Below, piece after piece: positions 1 to 64,000 of a stretch of DNA of 64,000 bases. The notes beneath the pieces are model-generated. The model did no database searches. It worked only from the letters and a program-made list of their open reading frames with translations, and was not told the origin of the DNA. The DNA lies in assembly GCF_005876855.1 (NCBI RefSeq), contig NZ_QLAE01000028.1:1-64000 (forward strand). The letters are read 5' to 3'. Within the stretch, counting starts at the first letter, position 1. Every line of letters starts with the position of its first letter. Made by a program: the position numbers and the translations under genes. Source of the stretch: Stutzerimonas nosocomialis (lineage in GTDB: Bacteria > Pseudomonadota > Gammaproteobacteria > Pseudomonadales > Pseudomonadaceae).

Positions 1-12
1 GACCTGGACTGA
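1..12 (+). CDS. possible 3' end of an upstream gene (three codons and stop)
   Basis: The first twelve bases read Asp-Leu-Asp-stop in frame 1, and a hairpin that could be its terminator follows at 66-93. Only three codons are visible, so no function can be given and the assignment could be chance. Confidence 0.25.
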   Translation, partial: DLD

Positions 13-65
13 CCGCCGCGGGCCGAACGCATTCGCATCGGTCCCCGCATGATGGCTACCCGTCC

Positions 66-98
66 CGCCCCTCTTCCCCCGGGTCGAGGGGCGCGTTT
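66..98 (+). terminator. possible intrinsic terminator
   Basis: A perfect 8-bp stem (CGCCCCTC at 66-73, GAGGGGCG at 86-93) with a 12-base loop is followed by a short TTTT run. It would end transcription of the gene leaving the left edge before the iron-uptake genes begin. The T-run is short, so this is tentative. Confidence 0.4.
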
Positions 99-171
99 TC
101 GGTAGCCCCGCCGGCCCCAGTGACCTGCACGGACGACCGATCGCCCCGTGACACTTCGTCTCGTCAGGTTT

Positions 172-190
172 GCGAATGATAATTTGATGC
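172..190 (+). promoter_or_regulatory. partial Fur box upstream of the fhuF-like gene
   Basis: GCGAATGATAATTTGATGC matches the classical 19-bp Fur consensus at 11 of 19 positions, including an unbroken AATGATAAT core. The GATAAT can also serve as a -10 element, so Fur binding would occlude the promoter. Iron-responsive control fits the siderophore-iron genes downstream. The right half of the dyad is poor. Confidence 0.45.
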
Positions 191-268
191 AATCGCAAGT
201 GGATGAGTAAACTGCCGGCTCCCCCCGGCTTTTACCGGTGCCACCTCCTCTGCTGCCACGCGACCACG

Positions 269-1027
269 ATGTATCAGGCCAACCCCGACCTCCTGCATTT
301 GCTCGACGTCACCGCCCGTAGCCTTCCGGGGCTCAGCGGACGTGTCGGCGAGGCCGGGCGCGACCAGCTGAAGGTCGGCGATGACGGCAACCGGGAGCGC
401 ATCGCCGCGCTGCACGATCACTGGCGCCAGGCGCACCCGGAGGCCGGGCCGCATTACTGGTCCGCCCGCAGCTGGACGCTGCTGGTCTGGCAGCCCATCT
501 ACCTCAGCCTGCTGGCGGTGCACCTGGCCGAACGTGCGCCCTGCCTGGCCGACATGGGCCAGTCGGTCACCGACGGCGTGGTGGCCGGTTTCTGCCTGCC
601 CGAGCACTGCCCGCGCCATGCCGCCCAGACCGCGCTGATCGATTTCGCCGCCGTGCAGTTGCGCGAGCAGCTGGTGCGCCAGCTGGAAGAATTCCAGGCG
701 ATCGCGCCGATCCACACGAAGATGGCGAACCGCTTGGCCGCCGACCACGTGCTGGCGGCGCTGCTGCTCGTCCAGCGCCAGCAGCGCCTGTGCAATGACC
801 AGGCCCATGCGCTGGAAACGCGCTGGCTGACCGCCCTTGGCCTCAAGGGCGACAGCACGCTGATCGACGTCCACCTCGACGACGGCCGCGACCGGCTGGC
901 CCTGGGCCGCAAGGTCTGCTGCCAGCATTTCCGTCGATCGGACGGCGTACTGTGTAGTACATGCCCGAAAATCCGCGAAGCGGAACGGTTGGAACGTTTG
1001 CGCCAGGAGTTGGCCGCCGAATGCTGA
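269..1027 (+). CDS. fhuF: FhuF-like siderophore-iron reductase
   Basis: A 252-residue protein whose C-terminus carries Cys-Cys-x10-Cys-x2-Cys (CCQHF...CSTC), the [2Fe-2S] signature of FhuF-type ferric-siderophore reductases. These cytoplasmic proteins reduce imported ferric siderophores and release the iron. The first gene of a probable operon with an ATPase, permease and binding protein; its stop overlaps the ATPase start by 7 bases. An in-frame ATG at 203 would sit almost on the Fur-box promoter with no ribosome-binding site, so I prefer 269, although 269 also lacks a strong one. The family call is good; the siderophore is unknown, and no TonB receptor for it lies in the window. Confidence 0.75.
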   Translation: MYQANPDLLHLLDVTARSLPGLSGRVGEAGRDQLKVGDDGNRERIAALHDHWRQAHPEAGPHYWSARSWTLLVWQPIYLSLLAVHLAERAPCLADMGQSVTDGVVAGFCLPEHCPRHAAQTALIDFAAVQLREQLVRQLEEFQAIAPIHTKMANRLAADHVLAALLLVQRQQRLCNDQAHALETRWLTALGLKGDSTLIDVHLDDGRDRLALGRKVCCQHFRRSDGVLCSTCPKIREAERLERLRQELAAEC

Positions 1028-1791
1028 ACCTGCAGGACATCACCGTCCGCCACGATGGACGCGTCACGCTGGACATTCCCCGCCTGGACATCGAAGAGGA
1101 TGCCTTCACCGTCATCCTCGGCCACAACGGCTCGGGCAAGTCGACGCTGATGAACCTCATCGCCCGCCAGGCGGAACCGGACAAGGGTCACCTCAGCCTC
1201 GACGGTCGGCCGCTGGAGGCGTACAGCCAGCGCGAGTTCGCCCGGCGCGTGGCCTTTCTGCCGCAGCGCCTGCCCGAGGTGGCCGGGCTGACCGTGCGCG
1301 AGCTGGTGCGGCTCGGACGCTTCCCCTGGCGCGGCCTGCTCGGACGCTGGCGCGCCGAGGACCTCGACGCGGTCGAGCAGGCGATGCGCGAGACCGACGT
1401 CCACCAGTTCGCCGACCACCTGGCCGACACCCTGTCCGGCGGCGAGCGCCAGCGGGCCTGGATCGCCATGCTGCTGGCCCAGGCGTCGCCACTGATCCTG
1501 CTGGACGAGCCGACCTCCGCGCTGGACCTGTCGCACCAGTACGAACTCATGGCCCTGCTGCGCATGTTCAACCAGACGGCCGGCCGCGGCATCGTCGCGA
1601 TCCTGCACGACGTCAACCTCACCACCCGCTTCGCCGACCGCGTCATCGCGCTCAAGCAGGGCCGCGTGTTCTTCGACGGCACGCCGGACGAGCTGCTTTC
1701 GAGCGAACTCCTGAGCGCGCTCTACGACATCGACATTCAGCTGGTCGAGCAACCAGGGGCCGCCCGGCGGATCGCCGTGGTGGCGCCGTGA
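1021..1791 (+). CDS. fhuC: siderophore ABC transporter ATPase (FhuC/FecE type)
   Basis: A 256-residue ABC ATPase. Walker A is GHNGSGKST (about residues 37-45), the signature is LSGGERQRAW and Walker B is LILLDEPTSALD, followed by an H-loop in AILHDVN. The short single-domain form and the PQRLPEVAGLTVRELVRLGR Q-loop region are typical of FepC/FhuC importers for ferric siderophores or B12. It should energise the permease that starts at its stop codon. The start at 1021 overlaps the end of the reductase gene, which implies translational coupling. The gene name is by context and family, not by known substrate. Confidence 0.85.
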   Translation: MLNLQDITVRHDGRVTLDIPRLDIEEDAFTVILGHNGSGKSTLMNLIARQAEPDKGHLSLDGRPLEAYSQREFARRVAFLPQRLPEVAGLTVRELVRLGRFPWRGLLGRWRAEDLDAVEQAMRETDVHQFADHLADTLSGGERQRAWIAMLLAQASPLILLDEPTSALDLSHQYELMALLRMFNQTAGRGIVAILHDVNLTTRFADRVIALKQGRVFFDGTPDELLSSELLSALYDIDIQLVEQPGAARRIAVVAP

Positions 1792-3800
1792 TGAGCCGCA
1801 CCCTGGCCGAGCCGGCGCTGCCGGCATGGCATGGCGATGCCTGGCGCTACGTCCTGACGCTCGCGCTGCTCGTCCCGCTGATTTTTACCCATCTGCACCT
1901 GGCCAGCGCCCTGCCCTTCGCCCGCCAATGGGCGGTCATCACCGGCGCGGCCGAAGGCAGCTTCGAGGCGCTGGAGTTCGGCCTTTCCGCCTTGCCGCGC
2001 CTGGTGATGGCGCTGCTGGTCGGCGCGGCCATGGGCTTGTCCGGCAGCGTGCTGCAGCAGATGACGCAGAACCGGCTCGTCTCGCCGATGACCATCGGCG
2101 CCAGCTCCGGCGCCTGGCTGGGCCTGGTGTGCGCCACGCTCTGGCTACCCTCGGTGGTGGCCGGGCACGGCCAGTGGGCCGCGCTCGCCGGCGCCCTGTT
2201 CGCCGTGGGGCTGGTGCTGCTGATCGCCGGGCGCGACGGCATCGCCGGGCTGCCCATCGTGCTCGCCGGCATGGCCATGAACCTGTTGCTCGGCGCGCTG
2301 GCAGCGGGCATCACCCTGGTCAACAACCAGTACACCCGTGGGCTGTTCGTCTGGGGCGCGGGGGACCTGGCGCAGATCGACTGGCACTGGGTGGGCTGGC
2401 TCTGGCCGAAGCTGCTGGTGGGCCTCGTGGTGATGGCCCTGGCACCGCGTGCGCTGACCCTGCTGCAGCTGGGCACCGACGGCGCGCGGGCGCGCGGCCT
2501 GAGCCTCTGGCCGGTGATGCTGACGCTGTTCCTGGTGTCGATCTGGCTGACCTCGGTGTCGATCACCGCCGTCGGGCTGATCGGCTTCATCGGCCTGCTG
2601 ACGCCCAACCTGGCGCGGCTGTTCGGCGCGCGGACCTCGCGTGACGAACTGCTGTTCAGCACCCTGCTCGGCGCCGTGCTGCTGACCGCCACCGACGCCG
2701 TCGCGCTGTACATCAACACCTGGACCACGGACCTGGTGCCCAGCGGCGCCGCCGCCGCGCTGATCGGCGCGCCGGCGCTGCTCTGGCTGTCCCGGCGCCA
2801 GCTCTCGGCGGAGGACCCGCGCGGCCTGCAGCTGCCCGATGGGGCCGAGCGCATGAATCGCCGCCATCTGTTTTGGGCCCTGCTGTTCGCCATCGCGGCG
2901 CTGACCGTCAGCGTCGCCCTGGCCCGCAGCCTCGACGGCTGGTCGTTCGCCTGGCCGGACGCACTGATCTGGTCGCTGCGCTGGCCGCGCATGCTGACCG
3001 CCGCCGCCGCCGGCTGTGGCCTGGCGATCTCCGGGATGATGCTGCAGCGCCTGCTGCGCAATCCGCTGGCGAGCCCGGACATCCTCGGGCTTTCGGCGGG
3101 CGCCACCCTGGCGGTGATGGTCGCGCTGATGCTCTTCGGCGGCTCGCTGCTGGGCTTCACGGCGCCCATCGCGGCCTTCGTCGGCAGCCTGGTGGTGCTG
3201 GCGATCCTCCTGCTGCTGGGCCGGCGCCATGCCTATTCACCGGCGTTGATGGCGCTGGTGGGCATTTCCCTGACCGCATTGCTCAACGCCGCGCTGCAGT
3301 TCGGCCTGGCCAAGGGCACCGCCGATGCCTTCGCGCTGCTCGGCTGGCTGGCCGGCTCCACCTACCGGGTGAGCCCCGGCCAGGCCGTCGCCCTGACCCT
3401 TGGCGTGCTGGTGCTGGGCGGCCTGAGCCTGGTGTTCCATCGCGCCCTGACGCTGATTTCCATCGGCGACGGCGTGGCGCGCAGCCGGGGCCTGAACGTC
3501 ACCCTCACCCGGGTCGGGCTGCTGGTGCTGGTGTCGCTGCTGTGCGCGCTGGTGACCAGCCTGATGGGGCCGGTGGCCTTCCTCGGCCTGCTGGCGCCGC
3601 ACATGGCGGCGATCCTCGGGGCGCGCCGCGCGCTGCCGCAGATGCTGCTGGCCTCGGCGCTGGGCGCCTCCCTCATGCTGCTGGCCGACTGGCTCGGACG
3701 CACCCTGATCTTCCCGCTGCAGATACCGGTGGGCATCGTCGCCTCGGTCATCTGCGGCACCTATTTCGTCTACCTGCTGGTCCGCCGGAGGCTCGCATGA
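1791..3800 (+). CDS. fhuB: double-length siderophore permease (FhuB type)
   Basis: A 669-residue, very hydrophobic inner-membrane protein made of two homologous BtuC/FecCD halves. The repeat shows in matching segments such as GSVLQQMTQNRLVSPMTIGA (about residues 85-104) and MMLQRLLRNPLASPDILG in the second half, each followed by GFIGLLTPN- or AFLGLLAPH-like motifs. E. coli FhuB has the same fused form, so one chain forms the whole channel. The ATG at 1791 shares a base with the preceding TGA; a GTG at 1788 is an alternative. The stop overlaps the next gene by 4 bases (ATGA). Confidence 0.88.
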   Translation: MSRTLAEPALPAWHGDAWRYVLTLALLVPLIFTHLHLASALPFARQWAVITGAAEGSFEALEFGLSALPRLVMALLVGAAMGLSGSVLQQMTQNRLVSPMTIGASSGAWLGLVCATLWLPSVVAGHGQWAALAGALFAVGLVLLIAGRDGIAGLPIVLAGMAMNLLLGALAAGITLVNNQYTRGLFVWGAGDLAQIDWHWVGWLWPKLLVGLVVMALAPRALTLLQLGTDGARARGLSLWPVMLTLFLVSIWLTSVSITAVGLIGFIGLLTPNLARLFGARTSRDELLFSTLLGAVLLTATDAVALYINTWTTDLVPSGAAAALIGAPALLWLSRRQLSAEDPRGLQLPDGAERMNRRHLFWALLFAIAALTVSVALARSLDGWSFAWPDALIWSLRWPRMLTAAAAGCGLAISGMMLQRLLRNPLASPDILGLSAGATLAVMVALMLFGGSLLGFTAPIAAFVGSLVVLAILLLLGRRHAYSPALMALVGISLTALLNAALQFGLAKGTADAFALLGWLAGSTYRVSPGQAVALTLGVLVLGGLSLVFHRALTLISIGDGVARSRGLNVTLTRVGLLVLVSLLCALVTSLMGPVAFLGLLAPHMAAILGARRALPQMLLASALGASLMLLADWLGRTLIFPLQIPVGIVASVICGTYFVYLLVRRRLA

Positions 3801-4675
3801 GATGGGCCCGCCTGCTGACGCTGCTCGGCGCGGCGCTGGCCTTCACCGCCTCGGCCGACGAGGCGCGGGTGGTCGCCCTGAGCTGGGAGTCGGCCGAGCA
3901 CCTGCTCAAGCTCGACGTCACGCCGCTGGGCGTGGCCGATGCGGGCGACTATCGCGCCTGGGTGGTCCGTCCGAACCTGCCGGAGGCGGTGCTCGACGTC
4001 GGCTCGCGCACCGAGCCTAACCTGGAACTGCTGGCCGGCCTGCGGCCCGGGCTGATCGTGATCCCGCCGATGCTCGAGGACATGCGCAAGACGCTCGAGC
4101 GCATCGCGCCGGTGCTGTCCTACAGGAGCTTCACCCGCGATGCCGACAACTATGCCTTGCAGCGCGACAGCTACCTCGCCCTGGCGCGGCACCTGGGCCG
4201 CGAGGCACTGGCCCATGAGCGCCTGGCGGAGATGGAGGCGCACATCGAGGCCCTGCGCCAGCAGCTCTTCGCGCATTTCTCCGGCCAGCCGCCGAAGGTC
4301 ACCGTCATCCGTTTCTCGTCGCCCACGGTGGTGTACATCAATGGGCAGAACTCGATGGTGCAGCGGGCCATGGACCTTCTGCAGCTGGAGCCGGCCTTCC
4401 CGCAGCCGGCGAGCGACTGGGGCATCACCCAGACGTCGGTGACCACCCTGGGCGCGATCCGTGACGGCGTGGTGCTGCATATCGAACCCTTCGCCCAGCA
4501 GGATGCGATCTTCGGCACGCCGTTGTGGCAGGCCATGCCCTTCGTCAAGGCCGGGCGTTTCGGCTCGCTGCCCTCCACCTGGACCTATGGCGGCGTGTTC
4601 TCGGTTGAATACCTGGCCGAGTCCATCGCCAAGGCGCTGCTGAAGATCCCACCGGACGAGGCGCAGGCGCCCTAG
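3797..4675 (+). CDS. fhuD: periplasmic siderophore-binding protein (FhuD type)
   Basis: A 292-residue protein with a Sec signal (MRWARLLTLLGAALAFTASA) and a class III binding-protein fold. The segment LLAGLRPGLIVIPPM matches the usual 'ELLAGLKPDLVV' element of FhuD/BtuF proteins, and late ERIAPVLSYRSF and SVEYLAESIAKAL segments also fit. It would capture the ferric siderophore and hand it to the permease encoded upstream. Coupled to the permease gene by a 4-base overlap and last in the operon. Substrate unknown; hydroxamates are only a guess from the FhuB-like architecture. Confidence 0.82.
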   Translation: MRWARLLTLLGAALAFTASADEARVVALSWESAEHLLKLDVTPLGVADAGDYRAWVVRPNLPEAVLDVGSRTEPNLELLAGLRPGLIVIPPMLEDMRKTLERIAPVLSYRSFTRDADNYALQRDSYLALARHLGREALAHERLAEMEAHIEALRQQLFAHFSGQPPKVTVIRFSSPTVVYINGQNSMVQRAMDLLQLEPAFPQPASDWGITQTSVTTLGAIRDGVVLHIEPFAQQDAIFGTPLWQAMPFVKAGRFGSLPSTWTYGGVFSVEYLAESIAKALLKIPPDEAQAP

Positions 4676-4730
4676 CTTGCCGGTCGGGAGTCATGGTGCT
4701 GATTGGCAGCGGACAAGGGGCAGGGCTCCG

Positions 4731-4789
4731 AGGGAGCGGGCCGAACGCGACTGCAGTGGCGACCCATTCTCGGTCGAGGCCGCTCCCAC
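4731..4789. repeat. REP-like inverted repeat between convergent genes
   Basis: GGGAGCGGGCC near 4732 and GGCCGCTCCCA near 4778 form an imperfect inverted repeat. Pseudomonas genomes contain many REP-like elements built on a GGGAGCGG...CCGCTCCC core. It lies between the fhuD stop and the convergent MFS stop and may help end transcription in both directions. Confidence 0.4.
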
Positions 4790-4807
4790 TGGAACGCGCG
4801 GCTCGCC

Positions 4808-5998
4808 TCAGGCCTGGGCCGTGCGTGCGCGTGCTGGCGCACGGACCAGCCAGGGGAACAGCAGCGCCGTCAGCACCAGCCCGGCCGCGCCCACCCAGAA
4901 CGGCATCGCCGTGCCGTAGTGACTCACCAGCAGCCCCGCGCCATAGGCCGCGCCCATGTTGCCCAGGCACTGGAAGATGTTCACCTTGCTGAAATCCACC
5001 GCATAGTTCTCCGGCGTGCTCAGTTCGAAGAGCAGCGCATCCAGGCGTACCGTCACCTGGTAGAGCGCCCAGCCGAACAGCACCCGGCCCAGCAGGATCA
5101 GCCACTGGTTCTCGAAGCCCTGGAGGAAGGTCGCGGCGGCGCCCAGCAGCAGCCCCGCGAGGATGCCGTCACGGGTGGAGCCCTTGCTGGCGGCACGTCG
5201 GCTCCACCACAGCGCCAGTACGGCGATCGCGCCGGGCAGCGAGTAGACGAACCCGGCCATCAGCTCGCTGTTCCAGCGCGCCACTTCCTGCCAGTACACG
5301 GCGAAGAACGGCCGGGTGATGTAGCCCACGCAATAGAACAGCAGCATCACCACGCACAGCTTGTAGATGGCCACCAGGCTGCGGCCCCGTCCCTCGGCGG
5401 CTTCGGGCGCCGGGGTTTCGGCGGCCTGTTCGCTCGGCGCGCCGGCCTCGGGCAGGCCGCGGCGCAGCAGGTGCATGCAGATCGCCATCTGGATGAAGTC
5501 GCCGGCAGCCATGATCAGGAAGACATCGCCGATGTTCATCACCTGCAGGATCAGCCCGCCCACCGCCGCGCCCAGGATGGCGCCGAAGTGCACCACCACC
5601 GAGAGCGTGCCGATGGTCTGGGTGTGGCTCTCCTGCTGCTGCAGGCTCATCACGTAGGGGTACATCAGCAGGTAGCTGCCCTTGAACACGATCATCACCA
5701 GCGAGACCACCCAGAACAGCGGCAGCGAGTCGATGAAGGTGCAGGCGGCGGTCAGGCTGCCGGCGATGAACTGGGCGCTGACCAGGATGCGCACCGGATG
5801 CACGCGCTTGGCCAGTCGGGCCCAGAAGGGGAAGGCGGTCATCACGGTCAGGCTGATCGCCGCCAGGTACAGCCCCACGTGGGAGGCGGGCGGGTTGCCG
5901 AAACGCTCCGCGAAATATTGCGGATAGAAGGGGATGATCAGGTTATCGGTGACGACCGCGAGCGCAGTCATCGCGATCAGGCAGAAACGCAGGTTCAT
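4808..5998 (-). CDS. MFS transporter, possibly siderophore-linked
   Basis: A 396-residue protein with about 12 hydrophobic segments and MFS-like loops (FWARLAKRVHPVRIL between helices 2 and 3; a long charged central loop rich in Glu and Ala around residues 180-200). It points toward the fhuF-fhuD operon. MFS proteins near siderophore genes can export a siderophore or import it across the inner membrane, but nothing in the sequence fixes direction or substrate. The start at 5998 (MNLRFCLIAM) places the first helix immediately; further upstream the frame is not membrane-like. No clear ribosome-binding site is visible. Confidence 0.7.
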   Translation of the reverse strand: MNLRFCLIAMTALAVVTDNLIIPFYPQYFAERFGNPPASHVGLYLAAISLTVMTAFPFWARLAKRVHPVRILVSAQFIAGSLTAACTFIDSLPLFWVVSLVMIVFKGSYLLMYPYVMSLQQQESHTQTIGTLSVVVHFGAILGAAVGGLILQVMNIGDVFLIMAAGDFIQMAICMHLLRRGLPEAGAPSEQAAETPAPEAAEGRGRSLVAIYKLCVVMLLFYCVGYITRPFFAVYWQEVARWNSELMAGFVYSLPGAIAVLALWWSRRAASKGSTRDGILAGLLLGAAATFLQGFENQWLILLGRVLFGWALYQVTVRLDALLFELSTPENYAVDFSKVNIFQCLGNMGAAYGAGLLVSHYGTAMPFWVGAAGLVLTALLFPWLVRAPARARTAQA

Positions 5999-6175
5999 TG
6001 GGGTGCGGCAGGATCGATTCAAAGGGCCGCCATGATGCACGTCCGGCCGTGAGAAAGCGATGCGTCGCCGCCCCCGTACCCGACCGAAGGGCCGCCCGGC
6101 GACCGGCCGCGCTGAACTCGCCCCCGTCCCCTCACAGGCGCACCCGCGCGCCCTTCGTTCGCCCGCCAGCGATCG

Positions 6176-6658
6176 CTACAGGGCGCGTCGCAACCCGGCC
6201 CGGCCCAGGGAGAACGCCAGGCAATCCTCGGTGAGCCCCAGCGCGGCATTGACCAGGTCATTGGTGCGGTAGCGCTTGCGCAGGCCGATCGCGACCTTGG
6301 CCGCCACACAGGCGGCCGTCGCCCCGATCAGCGCCGGCACCAGCACCGGTTGCCGCCGAGTAGCCGCCAACGCTGCCGCGCTGGCCCCACCGGACAGGGC
6401 ACGCACCAGCATCGAGGGTGCGATGGTGCGGTCAGGCGCGAAGGGCATCTTGTCGCCCAGCAGCTCAGCGGCTGCCAGCGGCATCAGAAACTGCCGCGTA
6501 CGGTGCGACGACAGCGTACGCGCCGGCTCGTCCGCCTCGCCGATGTCCGGCCGATCGGCCAGCGCCCGGCTCACCATGGCCGGCGCCAGCATGCTGCGCA
6601 TGCCCGTCACCACCCCAATCGCCAGGGCGCCCCATAAAAGATTGCTGGCTGTCGTCAT
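6176..6658 (-). CDS. small membrane protein of DUF4126-like type
   Basis: A 160-residue protein with several hydrophobic, Ala/Gly-rich segments. It begins with a helix containing GVVTGMRSMLAPAMVSRAL and has LAAAELLGDKMPFAPDRT and later SALSGGASAAALAATRR-like stretches. The 'GMRSM..P..VSR' and 'LGDK.P..P.RT' pattern recalls DUF4126 membrane proteins, whose function is unknown. A good ribosome-binding site (GGGAGA) precedes the ATG at 6658. It is transcribed away from the effector gene that follows. Confidence 0.6.
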   Translation of the reverse strand: MTTASNLLWGALAIGVVTGMRSMLAPAMVSRALADRPDIGEADEPARTLSSHRTRQFLMPLAAAELLGDKMPFAPDRTIAPSMLVRALSGGASAAALAATRRQPVLVPALIGATAACVAAKVAIGLRKRYRTNDLVNAALGLTEDCLAFSLGRAGLRRAL

Positions 6659-6843
6659 CGCTGCGTCTCCCGTTGGGTATTCCATTCCGACCGGGAGCGG
6701 GCGGACGTGTTCAGCTCACAGCCTCAGGTTGGCCGGCGGCCCACGGACCTGCTTCAGTATTCGAAATGCGCTCGAATAGGCAGAGCGGCCGCCCAGATAC
6801 GGCTATCGTGCAGCGTTGCGCTTACCAAGGACAGGTATCAGGC

Positions 6844-8394
6844 ATGAGTGGTTACGTCGCCAATATTCCCCAGGCCAAACGGGAAGCCGAGCTTGAAGGG
6901 GTCACACCCACGGATCTCCATGCCCAGCGCTGGGCGGAATACGAGAAGTACAGCAAGGAGCCCGCGCCGCCGGCAGAGAAGATAAGGATCGCCTTGCGGA
7001 TCGGGCTGTTCTTCGATGGCACCGGCAATAACGCCAGCAACAGCGCATTCGGGGTGCTCTGCGGCGCGCACCATCCGGTGCAGCAGGAAGACCTCGACGC
7101 CAGCTGCAGGCCGTATATGGGTGACCCGGACAGCAGCTATGGGAACGATGTGACTAATGTCCGAAAGCTGTTTGACCTCTATCTCGAGACCCCTTCACCT
7201 CAAGGTGAGGGGCCGCAAAAACGGATATCTCGCAGGCTGTACGTCGAGGGAATCGGCACCCGTGCGGGTGAAGAAGACAGCATCATAGGTTTTGGCGCTG
7301 GACGGGGTGGTACGGGCATCGAAGGGCGGGTACAGCTGGCTTTTGATCAGATCAATGCTCTCATCAAGGATACCCTCAGGGGAAACCCGAACGCTGAAAT
7401 CAGCTCGCTAACGTTCGACGCTTTCGGGTTCAGCCGAGGCGCCGCAGCCGCACGGCACTTCGCCAATGAAGTCGTCCGTGGCAAGAACGGGTCATTACGT
7501 TCAGCCTTGCGGGACAACGCCAAGGCGTTCAGCCGGACCTTCGTCGATCAATACCAGCGTGACATCGACATGGGCTTCATTGGCCTGTTCGATACCGTCG
7601 CGTCGGTGGCCGGCCTGTCCAACCTAGGCAATGTCCGCAGCACCATCACCCCGGGCATAAAGCTGCACTTGGCTCCGAACTTTTTCGGCCATGTGGTGCA
7701 TCTGGTGGCGCGCGACGAGCTACGCGCCAACTTTGCCTTGAGCGCCGTGAAGCCCGACCACCTGGAAATCACCCTGCCAGGGGCACACTCCGATATTGGC
7801 GGAGGCTATCTGGTCGACGCCGAAGAGCGGGTGCTGGTCAGTCCGATGCAGGCGTTGACCGTGCGGCAGGGTATCGATGTAAAGACCACGTCGATCTACC
7901 GGGATGTCGCCCAGGTCAAGGCCCGTATGGTTTCAGAGGGGTGGCCAGCGTCAGTCCTGGAGATCGTCACGCCAACCGCGAGGCTGCTACCCATCGACCC
8001 TCTGGATCGCCTGGCCCCTCGACAGCAGCGTGTCTATGCCGGTTTGCAGCTAAAGCGCAGGGTCAGAGGGGAGCTGTCGCGGGTCTATATGCGAGTGATG
8101 TATGCGCTGGCCAGACAGAAGGGAGTCCCGTTTGACGACATACCGGAGACACCCGAGCAAGCGATACCTGCAGAACTTCAACACCTTTGCGATCGATTTG
8201 TAGCGGGTGACTACAGCACCACTGCCGCCGACGAAGCACTGCTCAAGGAGCGCTACATACATACATCTGCGCACTGGAACCCCCCTCTTGGAAAAGCAAC
8301 GCCCAGCGGCTTGAAGGTAGTTTATATCCATGCCCCCCACGCCGATGGCGTACGCATACAACATCCCCATGTACCTGACTGGACCCTCCTGTGA
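6844..8394 (+). CDS. Tle1-like (DUF2235) lipase, probable type VI secretion effector
   Basis: A 516-residue protein with DUF2235/Tle1 hallmarks: FFDGTGNN near residues 56-63, a lipase elbow GFSRG with Ser197, FDTVAS with Asp250, and GAHSDIGGGY with His315 and Asp317. Family members are phospholipases delivered by type VI secretion into rival cells, where they attack membranes. No signal peptide is seen, as expected for such cargo. Two DUF2931-type lipoprotein genes follow at once, the usual place for immunity genes. No VgrG, PAAR or Hcp gene is in the window, so it appears to be an orphan cargo module. GC is visibly lower than in neighbours (about 50-60 percent in sampled lines), which suggests transfer. 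Confidence 0.8.
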   Translation: MSGYVANIPQAKREAELEGVTPTDLHAQRWAEYEKYSKEPAPPAEKIRIALRIGLFFDGTGNNASNSAFGVLCGAHHPVQQEDLDASCRPYMGDPDSSYGNDVTNVRKLFDLYLETPSPQGEGPQKRISRRLYVEGIGTRAGEEDSIIGFGAGRGGTGIEGRVQLAFDQINALIKDTLRGNPNAEISSLTFDAFGFSRGAAAARHFANEVVRGKNGSLRSALRDNAKAFSRTFVDQYQRDIDMGFIGLFDTVASVAGLSNLGNVRSTITPGIKLHLAPNFFGHVVHLVARDELRANFALSAVKPDHLEITLPGAHSDIGGGYLVDAEERVLVSPMQALTVRQGIDVKTTSIYRDVAQVKARMVSEGWPASVLEIVTPTARLLPIDPLDRLAPRQQRVYAGLQLKRRVRGELSRVYMRVMYALARQKGVPFDDIPETPEQAIPAELQHLCDRFVAGDYSTTAADEALLKERYIHTSAHWNPPLGKATPSGLKVVYIHAPHADGVRIQHPHVPDWTLL

Positions 8395-9050
8395 TGAAAC
8401 CATTGATCGCCCTGCTGGGCGCGCTGTTGTTAGGCGGTTGCCAGGCGACCGAGCCGCTGTCTAGGAGACATGAGCCTTGGTGGAGCCTTGAGTTCATGGC
8501 ACCTATCTATATGACAGGGTGGGTTGAGGCCAGCCTGGTGGAAGACATCAAAGGTCGGCTTTTCGACCATGGGACCGGTGGCGTCATCGGTACTGGCAGC
8601 GTGGACTATGGCACTGCGACTGAGCTGGCTCGGGGTTGGCCGCAGGCGCTAGGAGGAGGAGTTCGCGGCGTGGTGGGCGCAGACCTGCCCAAACGCGTTT
8701 TCGTACGCTGGCAGTCTGTGGTGGAACCCCAGACCTATCGCGCCTGGGTGGAGATACCCGAGCAAGCCCGTCAAATCATGCATGCTTCGACTCGCCGGCC
8801 ATGTGCCGAGACTTCCGGACAGGGTCCTCGCTACGCCGCGTCGCTTTACCTTGGCCTCGCACCCGGCGGCACAGTGCAGGTATGGGTGCGCGACGAATGC
8901 AGCAACACGTTGAAAGTCGCTCGGGCGCAGGCCGAAATCGAGCCGCTGGGCCCTTCCCAAGGGCTGACGGAAGGCCGTTATGCCTACAAGATCAGCGAGT
9001 ACTCGAAGCGCTATATCGACAAATACGGCATTCCTTACGGAAGCTGGTGA
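8394..9050 (+). CDS. DUF2931-type lipoprotein, likely immunity protein (copy 1)
   Basis: A 218-residue protein with a lipoprotein signal (MKPLIALLGALLLGGC; lipobox LGGC with Cys16), so it should be anchored in an envelope membrane. The body (WSLEFMAPIYMTGWVEASL, RVFVRWQSVVEPQTYRAWV, C-terminal KYGIPYGSW) resembles DUF2931 proteins found beside Tle lipase effectors. It probably neutralises the upstream lipase in the periplasm. The ATG at 8394 overlaps the effector stop by one base; a GTG at 8391 is in frame. It has a near-identical neighbour at 9119. Confidence 0.7.
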   Translation: MKPLIALLGALLLGGCQATEPLSRRHEPWWSLEFMAPIYMTGWVEASLVEDIKGRLFDHGTGGVIGTGSVDYGTATELARGWPQALGGGVRGVVGADLPKRVFVRWQSVVEPQTYRAWVEIPEQARQIMHASTRRPCAETSGQGPRYAASLYLGLAPGGTVQVWVRDECSNTLKVARAQAEIEPLGPSQGLTEGRYAYKISEYSKRYIDKYGIPYGSW

Positions 9051-9118
9051 GCGGCAGCCCTGGGGCGCTTAACTGATCCGCAGGACGTTGCCCTTTCCAT
9101 GGACCGGACCCTCCTGTG

Positions 9119-9784
9119 ATGAAACCATTGATCACCCTGCTGGGCGCGCTGTTGTTGGGCGGTTGCCAGGCGACCGATCCACTGTCAGGCGAAAAAGATC
9201 CAAAAGACTCTCAGTGGAGCCTCGAATTTACCGCCCCTATCTATATGACCGGCTGGGTCGAGGCCAGCCTGGTGGAAGACATCAGAGGCCGGCTTCTTGA
9301 CCATGGCAGCGGAGGTGTCATTGGCACCGGCAGTGTGGATTACGGCACTGCGAGCGAACTGGCTCGGGGATGGCCAAGAGCTCTGGGAGGCGGCTTTCGC
9401 GGGGTCATAGGTGCAGACCTGCCCAAACGCGTTTTCGTACGCTGGCAGTCCGTGGTCGAGCCCCAGACTTATCGCGCCTGGGTGGACATACCCCAAGAAG
9501 CCCGGCAGATCATGCACAACTCCACTCATCGGCGTTGCCCGGAAACACCCGAGCGCACCGCACTTTATACGGCTGTGCTTCATCTCGGCCTGGCCCCTGG
9601 CGGCACGGTGCAGGTATGGGCACGGGACGAGTGCAACAACCCGGTGAAAGTGGCCCGCGCGCAGGCTGAAGTCGAGCCTTTGGGGCCTTCCCAGGGACTG
9701 ACGGACGGCCGCTATGCCTACCCCATCAGCGAGAACTCCAAACGCTATATCGAGAAATACGGCATCCCGTATGGGAGCTGGTAA
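9119..9784 (+). CDS. DUF2931-type lipoprotein, likely immunity protein (copy 2)
   Basis: A 221-residue paralog of the preceding gene with the same lipoprotein signal (lipobox LGGC) and the same C-terminus (KYGIPYGSW). Differences cluster just after the signal (SGEKDPKDSQ replaces SRRHEPW) and around residues 135-150 (NSTHRRCPETPERTALYTAV). The start ATG at 9119 sits behind a copied fragment of the effector's 3' end. Two diverging immunity copies may widen protection against related lipases. An alternative is simple gene-dosage duplication. Confidence 0.7.
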   Translation: MKPLITLLGALLLGGCQATDPLSGEKDPKDSQWSLEFTAPIYMTGWVEASLVEDIRGRLLDHGSGGVIGTGSVDYGTASELARGWPRALGGGFRGVIGADLPKRVFVRWQSVVEPQTYRAWVDIPQEARQIMHNSTHRRCPETPERTALYTAVLHLGLAPGGTVQVWARDECNNPVKVARAQAEVEPLGPSQGLTDGRYAYPISENSKRYIEKYGIPYGSW

Positions 9785-9854
9785 CGGTTCCCTGGTCCTC
9801 CCCCTTGGCGCGACGCGCCGACCGCCCGTCGCCACTCACCGAAACGCCTGACGC

Positions 9855-9873
9855 CCGTCATAAACCTGCCACC
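9855..9873 (+). promoter_or_regulatory. Pho-box-like site upstream of the 5'-nucleotidase gene
   Basis: CCGTCATAAACCTGCCACC matches the PhoB box model CTGTCATAAATCTGTCATA at 14 of 19 positions, with both direct-repeat halves recognisable. It ends 46 bases before the ATG, and a possible -10 (TAGTGT) lies about 10 bases downstream, as in PhoB-activated promoters. Induction in phosphate starvation would suit the enzyme. Confidence 0.45.
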
Positions 9874-9919
9874 TGTGCTTCCTAGTGTCGGTTTACCACC
9901 GCACCCGAGGAACACCGCT

Positions 9920-11722
9920 ATGCGTATGCGCATCCTGGACTGGCTGTTCGCTGCAAGCCTGGTCGGCCTCGCCGGCCCAACGCTGGCGCAGGCCGAGCAC
10001 GGCTCGATCGAGCAGGACTACCGTGACGAGCGGCTCGAAGGCCTGGAGGCCCGGCGACAGGCAGGCGAGCGCCGCAGCTGGCGCACACCGGACTGGCGGC
10101 CCGAACCGGTGGTATCGCTGAACATCCTCGGGATCAACGACTTTCATGGTCAGCTGTCCCCGCGCGCCGTGTCCGGCCGGCCGGCGGGTGGCGCGGCGGT
10201 GCTGGCGTCCTATCTCAGGGCGGCGAGCCGTGAACACACCCTCATCGTGCATGACGGCGATCAGGTGGGCGCCTCGCCGCCCAACTCGGCGCTGCTGCGG
10301 GACGAGCCCTCGATCAGCTTTCTCAACCTGCTGGCCAACCCCCACTGCCGCCCCTTCGGCAGGCAATACCAGATGCCGCGCGACGTTCAGCCCTTCGCTC
10401 AACAGCGCTGCAACCTGGTCGGCACCCTCGGCAACCATGAATTCGATTACGGCCGGACGGAGCTGCTGCGCCAGCTCACCGGCGGCAACCACGCCGACGG
10501 CCCCTTCCTCGAAGACCCCTGGCAGGGCGCACGCTTCCCCCATGTGTCGAGCAACGTGCTCGACGCCGCGTCCGGCGAGCCGCTGCTACCGCCCTACTCG
10601 GTCCACTATGCCGACGGCGTGCGCGTCGGCGTGATCGGTGCCGTGCTCAAGGAAACCCCGACCATCGTCTCGCCCAGCGGGGTGGCGGGGCTGCGCTTCG
10701 TCGACGAGGCCGAGGCGATCAATGCATCGGTGGCGCAGTTGCGACGCCACGGGATACGCACCATCGTCGTCGCCCTGCACCAAGGCGGCCAGCAGACCAG
10801 CTACGACGGGCCCACCCATCCCCAGGCGGACAGGCTCGAAGGCCCGGTGGTCGATATCGTCGAACGGCTGGACGACGAGGTCGACGTGGTCATCTCCGGG
10901 CACGCCCATGGCTTCACCAATGCCTTGATACCCAACGCCAACGGCAAGCCGATCCTCGTCACCCAGGCGTTTTCGGCCGGCACGGCCTATGCCGACATTG
11001 AGCTGGTGGTCAGCCGCCGTACGCGCGACGTGATCGAGAAATCGGCCGCCATCGTCACCACCTGGGCCGACCAGGGGCCGGGCCTGACTCCGGACCCCGA
11101 GGTCGCCGCCCTGGTGGCGCAGGCCGATGCGCGGGTCGAGCCGCTGGTCGCTCGGGTGGTGGGCATCGCCCTGGGCGACATCACCCGTACCGAGACGCCC
11201 GCCGGCGAATCCGCGCTGGGCAACCTGATCGCCGACGCCCAGCGCGTGGCCACCGATGCGCAGATCAGCTTCATGAACCCGGGCGGCATCCGCACCGACC
11301 TGCCCGGCGGCGAGGTCTCCTGGGGCGCGCTGTTCGCCGTCCAGCCCTTTGCCAACGACCTGGTCTCCATGGACCTGACCGGCGCGCAGATCAAGACCTT
11401 GCTGGAACAGCAGTGGAGCGATGGCGCCACGCGGCTGCTCAAGCCCTCCGGCATCCGCTACAGCTGGTCGGCGAGCCGCCCGCTGGGCAATCGCGTGATC
11501 GAGATGCGCGACGCGGCCGGTGCGCCCATCGACCCGGCCGCGACCTACCGGGTGACGGTCAATTCGTTCCTCGCCAGTGGCGGCGACAACTTCACCCTGC
11601 TGACCGAAGGCACCAACCGCGTCGTCGGCCCGGTGGACCTGGATGCGCTGGTCGATTACATCGAGTCGCTGGCGCAGCCGTTCACCGCGACCGTCGAAGG
11701 GCGGATTCAGCGGACCGACTGA
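9920..11722 (+). CDS. periplasmic 5'-nucleotidase / metallophosphoesterase (UshA-like)
   Basis: A 600-residue secreted protein with signal MRMRILDWLFAASLVGLAG ending near LAQA. It has the dimetal phosphoesterase motifs in order: NDFHG (Asp74, His76), HDGDQVG (about 111-117), GNHEFD (171-176) and GHAHG. A C-terminal 5'-nucleotidase domain follows, with NPGGIRTDL and a substrate-binding stretch VNSFLASGGDNFT. It should hydrolyse nucleotides in the periplasm to nucleoside and phosphate. The ATG at 9920 has a GAGG ribosome-binding site 9 bases upstream. The Pho-box-like site suggests a phosphate-scavenging role. Confidence 0.87.
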   Translation: MRMRILDWLFAASLVGLAGPTLAQAEHGSIEQDYRDERLEGLEARRQAGERRSWRTPDWRPEPVVSLNILGINDFHGQLSPRAVSGRPAGGAAVLASYLRAASREHTLIVHDGDQVGASPPNSALLRDEPSISFLNLLANPHCRPFGRQYQMPRDVQPFAQQRCNLVGTLGNHEFDYGRTELLRQLTGGNHADGPFLEDPWQGARFPHVSSNVLDAASGEPLLPPYSVHYADGVRVGVIGAVLKETPTIVSPSGVAGLRFVDEAEAINASVAQLRRHGIRTIVVALHQGGQQTSYDGPTHPQADRLEGPVVDIVERLDDEVDVVISGHAHGFTNALIPNANGKPILVTQAFSAGTAYADIELVVSRRTRDVIEKSAAIVTTWADQGPGLTPDPEVAALVAQADARVEPLVARVVGIALGDITRTETPAGESALGNLIADAQRVATDAQISFMNPGGIRTDLPGGEVSWGALFAVQPFANDLVSMDLTGAQIKTLLEQQWSDGATRLLKPSGIRYSWSASRPLGNRVIEMRDAAGAPIDPAATYRVTVNSFLASGGDNFTLLTEGTNRVVGPVDLDALVDYIESLAQPFTATVEGRIQRTD

Positions 11723-11774
11723 TCCACTAGGCCCGCCCCAAGACCGGCAGTGCCGCACGCCTCCGCACCTTGGC

Positions 11775-11798
11775 CCGGGGTCGGGGCGGCGACCCCGG
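11775..11798. terminator. hairpin between convergent genes
   Basis: A perfect 9-bp stem (CCGGGGTCG at 11775-11783, CGACCCCGG at 11790-11798) with a 6-base loop lies between the 5'-nucleotidase stop and the convergent small gene. There is no T-run, so it may be Rho-assisted or only a block to read-through. Confidence 0.4.
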
Positions 11799-11806
11799 CC
11801 GCAGGC

Positions 11807-12007
11807 TCAGCGCTCCTCTTCCCGCCTCGGCATGGGAATCGCGACGCTGCTTTCCACACTGCCGGCCGTGGCGTCACCTTCCTTGTAGAAGGGTTCGATT
11901 TCCTCGCGCGCCTGCAGCCAGTAGTCGACGTCACGGCCCTCGGGGCGGCCGTTTTCTTCCCAGAGCTGGTAGGCCCGTTCGCGTATGCGTTGTTCCACGT
12001 CGTTCAT
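11807..12007 (-). CDS. small DUF2934-type protein
   Basis: A 66-residue acidic, soluble protein (MNDVEQRIRERAYQLWEENG..., then DVDYWLQAREEIE) matching the short DUF2934 pattern 'IRERAY.LWE..GRPEGRD.DYWLQA'. Function unknown. A GAGGTG ribosome-binding site precedes the ATG at 12007. An in-frame ATG about 90 bases upstream would add an Arg/Lys-rich leader and seems less likely. The 170 bases from here to the next stop hold no convincing gene. Confidence 0.6.
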   Translation of the reverse strand: MNDVEQRIRERAYQLWEENGRPEGRDVDYWLQAREEIEPFYKEGDATAGSVESSVAIPMPRREEER

Positions 12008-12177
12008 GTCCGTCACCTCGCGTTGCTTGTAACGGGGCGTCAGCGCCCGCTGCGCTTGGCGTGCCAGGCAACTGGCGACCCAGATAGTCAGCAGAGACAT
12101 GCCGCGACAGATGGTTCCTGGCGGTGCCGGGCAACCGACGAACGCCCCGGCCCGATCCCGCCACGGCGGGGCCTGCC

Positions 12178-13452
12178 TCAGCGCTCGCCGACGAGCGGCA
12201 GGCAGCGCAGGTTCCTGTGGTCTTTCAGGGGGCCGTCGTAGCAGAGCCATCCGGGCTTGCCGGCGAGCACGCTGGCCGGATGGATGGCGTAGGGGTTGCC
12301 GCCCTCGGCGGCGGCGATGGCCTCTCGCTCGGTGAAGCCGGGGGCGAGGCGGGCCAGACGGTTGTAGAGCTCGATGCGCGCATCGAGGTCGTGCAGGCGG
12401 GCCAGGTAGCGCTTCATGTCGAGGCTGGCGACGTCGAGCAACACGTTGCCGACCGGGTTGCGCCAATCCCGGCTGACGGCCGGCTGCGGTTGGCGCAGCC
12501 ACTCGACGAACGCCGCCGCATCCTGCCGCGAGGCGTCGGCCACGCCGCGGTAGTTCGGCAGCGTGGCGTTGATGGTCATGTTCGGCTTGAACAGCACGCG
12601 CATGAACAACCGGCCCTGCTCGCGAATGATCTGCGGGTCGTCGCGCATGGCCGCGTAACCGTTGGCGGCCATCACGAACTCGCTGCGCATGACCACCTGC
12701 AGCGAACGCTCGGCGGGCGACAGCGGCGCCAGCGGGGCCGGCGCCTCGATCAGGTTTCGCTGGCGCAGGACGCTCAGGGTGCCGACATCGGCCGCCATCA
12801 GGTGGGCGATGACCAGCTTCTGCACCAGGGTGTCGGCTTCGGCCAGATGCCGCCGCCAACGGGTGAAATCCGCTTCGAGCAACGCCTGGGCCTGGTCGGC
12901 ATGGCCGTCGAGAATCAGCCGATAGGCCTGCAGCGCCAGCAGGCGATTGCCGGCGATCAGCACCGAGTAGCTGGGTAACGGCGACGAAGCGGTAAGCGCC
13001 GAACGCCTGAGCAGGTGCTCGAAACCGATGACCCGCTGGTAGCGTGCGAGCACCTGGGCGCCGTCCTGCAGCAGCGCGTCGACGTCGCGCCGACCGTCGA
13101 GCACCTGCTGGAGGCAATACAGCCATTCGCCACCGCAGCGTTGCTCGACCACCGACCGCGGCAGCAGCTCGACCTGTTGCGGCCGGAACGACGCGTCGAG
13201 CGCCGAACGGCTATCGAGCCACTGCCGGTACTCGGCCTGACGCGCGCGCCCCACGGCCATCGGCTCCTGCGCGGCGTCCAGCCCGAGCAGGTAAAGATAG
13301 CCCTCGCTGCTCCCGCCCTGCTGGTTGACGGCATCCATCCAGGCCACGGCCTGCGCGTCGAGCGGCTCGTCCTGCATCCAGATCACGGCGGCGCCTGTCA
13401 GCAGCGCAGCGGCGGCAGAAACGATCAGCAGGGTACGAAACTTGGCAATCAT
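12178..13452 (-). CDS. conserved hypothetical protein with N-terminal membrane anchor
   Basis: A 424-residue protein that I do not recognise. It begins with a basic N-terminus and one hydrophobic segment (about residues 5-26, FRTLLIVSAAAALLTGAAVI), giving a signal anchor or uncleaved signal, so the rest should lie in the periplasm. The remainder is helical, with two Cys pairs (RCGGEWLYC near 110; WLCYDG...LRC near the end) that could form disulphides. No catalytic motif is visible. It seems to be transcribed alone; a weak hairpin at 12157-12170 follows it. Confidence 0.6.
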   Translation of the reverse strand: MIAKFRTLLIVSAAAALLTGAAVIWMQDEPLDAQAVAWMDAVNQQGGSSEGYLYLLGLDAAQEPMAVGRARQAEYRQWLDSRSALDASFRPQQVELLPRSVVEQRCGGEWLYCLQQVLDGRRDVDALLQDGAQVLARYQRVIGFEHLLRRSALTASSPLPSYSVLIAGNRLLALQAYRLILDGHADQAQALLEADFTRWRRHLAEADTLVQKLVIAHLMAADVGTLSVLRQRNLIEAPAPLAPLSPAERSLQVVMRSEFVMAANGYAAMRDDPQIIREQGRLFMRVLFKPNMTINATLPNYRGVADASRQDAAAFVEWLRQPQPAVSRDWRNPVGNVLLDVASLDMKRYLARLHDLDARIELYNRLARLAPGFTEREAIAAAEGGNPYAIHPASVLAGKPGWLCYDGPLKDHRNLRCLPLVGER

Positions 13453-13802
13453 GGAGACGTCCGGGCCCGAAGAGCGCCGCATGATAGAGGATCGCGTCGC
13501 GTTGTGCGGTGAACGAGGCCGATACTGGCGATACGAGGCGTCCGCGGCAGCGGTCGATGCAGGCCGGACGACAACGGTGGCTAGGGGCGACGCGTTGTGG
13601 CACTGTCCGCGCCGCATGGGCCGGTGGCGGAAAAAGCCCTTCGCGCGTGACGCAACCGGCATGCCGGACACGGGTCGAACCGTTTATCGCAAACGCCCGC
13701 GGTTTTCGGGCGGCCGCCGGCGGCGTCGCTACAATGGCGACTGGCCACTTTCCATCCACTTTTCGTAGCCCTCTACCGCGGCCCCCACCGAGGAACCGAG
13801 TC
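13453..13802. other. intergenic region, no gene seen
   Basis: About 350 bases between divergently transcribed genes. Open frames here are shadows without ribosome-binding sites or recognisable protein character. A TACAAT hexamer near 13730 could be a -10 element for the MEDS-kinase pair. I see no RNA gene or repeat. Confidence 0.5.
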
Positions 13803-14441
13803 ATGAATGAGCTTTCGCTGGCAGGTACACCGATCGAGCATTTTCACGTTTGCGCGTTTTTCGACAGTCGCGAGCAGGAATACGAAGTCCTGCTTCCCTT
13901 TCTCAAGGAAGCCCTCGAGCAGGGCGAGAAGACCGTTCACATTCTCAATCCGCAAGCGCTGGACGGGCATCGCCAGCGGCTGTCCGAGGCCGGCATCGAC
14001 GCCCATGCCTGCGAAGCCTGCGGCCAGCTCGAGCTCAAGCCCTGGCAGGGCGCCTATCTGGACGAAGACGGAGCCTTCGACAAGGACCGCATGCTGCAAA
14101 ACCTGAGCGAACTCTGCGAGACGGCCGCCGCTGATGGCTACCCGCGCGTGCGCATCATGGGCAACATGGACTGGATCTTCGCCGAGAAGAACGGCGCCAA
14201 GGACCTGCTGGCGTACGAGGCGGAGGTCAATGAAGTGCTGTCGCGCAACCGCCACCCCGCCATCTGCGTCTATGACACCTCCAGGCTCAGCGGCTCGATG
14301 ATGATGGACCTGCTGCGAACCCATCCGCTTACGCTGATCAATGGCATCGTCCAGGAAAACCCCTTCTACACCCCCGCCTCGGAAATGCTCGAAGAACTGC
14401 GCACCCGCGAAAACAGGCATCACGCCACCGATGCCCACTGA
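13803..14441 (+). CDS. MEDS-domain sensory protein
   Basis: A 212-residue soluble protein made almost entirely of a MEDS (methanogen/methylotroph DcmR sensory) domain. Supporting segments are HFHVCAFFDSREQEYEVLLPFL near the start, GEKTVHILNP, then RIMGNMDW and CVYDTSRLSGSMMMDLLRTHP, and finally NPFYTPASEMLEEL. MEDS domains are thought to bind small ligands and feed histidine kinases or regulators. Its end overlaps the hybrid kinase gene by 11 bases, so the two are probably translated together and act in one pathway. Ligand unknown. Confidence 0.75.
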   Translation: MNELSLAGTPIEHFHVCAFFDSREQEYEVLLPFLKEALEQGEKTVHILNPQALDGHRQRLSEAGIDAHACEACGQLELKPWQGAYLDEDGAFDKDRMLQNLSELCETAAADGYPRVRIMGNMDWIFAEKNGAKDLLAYEAEVNEVLSRNRHPAICVYDTSRLSGSMMMDLLRTHPLTLINGIVQENPFYTPASEMLEELRTRENRHHATDAH

Positions 14442-16128
14442 CCCTCGTTCGGAGCCAGGGACGGCCGGCATCGAAACGAACACGGAGCCGGACCTTCGGG
14501 TCGGCTCCGTGGACGAGCGCAGCATTCGTGATCTGATGGGCCTGCTGGCCCTGCCCGCGATGTGGGCGGGCCGCGACGGGCAGAGCATCCTGCAGATCAC
14601 CATCGAGGCGGCCGAACGCATCGTACCCATCCGCTTCGCCATGGCCAGCATCGACCTGCTGCCGGACACCCCGAGGCACTGCGTGCTGCGCCTGGACGGC
14701 CGCAACGTCGATGAGCCCGAACGCCTGGCGTGGGAGGCCGCCGCCTCCCAATGGGAGCAGACGCGCCTGCCGGACGGACGCGTCCATCGCCTGGCGACGC
14801 CGCGGCAACCGATGCGCGTGGTGCGCCTGAGCATGGGATACGGCACCTTCGGCGGCAATATCTGGTTCGGCTCGGACCGGGAGGATTTCCCGACCACCTC
14901 CCAGCTCGCGTTTCTTCGCGCGGCCGCGTCGCTCGCCACCACCGGCGTGCAGACCGCCCGGGCCGATTTCGAGCGGGAGCAGGCCAGCCGCGCCAAGGAC
15001 GAGTTCCTCGCCATGCTCGGCCACGAACTGCGCAACCCGCTGGCGCCGATCATCACCGTGCTGGACCTGGTCAAACTGCGCAACAAGGGCCAGCCGCTGC
15101 CGCGCGAGCACGTGATCATCGAGCGCCAGGCCAAGCATCTGTCCCGCCTGCTCGACGACCTGCTCGACGTCACCCGCATCATCCGGGGCAAGGTCGAACT
15201 CAAGCGCGAACCCCTGGACCTGACCCACCTGCTCGACCGGGCCATCGAGGCCTCCGGCGCGCTCTTCCACGAACGTGGCCATACGCTGGACGCACGGCTT
15301 CCCGAGCAGGCGGTCTGGGTGTTCGGCGACCCGACGCGGCTGATGCAGGTGTTCGCCAACCTGCTGTCGAACGCGGCGAAATACACCGACCGTGGCGGCC
15401 GCATCGAAGTCACGATGGAAACCTCGGGGCAGCAGGTCTGTATCTTCGTGCGCGACAACGGCTCGGGCATCAGCCCGGCGCTCTTTCCCAAGCTGTTCAA
15501 TATCTTCGAGCAGGGCAGCGCCACCATCGATCGCGCCAAGGGCGGGCTCGGCATCGGCCTCGCGCTGGTGAAATCCTTCGTCGAGCTGCACGAGGGCTCG
15601 GTCACCGCCAGCAGCGCGGGGATCGGCTGCGGCTCGACCTTCAAGGTCACGCTGCCGCTGCTGGAGCAGCCGGCGGTCGCCCCGCCGGCCGGCGACGCGG
15701 TGCCCGGCGTACCACCCGCCGCGGTTCGCGTGCTGGTGGTGGACGACAACATCGATGCGCTGGAAAGCCTGCGCGACTACCTCGCCCATCAGGGCCACGA
15801 GGTGGCGACGGCGAGCGAATCGCTGCAGGCGCTGCATCTGGCCGAGCGCTTCCAGCCGGACGTCGCCGTGCTCGACATCGGCCTGCCGGGCATGGATGGC
15901 TACGCGCTGGCCAGGGCCCTGCGCGCGGCCTTCCCGGCGCAGCGGCTGCGCCTGGTGGCGCTGACCGGTTACGGGCAGACCAAGGATTTCCAGCGTTCCA
16001 AGCAGGCAGGCTTCGAGATCCACCTGGTCAAGCCGGTCGCCCTCGAAGCGCTCGATGCCGCGATCAACGCGGCGCCGGTGCTTCGAAGCGGGACCCCGGC
16101 CCCCTCGAGCCCCGGCCGCGACACCTGA
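14431..16128 (+). CDS. hybrid sensor histidine kinase / response regulator
   Basis: A 565-residue cytoplasmic protein without membrane segments. Residues about 30-180 look GAF-like. A HisKA domain follows with the phosphoacceptor His in FLAMLGHELRNPLAPI, then HATPase motifs NAAKYTD, DNGSGIS and GLGIGLALVKS, and a C-terminal receiver (VLVVDDNIDALE, phosphoacceptor Asp in VLDIGLPGMDG, Lys in VKPV). No output domain is present, so the signal must pass to another protein. The input is probably the MEDS protein encoded immediately upstream and overlapping. Its stop abuts the convergent trehalose-synthase stop with no bases between. Confidence 0.87.
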   Translation: MPTDPRSEPGTAGIETNTEPDLRVGSVDERSIRDLMGLLALPAMWAGRDGQSILQITIEAAERIVPIRFAMASIDLLPDTPRHCVLRLDGRNVDEPERLAWEAAASQWEQTRLPDGRVHRLATPRQPMRVVRLSMGYGTFGGNIWFGSDREDFPTTSQLAFLRAAASLATTGVQTARADFEREQASRAKDEFLAMLGHELRNPLAPIITVLDLVKLRNKGQPLPREHVIIERQAKHLSRLLDDLLDVTRIIRGKVELKREPLDLTHLLDRAIEASGALFHERGHTLDARLPEQAVWVFGDPTRLMQVFANLLSNAAKYTDRGGRIEVTMETSGQQVCIFVRDNGSGISPALFPKLFNIFEQGSATIDRAKGGLGIGLALVKSFVELHEGSVTASSAGIGCGSTFKVTLPLLEQPAVAPPAGDAVPGVPPAAVRVLVVDDNIDALESLRDYLAHQGHEVATASESLQALHLAERFQPDVAVLDIGLPGMDGYALARALRAAFPAQRLRLVALTGYGQTKDFQRSKQAGFEIHLVKPVALEALDAAINAAPVLRSGTPAPSSPGRDT

Positions 16129-18198
16129 TCAGAGCACCGATGGCGCGGCGCTCACCACCCGCAGCGCAAGGCCCTCGTAGGGGTCGAGGTTGAGCGTCAT
16201 CTCGCAGCTCTCGGTCAGGTCGCCCTCGACCCGCTCGTGGATGATGTCCACCACCGGCCCGGGCGCGACGCCGGGCAGGCAGAGGGTTTCGCTGATCGGC
16301 TCGGCACTGAAGTTGAGCGCGGTGATCTGCACGCCCTTCCCTGCCGGCAACTCGTGGACCATCACCAGCAGCCCGGGCGCCTCCACGTCCGGCACCAGGA
16401 TCTGCTTGCTCGCGGCGATGTCGTAGGCGCGGCGCACGCTGAGGATGCGCTTGAGCTGGCAGGCGAAGGAGCCGGTGTTCTGCAACTGCTCGGGCAGGCT
16501 GCCGTACAGCGAGCGGGCGCGCGGCAGGCCTTCGGCGGAGGTTTCGGCCTCCGGGGCGAGGTCGGCCAGGTCGTAGGCGCCGCGGTGTATCCAGCGGGTA
16601 TCGCCGTCGCCCATCAGGTGCTCGACCTGCTCGGGCTGGAGCGGCAGCGCGCCGACCAGGTCCCAGCCGGACAGCGCGAAGACGCCCGGCTGCATGGCGT
16701 TGAACATCACCAGCAGGATATGCAGGCGTTGGATCTGCTCGATCTCCGCCGGGCCGATGCGGTTGAGGTCGCGGATGCCCAACGCGGCGGCGATCACGCT
16801 GACCGTGGTGCAGGCCACGCCGTTGGTGACGAACTTGAGGTTGTAGGGCGCGTGTTCGCCGGTCAGGCGCTCGTACATCTCCTCGCGGATGTGCTCGCGC
16901 AGCACGCCACCCGGCAGCGTCTGGCCCTTGTAGTGGTAATGGTCGTAGGCGTGCAGCGTCCAGAAGTGCACCAGCTCTAGGGTCAGCTCGTCGTGGTTCT
17001 GCATCGCATGGATCAGCGAGGCCGGGTCGATGCCGAAGGCGTGCATTTCCTTGAGCATCAGCCGCAGGAACTCGGTGGTGCCGGTGAGCAGCGCGTGGTG
17101 ATAGGCCGGACGGGTGATGAAGTCGTAGGACAGGTCGGCCCCGCCGTGGGACATGGCGGCGATGTCGTCGACGGTGAGGTTCAGCTCCTGGAAGCTGAAG
17201 CCGCCGGCCTTGCGAATCGCCCCCGCGATCAGCTGGTTGCCGGTGACCGACAGCGGGTGGCCCTCCGACCAGGCGGTGCCTTCGGCACGCCGCTCGACGC
17301 CGAGAAAGCCGTTGGCGTCGAGCCGCAGCACCCGCGCCCCGGCGACGTCGATGGCATGCAGCGCATCGCCGATGATCAGCTGCTGGGCGGCGAAGGTCGG
17401 GTCCAGCCAGTTCAGCGAGGGCTGCCCTTCCTTGAAGTAGTGCAGGTAGACCCAGCGCCGCACCTTGCCGTCGACGCCGGTGATCTCGCCGGTGGCGCTC
17501 CAGTCGGTGTCCTTGATACCCGGCTCGAAGAAGATCACCCGCTGCAGCTGGCCGACGATGTAGTGCTTGTCTTTTAGCTGGTCGACCACCGCCGGCGCGA
17601 GGTTGACCGCATCGCGCCCGGCCGGCACCTCGGGCAGGAGCGGCCAGTCTTCCTCGCGGATCTCGACCATGTGGTAGAGGCCCGGATAGTCGCCGTAGGC
17701 CATTTCGGCCAGGCGGAAATCCGCGCCCTTGCCGGTATGGGCCGGGACGATGTCGTCGATGACGATGGCGTTGTGCGCAGCGGCCATGCGGCTGAGCTGC
17801 AGCATCTGCTCCTCGGTGCCGAGGTTGGGGTCGATCTCGAAGCTGATGCGGTCGAAATTGCCGTCGATGGTGGGCGTGAACTCCCGCCCGCGTATGCCGC
17901 CGGAGCGTTTCATCGGCCCGTTGTGGATGCCCTGCACGCCCAGCTCCGACAGCGCGCTCCACAGGCGATCGTCGCCCAGGGCCTCGAGCACGGTGCCGCC
18001 CTCGGGGGTGACGATCGCCGCCGGGTAGGCGGTGAACCAGACCGAGGCGATGGCGCTGGCGTCACGCGGCCGGGCCTGGGCGTAAGGGCGCTGCCACAGG
18101 CGGGGCTGGCCGGCATAGAGACGGGCCCGCTCGCGGGCGGCGTGCAGCATGGACTGGCTGACCAGCCAGTCGACGTAGGAGGTGTCAGGCGTGCTCAT
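16129..18198 (-). CDS. treS: GH13 trehalose synthase-like enzyme (maltose-trehalose isomerase)
   Basis: A 689-residue cytoplasmic GH13 enzyme. The catalytic residues are in place: nucleophile Asp294 in RLDANGF, acid/base Glu338 in SFQELN, and stabilising Asp403 in [10 protein letters not shown]. Size and these contexts resemble the trehalose synthase described from Pseudomonas stutzeri, which interconverts maltose and trehalose, rather than the longer maltokinase-fused TreS. Trehalose would serve as a compatible solute, in keeping with the ectoine genes elsewhere in the window. Start at 18198 with GGAAGC upstream; a longer N-terminus is possible. A different GH13 specificity cannot be excluded. 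Confidence 0.75.
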
Positions 18199-18307
18199 TC
18201 GACGTTCGCTTCCCGGTGCGTCTGAAGACGGTGTAGTCGTTTGAGTGGGACGGGTCGCCATCGTTGCATCGACCGGCGCGCGGATCGCGGACATCCCCGC
18301 GGCGCCT

Positions 18308-19339
18308 TCAGCGACCGTCCCTGCGCCAGAGCAGGTAGATGAAGTAGAGCCCGCCCAGCAGACCGGTGCCGATGCCGATCGGCAGGTCCTGGGGCGCCAG
18401 CGCGGTACGCGCGAAGGCGTCGACCCAGACGACGAACAGCGCGCCCATCAGCGCGGCTACCGGTATCAGCCGGCGGTGATCGGCCCCCACCAGGCGCCTG
18501 GCCACGTGGGGCACCATCAGCCCGACGAAGCCGATGGCGCCGGTCAGCGAAACGAGCACGGCGGTCAGCGCCGAGGTGGAGACGAAGATGAACAGGCGAA
18601 GCCGCGCGGGACCTATCCCGAGGCTCACGGCGGTCTGCTCGCCGGCCATCAGCGCATTGAGCGGTCGCGCCCAGGCCACCAGCGCCATGCCGGCGGCGGC
18701 GACCGAAACCGCCGGCAGCCAGACCAGCTCCCAGCGCGCCGAGCCCAGCCCGCCCAGCATCCAGAAGATCACCGAGCTCGCCGCATGGTGGTCGCCGGTG
18801 AACAGCAGCAGGCTGGTCAGGGCCGACAGCACGAACGACACGGCCACCCCGGACAGCACCAGGCGCTCGCTATCGAAACGGCCGCCGCGCCGCGCCACCA
18901 GCAACACCACGCCGGTGCTGCCCAGGGCACCGAGAAAGGCGGCCAGCGGCAGGCTCGCCGAGCCGATGAACTCGCCGATGTAGAGCATCACCAGCACCGC
19001 CCCGAGGGCGGCGCCGGAGCTGACGCCGAGCAGGTGCGGGTCCGCCAGCGGGTTGCGCGTGGCCGCCTGCAGCGCCGAGCCGATCAACGCCAGCCCGGCG
19101 CCGACGAACATCCCGAGCAGCACCCGCGGCGCGCGGATCAGCCAGACGATGTGTTCCTGGCCCGCGCTCCAGTCGCCGCCAGGCGCGAGCCCGGCCTTGT
19201 ACGCCAGGATGCCGAGCAGGCGGCCCGGACTCATCTGGGCGGCGCCCAGGCCGAGCGACAACAGGCCCGACAGCACCAGGGCCGCCAGCAACAGGGCGAT
19301 GAACGCCGAGTAGCGAAGCGAGCTGTCCGCCTGCCTCAA
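18308..19339 (-). CDS. FecCD/BtuC-type ABC permease
   Basis: A 343-residue membrane protein with about 10 helices and the family motifs [20 protein letters not shown] and [17 protein letters not shown]. It forms the channel of the B12/metal-responsive operon starting with the TonB receptor. There is no upstream ATG in a sensible place. A TTG at 19339 overlaps the preceding stop (TTGA), has AAGGA 8 bases upstream, and gives a normal N-terminus, so translation very likely starts there. It is the last gene of the uptake operon, 109 bases before the treS start. Confidence 0.85.
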
Positions 19340-20298
19340 CGGGCCTGTCCTTCCACGGGATGCAGCGCGTCGGCCAGGATCTCGATGGCCTCGGCGTTGC
19401 GTACCGAGGGCGTGACCGCGATGTAGGGCAGCACGACGAACCGCTGGTGCCGGATCGCCTCGACATCGGCCAGCGCCGGCTGACGCAGCAGCAGGTCGCG
19501 CTTCTGCTGCCAGGACAGGGGGCCGTAGTCGACGATCACGATCACTTCCGGGTTGCGCTCCACGACGCTTTCCCAACCGACCTGGGTCCAGCTCGCCATG
19601 ACGTCCTCCATGACGTTGCGCCCGCCGGCGGCCTCGATCAGCGCCTGGGGCATGCCCAGGCTGCCGGAGGTCGTCGGGCGATCCTCGCCGCTGTCGTAGA
19701 GGAACACCCGGGGCGTGGCGGAACGGCCTTCGATCCGCGCCTGGACGGCCGACACCCGCTCGCGCATCCGCGTCACCAGGGCTTGCGCCCGTGGCTCGAC
19801 CGCAAAGATCCGGCCGATGGCCTGGAGGTCCCGGTACAGGTCGTCCAGGCTCGCGCGGGCGCGCCGGCCGATCCTCGAGCAGGACTCGCTCAGTTCGTAG
19901 ACCGGGATGCCCAGCGGGGCCAGGGTGGTCGGGGTGACCGGCCCGCCGGCGCGCATGCCGTAGCTCCAGCCGGCAAAGAAGAAATCCGCGCCGGCATCGA
20001 GCAGCGTTTCCAGCGAGGGATAACGGCTGGCCAGCTCGGGCAATCCCTGCAGCGCATCGCGCAGCGCCGGGTCGAGGGTCTTCCAGCCGCTGATGCCGGT
20101 GTAGCCGGCCATGCGATCGGTCAGCCCGAGCGCCACCAGCATGCCGGTCATGTTGATGTCATGGCTGACGGCCCGGGCGGGCGCGCGCTGGAAGATCACC
20201 TCGCGGTCGCAACTGCGCACGGTCAGCGGATAGCCGGAGGCGAAGGCGGGTAAGGACAGCGTGGCGAATACGCAGAGCATGATCCGTTTGAGTGTCAC
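19336..20298 (-). CDS. periplasmic metal-chelate/corrinoid-binding protein (BtuF/FepB class)
   Basis: A 320-residue protein with a Sec signal (MTLKRIMLCVFATLSLPAFA) and a class III binding-protein fold: SHDINMTGMLVALGLTDRM, SLETLLDAGADFFFAGWS, and NPEVIVIVDYG in the second lobe. It begins with GTG at 20298, two bases past the ATPase stop; an ATG at 20280 would cut the positive N-terminus off the signal. It delivers an unknown ligand to the permease that overlaps it by 4 bases. Promoter context (cobalamin riboswitch, Zur-like box) points to a corrinoid or metal chelate rather than an ordinary siderophore. Confidence 0.8.
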   Translation of the reverse strand: MTLKRIMLCVFATLSLPAFASGYPLTVRSCDREVIFQRAPARAVSHDINMTGMLVALGLTDRMAGYTGISGWKTLDPALRDALQGLPELASRYPSLETLLDAGADFFFAGWSYGMRAGGPVTPTTLAPLGIPVYELSESCSRIGRRARASLDDLYRDLQAIGRIFAVEPRAQALVTRMRERVSAVQARIEGRSATPRVFLYDSGEDRPTTSGSLGMPQALIEAAGGRNVMEDVMASWTQVGWESVVERNPEVIVIVDYGPLSWQQKRDLLLRQPALADVEAIRHQRFVVLPYIAVTPSVRNAEAIEILADALHPVEGQAR

Positions 20299-20300
20299 GT

Positions 20301-21080
20301 TCAGGTCATCCAGGTCAGTCGTGGGTAGCCCGCGTGGGGGTGGCGGTCGACGATCACGTCCAGCCCGTAGAGCTGCTGCACCCGCTCGGCAGTGAGCACC
20401 TGATCGGGCGTGCCCTGCGCGACGATGCGCCCGTCCTGGAGGGCGTAGAGCCGGTCGCAGAAGGCCGCGGCCAGGTTGAGGTCATGGAAGCTGGCCAGGG
20501 TGCTCAGCCGCAGGCCGCGCAGCAGCCTCAGCAGCTCAATCTGAAAACGCGGGTCCAGGTGGTTGGTCGGCTCGTCGAGGATCAGCAGGCTCGGCTCCTG
20601 GGCCAGCGCCCGGGCGACCAGGGCGCGCTGCTTCTCGCCGCCCGACAGCTGCTCGAAGACACGCTGGCGCAGCGGCTCCATCCCCACCGCCTGCAACGCG
20701 CGCGTCACCAGCGCCTCGTCGCCCGGCCCGTCGCCCTCGAAGAGGCCCTTGTGTGGGATGCGCCCCAGACGCACGACATCCTCCACGGTAAGCCCGAACT
20801 CCTGGGGAAACTCCTGCAGGACGACGGCGATACGTTGCGCCGACCATTTTTCGGAGACGCGCTCCAGGTCCTGAGCATCGAGCCGCACCCCGCCGCGCTG
20901 CGGCCTGTTGAAGCGGTAGGCGCAGCGCAGCACGCTGGTCTTGCCGCTGCCGTTGGGTCCGATCAGTCCGACGAACTCGCCGGGCCGGACCGACAGCTCG
21001 ATGGCGTCGATCAGCCACGGCGCCTCGCGCCTCGCTTCGCGGGGCGACCAGCTGACGTCTCGCAGGTGCAACGATGACAT
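20301..21080 (-). CDS. ABC transporter ATPase of the B12/metal-responsive uptake operon
   Basis: A 259-residue ATPase with Walker A GPNGSGKTS, signature LSGGEKQRALVARALAQ, Walker B LLILDEPTNHLD and H-loop ASFHDLN. It belongs to the FepC/BtuD type for TonB-linked importers. AGGAG lies 8 bases before the ATG at 21080. It follows the receptor gene by 46 bases and precedes the binding-protein gene by 2, so all four are probably one transcript. Confidence 0.86.
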   Translation of the reverse strand: MSSLHLRDVSWSPREARREAPWLIDAIELSVRPGEFVGLIGPNGSGKTSVLRCAYRFNRPQRGGVRLDAQDLERVSEKWSAQRIAVVLQEFPQEFGLTVEDVVRLGRIPHKGLFEGDGPGDEALVTRALQAVGMEPLRQRVFEQLSGGEKQRALVARALAQEPSLLILDEPTNHLDPRFQIELLRLLRGLRLSTLASFHDLNLAAAFCDRLYALQDGRIVAQGTPDQVLTAERVQQLYGLDVIVDRHPHAGYPRLTWMT

Positions 21081-21126
21081 GGCATGTGCTCCTGGCGCAG
21101 CGGCAGGACCGCGCGCCGTGACGGGC

Positions 21127-23277
21127 TCAGAAGCGGTAATCGGCGGTGACCAGGAAGGACCTCGGCTGGCCCAGCAGCCATTGCTCGCCGCTGCCGTAGT
21201 AGGTGTTCGCGTAACGCCGGTCGAGCAGGTTGTAGGCTTCGAAGCCGAGGCGAATGTCGCGGGTGGCGTCCCAGCCCAGGTTGGCGTCGAGCACCGTATA
21301 GCCGGGCAGCGCACCGAGGTTGGCGGTGTCCGTGTAGCGTTTGTCGACGTAACGCACCCCTAGCCCGGCATCCAGCTGCGGGCCGATCCGCTTGCTGACC
21401 CAGAGATTGGCCGTCCTGCGCGGCACGCCGACCGGCGTGTTGCCATCGCGCGAGACCAGCGCGCCGCCGACCGCCTCATTGAAGTCGTCGTATTCGGCGC
21501 GCAGCAGCGAGGCGTTGGCCGACAGCCGCCAGCCATGAGCCAGGGCCAGCTCGAGCGTGGCCTCCAGGCCCTCGGACGACTGCTGCCCGACCTGCTGGGT
21601 GGGCTCGTTGGGCGCGGTTCGGCTCAACAGTCTTTTCTTGGTGATCTGGAAGGCGGCGAGCGTCCAGTGCCCGCGTTCCTGCCAGAAGCTCTGCTTGAGG
21701 CCGAACTCGGTCTGCCGGGCACGGGTGAGCGTCATCTGCTGCTGGCTGGGCGTCAGCGAGATGAGGTTGTTGACGCCGTCCTGGCTGGTCGCATGCTGTC
21801 CGTAGAGGGACAGTTCGTCCGTCACGTCGAACACCAGTCCGGCGCGCCAGTTGCCACCGCTCAGGCTGCGGCCGCTGCGCGTGCCGGCGCGCTCGTCGTC
21901 GCGGTCGATGTGGTTCTGGTCGCGGCGGACACCGCTGACCAGGGTCCAGCGCTCGGAGAGCCGGGTCGCGTTTTCGGCGAACAGGGCGAAGGTCCGCGTA
22001 CGGCTGCGGTTGTTCGGGGCATAGGGCGAGGCGCTCTGGTAGTAGCCGTCGGCCGGATTCCAGGGGTCGATGTAGTCGCCGCCGATATCGGTATAGGGCG
22101 CATTGTTGTCGACGCCGAAGCGGATCCGGTTGTACTCGGTACCGACCACGGTCTTGCTGGAGAGGCCGAACAGGCCATGCTCGAAGGTGAAGCTCTGGCG
22201 CGCCCCGAGCTGCTCCTGGTTGTGGCGGATTTCCAGATAATCCCCACGCAGCAACTGCCCGCGACCTTCATCCCAGCGGTAGGCCTCGGCGTTGCGCCAG
22301 TGCCGCCGGCTCCTGACGACGTAGAGCTGGTTGCTGGCGCTGACGGTGTCGCTCAGGTTCCAGTCGGTGTCGAGCCGAGTCCACTCGTCGCGGTAGTGCT
22401 GCACGGCGTCGCGGATGTTGTAGTTCTTTTCCTCCAGGCTGCCGCGCAACTGTCCGCCGATCCGGGGCGTGCCGAAGTAGCCGGCCGGCTCGCTGTCGCC
22501 GCGCTCGTGCGCCAGGGTGACGCTCAGGTCGTCGCTGGGCTGCCAGCGCAGCGCCGCGCTCAGGGCGTGGCTGTTCGAGTCGCCGCGATCGACCCAGCCG
22601 TTGCTGGCCTGGCGGTTGAGAGTCAGCCGATAGCTGAAGGTCTCGGACAGCGAGCCGCCACTGTCCAGGGCCTGCTGCTGGCGATCGTCCGAGCCGTAAC
22701 CGACCCGGGCCCGGTTGCGGATGTCACCCTCGAACGGCTTCTTCGGCACGATGTTCACCGTCGCGCCCGTGGCCCCTTCGCCGTACAGCACCGAGGCCGG
22801 CCCGCGGATCACTTCGATGCGTTCCACCATCCAGGTATCGACCGGAAAGGTCTGGGTGCCGGCGCCGGTGTACAGGCGGTTGCCGTCGAACAGCGTCATC
22901 ACCGACGTGTGGCCCGTGAAGCCGCGGGCCGACAGCGCCGTGTTGCCATTGCCCGGGTTGGCGATCGAGGTGATGCCAGGGCTTCGGGTGACGGCGTCCT
23001 GCACCGACAGGTTGCTGCGCTCGGAAACGGCGCGCTCGTCGAGCGTGCTGGTGCTCGCTGGCGTCTGCCGTGCCGACAGGTTGAGGCGCGAGCCGGTGCG
23101 GGTCGGGGCGCTCAGCGACTCCCCCTGGCCGGCCTCGTGGGTGACGGCCATCGACGGTAGTGTCAGGGGAGGCGGATCGTCGCCCTCCGCGGCGATGGAA
23201 CTCGAAGGCAGTACGATCAATGCGAAGACGCCGAACAGCGTCAGCCGTTGCATTGCAGAAAAGGAGATGCGGGTCAT
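21127..23277 (-). CDS. TonB-dependent outer-membrane receptor under cobalamin riboswitch
   Basis: A 716-residue protein with a signal peptide, an N-terminal plug (QDAVTRSPGITSIANPGNGN, SARGFTG, RIEVIRGPASVLYGEGATGA) and a 22-strand-type barrel ending in the aromatic C-terminus VTADYRF. Its size and plug resemble siderophore receptors of the FhuE/FoxA kind more than the smaller BtuB. It is the first gene behind the riboswitch. Operon order (receptor, ATPase, binding protein, permease) matches what I remember as PA2911-PA2914 of P. aeruginosa, reported to respond to zinc starvation. The start at 23277 gives a proper signal; the ribosome-binding site is weak. Confidence 0.85.
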   Translation of the reverse strand: MTRISFSAMQRLTLFGVFALIVLPSSSIAAEGDDPPPLTLPSMAVTHEAGQGESLSAPTRTGSRLNLSARQTPASTSTLDERAVSERSNLSVQDAVTRSPGITSIANPGNGNTALSARGFTGHTSVMTLFDGNRLYTGAGTQTFPVDTWMVERIEVIRGPASVLYGEGATGATVNIVPKKPFEGDIRNRARVGYGSDDRQQQALDSGGSLSETFSYRLTLNRQASNGWVDRGDSNSHALSAALRWQPSDDLSVTLAHERGDSEPAGYFGTPRIGGQLRGSLEEKNYNIRDAVQHYRDEWTRLDTDWNLSDTVSASNQLYVVRSRRHWRNAEAYRWDEGRGQLLRGDYLEIRHNQEQLGARQSFTFEHGLFGLSSKTVVGTEYNRIRFGVDNNAPYTDIGGDYIDPWNPADGYYQSASPYAPNNRSRTRTFALFAENATRLSERWTLVSGVRRDQNHIDRDDERAGTRSGRSLSGGNWRAGLVFDVTDELSLYGQHATSQDGVNNLISLTPSQQQMTLTRARQTEFGLKQSFWQERGHWTLAAFQITKKRLLSRTAPNEPTQQVGQQSSEGLEATLELALAHGWRLSANASLLRAEYDDFNEAVGGALVSRDGNTPVGVPRRTANLWVSKRIGPQLDAGLGVRYVDKRYTDTANLGALPGYTVLDANLGWDATRDIRLGFEAYNLLDRRYANTYYGSGEQWLLGQPRSFLVTADYRF

Positions 23278-23398
23278 GTCATTCCACTTGAAAGAAGAAG
23301 AACCAAGGCCCGGAGGGAAACACGCATGAGGAGTCGCGGACGCCAAGCGCCCGAAAACCGGCCTGCGCCCGCCCACCGCGGGTTGCCAATCGAACCTT

Positions 23399-23572
23399 CA
23401 GGCCGGTCTCCGGGCTTGCGAGGGTCATGAAGCCATTCACCTTCCCATGCCGAGGCACAGTGGTCCTTCGAATGCTTCGCTCGCTTACCGTTGCGGGGGC
23501 AGCGCCGGACTGATCATCTGGGATGACGCACCGGCTTCCCGTTTAACCCCATGCCGTGCATGGGACACCTGA
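23399..23572 (-). ncRNA. cobalamin (B12) riboswitch
   Basis: Read on the minus strand, the leader shows GGTG near 23567, GGGAAGCCGGTG, CCGGCGCTGCCCCCGCAACG, GTAAGC, CCACTGTGCC, and closing AAGCCCGGAGACCGGCC. These are the conserved blocks of the cobalamin aptamer in the right order, including the B12-box-like part. It lies about 120 bases before the receptor start codon. Bound adenosylcobalamin should lower expression of the receptor operon. Confidence 0.95.
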
Positions 23573-23711
23573 AGTGGTGTGCATCAAAACAGAGCCACGG
23601 AGCGACGGCAAGCCTGACGTGCCACTGCCTTGCCGCCACGCCCGTCGCTGCCACCTGCGCCTGCCCGAAGCCCGCACTGCGCTTTCCAGTACCGTCTGGA
23701 CCTGACTAAGT

Positions 23712-23728
23712 ATGTTATAACATAACAT
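23712..23728. promoter_or_regulatory. Zur-box-like operator upstream of the riboswitch
   Basis: ATGTTATAACATAACAT has the perfect 7-bp dyad ATGTTAT/ATAACAT with a 3-base spacer. The gammaproteobacterial Zur consensus ATGTTATAnTATAACAT has the same arms and spacing; only one specified base differs. It is an isolated AT-rich patch in GC-rich DNA. It lies about 140 bases upstream of the riboswitch, where the receptor operon promoter should be, and 140 bases before the divergent DUF883 gene. Confidence 0.7.
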
Positions 23729-23867
23729 ATCAGGTCGACAGCAAGCGCCAAGGCATCTCCCGGCGGGCCGGTCCGGTGAATCCCGTCGGCGGTGCGTCAC
23801 TCATCGCAACGTCTGTCCAAACCCACGGTCCAACGCTGACATTTACAAGCAAAGGGGAGGACTGACC

Positions 23868-24179
23868 ATGTCCCTGTTCGCACGCAAGTCGACCACCCGT
23901 GAAGACATCGAGCACGAGATCCAGAGCCTGATGAGTGCGCTGGACGAGCTCAAGCACAGCGCCGGCCGCGACTCGCGCCACCGCCTCGCTTCGCTGCGCT
24001 CGCGCGCCGAATCGCTGTGGAACGACGTCCACCTGGACGAGCATTACGCCGACCTCTCGCGCAAGACCCGCGAAGCCAGCCGCCTGGCCAAGGACTGCGC
24101 CCGCGAACATCCCCTTTCGACCCTGGCCCTGGCCGCCGGCGCCTGCGCGCTGATCGGCTACCTGGTCACTCGCCGCTGA
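23868..24179 (+). CDS. DUF883/ElaB-YqjD family small membrane protein
   Basis: A 103-residue protein: a charged helical N-terminus (TTREDIEHEIQSLMSALDEL onward) with coiled-coil character, then one C-terminal membrane helix (LSTLALAAGACALIGYLV) ending in TRR. E. coli relatives ElaB and YqjD are tail-anchored inner-membrane proteins that associate with ribosomes in stationary phase. A strong GGGGAGG ribosome-binding site precedes the ATG. It stands 16 bases before the next gene. Confidence 0.75.
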   Translation: MSLFARKSTTREDIEHEIQSLMSALDELKHSAGRDSRHRLASLRSRAESLWNDVHLDEHYADLSRKTREASRLAKDCAREHPLSTLALAAGACALIGYLVTRR

Positions 24180-24195
24180 GCGCAACCGCCTCGCC

Positions 24196-24813
24196 ATGAG
24201 GAACGCCGAAACGCCCAGGCTCAAGTTCGCCCTTTACGGGGCGCACTCGAGCCTGGGCAGCGCGTTGATCTGTGAGTTGCTGAGCCGCCAGCACGAGGCG
24301 GTGGCGCTGATGGACGACCTTAATTCCCTGGCGGCCCGGCCCGGGCTGCGCACCAAGCTGGCCGACCTGCAGGATCCGGAAAGCGTCAGCGAAAGCGTGG
24401 CGGGATTCGATGCGGTGATCTGCCTGCACAACAGTCCCCGCCTGCCCCATTCGCCCGACCACACCGCGCCCCATGGACCGCAGGGTTTCTATCAGGCGGT
24501 GGACGCCTTGCTGGTGGGGATGCCCCGGGTGCAGGTGCGACGGCTGATCCTGGTGGCCGATTTCGATGCACTGGCCGGCGCGCCGGAGGTCGAAGCGGCC
24601 CTCCAGCGCCTGGCGACACATCCGCTGGACTGGACGCTGGTCAACGCGCCACCCGCCGGCCATGGCCTGTCGATCGACGACCTGAGCGTGGTACCGACGG
24701 ACAAGCCGGACGATCCGCGCTACCAGCTGCGGCGCATCGCGGCGGGCATCGTCGACGAGCTGGAAACGCCGCGACACCTCCACGAACGAATCAATTTCGT
24801 CCTCGAGTCCTGA
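24196..24813 (+). CDS. NAD(P)-binding Rossmann-fold protein, function unknown
   Basis: A 205-residue protein starting with a Rossmann-like strand and glycine turn (FALYGAHSSLGSALICELL), then LADLQDPESVSESVAGFDAVICLH, in the style of NmrA-like or 'NAD(P)H-binding' atypical short-chain dehydrogenases. No Tyr-x3-Lys active site is visible, so it may bind a nucleotide without being a standard dehydrogenase. It likely forms a two-gene unit with the DUF883 gene. Confidence 0.6.
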   Translation: MRNAETPRLKFALYGAHSSLGSALICELLSRQHEAVALMDDLNSLAARPGLRTKLADLQDPESVSESVAGFDAVICLHNSPRLPHSPDHTAPHGPQGFYQAVDALLVGMPRVQVRRLILVADFDALAGAPEVEAALQRLATHPLDWTLVNAPPAGHGLSIDDLSVVPTDKPDDPRYQLRRIAAGIVDELETPRHLHERINFVLES

Positions 24814-24822
24814 GCGCTCGCC

Positions 24823-25643
24823 TCAGGCAGCGCCGAGCTGACGCCGCAGGGCCTCCAGGACCGGCGCGGTATCCGGGCGCACGCCGCGCCAGAGCTCGAA
24901 GGCTTCGGCCGCCTGGCCCACCAGCATGCCCAGCCCGTCGCGGGTCTGCGCGCCGAGGTCCGCGGCCCACTGGCAGAACGGCGTCGGCGTGGCGGCGTAC
25001 ATCATGTCGTAGCAGAGCGTATGGCCAGGCACGATCAGGCACGGCGCCAGCGGTGGCAGCTCCCCGCCGAGGCTCGCCGAGGTGCCGTTGATGATCAGGT
25101 CCACCGGCTCCTCGAGCCAGTCGAAGCCCGCGGCGGCCACCGGCCCGATGTCGGCGAAGGCGCGGGTCAGCGCCTCGGCCTTTTCCAGCGTACGGTTGGC
25201 GATCACCAGCGCTGCCGGCGCCTGCGCCAGCAGCGGCTCGAGCACGCCACGCACGGCGCCGCCGGCCCCGAGCAACAGGATGCTCTTGCCCCGCAGGGTC
25301 ACACCGGCGTTGTCGAGCAGGTCATGCAGCAGGCCGGCGCCGTCGGTGTTGTCACCGTAGAGGCTGCCGTCGTCGCGCTTGAGCAGAGTATTCACCGCGC
25401 CGGCCAGCCGCGCCCGTTCGCTGAGCTCATCGACCAGGGCGAAGGCCTGCTCCTTGAAGGGCACCGTGACGTTCGCGCCACGGCCTTCGTTGAAGAAAGC
25501 CCGCGCAAACCCGGGAAAGTCGTCCAGCGGCGCCAGCAGCGCCTCGTAGCTCAGCGCCTGGCCGGTCTGCTCGGCGAACAGTCGGTGGATCTGCGGTGAC
25601 TTGCTGTGGCCGATGGGGTTGCCGAATACGCCATAGCGATCCA

Positions 25644-25644
<1 letters not shown>
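24823..25644 (-). CDS. aroE: shikimate dehydrogenase
   Basis: A 273-residue enzyme reducing 3-dehydroshikimate to shikimate with NADPH, a step in chorismate synthesis. Visible motifs are [10 protein letters not shown] (substrate binding), NVTVPFK with the catalytic Lys, GDNTDG, the nucleotide-binding [15 protein letters not shown] for NADPH, and a C-terminal [17 protein letters not shown]. It shares one base with the upstream hemF stop (TGATG), so the two are co-transcribed. Same order as in P. aeruginosa. Confidence 0.96.
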
Positions 25645-27714
<2,070 letters not shown>

Positions 27715-27734
27715 CGCCAGGCCCGCCCGCCGGC

Positions 27735-28292
27735 TCAGGACGGGCGGATCACCTCGCCGCTGCGCAGGTCGCGGATCGTGCTCGGATGGCGGCGGCCGCC
27801 AAGCGGGCCGTTGAGCACCGCATCGAGTTCGCGTGGGAAGTACTGCTCGACACGAAGGCGGCTGCGCGCCGCCGGCCGTCCTGCCGGGTTGGCCGAGGTG
27901 GAGACCAGCGGGCCGGTCAGGGCGCAGAGTTCGCCGATCAGCGGATGATCGGTGACCCGCAGGGCGACGGTGTCGTGCTGCCCGGTGATCCACTGCGGCA
28001 GCCGGTTCTGGTGCGGCACCAGCCAGGTGTTGGGGCCCGGCCAGGTACTGGAGAGCTTGTCCAGCCAGGCGTCCGGCAGGTCTTCGAGGAGAAAGTCGAA
28101 CTGGTGATGATTGTCGGCGATCAGGATCAGCCCCTTGTCCACCGGACGCTCCTTGAGCGCCAGCAGCCGATGCACCGCATCGCTGTCCCAGGGGTCGCAC
28201 CCCAGCCCCCAGACCGCCTCGGTCGGATAGGCGATCACGCCGCCTGCCCACACCACACGCGCCGCCTGTTTCACCCGCCAACTGCTGATCAT
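27735..28292 (-). CDS. tsaC: threonylcarbamoyl-AMP synthase (YrdC family)
   Basis: A 185-residue YrdC-domain protein ([52 protein letters not shown]). It makes threonylcarbamoyl-AMP from threonine, bicarbonate and ATP for the t6A37 modification of ANN-reading tRNAs. I choose ATG 28292 because the AAGGGG lies 6 bases upstream of it; the ATG at 28298 would directly abut the ribosome-binding site. It precedes nothing but qor's convergent stop. Confidence 0.94.
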
Positions 28293-28344
28293 CGCCATCC
28301 CCTTTCGCCAAGGCTGGCGGCAGTGTAACCAAGCGCCGTGACGA

Positions 28345-29454
28345 TCAGTAGTGGCCGGCCTGCGCGCGCACCGTCCAATGGCCGTTCTCGCAGGCGATGA
28401 GCCCCTGCACCTCCAGTTCGGTCAGCTCGCCGAGCACCTGGCCCAACGGCCGACCCAGCGCCAGCGCGAGCGCTTCGCTGCTCAGCGGAGCGGCGCGCAG
28501 CTCCCGGATGAGCGGATCGACCGGGCCGTCGTCGGGCGCGGCGGGCGCCGTGTCGGCCGTCACCTGTTGCCAACCGCGCAACGCCTGCAGCACGTCCTCC
28601 ACGCACTCGACCAGCGCCGCGCCCTGGCGGATCAACTGATGGCAGCCGCGTGCGCCGGGATGATGGATCGACCCCGGGATCGCATACACCTCGCGGCCCT
28701 GCTCGGCGGCCAGGCGCGCAGTGATCAGCGAGCCGCTCGACGGACTCGCCTCGACCACCAGCACGCCCAGGGACAGGCCGCTGATGATCCGGTTGCGCCG
28801 GGGAAAGTTGCTCGCATGCGGCGCGCAGTCCAGCGGCAGTTCCGACACCAGCGCACCGCCACCGGCGACGATATCGGCGGCGAGCGCCTTGTGACGGTGC
28901 GGGTAGAGCCGGCACAGACCGGTGCCGAGTACCGCGACGGTCCGACCGCCGACATCGAGCGCGCCCTGGTGGGCCGCACCGTCGATGCCCAGCGCCAGCC
29001 CGCTGGTGATCACGAAACCGGCGCCGGCGAGGCTGCGCGCGAACGCCCGGGCGTTGTCGAGCCCGCCGAGCGAGGCCCGACGGCTGCCGACCATGGCCAG
29101 TTGCGGCAGCTCGAGCAGGGCGGGATCGCCTTCGACGAACAACAGCGGCGGCGCATCCGGCACTTCGGCCAGCAGCGCCGGGTATCCGGGGTCGTCCCAC
29201 ATCAGCAGGTGACGATGGTTGCCCTGCAGCCAGTCCAGGGCACCGGCAGCCCGTTCCCGCACTTCGGGGCTGCGCCGGGACTCGGCGCAGACGCCCGGCA
29301 AACCCAGCGCGCGCCAGGCACTGGCGGGCACGCTCATGGCGGAAGAAGCATCGGGGAAGGCACTGATCAGCTTGCGCAGGCGCTGGGGACCCAGCTCGGG
29401 GATCAGATGAAGGCGCAGCCGGGCTTCGAGCTCGGCAGGAGAAATGGCAGCCAT
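28345..29454 (-). CDS. dprA: DNA-processing protein DprA (Smf)
   Basis: A 369-residue protein that loads RecA onto incoming single-stranded DNA during natural transformation. The Rossmann-like core is clear: [46 protein letters not shown] and [26 protein letters not shown]-like N-terminus and a C-terminal winged helix (LELEVQG-like [17 protein letters not shown]) complete the usual form. Relatives of this organism are naturally transformable, which fits. Confidence 0.95.
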
Positions 29455-29500
29455 GCGACATCCTTGTTCGAAACACCGCGTCCGTGCGGCGAGTGCAGCA

Positions 29501-29530
29501 TAAAGCAAAAGCCCCGCATCAGCGGGGCTC
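29501..29530 (-). terminator. intrinsic terminator of the LysM gene
   Basis: On the minus strand the stem AGCCCCGC/GCGGGGCT (29510-29517 with 29522-29529, loop of 4) is followed by TTTTGCTTTA. It lies 15 bases after the LysM stop and before the dprA start, so dprA needs its own promoter or read-through. Confidence 0.8.
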
Positions 29531-29544
29531 TTGTCGACTCGGGG

Positions 29545-30570
29545 TCAGGGGTTGCGGACCTTGTCCATCACCGACAGCGACCGGGTCGCCTGCAGGACCA
29601 GCCCGTAGCTGAGCTTGTCGTAGGCGCGGAACACCATCAGCAGACCGGCACGCTCGTCCGGAATCTTCACGTATTCGCCTGTGACGCGGTCACGAACGGT
29701 TTCGCCGGTCTTGTAGACCGCCAGCACGTGGCCTTCCTCCAGGCCGTCGCGGGCGCCCTTGTTCAGGGTGACCACGTCGAACTGGCCGATCTGGGTCACG
29801 CCGCGGGGCACGTCGAGGATCACGCCCTTGATCTCGGCTTCCGGCGCCCGGGGCATGAAGGTCGAATTGACCGCACGCTCTTCGGTGGGGAACAGACGGT
29901 CGCCCAGGCGCACTTCCTGGTTGGTGCGCAGCAGATGCAGGGTGGCGATGTCGCCTTCGATGTCGACGATTTCCGCACCGCCGACGTCATCGGCGTTGAT
30001 CCCGAGGAATTCCTTGGTATCCGGATCGGTGTAGGTCTTGCCCTGGCGGAAGATGCCGTACGCCGGCAGGCCTTCCTCGAACTGGCCGCGGCCGTAGATG
30101 CGATCGCCCGAGCCGCTGATTACGCGCTCGGCGTTGCCTGCGACGATATAGGGCGCGCCCTGGAACTCGGCGGCGCTGTCGATGATGCGGTTCTTCAGCA
30201 GGAAGCTGTTGATGGCCTCCAGAGGAATGGTCGGGATCGCCTCGGCCATCGGCGTGCTGCGAATGCGCGGCGACAGCTTGATGGTGCCCCGCGATGCCCC
30301 GCGATCGAGCGTCAGGCGCGGCTGGCCGTCGATGTAGACCAGGCTCAGCATATCGCCGGGGTAGATCAGGTGCGGGTTTTCGATCTGCGGATTGGCGTGC
30401 CAGAGCTCGGGCCATTTCCATGGCTCGCGCAGGAACCGGCCGGAAATGTCCCAGAGCGTATCCCCCTTCACTACGGTATACCGCTCCGGATGCCCGTCCT
30501 TCAGCTGCACCGCAGCCTGGGCCAACCCGCCGACGGCCACTAGCAACAGGGCGAGTAGTGATTTCCTCAT
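29545..30570 (-). CDS. secreted LysM-domain peptidoglycan-binding protein
   Basis: A 341-residue exported protein: signal peptide MRKSLLALLLVAVGGLAQAA, then a LysM domain (YTVVKGDTLWDISGRFLREP, NPQIENPHLIYPGDML; about residues 28-80) that binds peptidoglycan. The remaining 250 residues have no catalytic motif that I recognise. It is the conserved neighbour of def and dprA in pseudomonads. An AAGGGA site lies 8 bases before the ATG. The leader contains a GC hairpin at 30615-30642. Confidence 0.85.
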   Translation of the reverse strand: MRKSLLALLLVAVGGLAQAAVQLKDGHPERYTVVKGDTLWDISGRFLREPWKWPELWHANPQIENPHLIYPGDMLSLVYIDGQPRLTLDRGASRGTIKLSPRIRSTPMAEAIPTIPLEAINSFLLKNRIIDSAAEFQGAPYIVAGNAERVISGSGDRIYGRGQFEEGLPAYGIFRQGKTYTDPDTKEFLGINADDVGGAEIVDIEGDIATLHLLRTNQEVRLGDRLFPTEERAVNSTFMPRAPEAEIKGVILDVPRGVTQIGQFDVVTLNKGARDGLEEGHVLAVYKTGETVRDRVTGEYVKIPDERAGLLMVFRAYDKLSYGLVLQATRSLSVMDKVRNP

Positions 30571-30614
30571 GTGGTGAATCCCTTTATTATGTGTCTTCAC
30601 GTAAAGCGCCCTAG

Positions 30615-30642
30615 CGCCGCGAAACCCTTGTAGGACGCGGCG
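30615..30642. repeat. GC-rich hairpin, REP-like, in the LysM leader
   Basis: CGCCGCG at 30615-30621 and CGCGGCG at 30636-30642 are perfect complements around a 14-base loop. It lies in the short divergent region between the LysM gene and def. It could be a REP element or leader structure; its role is unknown. Confidence 0.4.
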
Positions 30643-30717
30643 TGAAGCCGTTTCCAAGCTGCTGGGCATCTTAGCAGCGGATTTTGACTTTATTCCATAA
30701 GTGCATCACAAACGCAT

Positions 30718-31224
30718 ATGGCGATTCTGAACATCCTCGAATTTCCCGATCCACGCCTGCGCACCATCGCCAAACCGGTCGCAGAAGTGGACGAGAGCAT
30801 TCGCCAGCTGGTCGACGACATGTTCGAGACCATGTACGACGCACCGGGCATCGGCCTGGCGGCGACGCAGGTCAACGTGCACAAGCGGGTGGTGGTGATG
30901 GACCTGTCCGAGGACAAGACCGAGCCACGGGTCTTCATCAACCCGGAGATCGAGCCGCTGACCGAAGAGATGGACCAGTATCAGGAAGGATGCCTGTCGG
31001 TGCCCGGCTTCTACGAGAACGTGGACCGCCCGCAGAAGGTCAAGGTCAGGGCCCTGGGCCGCGACGGCCAGCCGTACGAGCTGATCGCCGAAGGCCTGCT
31101 GGCGGTATGCATCCAGCACGAATGCGATCATCTCAACGGCAAGCTGTTCGTCGACTACCTGTCCACGCTCAAGCGCGACCGGATCAAGAAGAAGCTGGAA
31201 AAGCTTCATCGCCAGCAGGCTTGA
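30718..31224 (+). CDS. def: peptide deformylase
   Basis: A 168-residue metalloenzyme removing the formyl group from nascent peptides. All three family motifs are present: GIGLAATQ (motif 1), EGCLSVPG (motif 2, metal Cys) and QHECDHLNG (motif 3, metal His residues and catalytic Glu). Divergent from the LysM gene and followed by fmt, as expected. A strong terminator at 31243-31269 separates it from fmt. Confidence 0.97.
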
Positions 31225-31242
31225 CCTGCTCTTTCGTCCCAG

Positions 31243-31269
31243 AAAGGCTTGCCGCGGCAAGCCTTTTTT
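31243..31269 (+). terminator. intrinsic terminator between def and fmt
   Basis: An 11-bp stem (AAAGGCTTGCC / GGCAAGCCTTT) closes on a tiny loop and runs into TTTTTT. It is unusual inside the def-fmt pair. Since the fmt start is 16 bases further on, either read-through is common or fmt has a promoter of its own. Confidence 0.85.
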
Positions 31270-31284
31270 CGTAGCGAGATTCCC

Positions 31285-32217
31285 ATGCGCATCGTTTTCG
31301 CCGGCACCCCCGAATTCGCCGCCCAGCACCTGAAGGCCCTGCTCGATGCGGGCCAGCAGGTGGTGGCCGTCTACACCCAGCCGGACCGGCCCGCCGGCCG
31401 CGGCCAGAAGCTGATGCCCAGCCCGGTCAAGCAGCTCGCCATCGACCACGGCATCGAGGTTCGCCAGCCGGCGACGCTGCGCGATGCGGGCGCCCAGGCC
31501 GAGCTGGCGGCGCTGCAGGCCGACCTCATGGTGGTGGTCGCCTACGGGCTGATCCTGCCGCAGGCGGTGCTCGACACCCCGCGCCTGGGCTGCATCAACA
31601 GCCATGCCTCGCTGCTGCCGCGCTGGCGCGGTGCGGCGCCGATCCAGCGGGCGATCGAAGCGGGCGATGCGCGAAGCGGTGTCACCGTGATGCAGATGGA
31701 GGCCGGCCTGGATACCGGACCGATGCTGCTGAAGGTCGAGACGCCGATCGGCGCCGAGGACACCGGCGGCAGTCTGCACGACCGGCTGGCCACGCTCGGC
31801 GCCCAGGCGGTGGTCGAGGCCGTGCGTGCGCTGGCCGCCGGCACCCTGACCGGCGAGCCGCAGGACGACAGCCTGTCGACCTACGCCCGCAAGCTGAGCA
31901 AGGACGAAGCGCTGCTCGACTGGAGCCGCCCGGCCACCGAACTGGAGCGGCGGATTCGCGCCTTCAACCCCTGGCCGCTCTGCCACAGCAGCCTCGAAGG
32001 TGAAAGCCTGAAGGTCCATGCGGCGCGGCTCGCCCAGGGCCAGGGCGCGCCAGGCACCGTGCTCGAGGCCAGCCGCGACGGCCTGCTGGTCGCCTGCGGC
32101 GAAGGCGCCTTGCTGCTGACCCGCCTGCAGCTGCCCGGCGGCAAGGCCCTGGCATTCGGCGATCTCTACAACAGCCGCCGCGAGCACTTCGCCCTCGGCG
32201 CGGTGCTGGGCCGATGA
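31285..32217 (+). CDS. fmt: methionyl-tRNA formyltransferase
   Basis: A 310-residue enzyme that formylates Met-tRNA(fMet) with 10-formyl-THF. Motifs: [13 protein letters not shown] at the start, [19 protein letters not shown], the active-site [20 protein letters not shown], and [17 protein letters not shown]. The C-terminal tRNA-binding domain is complete. The ATG at 31285 gives the family's usual N-terminus; an ATG at 31249 would run through the terminator hairpin. Confidence 0.97.
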
Positions 32218-32227
32218 GGGCCTGGCG

Positions 32228-33556
32228 ATGAACCCGCGCCTGGCTGCCGCCCGCGCCCTGGCCTCGGTGCTGGCCGGCAAGGCCTCGCTCAACAGCGCCC
32301 TGCCCGATGCACTGGCCAAGGTCGATGCCCGTGACCGCGGCCTGACCCAGGAGCTGGCGCTCGGCACCGCGCGCTGGCAGCCACGCCTGGCCGGGCTCGC
32401 CGAGCGCCTGCTGCAGAAGCCGTTCAAGGCGGCCGATCGCGACGTCGAGGCGCTGTTGCTGGTCGGCCTCTACCAGCTGTTCTATACCCGCGTCCCGGCC
32501 CATGCGGCGATCGGCGAAACCGTCGGCTGCGTCGACAAGCTGAAGAAGCCCTGGGCCAAGGGCCTGCTCAATGCCGTGCTGCGTCGTGCCCAGCGCGAGG
32601 GCGAAGCCCTGCTGGTCGAACTCGAGCACGACCCAGTGATTCGCGTGGCGCATCCGCGCTGGCTGCAGAAGGCCCTCAAGGCCCACTGGCCCGAGCAATG
32701 GGAGCAGGTGTGCGCGGCCAACAACGCCCATCCGCCGTTCACCCTGCGCGTCAACCGCCGCCACGGCTCGCGCGACGCCTACCTGGCCGAGCTCACCGCG
32801 CAGGGCATCGAGGCGGTGGCCTGCCGCTACAGCGAAGACGGCATTCGCCTGGCCCAGGCCTGCGACGTGCATCAGCTGCCGGGTTTCGCCGAGGGACGGG
32901 TCAGCGTGCAGGACGAAGCCGCGCAGCTCAGCGCCGCCCTGCTCGACCTCGCGCCCGGCCAGCGCGTGCTCGACGCCTGCTGCGCGCCTGGCGGCAAGAC
33001 CTGCCACCTGCTCGAACGCGAAGCGGGTCTTGCCGGACTGGTCGCCCTGGAGCTCGAACCCAAGCGCCTGGCCCGCGTCGAGGAGAACCTCGCCCGCCTC
33101 GGCCTTGCCGCCGAGCTGGTGGCCGCCGATGCCCGCGACACGGCGCGCTGGTGGGACGGCCGGCCGTTCCAGCGCATCCTGCTCGATGCGCCCTGTTCGG
33201 CCACCGGCGTGATCCGCCGCCATCCGGACATCAAGCTGACCCGCCAGCCCGAGGACATCACCCCCCTGGCGGCGCTGCAGGGCGAGCTGCTCGATGCGCT
33301 CTGGCCGACCCTGGAAGTTGGTGGCGTGCTGCTCTATGCGACCTGCTCGGTGATGCCCACCGAGAACCGCGAGGTGATCGCGGCGTTTCTCGCCCGTACC
33401 CCTGGCGCCCGCGAGCTGGACATCGCCGGCGACTTCGGCCTCAAGCAAACCCACGGCCGCCAGCTGCTGCCACAGCCCGACGGCCATGACGGCTTCTACT
33501 ATGCCAAACTGATCAAGATCGCGGCGGGCCCGCGCAGCACAGAGAACCCTCAGTGA
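32228..33556 (+). CDS. rsmB: 16S rRNA m5C967 methyltransferase
   Basis: A 442-residue protein with an N-terminal NusB-like RNA-binding domain (about 1-140; [20 protein letters not shown]) and a C-terminal SAM methyltransferase domain. The latter has [15 protein letters not shown] for [20 protein letters not shown] with the motif IV Cys, and [13 protein letters not shown] with the catalytic Cys. Ten bases after fmt and overlapping trkA by 4 bases. Confidence 0.97.
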
Positions 33557-34926
33557 AGATCATCATTCTCGGCGCCGGGCAGGTCGGCGGGACGCTGGCC
33601 GAACACCTCGCCAGCGAGGCCAACGACATCACCGTGGTCGACACCGATGGCGATCGCCTTCGCGACCTCGGCACCCGCCTGGACATCCGCACCATCCACG
33701 GTCGCGGCTCCTTTCCCACCGTGCTGCGCCAGGCCGGCGCGGACGACGCCGACATGCTGGTCGCGGTGACCAACAGCGACGAGACCAACATGGTCGCCTG
33801 CCAGGTGGCCTACAGCATGTTCCACACCCCGACCAAGATCGCCCGGGTGCGCGAGTCGGCCTACCTGATCCGCAGCGGCCTGTTCAGCAACGAGGCGATC
33901 CCGGTCGACGTGCTGATCAGCCCCGAACAGCTGGTCACCAACTACATCCGGCGGCTGATCGAGCACCCCGGTTCGCTGCAGGTGATCGACTTCGCCGAGG
34001 GCAAGGCGCAGCTGGTCGCGGTGCGTGCGTACTATGGCGGCCCGCTGGTGGGCCAGCAGTTGCGCCAATTGCGCCAGCACATGCCGAACGTCGATACGCG
34101 GGTGGCGGCGATCTTCCGTCGTAACCGCGCGATCCTGCCCCAGGGCGATACGGTCATCGAGGCCGACGACGAGGTCTTCTTCATCGCCGCGCGTGCCCAC
34201 ATCCGCGCGGTGATGAGCGAGATGCGTCGACTCGACGACAGCTACAAGCGCATCGTCATCGCCGGCGGCGGGCACATCGGCGAACGCCTGGCCGAGGCCA
34301 TCGAGAGCCGCTACCAGGTCAAGATCATCGAGATGAATCCGGCACGCTGCCGCTACCTCTCCGAGACCCTGGACAGCGCCATCGTCCTGCAGGGCAGCGC
34401 CTCGGACCGCGACCTGCTGGTCGAGGAGAACATCAACGAGGCCGACGTCTTCCTCGCCCTGACCAACGACGACGAGGCCAACATCATGTCCTCGCTGCTC
34501 GCCAAGCGCCTGGGCGCGCGCAAGGTGATGAGCATCATCAACAACCCGGCCTACGTGGACCTGGTGCAGGGCGGCGAGATCGACATCGCCATCAGCCCGC
34601 AGCAGGCCACCATCGGCTCGCTGCTGACCCACGTGCGCCGGGGCGACATCGTCAGCGCGCATTCGCTGCGCCGCGGCGCCGCCGAAGCCATCGAGGTGAT
34701 CGCCCACGGCGACCCACGCTCGAGCAAGGTGGTTGGGCGGATGATCGAACAGATCGCCCTGCCCTCGGGCACCACCATCGGTGCGGTGATCCGCGACGAG
34801 CAGGTGCTGATCGCCCACGACGACACGGTGATCGAATCGGGCGACCACGTGATCCTGTTCCTCGTCGACAAGAAGCACATCCGCGACGTCGAGCGGCTGT
34901 TCCAGGCCGGCCTGACGTTCTTCTAG
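33553..34926 (+). CDS. trkA: Trk potassium uptake system peripheral subunit TrkA
   Basis: A 457-residue cytoplasmic protein made of two RCK modules. Each begins with a NAD-binding glycine motif: [16 protein letters not shown] at residue 3 and [17 protein letters not shown] near residue 235. Each has a C-terminal RCK_C ligand domain. It gates the membrane subunit TrkH or TrkG. It starts at GTG 33553 within the rsmB stop (GTGA). This is the last syntenic core gene before the accessory region. Confidence 0.96.
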
Positions 34927-34949
34927 CCGCGCCGCCCGGAGGGCTTGCC

Positions 34950-35261
34950 ATGCTCGAATCGCTGGAAAAGATGCTCGCCAAAGGCATGGACAACCCGATG
35001 CTGCGCTTCGGTCTCGGCAAGGGTTATCTGGATGCCGGCGATGCGGCGCGCGCCAGTGAGCACCTGCAACGTTGCGTCGCGCAGGACCCTGGCTATTCGG
35101 CGGCCTGGAAGCTGCTCGGCAAGGCGCACCAGCAGCGTGGCGACGCCGAGGCCGCGCGCGCGGCCTGGGAGCAGGGCCTGGTCGCCGCCCAGGCAAAGGG
35201 CGACAAGCAGGCCGAAAAGGAAATGACGGTGTTTCTGCGCAAGCTCGACAAGCCGCGCTGA
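34950..35261 (+). CDS. small TPR-like protein
   Basis: A 103-residue protein with two tetratricopeptide-like helix pairs (PMLRFGLGKGYLDAGDAARA, SAAWKLLGKAHQQRGDAEAA, RAAWEQGL). Such proteins mediate protein contacts; the partner is unknown. It lies 23 bases after trkA and may be its last co-transcribed gene. Confidence 0.75.
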   Translation: MLESLEKMLAKGMDNPMLRFGLGKGYLDAGDAARASEHLQRCVAQDPGYSAAWKLLGKAHQQRGDAEAARAAWEQGLVAAQAKGDKQAEKEMTVFLRKLDKPR

Positions 35262-35271
35262 ACCCGCAAAG

Positions 35272-35297
35272 GGCCGGCACGCCTGCGCGCGCCGGCC
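35272..35297. terminator. hairpin between convergent genes
   Basis: GGCCGGC at 35272-35278 pairs with GCCGGCC at 35291-35297 across a 12-base GC-rich loop, between the TPR gene and the convergent chemoreceptor gene. No T-run, so termination strength is uncertain. Confidence 0.4.
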
Positions 35298-35303
35298 GCC
35301 CGG

Positions 35304-37226
35304 TCAGACGCGGAAGCGGCTGACCAGCATCTGCAGCTGGTTGCCCAGGCGCGCCAGTTCCACGCTCGAAGCGGCGGTTTCCTGGCTGGCTGCGGCGGTC
35401 TGCTCGGAGACGTCGCGCACGTTGAGGATGCTGCGGCTGATTTCCTCGGCCACCGCGCTCTGCTGCTCGGCCGCCGCGGCGATCTGCTGGTTCATCGACT
35501 GGATGTTCGACACGGTGCGGGTGATGTTCGACAGCGAACCACCGGCGCGACGGGTCAGCTCGACGCTGCTGTCGGTCAGGGTGCGGCTGCTCTGCATCAC
35601 GGTCGCGACCTGCTGGGTGCCGCTCTGCAGGCCGGCGACCAGCTCCTCGATCTCTTCGGTGGACTTCTGCGTGCGCTGCGCGAGCCCGCGCACCTCGTCG
35701 GCGACCACCGCGAAGCCGCGGCCAGCCTCGCCGGCACGTGCGGCTTCGATGGCGGCGTTGAGGGCCAGCAGGTTGGTTTGCTCGGCGACCGCCTTGATCA
35801 CGTCCATCACGCTGCCGATCTTGTTGCTTTCCTTCTCCAGCACCTTCATCGCTTCGGTGGAGCGACCCACCTCGCTGGCCAGGCGCTCGATCTGGGCGAC
35901 GACTTCGGCGACCACGCGGTCGCCCTCGCGGGCTTCGTTGTCGGCCTCGACGGCGGCCTGCGCCGCCTCTTCGGCGTTGCGCGCGACCTCCTGGACGGTG
36001 GCCGACATCTCGTGCATGGCCGTCGCCACCTGGTCGGTCTCGACCTTCTGGCTGTTGACCCCGGCGCTGGTCTGCTCGGTCACCGCGGACAGCTCTTCGG
36101 CGGCGCTGCTGATCTGACCGACACCGTCACGGATGCCGCTGATCAGCTCGCGCAAGGTCGAGCCCATGCGCTGGATGCCCTGCTGCAACACACCCATCTC
36201 GTCACGGCGGGTGATCTGCTCGCTGCTGGTCAGGTCGCCAGCGGCGATGCGCTCCACATGGGTCATGGTTTCGCGCAGCGGACGAATGATCTGCTGGGTG
36301 ATCAGCCAGGCTGCCAGCACGCCGAACAGCACCGCCAGCAGCGCGCTGATCAGCTGCAGGTTGCGCGCCTCGCCACTCTCGATCCCCAGGCGATCGACCT
36401 GGAACTTGTAGAGCGCGTCGCTGATCTTGTTGATTTCATAGCCCTGCAGGGTCATCTCCTGGCGCGACCGGGCGATGGCTTCGTTGGCCTTGGTGTAGTT
36501 GCCTACCGCTGCCTGATAGGCGCTGACGGCCCCTTCGATCTGCTGCACCAGCATGCGCTCGTCGCCCGACATGGCTCTCGCCAGTTGCGGCACGCTCGAA
36601 ACCATTCCCTCGACAGCCTGAAGCAAGGCCTTCTCGGTCTGCGGATTGGCGTTGGCGCGGTAGGCCGCCATCAGGTAGTCGAGCTCCAGCAAGTCTTCCT
36701 TGATCTCGGTAATGGCCAGCAGCCGGGCGAAGCGGCTGTCGTTGTCGGCCTGCAGGCGCACCGTCGAAGCGGTGAGAGCGGCAATCGCCTGCTTGGCCTT
36801 CTCCGACTGCTCGGTGACATTCTGCTGGGCGCCGTTGGCCAGCGCATAGGCGTCGAACATGACCTGCAGCGAACGCTGGTAGTCCTCGTTGATGGACGCC
36901 TGCTTTTTCAGCAGCTCGACGTTCACCGGGTTAGTGAAGCTGCCCAGCAGCTTCTTCTGCTGCTCGATGTAGATGCCCAGGTTGGTCTTGAGCCGATCGG
37001 TGCTGACCTGGTCGGCGTTGTCCACCATGAACTGCAGCCGGGCGATGCGCACGTTGGTCCAAGTGGTGTTGAGGTGGGTGATCTCGGTCATCCACAGGCT
37101 GCGCTGAATCACGCTGCCCAGGCTGTTCCAGCCGTTCCAGGCCAGGATCACGGTCAGCGCCAGAACGACGCCGAAGCCCAGCGCCAGCTTTTTGGTGACG
37201 CTGATGTTGGCAAACCAGCTCTTCAT
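35304..37226 (-). CDS. methyl-accepting chemotaxis protein with HBM-type sensor
   Basis: A 640-residue chemoreceptor. TM1 spans about residues 13-33 and TM2 about 291-313. The 255-residue, wholly helical periplasmic region is too long for a four-helix bundle and fits the helical bimodular (HBM) type of McpS. A HAMP domain follows, then the signalling hairpin with [20 protein letters not shown]. Known HBM receptors sense organic acids such as TCA intermediates. It neighbours a malate:quinone oxidoreductase gene, so an organic-acid ligand is plausible. GGAGA lies upstream of ATG 37226. The C-terminus lacks a CheR pentapeptide. Confidence 0.88.
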
Positions 37227-37350
37227 AGAAACATCTCCATATTCCATTTTTCAAAGTGCGAAACGCTGGAAATTGTTCTTATGAAGCCAGCCGGATTTCT
37301 TGCACACGGTATCGACACGAACGCGCCTTTCTGAAGGGGTTTCGCCCGAC

Positions 37351-37376
37351 AAAAAAGAACCCGCCGAGGCGGGTTC
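37351..37376 (-). terminator. intrinsic terminator of mqo
   Basis: On the minus strand GAACCCGCC/GGCGGGTTC forms a 9-bp stem with a minimal loop, followed by TTTTTT. It lies 11 bases past the mqo stop and isolates it from the chemoreceptor gene. Confidence 0.85.
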
Positions 37377-37386
37377 CTGTCCTGCG

Positions 37387-38985
37387 TCAGAGGGCGTCGG
37401 TTAGCGACGCGGTCTGCACCTCTTCAGGCATGACCTCGTCGAACTGCAGCTGCAGGTACTGGCTGCTGTACGCACGGATCTCGTTGGTCAGTGCCAGGTC
37501 GTTGTTCAGCTGGCGACCGTAGGAGGGAATGATCCGCTTGAGCGTGGCCTGCCATTCGGGCGACTCGACGCGCTCGGCGAAGTTCTTCTTCAGCAGGTTG
37601 AGCATGATCGGCGCGGCGGTCGAGGCGCCCGGGGAGGCGCCCAGCAGCGCGGCGATGCTGCCGTCGGCGGAGCTCACCACTTCGGTGCCGAACTGCAGGA
37701 TGCCGCCCTTCTCCGGGTCCTTCTTGATGATCTGCACGCGCTGGCCAGCCGTCCACAGCTCCCAATCCTCGGCGCGGACGTCGGGGAAGTAGTCACGCAG
37801 CACGTCGATGCGGTCTTCCTGGTCCAGCATCAGCTGACCGACCAGGTACTTGCTCAGGGCGAAGTTGTCGGTACCGGCCTGGATCATCGGGATGACGTTG
37901 TCGGTGCTCATCGAGCTGAACAGGTCCAGCAGCGAACCGTTCTTCAAGAACTTGGTGGAGAAGGTGGCGAACGGCCCGAACAGCAGGACCTTGTCGCCGT
38001 CGATCACCCGGGTGTCGAGGTGCGGCACCGACATCGGCGGCGAACCGACCGAGGCCAGGCCATATACCTTGGCCTGATGGCGAGCGACGATTTCCGGGTT
38101 CTTGGTCACCAGGAACTGGCCACCGACCGGGAAGCCGGCATAGCCCTTGGCTTCCGGAATGTCGGCCATCTGCAGCAGCTTGAGCGCGCCGCCACCGGCA
38201 CCGATGAAGACGAACTTGGCCTTGACCTGGGTTTCGGCCTCGCCCTTGGCGAGATCGGCGACCTTCACCGTCCAGGTGCCGTCCTCGTTGCGGGTGATGC
38301 CGCGCACTTCGTGCTGCAGGTGCAGGTTGACGTTGTCGCTGCGGGTCAGGGCGCCCACCAGCTGGCGGGTGATTTCGCCGAAGTTGACGTCGGTGCCGAT
38401 CGCCATGCGCGTGGCGGCGATCTTCTGCGTCGCCTCACGGCCTTCCATCACCAGCGGAATCCACTGCTCGATCTGCGCCGGGTCCTCGGAGTACTCCATG
38501 CCGCGGAACAGCGAGCTGTGCTGCAGGGCCTCGTGGCGCTTGCGCAGGAATTCGACGTTGGCGTCGCCCCAGACGAAGCTCATGTGCGGCACGTTGTTGA
38601 TGAAGCGCTTGGGCTCCTTGAGCACTTCGTTCTGCACCTGGTGCGCCCAGAACTGCTTGGAGATCTCGAAGGACTCGTTGATCGCCACCGCCTTGCTGAT
38701 GTCGATGCTGCCATCGGCCGTCTCGGGGGTGTAGTTCAGTTCGCAGAACGCGGAGTGGCCGGTACCGGCATTGTTCCAGGCGTTGGAGCTCTCGTCGGCG
38801 ACGGCGTCCAGGCGCTCGTAGATGTCGATGCTCCAGCCCGGCTCGAGCTCGTGCAGGTAGGTGCCCAGGGTTGCGCTCATGATGCCGCCGCCGATCAACA
38901 GGACGTCGACGGTCTTTTCCGGCTCGCTCGGCTTGGAGCAGCCGAACAGGCTGAAGCCCAGCAGTGCCACTAACAGTTTTTTCAT
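37387..38985 (-). CDS. mqo: malate:quinone oxidoreductase with lipoprotein signal
   Basis: A 532-residue FAD enzyme oxidising malate to oxaloacetate and passing electrons to quinone. The FAD site [17 protein letters not shown] starts near residue 28; other family segments are [27 protein letters not shown] and [16 protein letters not shown]. The N-terminus [16 protein letters not shown] is a lipoprotein signal with lipobox LFGC (Cys16), unlike soluble peripheral Mqo of E. coli. An ATG at 39018 would extend the protein by 11 residues. Terminator at 37351-37376. Confidence 0.93.
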
Positions 38986-39358
38986 GAAAGGAAATTGCCT
39001 ACTACGGAAGAATTGCATGGCGTGTCCGCCAACGGTGCCGCAAGGCACGGAAAGGTCCTCTGGCCAGCCAGCAGGTTGCGTGGACACGGGTGAAGCGTTG
39101 CGCTTGGTGTTGCGGAAAGGCGCGACTGCGAAGCCCTTGAGCGTGGGCATGAGCGCGCGGGGGCGTCCCGGTGCTGGGACGTCGAGCGAAGACGGGGCGG
39201 CAAGGCCTGCTCGGCCGGCGATGTTCTGACTTTTGGCGGAACCGGCGCGAGGGCGCATTCTAGGCAGCCTGCCCGGGCGATGCAATGCGCAAGGCACAGC
39301 CTCGCGCCTCGCGCCAGAGACCCGCTGCCGCAGCGCGATGATGCGTCAGCGGGTAGGT
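38986..39358. other. intergenic region upstream of mqo
   Basis: About 370 bases hold the mqo promoter and the end of doeD. The open frames crossing it are shadows. I see no convincing hairpin, RNA gene or repeat. Confidence 0.5.
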
Positions 39359-40735
39359 TCAGAGCACCTCGTTGGCCACCGTGTCGACCGCGGCCTTGGC
39401 GATCCCGACGATCTCGTCGGCCTGGGCCTGGCTCAGCACCAGCGGCGGAGCGAAGCCGAGGATATCCCCATGGGGCATGGCGCGGGCGATCATGCCGCGC
39501 TCGAGGCAGGCCGCCGAAACCTTCGGACCGACTTTCAGGGCCGGATCGAACGGCGTACGGGTCTCACGGTCGGCCATGAACTCGATCGCCGCGAGCATGC
39601 CGTCGCCGCGCACCTCGCCCACCAGCGGATGGCCTTCGAAGGTCTGGCGCAGCTGGCGGTTGAGGTAGGCCCCGACCTCGGCGGCGTTGGCGGTGAGGTT
39701 CTCCCGCTCGAGGATATCCAGGTTGGCCAGCGCGGCGGCCGCGCAGATCGGGTGGCCCGAGTAGGTCCAGCCGTGGCCCATGGCGCCATCGCGGGCCGAG
39801 GCCGAATCGATCACGTCCCAGACCTTCTCACCGACGATCACCGCCGACAACGGCGCGTAGGCGCTGGTCAGGCCCTTGGCGGTGGTGATCAGGTCCGGAC
39901 GCATGCCGTAGCGCTGGCTGCCCATGCGATCGCCCAGCCGGCCGAAGGCGCAGACCACCTCGTCGGCGATCAGGAGAATGTCGTATTTGGCCAGCACCGC
40001 CTGGATCCCCTCCCAGTAGCCGGCCGGCGGTACGATGATGCCGCCGGTGCCCATCACCGGCTCGCCGATGAAGGCGGCCACGGTGTCCGGCCCCTCGGCC
40101 TGGATCAGCCGCTCGAGGTCCTCGACGCAGTGGCGCACGAAGGCCGCCTCGTCCATCCCGGCCGGCGCCTTGTAGAAGTGCGGGCAGGCGGCGTGCTTGA
40201 TGTCCGGCGCCGGCAGGTCGAAGTGCTGGTGGAAGCTGGCCAGTCCGGTGAGGCTGCCGGTCATGATTCCCGAGCCGTGGTAGCCGCGCTGGCGGGAGAT
40301 GATCTTTTTCTTCTGCGGGCGCCCGAGCACGTTGTTGTAGTAGCGCACCAGCTTGATCTGGGTCTCGTTGGCGTCGGAGCCGGACATGCCGTAGTAGACC
40401 TTCTTCATGCCCTGCGGCGCCCAGCCGATGACGCGCGTCGACAGCTCGATGATCGCCTCGCTCGAATGACCCACGTAGGTGTGGTAGTAGGCCAGCTCCT
40501 TGGCCTGCCTGTAGATCGCCTCGGCGATTTCGTCACGCCCGTAGCCGACGTTGACGCAGTACAGCCCGGCGAAGGCGTCGAGGTATTCGCGGCCCTGGTG
40601 ATCGCGGATGTGCACACCGCTGCCGCCGGTGATGATCTTGCCCGGCAGCGCGCCGCTCGCATGGTCATGGGCGTGGGTGGACGGGTGCATGAAGTGGGCG
40701 CGGTCCTGTTCGAACAGGCTTTCAAGGTGGCTCAT
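39359..40735 (-). CDS. doeD: class III aminotransferase, probable L-2,4-diaminobutyrate transaminase (DoeD)
   Basis: A 458-residue PLP enzyme of the omega-amino acid type. It has the pocket segments YGMSGSDANETQIKLVRYY and GYHGSG, the Asp of LLIADEVVCAFGRLG, and the PLP Lys in ITTAKGLTSAYAPLSA. In ectoine catabolism DoeD turns 2,4-diaminobutyrate into aspartate semialdehyde. The assignment rests on its pairing with a DoeC-like dehydrogenase and the DoeA/DoeB genes 8 kb away. GGAGA precedes ATG 40735. By sequence alone other omega-transaminase roles are possible. Confidence 0.75.
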   Translation of the reverse strand: MSHLESLFEQDRAHFMHPSTHAHDHASGALPGKIITGGSGVHIRDHQGREYLDAFAGLYCVNVGYGRDEIAEAIYRQAKELAYYHTYVGHSSEAIIELSTRVIGWAPQGMKKVYYGMSGSDANETQIKLVRYYNNVLGRPQKKKIISRQRGYHGSGIMTGSLTGLASFHQHFDLPAPDIKHAACPHFYKAPAGMDEAAFVRHCVEDLERLIQAEGPDTVAAFIGEPVMGTGGIIVPPAGYWEGIQAVLAKYDILLIADEVVCAFGRLGDRMGSQRYGMRPDLITTAKGLTSAYAPLSAVIVGEKVWDVIDSASARDGAMGHGWTYSGHPICAAAALANLDILERENLTANAAEVGAYLNRQLRQTFEGHPLVGEVRGDGMLAAIEFMADRETRTPFDPALKVGPKVSAACLERGMIARAMPHGDILGFAPPLVLSQAQADEIVGIAKAAVDTVANEVL

Positions 40736-40760
40736 GGGCTTCTCCAGTGGCGGTGTGGAA

Positions 40761-40783
40761 GGAGCGGATCGCAGGTCCGCTCC
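40761..40783. repeat. REP-like hairpin between doeC and doeD
   Basis: GGAGCGGA at 40761-40768 and TCCGCTCC at 40776-40783 form a perfect 8-bp stem with a 7-base loop. The core matches the GGAGCGG...CCGCTCC REP family also seen near 4731-4789. It may tune expression of doeD behind doeC. Confidence 0.5.
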
Positions 40784-40824
40784 CAACCCTCTCCTGCGGG
40801 AAAGGGGCGATTCGATCGTTGCGT

Positions 40825-42294
40825 TCACGCCGGGTAGCGCTGCCCCGAGGGATGGATGCAGACGTACTGGGTCTCGACGAAGGGCTCGAAGCCCTCGCTA
40901 CCTCCCTCTCGGCCCAGCCCCGAGGCTTTCATGCCGCCGAAGGGAATCGGGTGGCCGGTGAACTTGGTGCCGTTGACCGCGACCATCGCATGCTCGAGCC
41001 GCCGCACCAGCCGGTGGACCACGTCCAGCCGGTTCGAGCAGAGGTAGGCCGCCAGCCCGTATTCGGTGTCGTTGGCCATGGCCAGCGCCTGGTCGAGATC
41101 GTCGAAGGGCAGCACGCCGGCGATGGGCGCGAAGTTTTCCTCGCGGTAGATGCGCATCTCGGGCGTGACGGCGGCCAGCAGAGTCGGCTGCCAGAACCAG
41201 CCGCCAAGGGCATGTGGCTCGCCACCGGCGAGCAGCCGGGCGCCCTTCTCCAGGGCATCGGCGACCCGCTCGGCGGTGGCATCGAAGGCCGCCTGGTGCA
41301 TCAGCGGACCGATCTGGCTGCGTTCATCGAGCCCGGGGCCGACACGCAACCCACGGATCGCCTGGGCGAAGCGCTGCAGGAAGGCCTCGTAGACAGACCG
41401 CTCGACGAGAATACGGTTGGCGGCGCAGCAGTCCTGGCCGGAGGTCTGGAACTTGGCGTCCAGCGCCACCTGCACGGCGTGGTCGAGGTTGGCGTCGGCG
41501 CAGACGATGAAGGGCGCGTTGCCGCCCAGCTCCAGCGCGAGCTTCTTCACCCCTGGCGCCGCGGCGGCGGCCACCAGCCGACCGACCCGGGTCGAACCGG
41601 TGAAGCTGACGGAGCGCACCCGCGGATCCTGCACCAGGGTCTCCATGGCCATCTGCGGCTCGCCGAGCACCACGTTGAACACCCCGGCGGGCATCCCCGC
41701 CTCCTCGGCCAGCTGCGCCAGGGCGAAGGCCGAATAGGGCGTTTCATGCGCCGGCTTGACCACCACCGTGCAACCGGCTGCCAGCGCCGCCGCGGCCTTG
41801 CGGGTGATCATCGCCGAAGGGAAGTTCCAGGGTGTGATCAGGGCGCAGACACCGACCGGCAGCTTGAAAGTGGCCAGCTCGGCACCGGGAATGTGGCTGG
41901 GGATGGTCTGGCCATGCAGACGCCGCGCTTCCTCGGCGAACCAGGGAATGAAGCTCGCGGCGTAGCGGATCTCGCCGCGCGCCTCGGCCAGCGGCTTGCC
42001 CTGCTCCTGGCTGAGAACCCAGGCCAGGTCCTCCTCGTGCTCAAGGATCAGCTCGGCCCAACGGCGCAGCAGCGTCGCGCGGCTGTCCAGACTCCGCTCC
42101 CGCCAGCTGGCAAAGGCGCGCTGCGCCGCGTCGACCGCGGCGAGGATCTGCTCGCGCCCGAGCAGCGGCACGTGGCCGATGACCTGCTGATTCGCCGGAT
42201 TCTGCACGGCGATGCTGGCACCGTCCTGGCTATGGACCCAATGACCGTCGACATAGCAGAGCGACTTGAACAACAGGGGATGTTTGAGCGGCAT
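40825..42294 (-). CDS. doeC: NAD(P)-dependent aldehyde dehydrogenase, probable aspartate-semialdehyde dehydrogenase (DoeC)
   Basis: A 489-residue aldehyde dehydrogenase of the succinate-semialdehyde (GabD) branch. Motifs: ALITPWNFPSAMITRK with the conserved Asn, FTGSTRVG for cofactor, LALELGGNAPFIV with the general-base Glu, and SGQDCCAANR with the nucleophilic Cys. DoeC oxidises aspartate semialdehyde from DoeD to aspartate, ending ectoine breakdown. Order doeC-doeD on one strand, 89 bases apart. GGAGA lies upstream of ATG 42294. A GabD-like role is the alternative. Confidence 0.78.
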   Translation of the reverse strand: MPLKHPLLFKSLCYVDGHWVHSQDGASIAVQNPANQQVIGHVPLLGREQILAAVDAAQRAFASWRERSLDSRATLLRRWAELILEHEEDLAWVLSQEQGKPLAEARGEIRYAASFIPWFAEEARRLHGQTIPSHIPGAELATFKLPVGVCALITPWNFPSAMITRKAAAALAAGCTVVVKPAHETPYSAFALAQLAEEAGMPAGVFNVVLGEPQMAMETLVQDPRVRSVSFTGSTRVGRLVAAAAAPGVKKLALELGGNAPFIVCADANLDHAVQVALDAKFQTSGQDCCAANRILVERSVYEAFLQRFAQAIRGLRVGPGLDERSQIGPLMHQAAFDATAERVADALEKGARLLAGGEPHALGGWFWQPTLLAAVTPEMRIYREENFAPIAGVLPFDDLDQALAMANDTEYGLAAYLCSNRLDVVHRLVRRLEHAMVAVNGTKFTGHPIPFGGMKASGLGREGGSEGFEPFVETQYVCIHPSGQRYPA

Positions 42295-42419
42295 AACGAC
42301 GTCTCCGGCCGTGTGGCATGAGAGACATCCTAGGGAAGGGCCGCTTGGATTTTTTCCCGTAGCGCGGTGGGGCGCTGGAGGTTCTTTCTGTTTGTCAGGG
42401 GTGAAACGGGAAAAGGGCG

Positions 42420-42587
42420 GAAGGCTGGAAGGCTGGAAGGCTGCGTAGGGTGGACAACGCTCTGCTTGTCCACCGAACTTCGATGTACCCCAGGGCCGGC
42501 GGTGAATAAAGACAGCGCCGTTTTCCACCCTACGCTAGAGAAGAACGGGATGGTGAGCCCGCCTTCGTCCAGCCTTCCAGCCTCCAG
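42420..42587. repeat. nested inverted repeat element with short tandem repeats
   Basis: Inner arms GCGTAGGGTGGACAACG (42443-42459) and CGTTTTCCACCCTACGC (42519-42535) are complementary but for one base. Outside them, three tandem AAGGCTGG units (42421-42443) face a near-complementary CCAGCCTTCCAGCCTCCAG (42569-42587). The whole could fold into one long interrupted hairpin. This is a REP/BIME-like or MITE-like element in the 314-base gap between doeC and yhhQ; no transposase is present. Confidence 0.6.
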
Positions 42588-42608
42588 CGCTCTTATCGGC
42601 TTTTACGC

Positions 42609-43265
42609 TTACACCGTGGCGGTGCTTCGCTGGCCCTGCAGCAAGCGCACAATGACGTTCAGCAGCATGCCGTAGAGCGGCACGAACAGCGCCAGGCTGA
42701 TGATCAGCTTGATCACGTAGTCGACACTGGCGATTTCCACCCAGTTCGCTGCCATGAAGGGGTCGTCGCTGTGCCAGAAGGCGATGGAGAAGAACACGAA
42801 TGTGTCCAGCAGGTTGCCGAAGACCGTGGAAGCACTGGGCGCGACCCACCATTGGCGCAGCCGACGCAGCCGATCGAATACTTGGATATCGATAATCTGG
42901 CCAAGCGCGTAAGCGAGGAAGCTGGCCACCGCAATGCGGAACACGAACAGATTGAACTCACCGAGCGCCGCCAGACCGCCAAATACGCCCTGGTGGAACA
43001 GCACCGAGACCACGTAGGAGGCCACCAGCGCCGGGATCATTACCCGGGCGATCACCCGCCGCGCAGGACCCTTGCCGAGCAAGCGCACGGTCAGGTCGGT
43101 GGCCAGGAAGATAAACGGAAAGCTGAACGCGCCCCAGGTGGTGTGCCAGCCGAACAGGGTCATCGGCAGCTGCACCAGGTAATTGCTGGTGATGATGATG
43201 AGGATGTGGAAAGCGATCAGGCCGGCCAGCGTGGCGCGGCGGACCGACGAAGGGATCTGCAGCAT
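42609..43265 (-). CDS. yhhQ: queuosine precursor transporter (YhhQ, DUF165)
   Basis: A 218-residue inner-membrane protein with about six helices and the DUF165 segments FSFPFIFLATDLTVRLLG, GQIIDIQVFDRLRR and FGNLLDTFVFFSIAFW. YhhQ takes up queuosine precursors (preQ0, preQ1) for tRNA modification. AAGGA lies 6 bases before ATG 43265. The leader just upstream has the layout of a preQ1-I riboswitch (43272-43305). Its place inside an ectoine region looks incidental. Confidence 0.92.
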   Translation of the reverse strand: MLQIPSSVRRATLAGLIAFHILIIITSNYLVQLPMTLFGWHTTWGAFSFPFIFLATDLTVRLLGKGPARRVIARVMIPALVASYVVSVLFHQGVFGGLAALGEFNLFVFRIAVASFLAYALGQIIDIQVFDRLRRLRQWWVAPSASTVFGNLLDTFVFFSIAFWHSDDPFMAANWVEIASVDYVIKLIISLALFVPLYGMLLNVIVRLLQGQRSTATV

Positions 43266-43271
43266 GGCATG

Positions 43272-43305
43272 TCCTTTTTGGGGGTGATGGGGTGAGGGAA
43301 CCCAT
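43272..43305 (-). ncRNA. candidate preQ1-I riboswitch with embedded ribosome-binding site
   Basis: On the minus strand: stem ATGGG (43305-43301), loop TTCCCTCAC, closing CCCAT (43291-43287), spacer CACCCCC, then AAAAAGGA. This matches the compact preQ1-I plan: 5-bp P1, a loop starting UUC and ending AC, and an A-rich tail holding the AAGGA of yhhQ. The tail GGA can pair with loop UCC as the pseudoknot, hiding the ribosome-binding site on ligand binding. Confidence 0.5.
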
Positions 43306-43488
43306 TGCCCCGCCGGGAGGCCGGGGCGGCGCGCATTCTAGCCTTGCCGCGATGGACCGGCCAGGGCTTTCGTCGCTCAGATCCTGGCCAGGACTGGCTC
43401 GGGCGTATTCAACCGCAGGCTGAGACCAAGCTCGTTGAACGCCCATTGGCACCCCGGGGCCGCCAATGGACGGGCGATGCCTGACCGG

Positions 43489-44775
43489 CTAGCCGATCAG
43501 CCTGAAGAACACGAGCAGCAGCACGCATGACACGCCAATGAAAGGCAACAGCAGCAGCTGGAAGAACAACCGCCCCCGCTCCGCCTCGCTCTGTACGCCG
43601 GCCAGGGCCAGGGCACCTGCGGAAGAGAAGGGCGAGAAACCGGTCATCGAGGCGCAAAGCATGATTACCGCCAGCAGCAGCGTCTCGCTGGTGCCGGTCT
43701 GCGCTGCCAGGCTCGGCGCCATGGGGAACAGCGTCGGCATCACCACACCGAGCGTGCTCGAGAAGAAGCTCATCAGGCTCGCGGAAATACCGGTCGCATA
43801 GGGGACGTTGGTGGCACTGACATGCGTGGCCAGCCACTGCGACAGTGCACTGATGGTCCCGGCTTTAACCGCTACCGCAATGAGCATGCCCATGCCGCAG
43901 AGCAGCACGATGATCGCCCACGGGACCTTGGCCAGCGCGTCCTTTTCGTTCCCGACACGAAGGACCAGCGCCAGCACGATACCGATGATGGAGACGAAGG
44001 TGGCATCCATCCGCGAGGCGATCGTGCCCAGCAAGGCGACCGAGGGCATCGCGGCGGCGAGCACGCTTGGCAACACGATGGCGGCGATGACGGCCAGGAT
44101 CAGCGCCAGCGTGCGCCGCTGTGCGGGGTCCAGCGGCTCCGGCGGTTCGCTGTCCAGATGGCGGGTGCGGTATCCCTTGAGCAGCACGTAGGCCGCGAGA
44201 AACATCACCGTGTTGACGACAAAGGCGTCGATCAGCAGCACGTGCGTATGGTTCGCCGCGGTCACCACATCGTAGCCGGCGTTCTCGAGAATGCCCTGGG
44301 TGACCCGACCGCCCATGCTGATGGGCACGAAGGTCGTGGCCATGCCGCCACAGACGACAATGATCGCCCCCAGCACCCGGCTCATTCCGGTGCGCGCCGC
44401 GACCGACATCACCAGCGGGGAAAGAAAGACGAACACCGCGTAGTGTCCTGGTCCCACTCCGGAAATCAGCATTACCAGGCCATACAGGGCGAAGGGAATC
44501 ATCGCCGGCATGCGCCGCGCCATGTAGACGGTGCGGTGGGAAACCTTGTCCAGCGTGCCGTTGCTGATGGCGAAGCCGAAGAAGAAGGTGATGGCGAAAA
44601 TGATGAAGAACAGATTGATCGGCCAGAAGCCCAGCAGCTCCTTGCTGCTCAGCCCCATCACCAACACCGAGATGATGTAGGCAAACCCCATGGCCAGCAG
44701 GCCGATGTTGATGTTCAGCCAGTAGCCGATGCCAATGGATGACAGGATGGCCAGAATGATGATGATCGTTAGCAC
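43489..44775 (-). CDS. dicarboxylate-type carrier (MatC-N / ion transporter superfamily)
   Basis: A 428-residue membrane protein with about 11-12 helices. Paired re-entrant-like segments ISGVGPGHYAVFVFLSPLV and ASMTGFSPFSSAGALAL, and SFFSSTLGVVMPTLFPM, place it with MatC-N-like and DASS/IT-superfamily dicarboxylate permeases. It starts at GTG 44775 with AAAAGGGG 7 bases before it. It runs in the same direction as the LeuCD-like genes 127 bases upstream, so it may import their substrate. Substrate unknown. Confidence 0.72.
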   Translation of the reverse strand: MLTIIIILAILSSIGIGYWLNINIGLLAMGFAYIISVLVMGLSSKELLGFWPINLFFIIFAITFFFGFAISNGTLDKVSHRTVYMARRMPAMIPFALYGLVMLISGVGPGHYAVFVFLSPLVMSVAARTGMSRVLGAIIVVCGGMATTFVPISMGGRVTQGILENAGYDVVTAANHTHVLLIDAFVVNTVMFLAAYVLLKGYRTRHLDSEPPEPLDPAQRRTLALILAVIAAIVLPSVLAAAMPSVALLGTIASRMDATFVSIIGIVLALVLRVGNEKDALAKVPWAIIVLLCGMGMLIAVAVKAGTISALSQWLATHVSATNVPYATGISASLMSFFSSTLGVVMPTLFPMAPSLAAQTGTSETLLLAVIMLCASMTGFSPFSSAGALALAGVQSEAERGRLFFQLLLLPFIGVSCVLLLVFFRLIG

Positions 44776-44902
44776 GTGCGTGCCCCTTTTGTTATTGGAA
44801 TAGGGAGTTGAAACGCGGCGATGCCACGACCAGCCGCGCGCTATGACGCGCCGGAACCCGCCGCGTCGGAAATGGCCTTGGTGCTGTCGAGATCCGACCT
44901 GG

Positions 44903-45553
44903 TCAAAGCCCCCTGACCGGCTCGAACAACCACGGCGTTCGCTGCTGCCGCTGCTGCTCGTATCGCTCGATCATGGCGGCACGCTCGAGAGTCAGGTCGA
45001 TATCGTCGAGTCCTTCGATCAGGCAATGCTTGCTATGGCTGTCGATTTCGAAGCCCCATTGCTGCTCGCCGCAACGAACCTGCTGCTTCGGCAGATCAAC
45101 CTGCATTCTCAGCCCAAGCGTTTGCTCCACCTGAACGAAGAGCGAATCGACGACCTCGGGTGCCAGGCGGATGGGCAGGACGCCGTTCTTCAGGCAGTTG
45201 TTGAAGAAAATGTCGGCGAAGCGGGTGCCGAGCAGCACGCGAAAGCCGAACTCCTCGATCGCCCAGACCGCATGCTCGCGGCTCGAGCCGCAACCGAAGT
45301 TATCCCGGCAGAGCAGGACCTGAGCACCCTGGTAGCGAGGCTGGTTGAGCGAAAACTCCGGATTCAGCGGCCGGTTGCCGCAGTCGGCACCTGGCACGCC
45401 TTCATCGAGGTAGCGCCAGCTATCGAACAGGTTCTGCCCGAACCCGGTACGCCGGATCGACTTCATGAACTGCTTGGGCATGATCGCGTCGGTGTCGACG
45501 TCGCGCCTGTCCAGTGGAACGACCAGCCCGTCAAGCGTGGTGAATGGTTGCAT
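44903..45553 (-). CDS. isopropylmalate isomerase-type small subunit (LeuD paralog)
   Basis: A 216-residue swivel-domain subunit with [16 protein letters not shown] at the start, the active-site [21 protein letters not shown] and the conserved [12 protein letters not shown]. Normal LeuD length and motifs. It follows the large-subunit gene by 12 bases and should form a heterodimer with it. Close by are a dicarboxylate carrier and a LysR regulator rather than leuB. I therefore expect a catabolic paralog acting on another (de)hydratable diacid such as citramalate or maleate, but the sequence alone cannot exclude a leucine role. Confidence 0.85.
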
Positions 45554-45565
45554 GAGCCGACTCCC

Positions 45566-46969
45566 TCAACAGTTGCGCACGTCTACGAAATGCCCGGCGA
45601 TGGCGGCGGCGGCCGCCATCGCCGGGCTGACCAGATGGGATCGACCACCGGCGCCCTGGCGACCTTCGAAATTGCGGTTGGACGTGGAGGCGCAGCGTTC
45701 GCCGGGCTGCAGCCGATCGTCGTTCATCCCTAAGCACATGGAGCAACCCGGCTCGCGCCACTCGAACCCGGCGTCGACGAAGATCCGGTCCAGGCCTTCG
45801 GCCTCGGCCTGCGCCTTGACCATCCCGGAGCCGGGAACGACCAGTGCCTGGCGAATGCCGGGGGCCACCCGCTGCCCTTTCACCACCGAGGCGGCGATGC
45901 GCAGGTCCTCAATCCGGGCATTGGTGCAGGAGCCGATGAAGACCTTGTCCAGGCGGATATCGCTGATCGCCATGCCCGGACAGAGATCCATGTAGTACAG
46001 CGCTCGGGTGTAGCTCTCCCTGCGCAGCGGCTCGACGTCCTCGGGGTGGGGTACGCGCCCGTCGATCGTGCAGGACATGTCCGGCGAGGTGCCCCAAGTG
46101 ACGAACGGCTGGATGCTTTCCGCCGAGATGGCCAGTTCGCGATCGAAACGCGCGCCTTCGTCGCTGACGAATTCGCGCCAGTAGGCCTGCGCCTGCTCCC
46201 AGGCGTCGCCCGACGGCGCGGCCGCGCGGCCTTTCAGATAATCGATGGTGGTCTGGTCGACGCCGACCAAGCCGACCCTGGCACCCGCCTCGATGGACAT
46301 GTTGCACAGGGTCATGCGCGCCTCCATCGACAGCGATTCGATGGTGTCGCCGGCGAACTCGATGGCATGGCCGGCGCAGCCCGACGCGCCCAGCCGGGCG
46401 ATGATGCCCAGGGCCAGATCCTTGGACGAGACGCCCTTGCCGAGGGTGCCGCTGACGGTGATGCGCAGCGTCTTGAGCGGACGCATGCGCAGGCACTGGC
46501 TCGCCAGCAGGTGCTCGATGTCCGAGGTCCCGATGCCAAACGCCAGCGCACCAAAGGCACCGTGCGTACTGGTATGGGAATCGCCGCAGGCGATGGTCAT
46601 GCCGGGCTGGGTAACGCCCAGCTCCGGCGCGATGACGTGCAGGATGCCCTGGCGCGCGTCATCCATGCCGTAATGGGTGATACCCAGCGCCTGGCAGTTG
46701 TTCGCCAGGGCGCGAACCTGCACCAGCGCCAGCTCGTCGGAGATGCCCTGCGCGCGCATCAGGGTGGGTACGTTGTGATCTGCGGCCGCAAGCACCGCAT
46801 CGACCCGCCAGGGCTTGCGGCCACGACGCGCCAGGCCTTCGAAGGCCTGGGGGCTGGTCACTTCGTTGACCAGATGGCGATCGATGTAGATGAGTGCTTC
46901 GCCATCGTCCAGATCGATGACTCTGTGGCTATCCCACAGCTTCTGAAAGAGCGTTTTGGCCTCGGCCAT
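45566..46969 (-). CDS. isopropylmalate isomerase-type large subunit (LeuC paralog)
   Basis: A 467-residue aconitase-superfamily subunit. The [4Fe-4S] cysteines are in [13 protein letters not shown] and CSMCLGMN; substrate loops [20 protein letters not shown] and [15 protein letters not shown] are intact. Compared with the P. aeruginosa leucine enzyme as I remember it, it keeps all catalytic parts but differs at many other positions. An excellent AAGGAGG precedes ATG 46969. The 115 bases before it hold a CATTG-N8-CAATG dyad (46984-47001) that could be a LysR site. Heterodimer partner encoded 12 bases downstream. Confidence 0.87.
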
Positions 46970-47084
46970 TGTCGCCTCCTTATCATTGTTTGGAGGCAAT
47001 GTAGGGGCGCTCGCGCAGAACTGCATAGAAATGAATTGCGAGTCCGCCATCGCGTTTCGCGATGGCAAGCGTCAAGAGGAAGGG

Positions 47085-47972
47085 TCAGAGTTTGCCTTGC
47101 AGGTGATCGACCAGCAGGCGGGCGGCCACTGGAAGCGCGGCGTAATCGCGCACGCAGAGCTTGAGTTCGCGATAGGTCCAGGTCTCGTCCATCTCGACCA
47201 CCGCGAGCGCCAACTGGTTGGCGTGGTGTCTGGCCACCTGTCTCGGCAGCAGCGCTAACCCGAGCCCAGCATCGACCATCAGGCACAGCACGTCATAGCT
47301 AGCCACGTGCATCCGGACATGCCACGGGCGCGCCAGCTCGTTGGCGGCCGCCGCCATCATGATCGACAGGGCGCTGTCGGCGCGCATGCCTACATACGGG
47401 TAATCGAGCGTGTCCCGAAAGCGGACTTTCGGTCTTCCCGCCAGAACATGGTCGGCCTGTGTGATCAGCATCAGCTGATCGCGCCGGTAGGGGCGCACCT
47501 CCAGATCCACCGGCAGACTGCCGTAGCTGAAGATGCCGATGTCGACCGAATTGCTGGCCACGGCCTGCAGCGTGCGTGTGCTGACGCTTTCCTCCAGGTG
47601 GATGTTCACCTGCGGGTAGCGTGCGGAGAAGGCCTTGAGGTCGCCGGGCAGGAACTGCGAAAGCGAAGAGATGTTGGCGGCGATCCGGACGTCGCCGCGA
47701 ACGCCGAGCCGATAGTCCTCCATCTGTGACTCGATCTGCTCCAGGCTGCGCAACGCGGCGCGCGCAGGACCTAGCAACGCCAACCCGGCGGCAGTGGGCA
47801 CTACGCCCTTGTTGGTGCGGATCAACAGCTGCGTGCCGAGGGTTCCTTCCAGCTCACCGAGCCGCTTGCTCACTGCCGCCGCGGCAATGTGTTCGCTATT
47901 GGCCGCCGCAGCGATACGGCCTTCTTCTACCACCCGGATGAAGAGCTTGAGGGAGATCGGGTCAAGGGCCAA
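47085..47972 (-). CDS. LysR-family transcriptional regulator
   Basis: A 295-residue LysR regulator: N-terminal winged helix (LKLFIRVVEEGRIAAAANSE, AAAVSKRLGELEGTLGTQLL) and a periplasmic-binding-like effector domain. It begins at TTG 47972, where GGAGA stands 8 bases upstream; no ATG fits. It is upstream of and co-directional with the LeuC paralog, unlike the usual divergent layout. It probably senses the substrate of the LeuCD-carrier module. The helix-turn-helix contains a run of alanines (HIAAAAVSKR). Confidence 0.83.
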   Translation of the reverse strand: MALDPISLKLFIRVVEEGRIAAAANSEHIAAAAVSKRLGELEGTLGTQLLIRTNKGVVPTAAGLALLGPARAALRSLEQIESQMEDYRLGVRGDVRIAANISSLSQFLPGDLKAFSARYPQVNIHLEESVSTRTLQAVASNSVDIGIFSYGSLPVDLEVRPYRRDQLMLITQADHVLAGRPKVRFRDTLDYPYVGMRADSALSIMMAAAANELARPWHVRMHVASYDVLCLMVDAGLGLALLPRQVARHHANQLALAVVEMDETWTYRELKLCVRDYAALPVAARLLVDHLQGKL

Positions 47973-48032
47973 GGCTGGTTCTCCGGTGGGCGAACGAAGC
48001 CGCGATCATGCCCGAATCTCGTGCCGGCGGCG

Positions 48033-48509
48033 CTACTCGTATGCCTCGGCCGGCAGAAGGTCTTCGTCCGTCTTCACCGTCTTGGTGACGATGTAGGTGA
48101 AATAGCGCTCGATGCCGATGTCTTCGAGCAGTAGCTGGTCGATGAAACGCTGGTAGTGGTCGATGTCGCGCGCGCGGATCATCGCCAGGTAATCGACGCC
48201 CCCTCCGGTGGCGTAGCAGAAGGCGACCTCCGGGGCTTCGGCCAGGCGTTGCTCGAAGCGGCGCATGTCCTGGGCGGTGTGGCGCGCCAGGGTGATTTCC
48301 ACCAGCACCTGCTGGGTCTTGAACAGCATCGCCCAGTCGATCCGGGCGCGATAACCCTGGATCAGCCCGGCCGCCTCGAGCTTGCGTACCCGTTCCCAGG
48401 CCGGCGTCACCGACAGGTTGATCGCCTCGGCCAGGGCGGACTTGGTGATGCGCCCGTCCTCGCCGAGGATGCGCAGGATCTTCAGGTCGTAGCGGTCGAG
48501 CTTGTGCAT
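48033..48509 (-). CDS. doeX: Lrp/AsnC-family regulator, probable DoeX
   Basis: A 158-residue Lrp/AsnC protein: DNA-binding domain (LDRYDLKILRILGEDGRITK, SALAEAINLSVTPAWERVRK) and a RAM ligand domain. DoeX accompanies doeA and doeB in ectoine degraders and has been shown to bind DNA near them in Halomonas. Here it lies 55 bases downstream of doeB on the same strand. ATG 48509 has GAGGG 8 bases upstream; a GTG directly before it is less likely. Confidence 0.85.
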   Translation of the reverse strand: MHKLDRYDLKILRILGEDGRITKSALAEAINLSVTPAWERVRKLEAAGLIQGYRARIDWAMLFKTQQVLVEITLARHTAQDMRRFEQRLAEAPEVAFCYATGGGVDYLAMIRARDIDHYQRFIDQLLLEDIGIERYFTYIVTKTVKTDEDLLPAEAYE

Positions 48510-48564
48510 CACGGGTGCCCTCGATCGAAGGTGCCACGGAGGGTGAACCCGCAGGCGTACGCCA

Positions 48565-49566
48565 TCAGCCCAGCACCTCGGCGACGACCGCCAGGGTATC
48601 GCCGACCTGGACGCGTCCCGGGAAGTGCCGGGCCGCCAGCAGCCCGCCGCGCCGGGCGCGATATTCGGTCGGCGGAACCCCGGTGCGGCTCAGGCTGTGC
48701 ACCCGGGCGATGACGTCTCCGGCCGCGACCGTATCGCCCAGGTCCCGGCACATCTCCAGCAGGCCGGCGTCCTCGCTGGTGACGAAACAGTCGCCGTCGG
48801 GCATGTCGAGCTTCACCGAGTCGCTGGCCTGCAGCTCACCGGCCAACAGCCCGAAGTGGATCAAGAGGTTGCGTACGCCGCGTTCGGCGATCGCCAGGCT
48901 CCGGGCCGTGCTGCTGCCCCCGCCGCCAAGCTCGGTGGTGACGAACACCTTGCCCTGTTGTTCGGCGGCGCTGTCGTACATGCCCACCGCATCGAGCTCG
49001 AGCATCTGCATGCAGTAGGGCGCGCCAAAGGCCCGCATGCCGGCTTCGCAGCGCGCCTGCTGGGCCTTGTCGGGCAGCAGGTGGCAGGCGGCGAACGGCA
49101 GGAAATCCAGGGTCCGCCCGCCGGAATGGATGTCCAGCACCAAGTCGGCCATCGGCAGCAGGGTGCGCTGGAAATAGTCGGCGATCTTTTCCGTCACGCT
49201 GCCGTCGGGCCGTCCCGGAAAGCTGCGGTTGAGGTTGCCGCGATCGATCGGCGAGGTGCGGGTGCCGGCCTGCACCGCGGGCAGGTTCATGAACGGGACG
49301 ATGATGACCCGCCCCTGCAATTGGTCGACGTCCAGCTCGCGCGCCAGCTTGGTCAGGGCCAGGGGCCCCTCGTATTCATCACCGTGGTTACCGCCGGTGA
49401 ACAGCGCGGTGGGGCCGGCGCCGTTCTTCACCACGGTCAGGGGAATCATGATCGCGCCCCAGGCGGAGTCGTCCCGCGAATAGGGCAGTTTGAGAAAGCC
49501 GTGCTGCACCCCGTCGCGGTCGAAGTCCACGGTGGGGCTGATGGGGTTGTCGCGCAATGCGGTCAT
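48565..49566 (-). CDS. doeB: N-alpha-acetyl-L-2,4-diaminobutyrate deacetylase (DoeB)
   Basis: A 333-residue zinc hydrolase of the aspartoacylase/AstE group. The metal site is GGNHGDEYEG (His, Glu), the arginine-containing substrate segment is DRGNLNRSFPGRP, and LVLDIHSGG supplies the second His. It removes acetate from the ring-opened ectoine product of DoeA. Two ATGs, 49575 and 49566, are in frame; I prefer 49566 because it gives the common short N-terminus, though neither has a strong ribosome-binding site. Confidence 0.9.
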   Translation of the reverse strand: MTALRDNPISPTVDFDRDGVQHGFLKLPYSRDDSAWGAIMIPLTVVKNGAGPTALFTGGNHGDEYEGPLALTKLARELDVDQLQGRVIIVPFMNLPAVQAGTRTSPIDRGNLNRSFPGRPDGSVTEKIADYFQRTLLPMADLVLDIHSGGRTLDFLPFAACHLLPDKAQQARCEAGMRAFGAPYCMQMLELDAVGMYDSAAEQQGKVFVTTELGGGGSSTARSLAIAERGVRNLLIHFGLLAGELQASDSVKLDMPDGDCFVTSEDAGLLEMCRDLGDTVAAGDVIARVHSLSRTGVPPTEYRARRGGLLAARHFPGRVQVGDTLAVVAEVLG

Positions 49567-49672
49567 CGATGGCATCCAGCATCAGGGGCGGACGCAGGTT
49601 CGTCCGCCCGGGTCAATGGCAGGGGGCAGATGCGCGCCGGGCATCTCCCTCCCCGCAACGGGTGGTACAGGC

Positions 49673-50863
49673 TCAGTCCTTGACGAACAGCTTGCGTGGC
49701 GCCCTGCAGAACGTCTCGGCGCCGGTGTCGGTGATCAACAGGCTCTCGGTGATTTCCAGCCCCCAGTCCTCCATCCACAGCCCCGGCATGAAGTGGAAGG
49801 TCATGCCGGGCTGCAGCACGCTTTCATCGCTGCGCCGCAGGCTCATGGTGCGCTCGCCCCAGTCCGGCGGATAACTCAGGCCGATGGGGTAGCCGCAGCG
49901 GCTGTCCTTGTGGATGCCGGACTTCTCCAGCACGTTGAACAGCGCGGCGGCGACCTGGCCGGTGGTGTTGCCGGGCTTGGCCACCTCCAGGCCGGCGGCG
50001 ATGCCCTCGAGCACCGCCTGCTCGGCATCGAGGAAGTGCTGCGGCGGCTTGCCGAGGTAGATGGTGCGCGACAGCGGGCAGTGGTAGCGCTTGTAGCAGC
50101 CGGCGATCTCGAAGAAGGTGCCCGCACCGCGCTCGAACGGCGTGTCGTCCCAGGTCAGGTGCGGCGCGCTGGCGTCGGCCCCGGTGGGCAGCAGCGGGAC
50201 GATGGCCGGGTAGTCGCCGCCATGGCCTTCCACCCCGCAGATCCCGGTGCGGTAGATCTCGGCGACCAGTTCGTTCTTGCGCAAGCCGGGTTCGATACGC
50301 TCGTAGATCGCCTCGTGCATGCGGTCGACGATGCGCGCGGCGACGCGCATGTACTCGATTTCCTTGGGCGACTTGATCGCCCGCTGCCAGTTGACCAGCC
50401 CGGTCGCGTCGCACCAGCGCACGCAGGGCAGGTGCCGGCGCAGCGACCCGTAGGCCGCGGCGCTGAAGTAGTAGTTGTCCAGCTCGACGCCGATGCCGAG
50501 GCGTTCCCAGCCGCGGGCGACGATGACTTCCAGGGACAGGTAGTCCATCGGATGACGCACCCGCGACTGCACGTAGTGATCCGGGTAACCGATGATGTCG
50601 GCATCACCCATGAAGGCGGTGCGACGCGCGCCGTTGGCATCCTGGCCTCGGCCGAACCAGACCGGATCGCCTTCGAGCGGCAGCAGCACACACTGGTGGA
50701 CATAGAAGGACCAGCCGTCATAGCCGGTCAGCCAGGCCATGTTCGACGGGTCGGTGACGATCAGCAGCTCGATGCCCTGCGCTTCCATGGCCTTGCGGGT
50801 CTTGGCGATGCGCGTGGCATATTCCTCCCGGCTGAACGGGAGATTGACGACGATTTCGGACAT
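49673..50863 (-). CDS. doeA: ectoine hydrolase (DoeA)
   Basis: A 396-residue member of the M24 aminopeptidase/creatinase fold: creatinase-like N-domain (ELLIVTDPSNMAWLTGYDGW, YVHQ) and pita-bread C-domain (GGDYPAIVPLLPTG, FFEIAGCYKRYHCPLSRTI, GYPIGLSYPPDWGE). DoeA opens the ectoine ring to N-alpha-acetyl-diaminobutyrate. These segments strongly resemble the described DoeA/EutD enzymes. The canonical metal ligands of M24 peptidases are partly replaced, as is known for the family. Next to eutC (76 bases) and doeB (about 106 bases). Confidence 0.92.
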   Translation of the reverse strand: MSEIVVNLPFSREEYATRIAKTRKAMEAQGIELLIVTDPSNMAWLTGYDGWSFYVHQCVLLPLEGDPVWFGRGQDANGARRTAFMGDADIIGYPDHYVQSRVRHPMDYLSLEVIVARGWERLGIGVELDNYYFSAAAYGSLRRHLPCVRWCDATGLVNWQRAIKSPKEIEYMRVAARIVDRMHEAIYERIEPGLRKNELVAEIYRTGICGVEGHGGDYPAIVPLLPTGADASAPHLTWDDTPFERGAGTFFEIAGCYKRYHCPLSRTIYLGKPPQHFLDAEQAVLEGIAAGLEVAKPGNTTGQVAAALFNVLEKSGIHKDSRCGYPIGLSYPPDWGERTMSLRRSDESVLQPGMTFHFMPGLWMEDWGLEITESLLITDTGAETFCRAPRKLFVKD

Positions 50864-50939
50864 GCAACTGCCCTCGTGTATGGCTCGATAATGGGGTTAC
50901 GGCGTTGGCAGTGAGAACCCGGGCGCCTGCCGCTGGCAC

Positions 50940-51923
50940 CTAGGAAGAAAACGCGAAACCCTTTCCGAGCGCTTGCGCGCGCGCAAAGGCGAAGCTGGCG
51001 ATGGCGGTGTCCTGCGCACCGGTGCCGGTCAGATCGCACAGGGTGACCTGCTGCGGCGAGGTGCGGCCGGGGTGCTCTTCGGCAATTACCCGTCCCAGCT
51101 CGGTGAATCCGTTCTCGTCGCTGACGCAGCCGGCTTCCAGCGCGTGGTGCAGTTCGCCGAGCAGACGGGTCTGGCTCAGGCGGTCGGCGACGTAGAGATC
51201 GACCGCGGCCAGCACGGCCGGGGCGATTTCGTTCTTGTGTTCGGCATCCGACCCCATCGCGGTGATGTGCAGCCCTGGACGCAGGTGACGCGCCTCGATC
51301 AGCGGCTCGCGACTCGGCGTGGTGGTCAGGGCGATGTCGGCATCGGCCAGCGCCTCGTCGATGCTCGAACAGACGCGGGCCTCGAGCCCTTCGATCTCGG
51401 CAGCGAAGGCGGTGGCCCTGCCGGCGTCGCGCGCCCAGATACGCACCTCGCGGACGTCACGCACCAGGCGCAGGGCGGCGAGCTGCAGGCGCGCCTGCTC
51501 GCCGGCACCGAGAATCGCGACGCAGCGGGCATCTTCCCGGGCCAGCCACTTGGCAGCCAGCGCGCCGGCGGCGGCGGTACGCACCGCGGTCAGGTAGCCG
51601 TTGTCGAGCAGCAGCGCCTCGAGCAGACCGGTCTGCGCCGAGAGCAGCATCATCATGCCGTTGAGGCTCGGCAGGCCGCGCCTGGGGTTGTCGAAGAAGC
51701 CTGGGCTGACCTTGATCGCGAAGTGCGGAATGCCCGGCAGGTAGGCGGTCTTCACGTCCACCTCGCCGTTATGCTCGGGGATGTCCAGACGCAGGATCGG
51801 CGGCATCGCCACCGCCGCGGTGGCCAGCAGCGCGAAGGCCTGCTCCACGGCCTCCAGGCTGTCGTGGTCGAGCCCGACGCAGGCGCGCAGGTCGGATTCA
51901 TTGAGCAGAACGACAGTGGCCAT
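50940..51923 (-). CDS. eutC: ornithine cyclodeaminase-like protein EutC
   Basis: A 327-residue protein of the ornithine cyclodeaminase/mu-crystallin family: substrate Lys in FAIKVSPGF, TAVRTAAAGALAAKWL, and the NAD site VAILGAGEQARLQLAAL. EutC takes part in breakdown of the hydroxyectoine-derived intermediate. GGAGGG precedes ATG 51923. It sits between eutB (35 bases) and doeA. Assignment is by family and context; other cyclodeaminases look alike. Confidence 0.85.
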   Translation of the reverse strand: MATVVLLNESDLRACVGLDHDSLEAVEQAFALLATAAVAMPPILRLDIPEHNGEVDVKTAYLPGIPHFAIKVSPGFFDNPRRGLPSLNGMMMLLSAQTGLLEALLLDNGYLTAVRTAAAGALAAKWLAREDARCVAILGAGEQARLQLAALRLVRDVREVRIWARDAGRATAFAAEIEGLEARVCSSIDEALADADIALTTTPSREPLIEARHLRPGLHITAMGSDAEHKNEIAPAVLAAVDLYVADRLSQTRLLGELHHALEAGCVSDENGFTELGRVIAEEHPGRTSPQQVTLCDLTGTGAQDTAIASFAFARAQALGKGFAFSS

Positions 51924-51958
51924 GGTGTCCCTCCGAATCGCTGTCCGGCGCGCCGAAA

Positions 51959-52930
51959 TCAGCTGTTCTCGCCGTTGATCACCCGCAGGTGCTGTTGAAT
52001 GTCGATGTTGCGCCCGCTGATCACCACGACCACCGGACCGCGCGGCTCGATCAGCCCTTCGAGCAGGGCCGAGATGCCCACTGCGGCGGCGCCTTCGATC
52101 ACCAGTCGCTCCTCGTGGTAGGCGTGGCGGATGCCAGCGGCGATCGCCGGCTCGTCGAGCAGGTGCAGCGCGTCGCAGAGCGAGCGGGTCATGCCGAAGG
52201 TGAAGCGGTTGTGCAGGCCGATGCCGCCGCCCAGCGAGTCGGCCAGGGTCGGCAGCTCCTCGACCTCGACCGGATGGCCGGCCTGGAGGCTGGCGTGCAT
52301 CGCGGCGCCGCGGCGCATGCTGATGCCGTGCACGCGGATCTGGTCGCGTGCGCTCTTGAGCGCCAACGCCACACCGGCGAGCAGGCCGCCGCCGGACAGC
52401 GGCACCAGCACCTCGGCGACCTCCGGGCACTGTTCCAGGATTTCCAGCCCGAGGGTGCCCTGGCCGGCGACGATGTGCGGATGATCGAACGGCGGCAGGT
52501 AGGTGGCCCCCTCCTCGGCGGCCAGGCGCAGCGCCATCGCCTCGGCGGCGTCCTGGCTGTCGCCGCAGATGCGCACCTGGGCGCCGAGCGCACGAATCGC
52601 CTCGACCTTGTTCGCCGGCACCAGGCGCGACAGGCATACGGTGGCCCTGACGCCCTGTTGCGCGGCGGCATGGGCCAAGGCCCGGCCGTGGTTGCCCGTC
52701 GAGGCGGTGACCACCCCGCCACGGCGAGCCTCGGCCGAAAGCTGCGCCACGGCGTTGACCGCACCGCGCAGCTTGAAGCTGCCGGTGGCCTGCTGCGATT
52801 CGAGCTTGAGCCACACCGGCACGCCGAGCCGCTGCGAAAGACTCGCCGAGTGTTCTAGCGGGGTCACCCGGACATGCTCGCCGATGTGCTGGCGGGCGGC
52901 CCGGATCGCGTCTGGCTGGAGGGTTTGCAT
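51959..52930 (-). CDS. eutB: threonine dehydratase-like hydroxyectoine utilisation protein EutB
   Basis: A 323-residue fold-type II PLP enzyme similar to threonine dehydratase without the regulatory ACT domain. The PLP Lys is in ATGSFKLRGAVNA, STGNHGRALAHAA binds substrate, and SGGGLLAGVALAL cradles the phosphate. In hydroxyectoine catabolism EutB acts on the hydroxylated diaminobutyrate derivative. It is the first gene of eutB-eutC-doeA-doeB-doeX. The putative EnuR motif lies 64-78 bases upstream. Confidence 0.85.
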   Translation of the reverse strand: MQTLQPDAIRAARQHIGEHVRVTPLEHSASLSQRLGVPVWLKLESQQATGSFKLRGAVNAVAQLSAEARRGGVVTASTGNHGRALAHAAAQQGVRATVCLSRLVPANKVEAIRALGAQVRICGDSQDAAEAMALRLAAEEGATYLPPFDHPHIVAGQGTLGLEILEQCPEVAEVLVPLSGGGLLAGVALALKSARDQIRVHGISMRRGAAMHASLQAGHPVEVEELPTLADSLGGGIGLHNRFTFGMTRSLCDALHLLDEPAIAAGIRHAYHEERLVIEGAAAVGISALLEGLIEPRGPVVVVISGRNIDIQQHLRVINGENS

Positions 52931-52993
52931 GGCCCGAGGGTCTTCCCGTGAGGTCCGATTTCGGGCGAGTGTAAAAGTGCGTCGCACAATCGC

Positions 52994-53008
52994 CGAATGT
53001 ACTAGGAC
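52994..53008 (-). promoter_or_regulatory. shared 15-base motif upstream of eutB (candidate EnuR operator)
   Basis: Read toward eutB the site is GTCCTAGTACATTCG. It agrees at 13 of 15 bases with GTCCTAGTGCAATCG at 54525-54539 before ehuB, in the same orientation relative to its gene. It lies just upstream of plausible promoter elements (TTCGGC and TACACT). Confidence 0.6.
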
Positions 53009-53065
53009 GCTATTTTTTCACGGGCATGGCAATCGCCCCGATGCCCCCTAACAAAAGGGCTTTCG

Positions 53066-54463
53066 CTAGAAATCCTGGTGGATGTGGGGGTACTGCTCGA
53101 AGACTTCCCGCACCGCCTGCAAGCCCTGGCGCATCTGGGCTTCGCTGCACTCGGCGCCCACGCACAGGCGCATCGCCCGTGGACGCGGCGCGCCGGGCGG
53201 CATGAACGGGTCGGGCAGCGTCAGGGCGATCTGCCGCTGGCGCAGCTCACGCTGCAGCATGTCGGCCTCCCAGTAATCGGGTACCCGCAGCCAGGCATTG
53301 AGCGAGTAGACGTGGTTGCGCAGCAGATGCTCGCCCAACTCCTGTTCGACCATCGCCTGCCGGTTGGCCAGCAGCTGACGCTGCAGCTGCACCAGCGCCT
53401 CGGCCTGCCCGCCTTCGATCCAGCGCGTGGCGATTTCGCCGAGCAGCGGCGTGGCCATCCAGCTGTTGACCCGCAGGATGCTCTCGGTGCGCAACGCCAG
53501 GCGTTTGGGCATCGCCAGATAGCCCAGGCGCAAGCCGGAAAGCACCGACTTGGTCATGCTGGTGCAATAGAAGGACAGCTCCGGCAGGTAGTGGCTGATC
53601 GGCCGCGCCTTCTGCTGGCCAGCCAGCAGCGGACCGTAGACGTCGTCCTCGATCACGTGCACGCCGTACTGCCGGGCAATGGCGGCGATCTCCCGGCGAC
53701 GGGCGTCGGGCATCACGCAACTGGTGGGGTTGTTCAGGTTCGGCGTGCAGACCAGGGCGGTGATCCGCTCGTTGGCGCAGAGGTCCTCGAAATGCTCGGG
53801 ATCGATCCCGTCGCCATCCATTTCCAGCCCGCGCAGGGTGAAGCCCAGCACCTGCGAGGCGCCGATCACGCCATGGTCGGACAGCCCGGCGCAGAGCACC
53901 ACGTCATCGGGGCCGGCGAGGGACGCCAGGGCCAGGAAGATGCCGTGGGAGGCGCCGTTGGTCAGCAGCAGGTCACGGCTTTCGACCGCAAGACCCAGGT
54001 GCGCGAGCCAGCCGACGGCGACTTCGCGATGCCGCTCGAACCCTGCGATCGGACGGAAGGCACGCATCCAGGGCTGTTCGGCTTCGCCGGCCAGCTCCAG
54101 GCAGGTCTCCTGCCAGAGGCGATCGTGCTCGAGCGTGTGGACGATGCGGGCACTGGAAAAGTCCAGCAGCTCGCCCTCGCTGTCGAGCATCGAGGTGGCG
54201 ACCCGCTCGCTGGTGCGCCGGGAAACGAAGCTGCCGCGTCCCACCTCGCAGCGCACCAGTCCCTGGCGCTCGAGCTCTTTGTAGGCGTTGGTCACCGTCT
54301 GCATGCTGATGCCCAGCGCACTGGCGATCTGGCGCTGGGGCGGCAAGCGCTGGCCGTCGCCGAGCCGGCCCTGTTCGATGTCGGCGACGATCGCGTGAAC
54401 CAGCCGCTTGTATTTGGTCTCGCCGCAACGTGCCGCCGATAGGGCCTGTTTCCAGTGCTGCAT
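53066..54463 (-). CDS. enuR: MocR/GntR-type regulator of ectoine genes (EnuR)
   Basis: A 465-residue fusion of a GntR winged helix (about 15-80; LPPQRQIASALGISMQTVTN) with an aminotransferase-like domain. PLP residues are conserved: NLNNPT near 242, EDDVYG near 272 and Lys305 in TSMTKSVLSG. EnuR represses ectoine uptake and catabolism and is relieved by ectoine-derived 2,4-diaminobutyrate compounds that react with its PLP. It sits between the eut/doe genes and the divergent ehu operon, the expected place. ATG 54463. Confidence 0.9.
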   Translation of the reverse strand: MQHWKQALSAARCGETKYKRLVHAIVADIEQGRLGDGQRLPPQRQIASALGISMQTVTNAYKELERQGLVRCEVGRGSFVSRRTSERVATSMLDSEGELLDFSSARIVHTLEHDRLWQETCLELAGEAEQPWMRAFRPIAGFERHREVAVGWLAHLGLAVESRDLLLTNGASHGIFLALASLAGPDDVVLCAGLSDHGVIGASQVLGFTLRGLEMDGDGIDPEHFEDLCANERITALVCTPNLNNPTSCVMPDARRREIAAIARQYGVHVIEDDVYGPLLAGQQKARPISHYLPELSFYCTSMTKSVLSGLRLGYLAMPKRLALRTESILRVNSWMATPLLGEIATRWIEGGQAEALVQLQRQLLANRQAMVEQELGEHLLRNHVYSLNAWLRVPDYWEADMLQRELRQRQIALTLPDPFMPPGAPRPRAMRLCVGAECSEAQMRQGLQAVREVFEQYPHIHQDF

Positions 54464-54524
54464 GACCGCCTCTTCGTCCGCTTGACCGATGCAAGCATCC
54501 CCTGCCCTTGGCGCCAACTCTATT

Positions 54525-54539
54525 GTCCTAGTGCAATCG
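54525..54539 (+). promoter_or_regulatory. shared 15-base motif in the enuR-ehuB region (candidate EnuR operator)
   Basis: GTCCTAGTGCAATCG, the partner of the site before eutB. It is 62 bases upstream of enuR and 168 bases upstream of ehuB, so it could serve both the importer operon and autoregulation. The core is embedded in ATTG-N8-CAAT. Confidence 0.6.
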
Positions 54540-54572
54540 AATGACGAAACGCCCTTTTGTATGCTCGAACCC

Positions 54573-54629
54573 AGGTTGGAACAATCACGACAGAATCCAA
54601 TAAAAATCCATACCTGGGGTTTCCAACCT
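54573..54629. repeat. separated inverted repeat in the ehuB promoter region
   Basis: AGGTTGGAA (54573-54581) and TTCCAACCT (54621-54629) are perfect complements 39 bases apart, and the flanking AACCCAGGT and ACCTGGGGTT extend the similarity. It could be a second operator or an mRNA structure in the ehuB leader. Confidence 0.5.
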
Positions 54630-54706
54630 CTTCGCTCTTGATTACTGCCTCCTATGAAAGCGCGTTCCACCCAGGGGTGGATGACAATAAGCTAGGAGAT
54701 ACAACG

Positions 54707-55564
54707 ATGAGCAGCGCCACAGGCACCACTCCCCTCGCTCGGCTGGCGATCGCCTGCTCGATGCTCTGCGCCACCCTCGCCAGCGGCCTGGTCATGGCCG
54801 ATACCCTGGACAAGGTCAAGGCCAGCAGCAGCGTGCGCATCGGCTACGCCAACGAGACCCCCTTCGCCTATACCGAACTCGACGGCAAGGTGACCGGCGA
54901 ATCCCCGGAAATCGTCCGCAAGGTCTTCGACCGGCTCGGCGTCGAGACCATCAAGCCGGTGCTCACCGAATGGGGCTCGCTGATTCCCGGCCTCGGCGCC
55001 GGCCGCTTCGACCTGATCGCCGCGGGCATGTACATCACCCCCGAACGCTGCAAGCAGGTTCTCTTCACCGACCCGCATTACCAGCTGCCCGACACCCTGC
55101 TGGTGGCCAAGGGCAATCCCAGGCAGCTCGGCAGCTACGAAGACATCGCCGCCAACCCCGAGGTGAAGGTGGCGATCATGGCCGGCACCGTCAACCTCGG
55201 CTATGCCCGCAGCGCCGGTATCACCGATGCGCAGATACTCCAGGTCCCCGACACCACCGCGCAGCTGCAGGCGGTACGCAGCGGCCGCGCCGACGCCGCG
55301 GTCGGCACGCAGCTGACCATGAAGGGTCTTGCCGACAAGGGCGGTGATCGTGTCGAAGCCATTTCCGACTTCAAGGACGATCCGGCCCACACCGGCTACG
55401 GCGCCCTGGCGTTCCGTCCGCAGGACAAGGCCCTGCGCGATGCGGTCAACGACCAGCTCAAGGAGTGGCTGGGCAGCGACGATCACCTGGCGACGATCGA
55501 GCCGTTCGGCTTCGACCGCTCCAACCTGACCGACAAGACCGCCGCAGAGCTCTGCGGCCAGTAA
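54707..55564 (+). CDS. ehuB: ectoine/hydroxyectoine-binding protein EhuB
   Basis: A 285-residue periplasmic amino-acid-type binding protein with a signal ending near LVMADT. Family segments include VRIGYANETPFAYTELDGKV, GESPEIVRKVFDRLG, WGSLIPGLGAGRFDLIAAGM and YITPERCKQVLFTDPHY, close to EhuB of Sinorhizobium. It captures ectoines with aromatic residues at high affinity. AGGAG stands before ATG 54707. First gene of the ehuBCDA operon. Confidence 0.92.
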   Translation: MSSATGTTPLARLAIACSMLCATLASGLVMADTLDKVKASSSVRIGYANETPFAYTELDGKVTGESPEIVRKVFDRLGVETIKPVLTEWGSLIPGLGAGRFDLIAAGMYITPERCKQVLFTDPHYQLPDTLLVAKGNPRQLGSYEDIAANPEVKVAIMAGTVNLGYARSAGITDAQILQVPDTTAQLQAVRSGRADAAVGTQLTMKGLADKGGDRVEAISDFKDDPAHTGYGALAFRPQDKALRDAVNDQLKEWLGSDDHLATIEPFGFDRSNLTDKTAAELCGQ

Positions 55565-55640
55565 GGCCCGAAACGGCAGCCGCCGCGCGAGACCTCCGGC
55601 GGCGGCCTGCCTGTACCCCGCGGACCGCATCGGGACCCTT

Positions 55641-56300
55641 ATGAACGAATTGATTCCCCTGTTGCTGCAGGGCGCCTGGATGACCCTGCAGGTCACTTTC
55701 TGGGGCTCGCTGCTGGCGATTGTCTCGGCCATCCTGGGCGCGCTGGGCCGGCTCTCGCCCATTGCACCAGTACGCTGGCTGGCGGTGACCTATATCGAGC
55801 TGTTTCGCGGTACCTCGTTGCTGGTGCAGCTGTTCTGGCTGTACTTCGTGCTGCCGATGCCGCCATTCAACATCGAACTCAGCGCCTTCAGCGTGGCGGT
55901 GATCGGCCTGGGCCTGCACATCGGCGCGTACGGCGCCGAGGTCATGCGAGGCGCCATCCGCTCGGTACACAAGGGCCAGTACGAGGCCTGCGTGGCACTG
56001 AACATGACCCCGGTCCGGCGCTTCTATCGGATCGTGCTGCCCCAAGCCTTGCTGGCGGCGATTCCCCCCGGGACCAACCTGCTGATCGAGTTGCTCAAGA
56101 ACACCTCCCTGGTGTCGCTGATCACGCTGTCGGACCTGACGTTCCGTGCCCGTCAGCTGGACCAGGCGACCTTCATGACCCTGGAGATATTCGCCCTGAC
56201 CCTGGTGCTCTATTTCGTCATGGCCCAGGCGATCAACCTGGCCATGCGCCTGCTCGATCGTCGGCTCAGTCGCGGCCGCATGCGCGGGGGGATGTCATGA
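55641..56300 (+). CDS. ehuC: ectoine ABC permease EhuC
   Basis: A 219-residue HisM-type permease with about five helices. The EAA loop is EVMRGAIRSVHKGQYEACVALNM-like (split here: RGAIRSVHKGQYEA, then CVALNMTP), and FRGTSLLVQLFWLYFVLP is the usual second-helix segment. It pairs with EhuD as a heterodimeric channel and overlaps it by 4 bases. Confidence 0.9.
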   Translation: MNELIPLLLQGAWMTLQVTFWGSLLAIVSAILGALGRLSPIAPVRWLAVTYIELFRGTSLLVQLFWLYFVLPMPPFNIELSAFSVAVIGLGLHIGAYGAEVMRGAIRSVHKGQYEACVALNMTPVRRFYRIVLPQALLAAIPPGTNLLIELLKNTSLVSLITLSDLTFRARQLDQATFMTLEIFALTLVLYFVMAQAINLAMRLLDRRLSRGRMRGGMS

Positions 56301-56959
56301 AGCTGTTCGACTGGGATTTCGCGCTCGCCATTCTGCCCGACCTGCTGCGCGCCTCGCTCAACACGCTGTACATCACCGCCGTCGGGTTCGCCATCGCCCT
56401 GGTCCTCGGCCTGCTGCTGGCGATCGCACGGCGCAGTCGCCTGGCGGTGTTTTCCTGGCCGGCCACCGGGCTGATCGAATTCATTCGCAGCACGCCGTTG
56501 CTGATCCAGGTGTACTTCCTGTTCTACGTGTTCCCCAACTACGGGATCAGCCTCACCGCGCTGCAGGCCGGCATCATCGGTATCGCGCTGCACTATGCCT
56601 GCTACACGGCCGAGGTCTACCGCGCCGGCCTCGATGCGGTGCCGCGCGGCCAGTGGGAAGCGGTCACGGCGCTGAACATGAAGCCGCTGACGGCCTACCG
56701 CGACGTGATCCTGCCGCAGGCGCTACGCCCGGTATTGCCGGCACTGGGCAATTATCTGGTGGCGATGCTCAAGGACACGCCCGTGCTGTCGGCGATCACC
56801 GTCGTCGAGCTGATGCAGCAGGCCAAGAACATCGGTTCGGAAAGCTTCCGCTACCTCGAACCCATCACCCTGGTCGGCCTGTTCTTTCTGGCGGTCAGCC
56901 TCATCCTGGCCTGGTTCGTGCGGCGCCTCGAAGCGCGCATGGAACACGCCCCGCGCTGA
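56297..56959 (+). CDS. ehuD: ectoine ABC permease EhuD
   Basis: A 220-residue HisM-type permease: FIRSTPLLIQVYFLFYVFP, EAA loop YRAGLDAVPRGQWEAVTALN, and late LKDTPVLSAITVVELM. Partner of EhuC. It begins in the stop codon of ehuC (ATGA), so the two are made in equal amounts. Confidence 0.9.
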   Translation: MKLFDWDFALAILPDLLRASLNTLYITAVGFAIALVLGLLLAIARRSRLAVFSWPATGLIEFIRSTPLLIQVYFLFYVFPNYGISLTALQAGIIGIALHYACYTAEVYRAGLDAVPRGQWEAVTALNMKPLTAYRDVILPQALRPVLPALGNYLVAMLKDTPVLSAITVVELMQQAKNIGSESFRYLEPITLVGLFFLAVSLILAWFVRRLEARMEHAPR

Positions 56960-56986
56960 CCGCGCGATTGCCCGAGGAGTTTCCCC

Positions 56987-57766
56987 ATGCCCCGCCCCAT
57001 CGTTCGCTTCACCGATGTCACCAAGCGCTATGGCAACCTCACGGTGCTCGATAACCTGAACCTCAGCGTCGAAGCGGGGGAAAAGGTGGCGATCATCGGA
57101 CCCAGCGGCTCCGGCAAATCCACCCTGCTGCGCGCCCTGATGACGCTCGAGCAGATCGACGACGGCCTGATTGTCGTCGACGACGAGCCCCTGACCCACA
57201 TGCCCAACCGCTCCGGTCGGCTGGTACCGGCCAGCGCGCGGCACCAGCGGCGCGTGCGCGGCAAGATCGGCATGGTGTTCCAGAGCTTCAACCTGTTTCC
57301 CCACATGAGCGCGCTGCAGAACGTCATGGAAGCGCCGGTCCAGGTGCTGGGCATGAACAAGCAGGAAGCCGGCGAACGGGCGCGCGAGCTGCTGGATCTG
57401 GTGGGCCTGGGCGACAAGCACCAGCATTACCCGTCGCAGCTCTCAGGCGGCCAGCAACAGCGTGTGGCCATCGCTCGGGCACTGGCCATGCGGCCGAAGG
57501 TGATGCTGTTCGACGAGGTGACCTCGGCGCTGGACCCGGAGCTGTGCGGTGAGGTGCTGGGGGTGATCCGCAAGCTGGGCGCCGAGCACAACCTGACGAT
57601 GCTGATGGTGACGCACCAGATGGGCTTCGCCCGGGAATTCGCCGACCGCGTGTGCTTCTTCCACAAGGGCAACATCCATGAGCAGGGAACGCCGGCCGAG
57701 CTGTTCGGCCATCCCCGCCAGGAGAGAACCCAGGCCTTTCTCAGTGCGGTCAACGAAGCGCACTGA
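56987..57766 (+). CDS. ehuA: ectoine ABC transporter ATPase EhuA
   Basis: A 259-residue ATPase of the polar amino acid type: Walker A GPSGSGKST, signature LSGGQQQRVAIARAL, Walker B VMLFDEVTSALDPEL. It drives EhuCD. GAGGAG lies upstream of ATG 56987. Its stop is 8 bases from the convergent PilZ stop, marking the end of the accessory region. Confidence 0.92.
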   Translation: MPRPIVRFTDVTKRYGNLTVLDNLNLSVEAGEKVAIIGPSGSGKSTLLRALMTLEQIDDGLIVVDDEPLTHMPNRSGRLVPASARHQRRVRGKIGMVFQSFNLFPHMSALQNVMEAPVQVLGMNKQEAGERARELLDLVGLGDKHQHYPSQLSGGQQQRVAIARALAMRPKVMLFDEVTSALDPELCGEVLGVIRKLGAEHNLTMLMVTHQMGFAREFADRVCFFHKGNIHEQGTPAELFGHPRQERTQAFLSAVNEAH

Positions 57767-57774
57767 GCGCCGAG

Positions 57775-58038
57775 TCACTCGCGGTTGACGAAGCGCAGGC
57801 CGACGCCTTCGGCGTCCACCCGCATCACTTCCATCTCCAGTACCGGCGCCTCGATCGGCAGGTCCTGCACCTGCCCGGTCACCCGCTCGCCGACGCCCAG
57901 CGCGATTAGCTCAGGGTGGCGGACATAGACTCCGCCATCGGAAAGATCGCGGGTCTGCCCCAGCACCTCGCCGAACGAGGGGTGGCTGATCTTGATTCGG
58001 CATTTCATCGCGGTCCGTGGATATTGCCGTTTGCTCAT
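57775..58038 (-). CDS. PilZ-domain protein
   Basis: An 87-residue single-domain PilZ protein. The c-di-GMP motifs RQYPR (RxxxR type, residues 4-8) and DLSDGGVYV (D/NxSxxG, about 32-40) are both present, so ligand binding is expected. Target unknown. The neighbour of the lipid A acyltransferase gene, as in P. aeruginosa. Confidence 0.88.
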   Translation of the reverse strand: MSKRQYPRTAMKCRIKISHPSFGEVLGQTRDLSDGGVYVRHPELIALGVGERVTGQVQDLPIEAPVLEMEVMRVDAEGVGLRFVNRE

Positions 58039-58069
58039 GTCCGTCCTTTGGTTTGGCTGGGGGTTGGCG

Positions 58070-58975
58070 TTAGTACCAGCGGGCCTCGCCCGGTGGTCGC
58101 TTCTTGAAGCGCTTCATGGTCCACATGTACTGGGTCGGCCATTGCCGTACATAACGCTCGACCACGCCGCTCATGGCCGCGACCGCGGTGGTGACGTCCT
58201 CGCTGTACATCTCCTGCGGCGCGGCTTCGATGATCACCTTGTAGCCCGACCCGTCCTCCAGGCGCAACGCGTGGAGGAAGACCCCGAGCGCCTTGCCTCC
58301 GGCGAGCATGCCGGGGACGAATTTGCTGGTCAGCGCCTGGGTGGCGCAGAAGGGCACGAACACGCCGCTGGATTCGGCCGGCTCGGGATCGGCCGGGATA
58401 CCCACCGCCTCCCCGCGCCTGACCGCCTTGATCACGCTGAGGATGCCTTCGCGCGTCGAGGGCGCGACCCGGTTGCCGAGCTGGACGCGCTGCTTCTGCA
58501 GCAGCTCGTCCACCGCCTTGAGCTTGGGCGGCCGGTAGAAGATGATCGGGTTGCACTGCGCGCAGTAGAAGTGATTGAGCACTTCCCAGTTGCCCAGGTG
58601 GCTGGTGATGCCCACCACGCCCTTGCCCGATGCCAGCGCGGCCTGCAACACCTCCAGCCCCTCGACTTCCTTGACCAGGTCGATGGACTTCTGCGCCGGC
58701 CAGATCCAGGCGCAGGCGCTCTCGGTAAAGCTCTTGCCGATTCCGCGCAGGCTTTCGCGCAGCAGTTTCTCCTGCTCGTCCGCGCTCAGCTCGGGGAAGC
58801 ACTTGCGCAGGTTGATCCGCGCCACTTCGCGGGAACGGTTGGGCAGCTTGTACATCAGCCAGCCGATGAAATCGCCGAGCCGCTGCACCGCGCCCCATGG
58901 CAGCAACGCGAGCAGTCGCAGACACCCGACCGCAACGGCACCTTTGAGCTTTTCCAACAGGAGAACTCCCGACAA
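58070..58975 (-). CDS. lipid A biosynthesis acyltransferase (LpxL/HtrB family)
   Basis: A 301-residue inner-membrane acyltransferase adding secondary acyl chains to lipid A. An N-terminal hydrophobic segment (about residues 12-28) is followed by the HX4E motif [10 protein letters not shown] and [22 protein letters not shown]. aeruginosa has two LpxL-like paralogs; position suggests the one recalled as PA0011. Acyl specificity cannot be read from the sequence. Confidence 0.9.
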
Positions 58976-59012
58976 TCAAACACCTAGTGTAACTGCTCGG
59001 TGCGGGCGCAGG

Positions 59013-59570
59013 TCAGCGGCCGCTGCTCAGAACGGCGTAGCGATCACAGTCCCGGGTATGGTCCATGACCATCCCGGCGGCCTGCATGTAGGCGTAGCAG
59101 ATGGTCGGCCCGACGAAGCTGAAGCCGGCCTTCTTCAGCGCCTTGCTCATGGCCACCGCCTGCTCGCTCACCGCTGGCACCTGATCGCGGCGCTCGAAGT
59201 GGTTGATCCATGGCGCACCGCCGACGAAGCTCCACAGCCAGCCGGACGGGTCTTCGAGCTCCAGCCAGCGCCGCGCATTGGTGCGCGCCGCCTCGAGCTT
59301 GCGCCGGTTGCGGATGATGCCCGGATCCAGCATCAGGGCGTCGATCTGCGCATCGCTCATGCGCGCCAGCTGCGCCGGGTCGAAGCCGAACAGCACCTCG
59401 CGGTAGCGCTCGCGCTTCTTCAGCACGGTGATCCAGGACAGGCCCGCCTGGAAGGCTTCGAGCAGCAGCAGTTCGAACAGCCGCTCGGGGTCGCGCTGGG
59501 GCACGCCCCACTCGTTGTCGTGGTAGTGCTGGTAGAGGGGATCGTCGGTACACCAGGCGCAGCGGGGCAT
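59013..59570 (-). CDS. tag: DNA-3-methyladenine glycosylase I
   Basis: A 185-residue base-excision repair enzyme removing 3-methyladenine. Family segments: [20 protein letters not shown] with zinc-ligand Cys near the start, [40 protein letters not shown] and late [15 protein letters not shown]. Divergent from glyQ. Confidence 0.96.
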
Positions 59571-59647
59571 GGCATTTCTCGGGCAGTCAGGCGGCTGGGC
59601 GGCGACCGCGGGCACGATCCTCCCGGCGGTACGGCAGTGGATTCGGT

Positions 59648-59653
59648 TATACT
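59648..59653 (+). promoter_or_regulatory. probable -10 element of the glyQ promoter
   Basis: TATACT, one base off TATAAT, 38 bases before the glyQ start. The matching -35 region (GGCGGT, 17-18 bases upstream) is weak. The expected leader is about 30 bases, too short for a riboswitch. Confidence 0.4.
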
Positions 59654-59690
59654 CCGAGGCTTTCTGTCGAAGCCCAGCACAGGTGAAATT

Positions 59691-60638
59691 TTGACCCAGC
59701 CTACGCCTGCCGTGCGCACCTTCCAAGACCTGATCCTCGCCCTGCAAAGCTACTGGGCGGAACAGGGTTGCGTGGTCCTGCAGCCCTACGACATGGAGAT
59801 GGGCGCCGGTACCTTCCACACCGCCACCTTCCTGCGGGCGATCGGTCCGGAAACCTGGAACGCCGCCTATGTCCAGCCTTCGCGCCGCCCGGCCGACGGC
59901 CGCTACGGCGAGAACCCCAACCGCCTGCAGCACTACTACCAGTTCCAGGTGGTGCTCAAGCCCAACCCGGAGAACATCCAGGACCTTTACCTGGGTTCGC
60001 TGCGCCGCATCGGCGTCGACACCTCGGTGCACGACGTACGTTTCGTCGAGGACAACTGGGAGTCGCCGACCCTGGGCGCCTGGGGCCTGGGCTGGGAAGT
60101 CTGGCTCAACGGCATGGAAGTCACCCAGTTCACCTATTTCCAGCAGGTCGGTGGCCTGGAGTGCTACCCGGTCACTGGCGAGATCACCTACGGTCTGGAA
60201 CGCCTGGCGATGTACCTGCAGGGCGTCGACTCGGTCTACGACCTGATCTGGACCGACGGCCCGTTCGGCACCGTCACCTATGGCGACGTCTTCCACCAGA
60301 ACGAGGTGGAACAGTCCACCTACAACTTCGAGCACGCCAACGTGCCGAAGCTGTTCGAACTCTTCGACTTCTATGAAAGCGAGGCCAACCGGCTGATCGA
60401 GCTGGAGCTGCCGCTGCCGACCTACGAGATGGTCCTCAAGGCCTCGCACACCTTCAACCTGCTCGATGCGCGCCGCGCCATCTCGGTGACCGAGCGCCAG
60501 CGCTACATCCTGCGCGTGCGCGCCCTGGCCCGTTCCGTGGCGCAGAGTTACCTGCAGGCACGCGGCAAGCTCGGCTTCCCGATGGCTGCTCCGGCGTTGC
60601 GCGATGAAGTACTGGCCAAGCTGAAGGAGGCCGAATGA
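59691..60638 (+). CDS. glyQ: glycyl-tRNA synthetase alpha subunit
   Basis: A 315-residue class II synthetase subunit holding the aminoacylation site: [40 protein letters not shown] (motif 2 region), [20 protein letters not shown] (motif 3). Translation starts at TTG 59691 (AGGTGA upstream); this gives exactly the N-terminus of the P. aeruginosa protein ([11 protein letters not shown]...), and no ATG fits. Overlaps glyS by 4 bases; functions as alpha2beta2. Confidence 0.96.
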
Positions 60639-62692
60639 TGAACGCTCAGGATTTCCTGGTTGAACTGGGTACCGAAGAGCTGCCTCCCAAGGCGCTGAAG
60701 AAACTCGCCGATGCCTTCCTGGCCGGCATCGAAAGCGGACTGCGCGAAGCCGGCTTGAACTACGCCGCTGCCCGCGCCTATGCCGCGCCGCGCCGCCTGG
60801 CGGTCGTCGTCGAGCAGCTCGCCACCGAACAGCCCGATCGCAGCGTCAACCTCGACGGCCCGCCGTTGCAGGCCGCCTTCGACGCCGAGGGCAAGCCGAC
60901 CCAGGCCGCGCTGGGCTTCGCCCGCAAGTGCGGCGTCGATCTCTCGGAAGTCGACACCAGCGGCCCGAAGCTGCGCTTCAGCCGCAGCATTCCCGGCCAG
61001 CCTGCCCGCGACCTGCTGCCCGGCATCGTCGAGCAGTCCCTCGCCGCGCTGCCGATTCCCAAGCGCATGCGCTGGGCGGCGCGCAAGGACGAATTCGTCC
61101 GCCCGACCCAGTGGCTGGTGATGCTGCTCGGCGATCAGGTCGTACCCTGCGAGATCCTGGCGCAGACGACCGGCCGTGAATCGCGCGGCCATCGCTTCCA
61201 TCATCCCGAAGCGGTGCGCATCTCGAGCCCGTCGAGCTACCTGGACGAGCTGCGCAGCGCCCATGTGATCGCCGATTTCGCCGAACGCCGGCAGCTGATC
61301 GGCAAGCGGGTTGCCGAACTCGCCGCCGAGCACCAGGGCCGCGCCATCGTGCCCAGCGAGCTGCTCGACGAAGTCACCGCCCTGGTCGAATGGCCGGTGC
61401 CGCTGGTGTGCTCGTTCGAGGAGCGCTTCCTCGCCGTGCCCCAGGAAGCCCTGATCTCCACCATGCAGGACAACCAGAAGTACTTCTGCCTGCTCGACGC
61501 CGACGGCAAGCTGCTGCCGCGCTTCATCACCGTGGCCAACATCGAGAGCCTGGACCCCCGGCAGATCATCGCCGGCAACGAGAAAGTCGTGCGCCCGCGC
61601 CTGACCGATGCCGAGTTCTTCTTCAAGCAGGACAAGAAGCAGCCGCTCGAGCGCTTCAACGAGCGCCTGGCCAAGGTGGTGTTCCAGGCCCAGCTCGGAT
61701 CGGTGTTCGACAAGGCCGAGCGCGTTTCCCGCCTCGCCGCCTTCATCGCCGAGCGCATCGGCGGTGATCGCCAGCGGGCGGCGCGTGCCGGCCTGCTGTC
61801 CAAGTGCGACCTGGCCACCGAGATGGTCGGCGAATTCCCCGAGATGCAGGGCATCGCCGGCTACTACTACGCGCTGAACGACAACGAACCCGAAGACGTC
61901 GCCCTGGCACTGAACGAGCAGTACATGCCGCGCGGCGCCGGCGCCGAGCTGCCGAGCACCCTGACCGGCGCGGCCGTGGCGGTCGCCGACAAGCTCGATA
62001 CCCTGGTCGGCATCTTCGGCATCGGCATGCTGCCCACCGGCAGCAAGGACCCCTACGCGCTGCGCCGCGCCGCCCTCGGCGTGCTGCGCATCCTCATCGA
62101 AAAGGACCTCGATCTGGATCTGGTGCAGGCCGTGCGCTTCTCCATCGGCCAGTTCGGCGACAAGGTCAACAGCGCAGGGCTGGCTGACCAGGTGCTGGAG
62201 TTCATCTTCGACCGCCTGCGTGCGCGCTACGAGGACGAAGGCATCGACGTGTCGTCCTACCTCGCGGTACGTGCCGTGCAGCCCGGTTCGGCGCTGGACT
62301 TCGACCAGCGCGTGCAGGCGGTCCAGGCCTTCCGCCGGCTACCCGAAGCCGAAGCGCTCGCCGCGGTGAACAAGCGCGTCTCGAACCTGCTGAGCAAGTT
62401 CGAAAGCAAGCTGCCCGAGGCGGTGGAGCCGCGCTATTTCGACAACGCGACCGAGTTTTCGCTGTATTCGGCCATCCAGCAGGCCGAACACGCCGTGCTG
62501 CCCCTGGGCGCCGAGCGGCGTTACCGCGAAGCGCTGGAACGCCTGGCGCTGTTGCGCGAGCCGGTCGATGCGTTCTTCGAGGCGGTACTGGTGAACGCCG
62601 AGGATGCTTCCGTGCGCGCCAACCGCTATGCACTGCTGGCCCGACTCAGAGGACTGTTCCTTGGCGTCGCCGATATTTCCGCGCTGGGTTAA
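60635..62692 (+). CDS. glyS: glycyl-tRNA synthetase beta subunit
   Basis: A 685-residue subunit for tRNA binding with an HD-like region and a C-terminal anticodon-binding-like domain. Start [17 protein letters not shown], then [20 protein letters not shown] and [20 protein letters not shown] are typical. Two ATGs in tandem (60635, 60638) follow AAGGAGG; the second has better spacing, the first overlaps the glyQ stop. Confidence 0.97.
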
Positions 62693-62696
62693 AACC

Positions 62697-63242
62697 TTGA
62701 AGCTGATCGTTCTCGACCGCGACGGGGTGATCAACCAGGACTCCGACGACTTCGTCAAAACGACGGAGGAATGGATCCCCATTCCCGGTTCGCTGGAAGC
62801 CATCGGTCGGCTGTGCCGTGCCGGCTGGACGGTCGCCGTGGCGACCAACCAGTCGGGGCTGGCACGCGGGCTGTTCGATGCCTCGGTTCTGAGTGACATG
62901 CATTTCAAGATGCAGTGCCTGACCATGGACCACGGCGGGCGCATCGACCTGATCGTCCACTGCCCCCATGGCCCGGACGACGGCTGTGACTGCCGCAAGC
63001 CTCAGCCAGGGCTGTTCCGGCGCATCGCCGACCATTTCAAGCTGCCCGACCTGTCGGGCGTGCCGGTGGTCGGCGACAGCCACCGCGACCTGCACGCCGG
63101 CATGCTGCTGGGCGGCGTGCCTTACCTGGTCAGGACCGGCAAGGGGCAGCGCACGCTGCAGAGTCCCCTGCCGCCTGGCACCCAGGTGTTCGACGACCTT
63201 TCCGCCGTTGCGGATCATCTGATCGGGAAGAAGACGCGATGA
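62697..63242 (+). CDS. gmhB: D-glycero-beta-D-manno-heptose-1,7-bisphosphate 7-phosphatase
   Basis: A 181-residue HAD phosphatase supplying ADP-heptose for the LPS core. Motif I is LDRDGVINQD, VATNQSG is motif II, and CPHGPDDGCDCRKP is the zinc-binding loop of GmhB. The start is TTG 62697, giving the usual MKLIVLDRDG; there is no ATG in frame nearby and the ribosome-binding site is weak, so coupling to glyS (5 bases upstream) is likely. Confidence 0.93.
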   Translation: MKLIVLDRDGVINQDSDDFVKTTEEWIPIPGSLEAIGRLCRAGWTVAVATNQSGLARGLFDASVLSDMHFKMQCLTMDHGGRIDLIVHCPHGPDDGCDCRKPQPGLFRRIADHFKLPDLSGVPVVGDSHRDLHAGMLLGGVPYLVRTGKGQRTLQSPLPPGTQVFDDLSAVADHLIGKKTR

Positions 63243-63997
63243 GCTTCGTGCAGTCTCTGCGTACAGCCGTGTTCTACCTGCTGCTGGCCTCCAGCGCCTT
63301 CGTCTGGTGCCTGGTCAGCATGGTCTGCGCGCCGTTCATGCCCTTCCGCGCCCGCTACCGCTTCGTGGTCCAGACCTGGTGCCGCAGCGCCATCTGGCTG
63401 GCCAGGGTAGTAGCCGGTATCCGCTACGAAGTCAGCGGTCAGGAGAACATCCCGACGCAACCTTGCGTGATCCTGGCCAAGCACCAGAGCACCTGGGAGA
63501 CGTTCTTCCTCTCGGCCTACTTCGAGCCGCTGAGCCAGGTGCTCAAGCGTGAGCTGCTCTTCGTGCCCTTCTTCGGCTGGGCCATCGCGCTGCTCAAGCC
63601 AATCGCCATCGACCGCGACAATCCCAAGGCGGCCCTCCGCCAGCTGGCCAAGCAGGGCGACGAGCGTCTCAAGCAGGGCGTCTGGGTGCTGATCTTCCCG
63701 GAGGGCACCCGGGTGCCGGTGGGCCAGCCCGGTAAGTTCTCCCGCGGTGGCGCAGCGTTGGCCGCCAATGCCGGCTTGCCCGTGCTGCCGATCGCCCACA
63801 ACGCCGGCTCCTTCTGGCCGAAAGCCGGCTGGGCCAAGCACCCCGGCACCATCCAGGTGGTGATCGGTCCGGCGCTGCACGCCGAGGGTGAAGGCCCGCG
63901 CGCGATCGCAGCACTCAACCAGCGCGCCGAGGACTGGATCAACCAGCAGGTCGCCCAGCTCGAAGGCGTTTCGTCCGAAGCGGTCGCCAGCGCCTGA
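63239..63997 (+). CDS. 1-acyl-sn-glycerol-3-phosphate acyltransferase-like (PlsC family)
   Basis: A 252-residue membrane acyltransferase with an N-terminal helix (FYLLLASSAFVWCLVSMVCA), the HX4E motif KHQSTWETFF, and FPEGTRVPVGQPGKFSRGG. It transfers an acyl group to lysophosphatidate in phospholipid synthesis. Overlaps gmhB by 4 bases. The gene is complete; the window ends three bases after its stop. Confidence 0.9.
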   Translation: MSFVQSLRTAVFYLLLASSAFVWCLVSMVCAPFMPFRARYRFVVQTWCRSAIWLARVVAGIRYEVSGQENIPTQPCVILAKHQSTWETFFLSAYFEPLSQVLKRELLFVPFFGWAIALLKPIAIDRDNPKAALRQLAKQGDERLKQGVWVLIFPEGTRVPVGQPGKFSRGGAALAANAGLPVLPIAHNAGSFWPKAGWAKHPGTIQVVIGPALHAEGEGPRAIAALNQRAEDWINQQVAQLEGVSSEAVASA

Positions 63998-64000
63998 GAC

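Follow-up and report, generated by a model that had tools for sequence, protein, structure and literature searches.

An uptake operon of Stutzerimonas nosocomialis has two control elements in series before it, a putative Zur operator and then a cobalamin riboswitch, and the same elements recur in other combinations before orthologous receptors across Pseudomonadaceae. The parts are ordinary but their arrangement is unusual and instructive, and of greatest interest is that Zur boxes recur throughout the family. We hold with moderate confidence that the operon encodes a chelated-cobalt importer of the PA2911-PA2914 type, fed by its own promoter P2 and a Zur-controlled promoter P1, with a B12 veto over the output of both. 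The elements, their order, their conservation and their variation were computed directly.

Control elements and genes of the operon

The features were mapped in the window, the whole 64-kb stretch of DNA analysed here (Table 1). The gene order of receptor, ATPase, binding protein and permease, read from the letters in the earlier note, was confirmed with Pfam models. The receptor is 87% identical to that of S. azotifigens, the closest named relative.

Table 1 Features of the operon and its upstream region, in window positions
Feature	Position	Strand	Basis
Zur-type operator dyad	23711..23729 (17-bp core 23712-23728)	.	consensus match, conservation in S. azotifigens
Candidate promoter P2 (TTGCCG-17-TTTGAT)	23583..23611	-	conserved place and spacing in homologues
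Cobalamin riboswitch aptamer RF00174	23384..23587	-	117.4 bits, E 8.9e-29, full length
Putative expression platform	23349..23415	-	fold and complementarity
TonB-dependent receptor, 716 aa, PA2911 orthologue	21127..23277	-	PF00593, PF07715
ABC transporter ATPase	20301..21080	-	PF00005
Periplasmic binding protein (Peripla_BP_2)	19336..20298	-	PF01497
FecCD/BtuC-type permease	18308..19339	-	PF01032, 305 bits

The dyad core reads ATGTTAT-AAC-ATAACAT, and its arms reach 8 bp. Within the window, there is no second perfect 8+3+8 dyad with at least six A/T per arm. Compared with ATGTTATANTATAACAT, which we take to be the gammaproteobacterial Zur consensus, the dyad has one mismatch, just as the earlier note had read it. 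A scan of the 4.76-Mb genome with this pattern at up to three mismatches gave six sites, each found on both strands, among which the window dyad is the best match, while the reversed control pattern gave none at the same tolerance. With six sites against zero, the dyad matches this consensus above chance. Next to the other five sites are ORFs for four TonB-dependent receptors and one CobW/COG0523 GTPase. Of the 17 core positions, 16 are kept in S. azotifigens although the flanking sequence has diverged. We regard the dyad as a putative Zur operator; Zur binding is published only for PA2911.

Two Fur-family genes are present in the genome. One has Zur as its best NCBIfam match, at 119.6 bits and so under the model cut-off of 167. 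This Zur-like gene adjoins an ABC gene resembling znuC by eye and is divergent from znuA (272.2 bits, cut-off 268).

The textbook B12 aptamer that had been noticed about 140 bases past the dyad is there, at the shorter distance of 124 bases, and the positions bear out that both elements precede the operon. In its full length (model positions 1-189 of 189) and in a score far above the gathering threshold of 31.5 bits, it is like other RF00174 cobalamin riboswitches, but it differs in having a zinc-regulator site ahead of it. As an alternative to the aptamer, a 17-bp helix can form between the B12-box strand (23415-23399) and 23365-23349. Such pairing of at least 12 bp is found in 22 of 65 riboswitch loci and in 13 of 1300 shuffles, and 11 of the 65 loci have at most 8 bp. 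Because leader RNA folds are no more stable than those of shuffles (overall energy z 0.38), the proposed platform rests on complementarity. The riboswitch probably works via this 17-bp alternative helix.

Layouts across Pseudomonadaceae

Receptor orthologues were collected at E 1e-150 or better, a threshold that misses diverged ones, from 103 of 398 Pseudomonadaceae genomes. The upstream regions of all 103 loci were covered, one of them (L028) being unreadable at a contig edge. A riboswitch alone precedes the receptor in 47 loci and a Zur box alone in 35. In 15 loci, the order is riboswitch, Zur box and receptor, with 14 of these assigned by rule and L097 placed by hand at two mismatches. The order found in the window, Zur box and then riboswitch, is rare, occurring in 3 of the 53 Zur-bearing loci, which belong to the window, the S. 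azotifigens-like genome G103 and the P. aeruginosa-like genome G126. The two loci with neither element lie inside the Zur-only clade, where Zur-like sites appear in L078 at two mismatches only and in L095 not even at three.

With the Rfam covariance model, each of the 65 loci scored positive gave an aptamer upstream of its receptor, and the 37 scored negative gave none. In 741,095 bases beyond these upstream regions, the Zur pattern matched 0 times at up to one mismatch and 19 times at up to two.

The FastTree and IQ-TREE receptor trees have 8 and 9 changes of the Zur label, respectively, and two changes of riboswitch state each. The Variovorax outgroup locus L023 has a riboswitch (81.7 bits). 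The distant relatives L130 and L131 show none, so that riboswitch ancestry rests on the one outgroup; when 360 class-level genomes were searched at E 1e-100, two distant receptors came up in addition to that of the window, which does not suffice to root the tree more deeply. Taking the riboswitch as ancestral, one finds Zur boxes in six groups that are separate on the FastTree tree: the Zur-only clade, L107, the main riboswitch-then-Zur clade, L042, L053, and the window with L026. Origins would be fewer if promoters were exchanged, and the count of gains may be inflated; the L042 leader resembles the L071 leader although their receptors are far apart. We propose tentatively, and rate just short of probable, that a cobalt-chelate importer run ancestrally by a B12 riboswitch came under the zinc regulator on about five or six separate occasions in Pseudomonadaceae, with the Zur site as a booster ahead of the riboswitch, a bypass after it or a replacement for it.

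The ABC genes are missing in 13 of 83 loci with downstream sequence, in one case at a contig end; 10 of these 83 are loci of named genomes, some duplicating others. In all 15 riboswitch-then-Zur loci (L042, L062, L065, L071-L073, L075, L077, L079, L082, L083, L086, L092, L094 and L097), the receptor has an N-terminal extension in frame that begins at an ATG after the riboswitch, and the dyad falls within it and encodes a conserved MLCYN. Transcripts from the riboswitch and from the Zur site may therefore yield receptors with different N-termini. Among other observations, another cobalamin riboswitch match, cut by the locus end, follows the receptor gene on its downstream side in L044, L045, L047 and L052. 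In the Zur-only loci L063, L070, L090 and L112, the gene upstream of the receptor is PepSY_TM-like by eye. Proteins of about 240 aa at L022:4662-5369 and L156:2710-3432 flank the operon and are alike by eye, with no Pfam match above cut-off.

Kinship with PA2911-PA2914, which the earlier note had given as zinc-starvation induced, is borne out by the orthologous receptor and by the ATPase, binding protein and permease that follow it in the same order; the P. aeruginosa operon is a published Zur target. According to passages in PMC11481552, PMC4542158 and PMC8531726, zinc represses PA2911, mutation of znuA induces it, and Zur binds its promoter in vitro. In the znuA mutant, as given in a part of PMC4542158, PA2911 rises 8.1-fold, while PA4063, PA4837, PA1922 and PA0781 rise 45-172-fold and hmtA 5.6-fold. 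For PA2911, an excerpt of a review places the Zur box over 300 bp ahead of the ATG.

The P. aeruginosa-like genome (G126, locus L053) has its Zur box at 371 bases upstream and a receptor that is 61-64% identical to that of the window. Four published PA14 PA2911 primers match L053 at up to two mismatches, two of them exactly. Because one of these primers (18/20) falls inside the L053 aptamer (113 bits), PA2911 very probably carries a riboswitch between its Zur box and its start. A search of 25 genomes of the genus of G126 with the PA14 primer, allowing one mismatch, gave no match, so that our statements on P. aeruginosa rest on this relative and on primer positions. The two systems share the gene order, the orthologous receptor and the order of Zur box, riboswitch and receptor. 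They differ in that the operon of G126 adjoins cob genes and its genome has a pyochelin-type reductase gene, neither of which was found in the window's genome.

In the open-access literature, no paper naming both ‘PA2911’ and ‘riboswitch’ was found, and the latter word is absent from the main text of the PA2911 papers searched by text. Among the titles and abstract starts that were searched, none reports Zur combined with a riboswitch. Riboswitches near iron-type ABC genes are already known, as a part of a P. syringae paper describes a cobalamin riboswitch before such an operon. In the COG0523/CobW family, as outlined in a section of PMC2770081, one protein family is likewise split between B12-riboswitch and Zur control. 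There, the two controls are on different subgroups, whereas here both are on orthologues, sometimes on one operon.

Promoters and the proposed zinc/B12 gate

A strict consensus scan for sigma-70 promoters over 23250-23880 returned none, neither P1 nor P2, so P2 rests on conservation. We searched for TTG(A/C)CN-16..18-NNNNAT within 60 bases before the aptamer. Such a pair is present in 61 of the 65 riboswitch loci, compared with 85 of 13,000 shuffles, and is missing under this rule in the other four; in 57 of the 61 it has the identical place and a spacing of 17. Homologues usually have TTGACN-17-TCAGAT or TTGACN-17-TCATAT, and the -35 element of the window, TTGCCG, is weaker. In S. azotifigens, both hexamers, their position and their spacing are kept although the intervening sequence has diverged. 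Transcription from P2 is expected to start near the 5′ edge of the aptamer.

P2 lies between the dyad and the aptamer. Because it is downstream of the dyad, Zur bound there should not occlude it, and low zinc need not be required for transcription. The earlier note had proposed a strict AND gate of low zinc and low B12, which finds no support in view of P2. It had also named, as the case against itself, a transcription start downstream of the dyad that makes the dyad irrelevant; a candidate for a start in that place is now at hand, but it would not make the dyad irrelevant.

The strict gate, in which only Zur-controlled transcription enters the operon and shortage of both zinc and B12 is needed, would suit a near-consensus dyad that precedes the aptamer, a -35 element weaker than TTGACN and a scan without consensus promoters. 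We consider it unlikely, as the place, spacing and hexamers of P2 are kept in both the window and S. azotifigens, and as transcripts from a promoter at the Zur site would be independent of a riboswitch in 50 of the 53 Zur-bearing loci (35 without a riboswitch and 15 with it upstream). Judged from these layouts, zinc could act without B12 permission in those 50 loci, so that co-starvation is not a general cue of the transporter family. Another doubt concerns the dyad itself, which might serve the divergent gene starting at 23868 or might not be bound by Zur at all. That start is about 140 bases from the dyad, at about the same distance as the aptamer, and a consensus promoter is missing at the dyad. 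This is very improbable, however, when set against the published in vitro shift of the PA2911 promoter by Zur and the Zur box directly before the receptor in 35 orthologues. Moreover, the upstream neighbour of the operon in G126, CobK, is on the same strand, so that the Zur box there can serve the receptor operon only.

We thus return to two promoters, which are probably to be expected to feed one riboswitch, so that zinc shortage adds transcription and B12 vetoes all of it. In this two-promoter model, control would originally have been by the B12 riboswitch with its own promoter P2, and ample cobalamin would fold the aptamer and shut the operon, as in other cobalt-supply genes. A Zur operator would have been added upstream, and zinc starvation would give extra transcription from P1 at the dyad, although P1 transcripts would still traverse the riboswitch. 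Expression would then be the sum of P2 and zinc-repressed P1 under the B12 veto, boosted by zinc shortage and blocked by B12 sufficiency. Imported cobalt would go to B12 synthesis and, in zinc starvation, would replace zinc in enzymes. For S. nosocomialis, the existence of P1, a working P2, the mode of action of the riboswitch, the ligand and every function are inferred. The 8.1-fold PA2911 response would fit a basal promoter with riboswitch damping. In the riboswitch-then-Zur loci, bound Zur might also block transcripts coming through the riboswitch.

Receptor, ligand and biological meaning

The receptor scores above the cut-off of the siderophore-receptor subfamily TIGR01783 and far below the BtuB models (98.6 versus 599.7 for TIGR01779, and 38.9 versus 836 for BtuB). 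Its closest solved chain is CrtA (B. pertussis BfrG, 9rvq/9rvx), at 292.8 bits for 9rvq, and no chain named BtuB is among its 26 solved-structure matches at E 1e-10. In passages of PMC12914433, CrtA is an importer of chelated copper, its gene adjoins a PepSY_TM gene in more than 75% of crtA loci, and P. aeruginosa CrtA is PA0434.

By alignment, CrtA E337 corresponds to E331 of the window receptor (104/104 rows) and H358 to H352 (99/104 rows), so the binding-site glutamate and histidine are shared, but Q356 and W265 are not kept. A PepSY_TM gene follows crtA, and likewise the Variovorax L023 receptor, whereas the window operon continues with genes for a FecCD-type ABC importer and has putative B12/zinc control elements. 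P. aeruginosa also already has its separate CrtA. The window receptor is a relative of CrtA and not a member. In five riboswitch-only receptors (L105, L117, L120, L122 and L126), Q replaces the conserved H352.

Chelated cobalt is the favoured ligand. The earlier note had pointed to a ligand linking zinc or cobalt supply with corrinoids, and the link stands; among its three candidates, the best fit is a cobalt-metallophore complex, and B12 itself fits least because of the distance to the BtuB models. CobH/CbiC is present in 100 of 103 receptor genomes and in 170 of 295 others, as counted by eye. Among the best 46 of 100 matches, many of them from one clade and not a random sample, 24 are at most 9 kb away from the receptor, and this linkage is concentrated in one part of the tree. 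The window operon is not beside cob genes, and in its genome ORFs for CbiM and CobW stand beside other B12 riboswitches. On the same genome, two divergent cobalamin riboswitches are about 59 bases apart (G000:C37:15459-15936), one before cobW and the other facing a tetrapyrrole methylase gene.

In Variovorax (L023:5395-12032), a cobalamin riboswitch, a CrtA-like receptor, PepSY_TM, CbiM and CobW follow on one strand. The series ends at the contig end in an ORF fragment, CobN-like by eye with no Pfam match, and a search of this locus for relatives of the window's ABC genes gave none. In P. aeruginosa, as stated in a part of PMC11481552, cobalt content is down in a PA2914 mutant and up in a PA4065 mutant, and pyochelin-cobalt is proposed there as the ligand.

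We rejected pyochelin as a general self-made ligand, since TIGR01761 (thiazolinyl imide reductase of the pyochelin/yersiniabactin type) exceeds its cut-off in only 10 of the 103 receptor genomes (17 of all 398). The marker was not found in the window's genome. Piracy of pyochelin is a possible alternative to a self-made ligand.

A corrinoid such as cobinamide, pseudo-B12 or B12, with zinc control explained by zinc-sparing B12-dependent enzymes, is rather unlikely as the ligand. In its favour, the operon has a B12 riboswitch, part of the family is linked to cob genes, the permease resembles BtuC and the binding protein weakly BtuF. In addition, G088, G201 and G243 of the window's genus have the riboswitch-controlled receptor, while CobH and CobK were not found in them; cobalt for corrin synthesis thus has no obvious use there, and these three genomes point partly to a corrinoid. 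Against this stand the receptor's distance to BtuB in models and solved structures together with its siderophore-receptor score, another riboswitch-linked TonB receptor (L003) in the own genome, and the CbiM that follows the Variovorax receptor where window-type ABC genes were not found. An importer of zinc chelates with an incidental or vestigial riboswitch is quite improbable, given the riboswitch in 65 of 103 loci with only two changes on the tree, the 47 loci that have it without a Zur box, and the association with cob genes. Two of the three genomes also keep cobalt chelatase without the ring-synthesis genes CobH and CobK: the operon of G088 (L154) adjoins CobN, CobW and a ChlI-type AAA gene by Pfam, and that of G243 (L155) has CobN and CobW beside it by eye, along with salvage genes such as CobU and CobD.

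PA2911-PA2914 is an actively studied zinc-starvation system with a debated ligand. Where media or strains are rich in B12, the operon might be muted and zinc-starvation experiments confounded. The family offers natural wiring variants, with riboswitch only, Zur only, Zur before and Zur after, and their comparison would be a direct test of whether bacteria deliberately swap cobalt for zinc. If the repeated capture by the zinc regulator is true, imported cobalt would be contested between B12 synthesis and zinc starvation, and cobalt-for-zinc substitution would be a recurrent, selected response across Pseudomonadaceae rather than a speciality of P. aeruginosa. With a Zur site present or absent, and in several positions, the family illustrates a possible way of recruiting a B12-linked transporter for zinc starvation.
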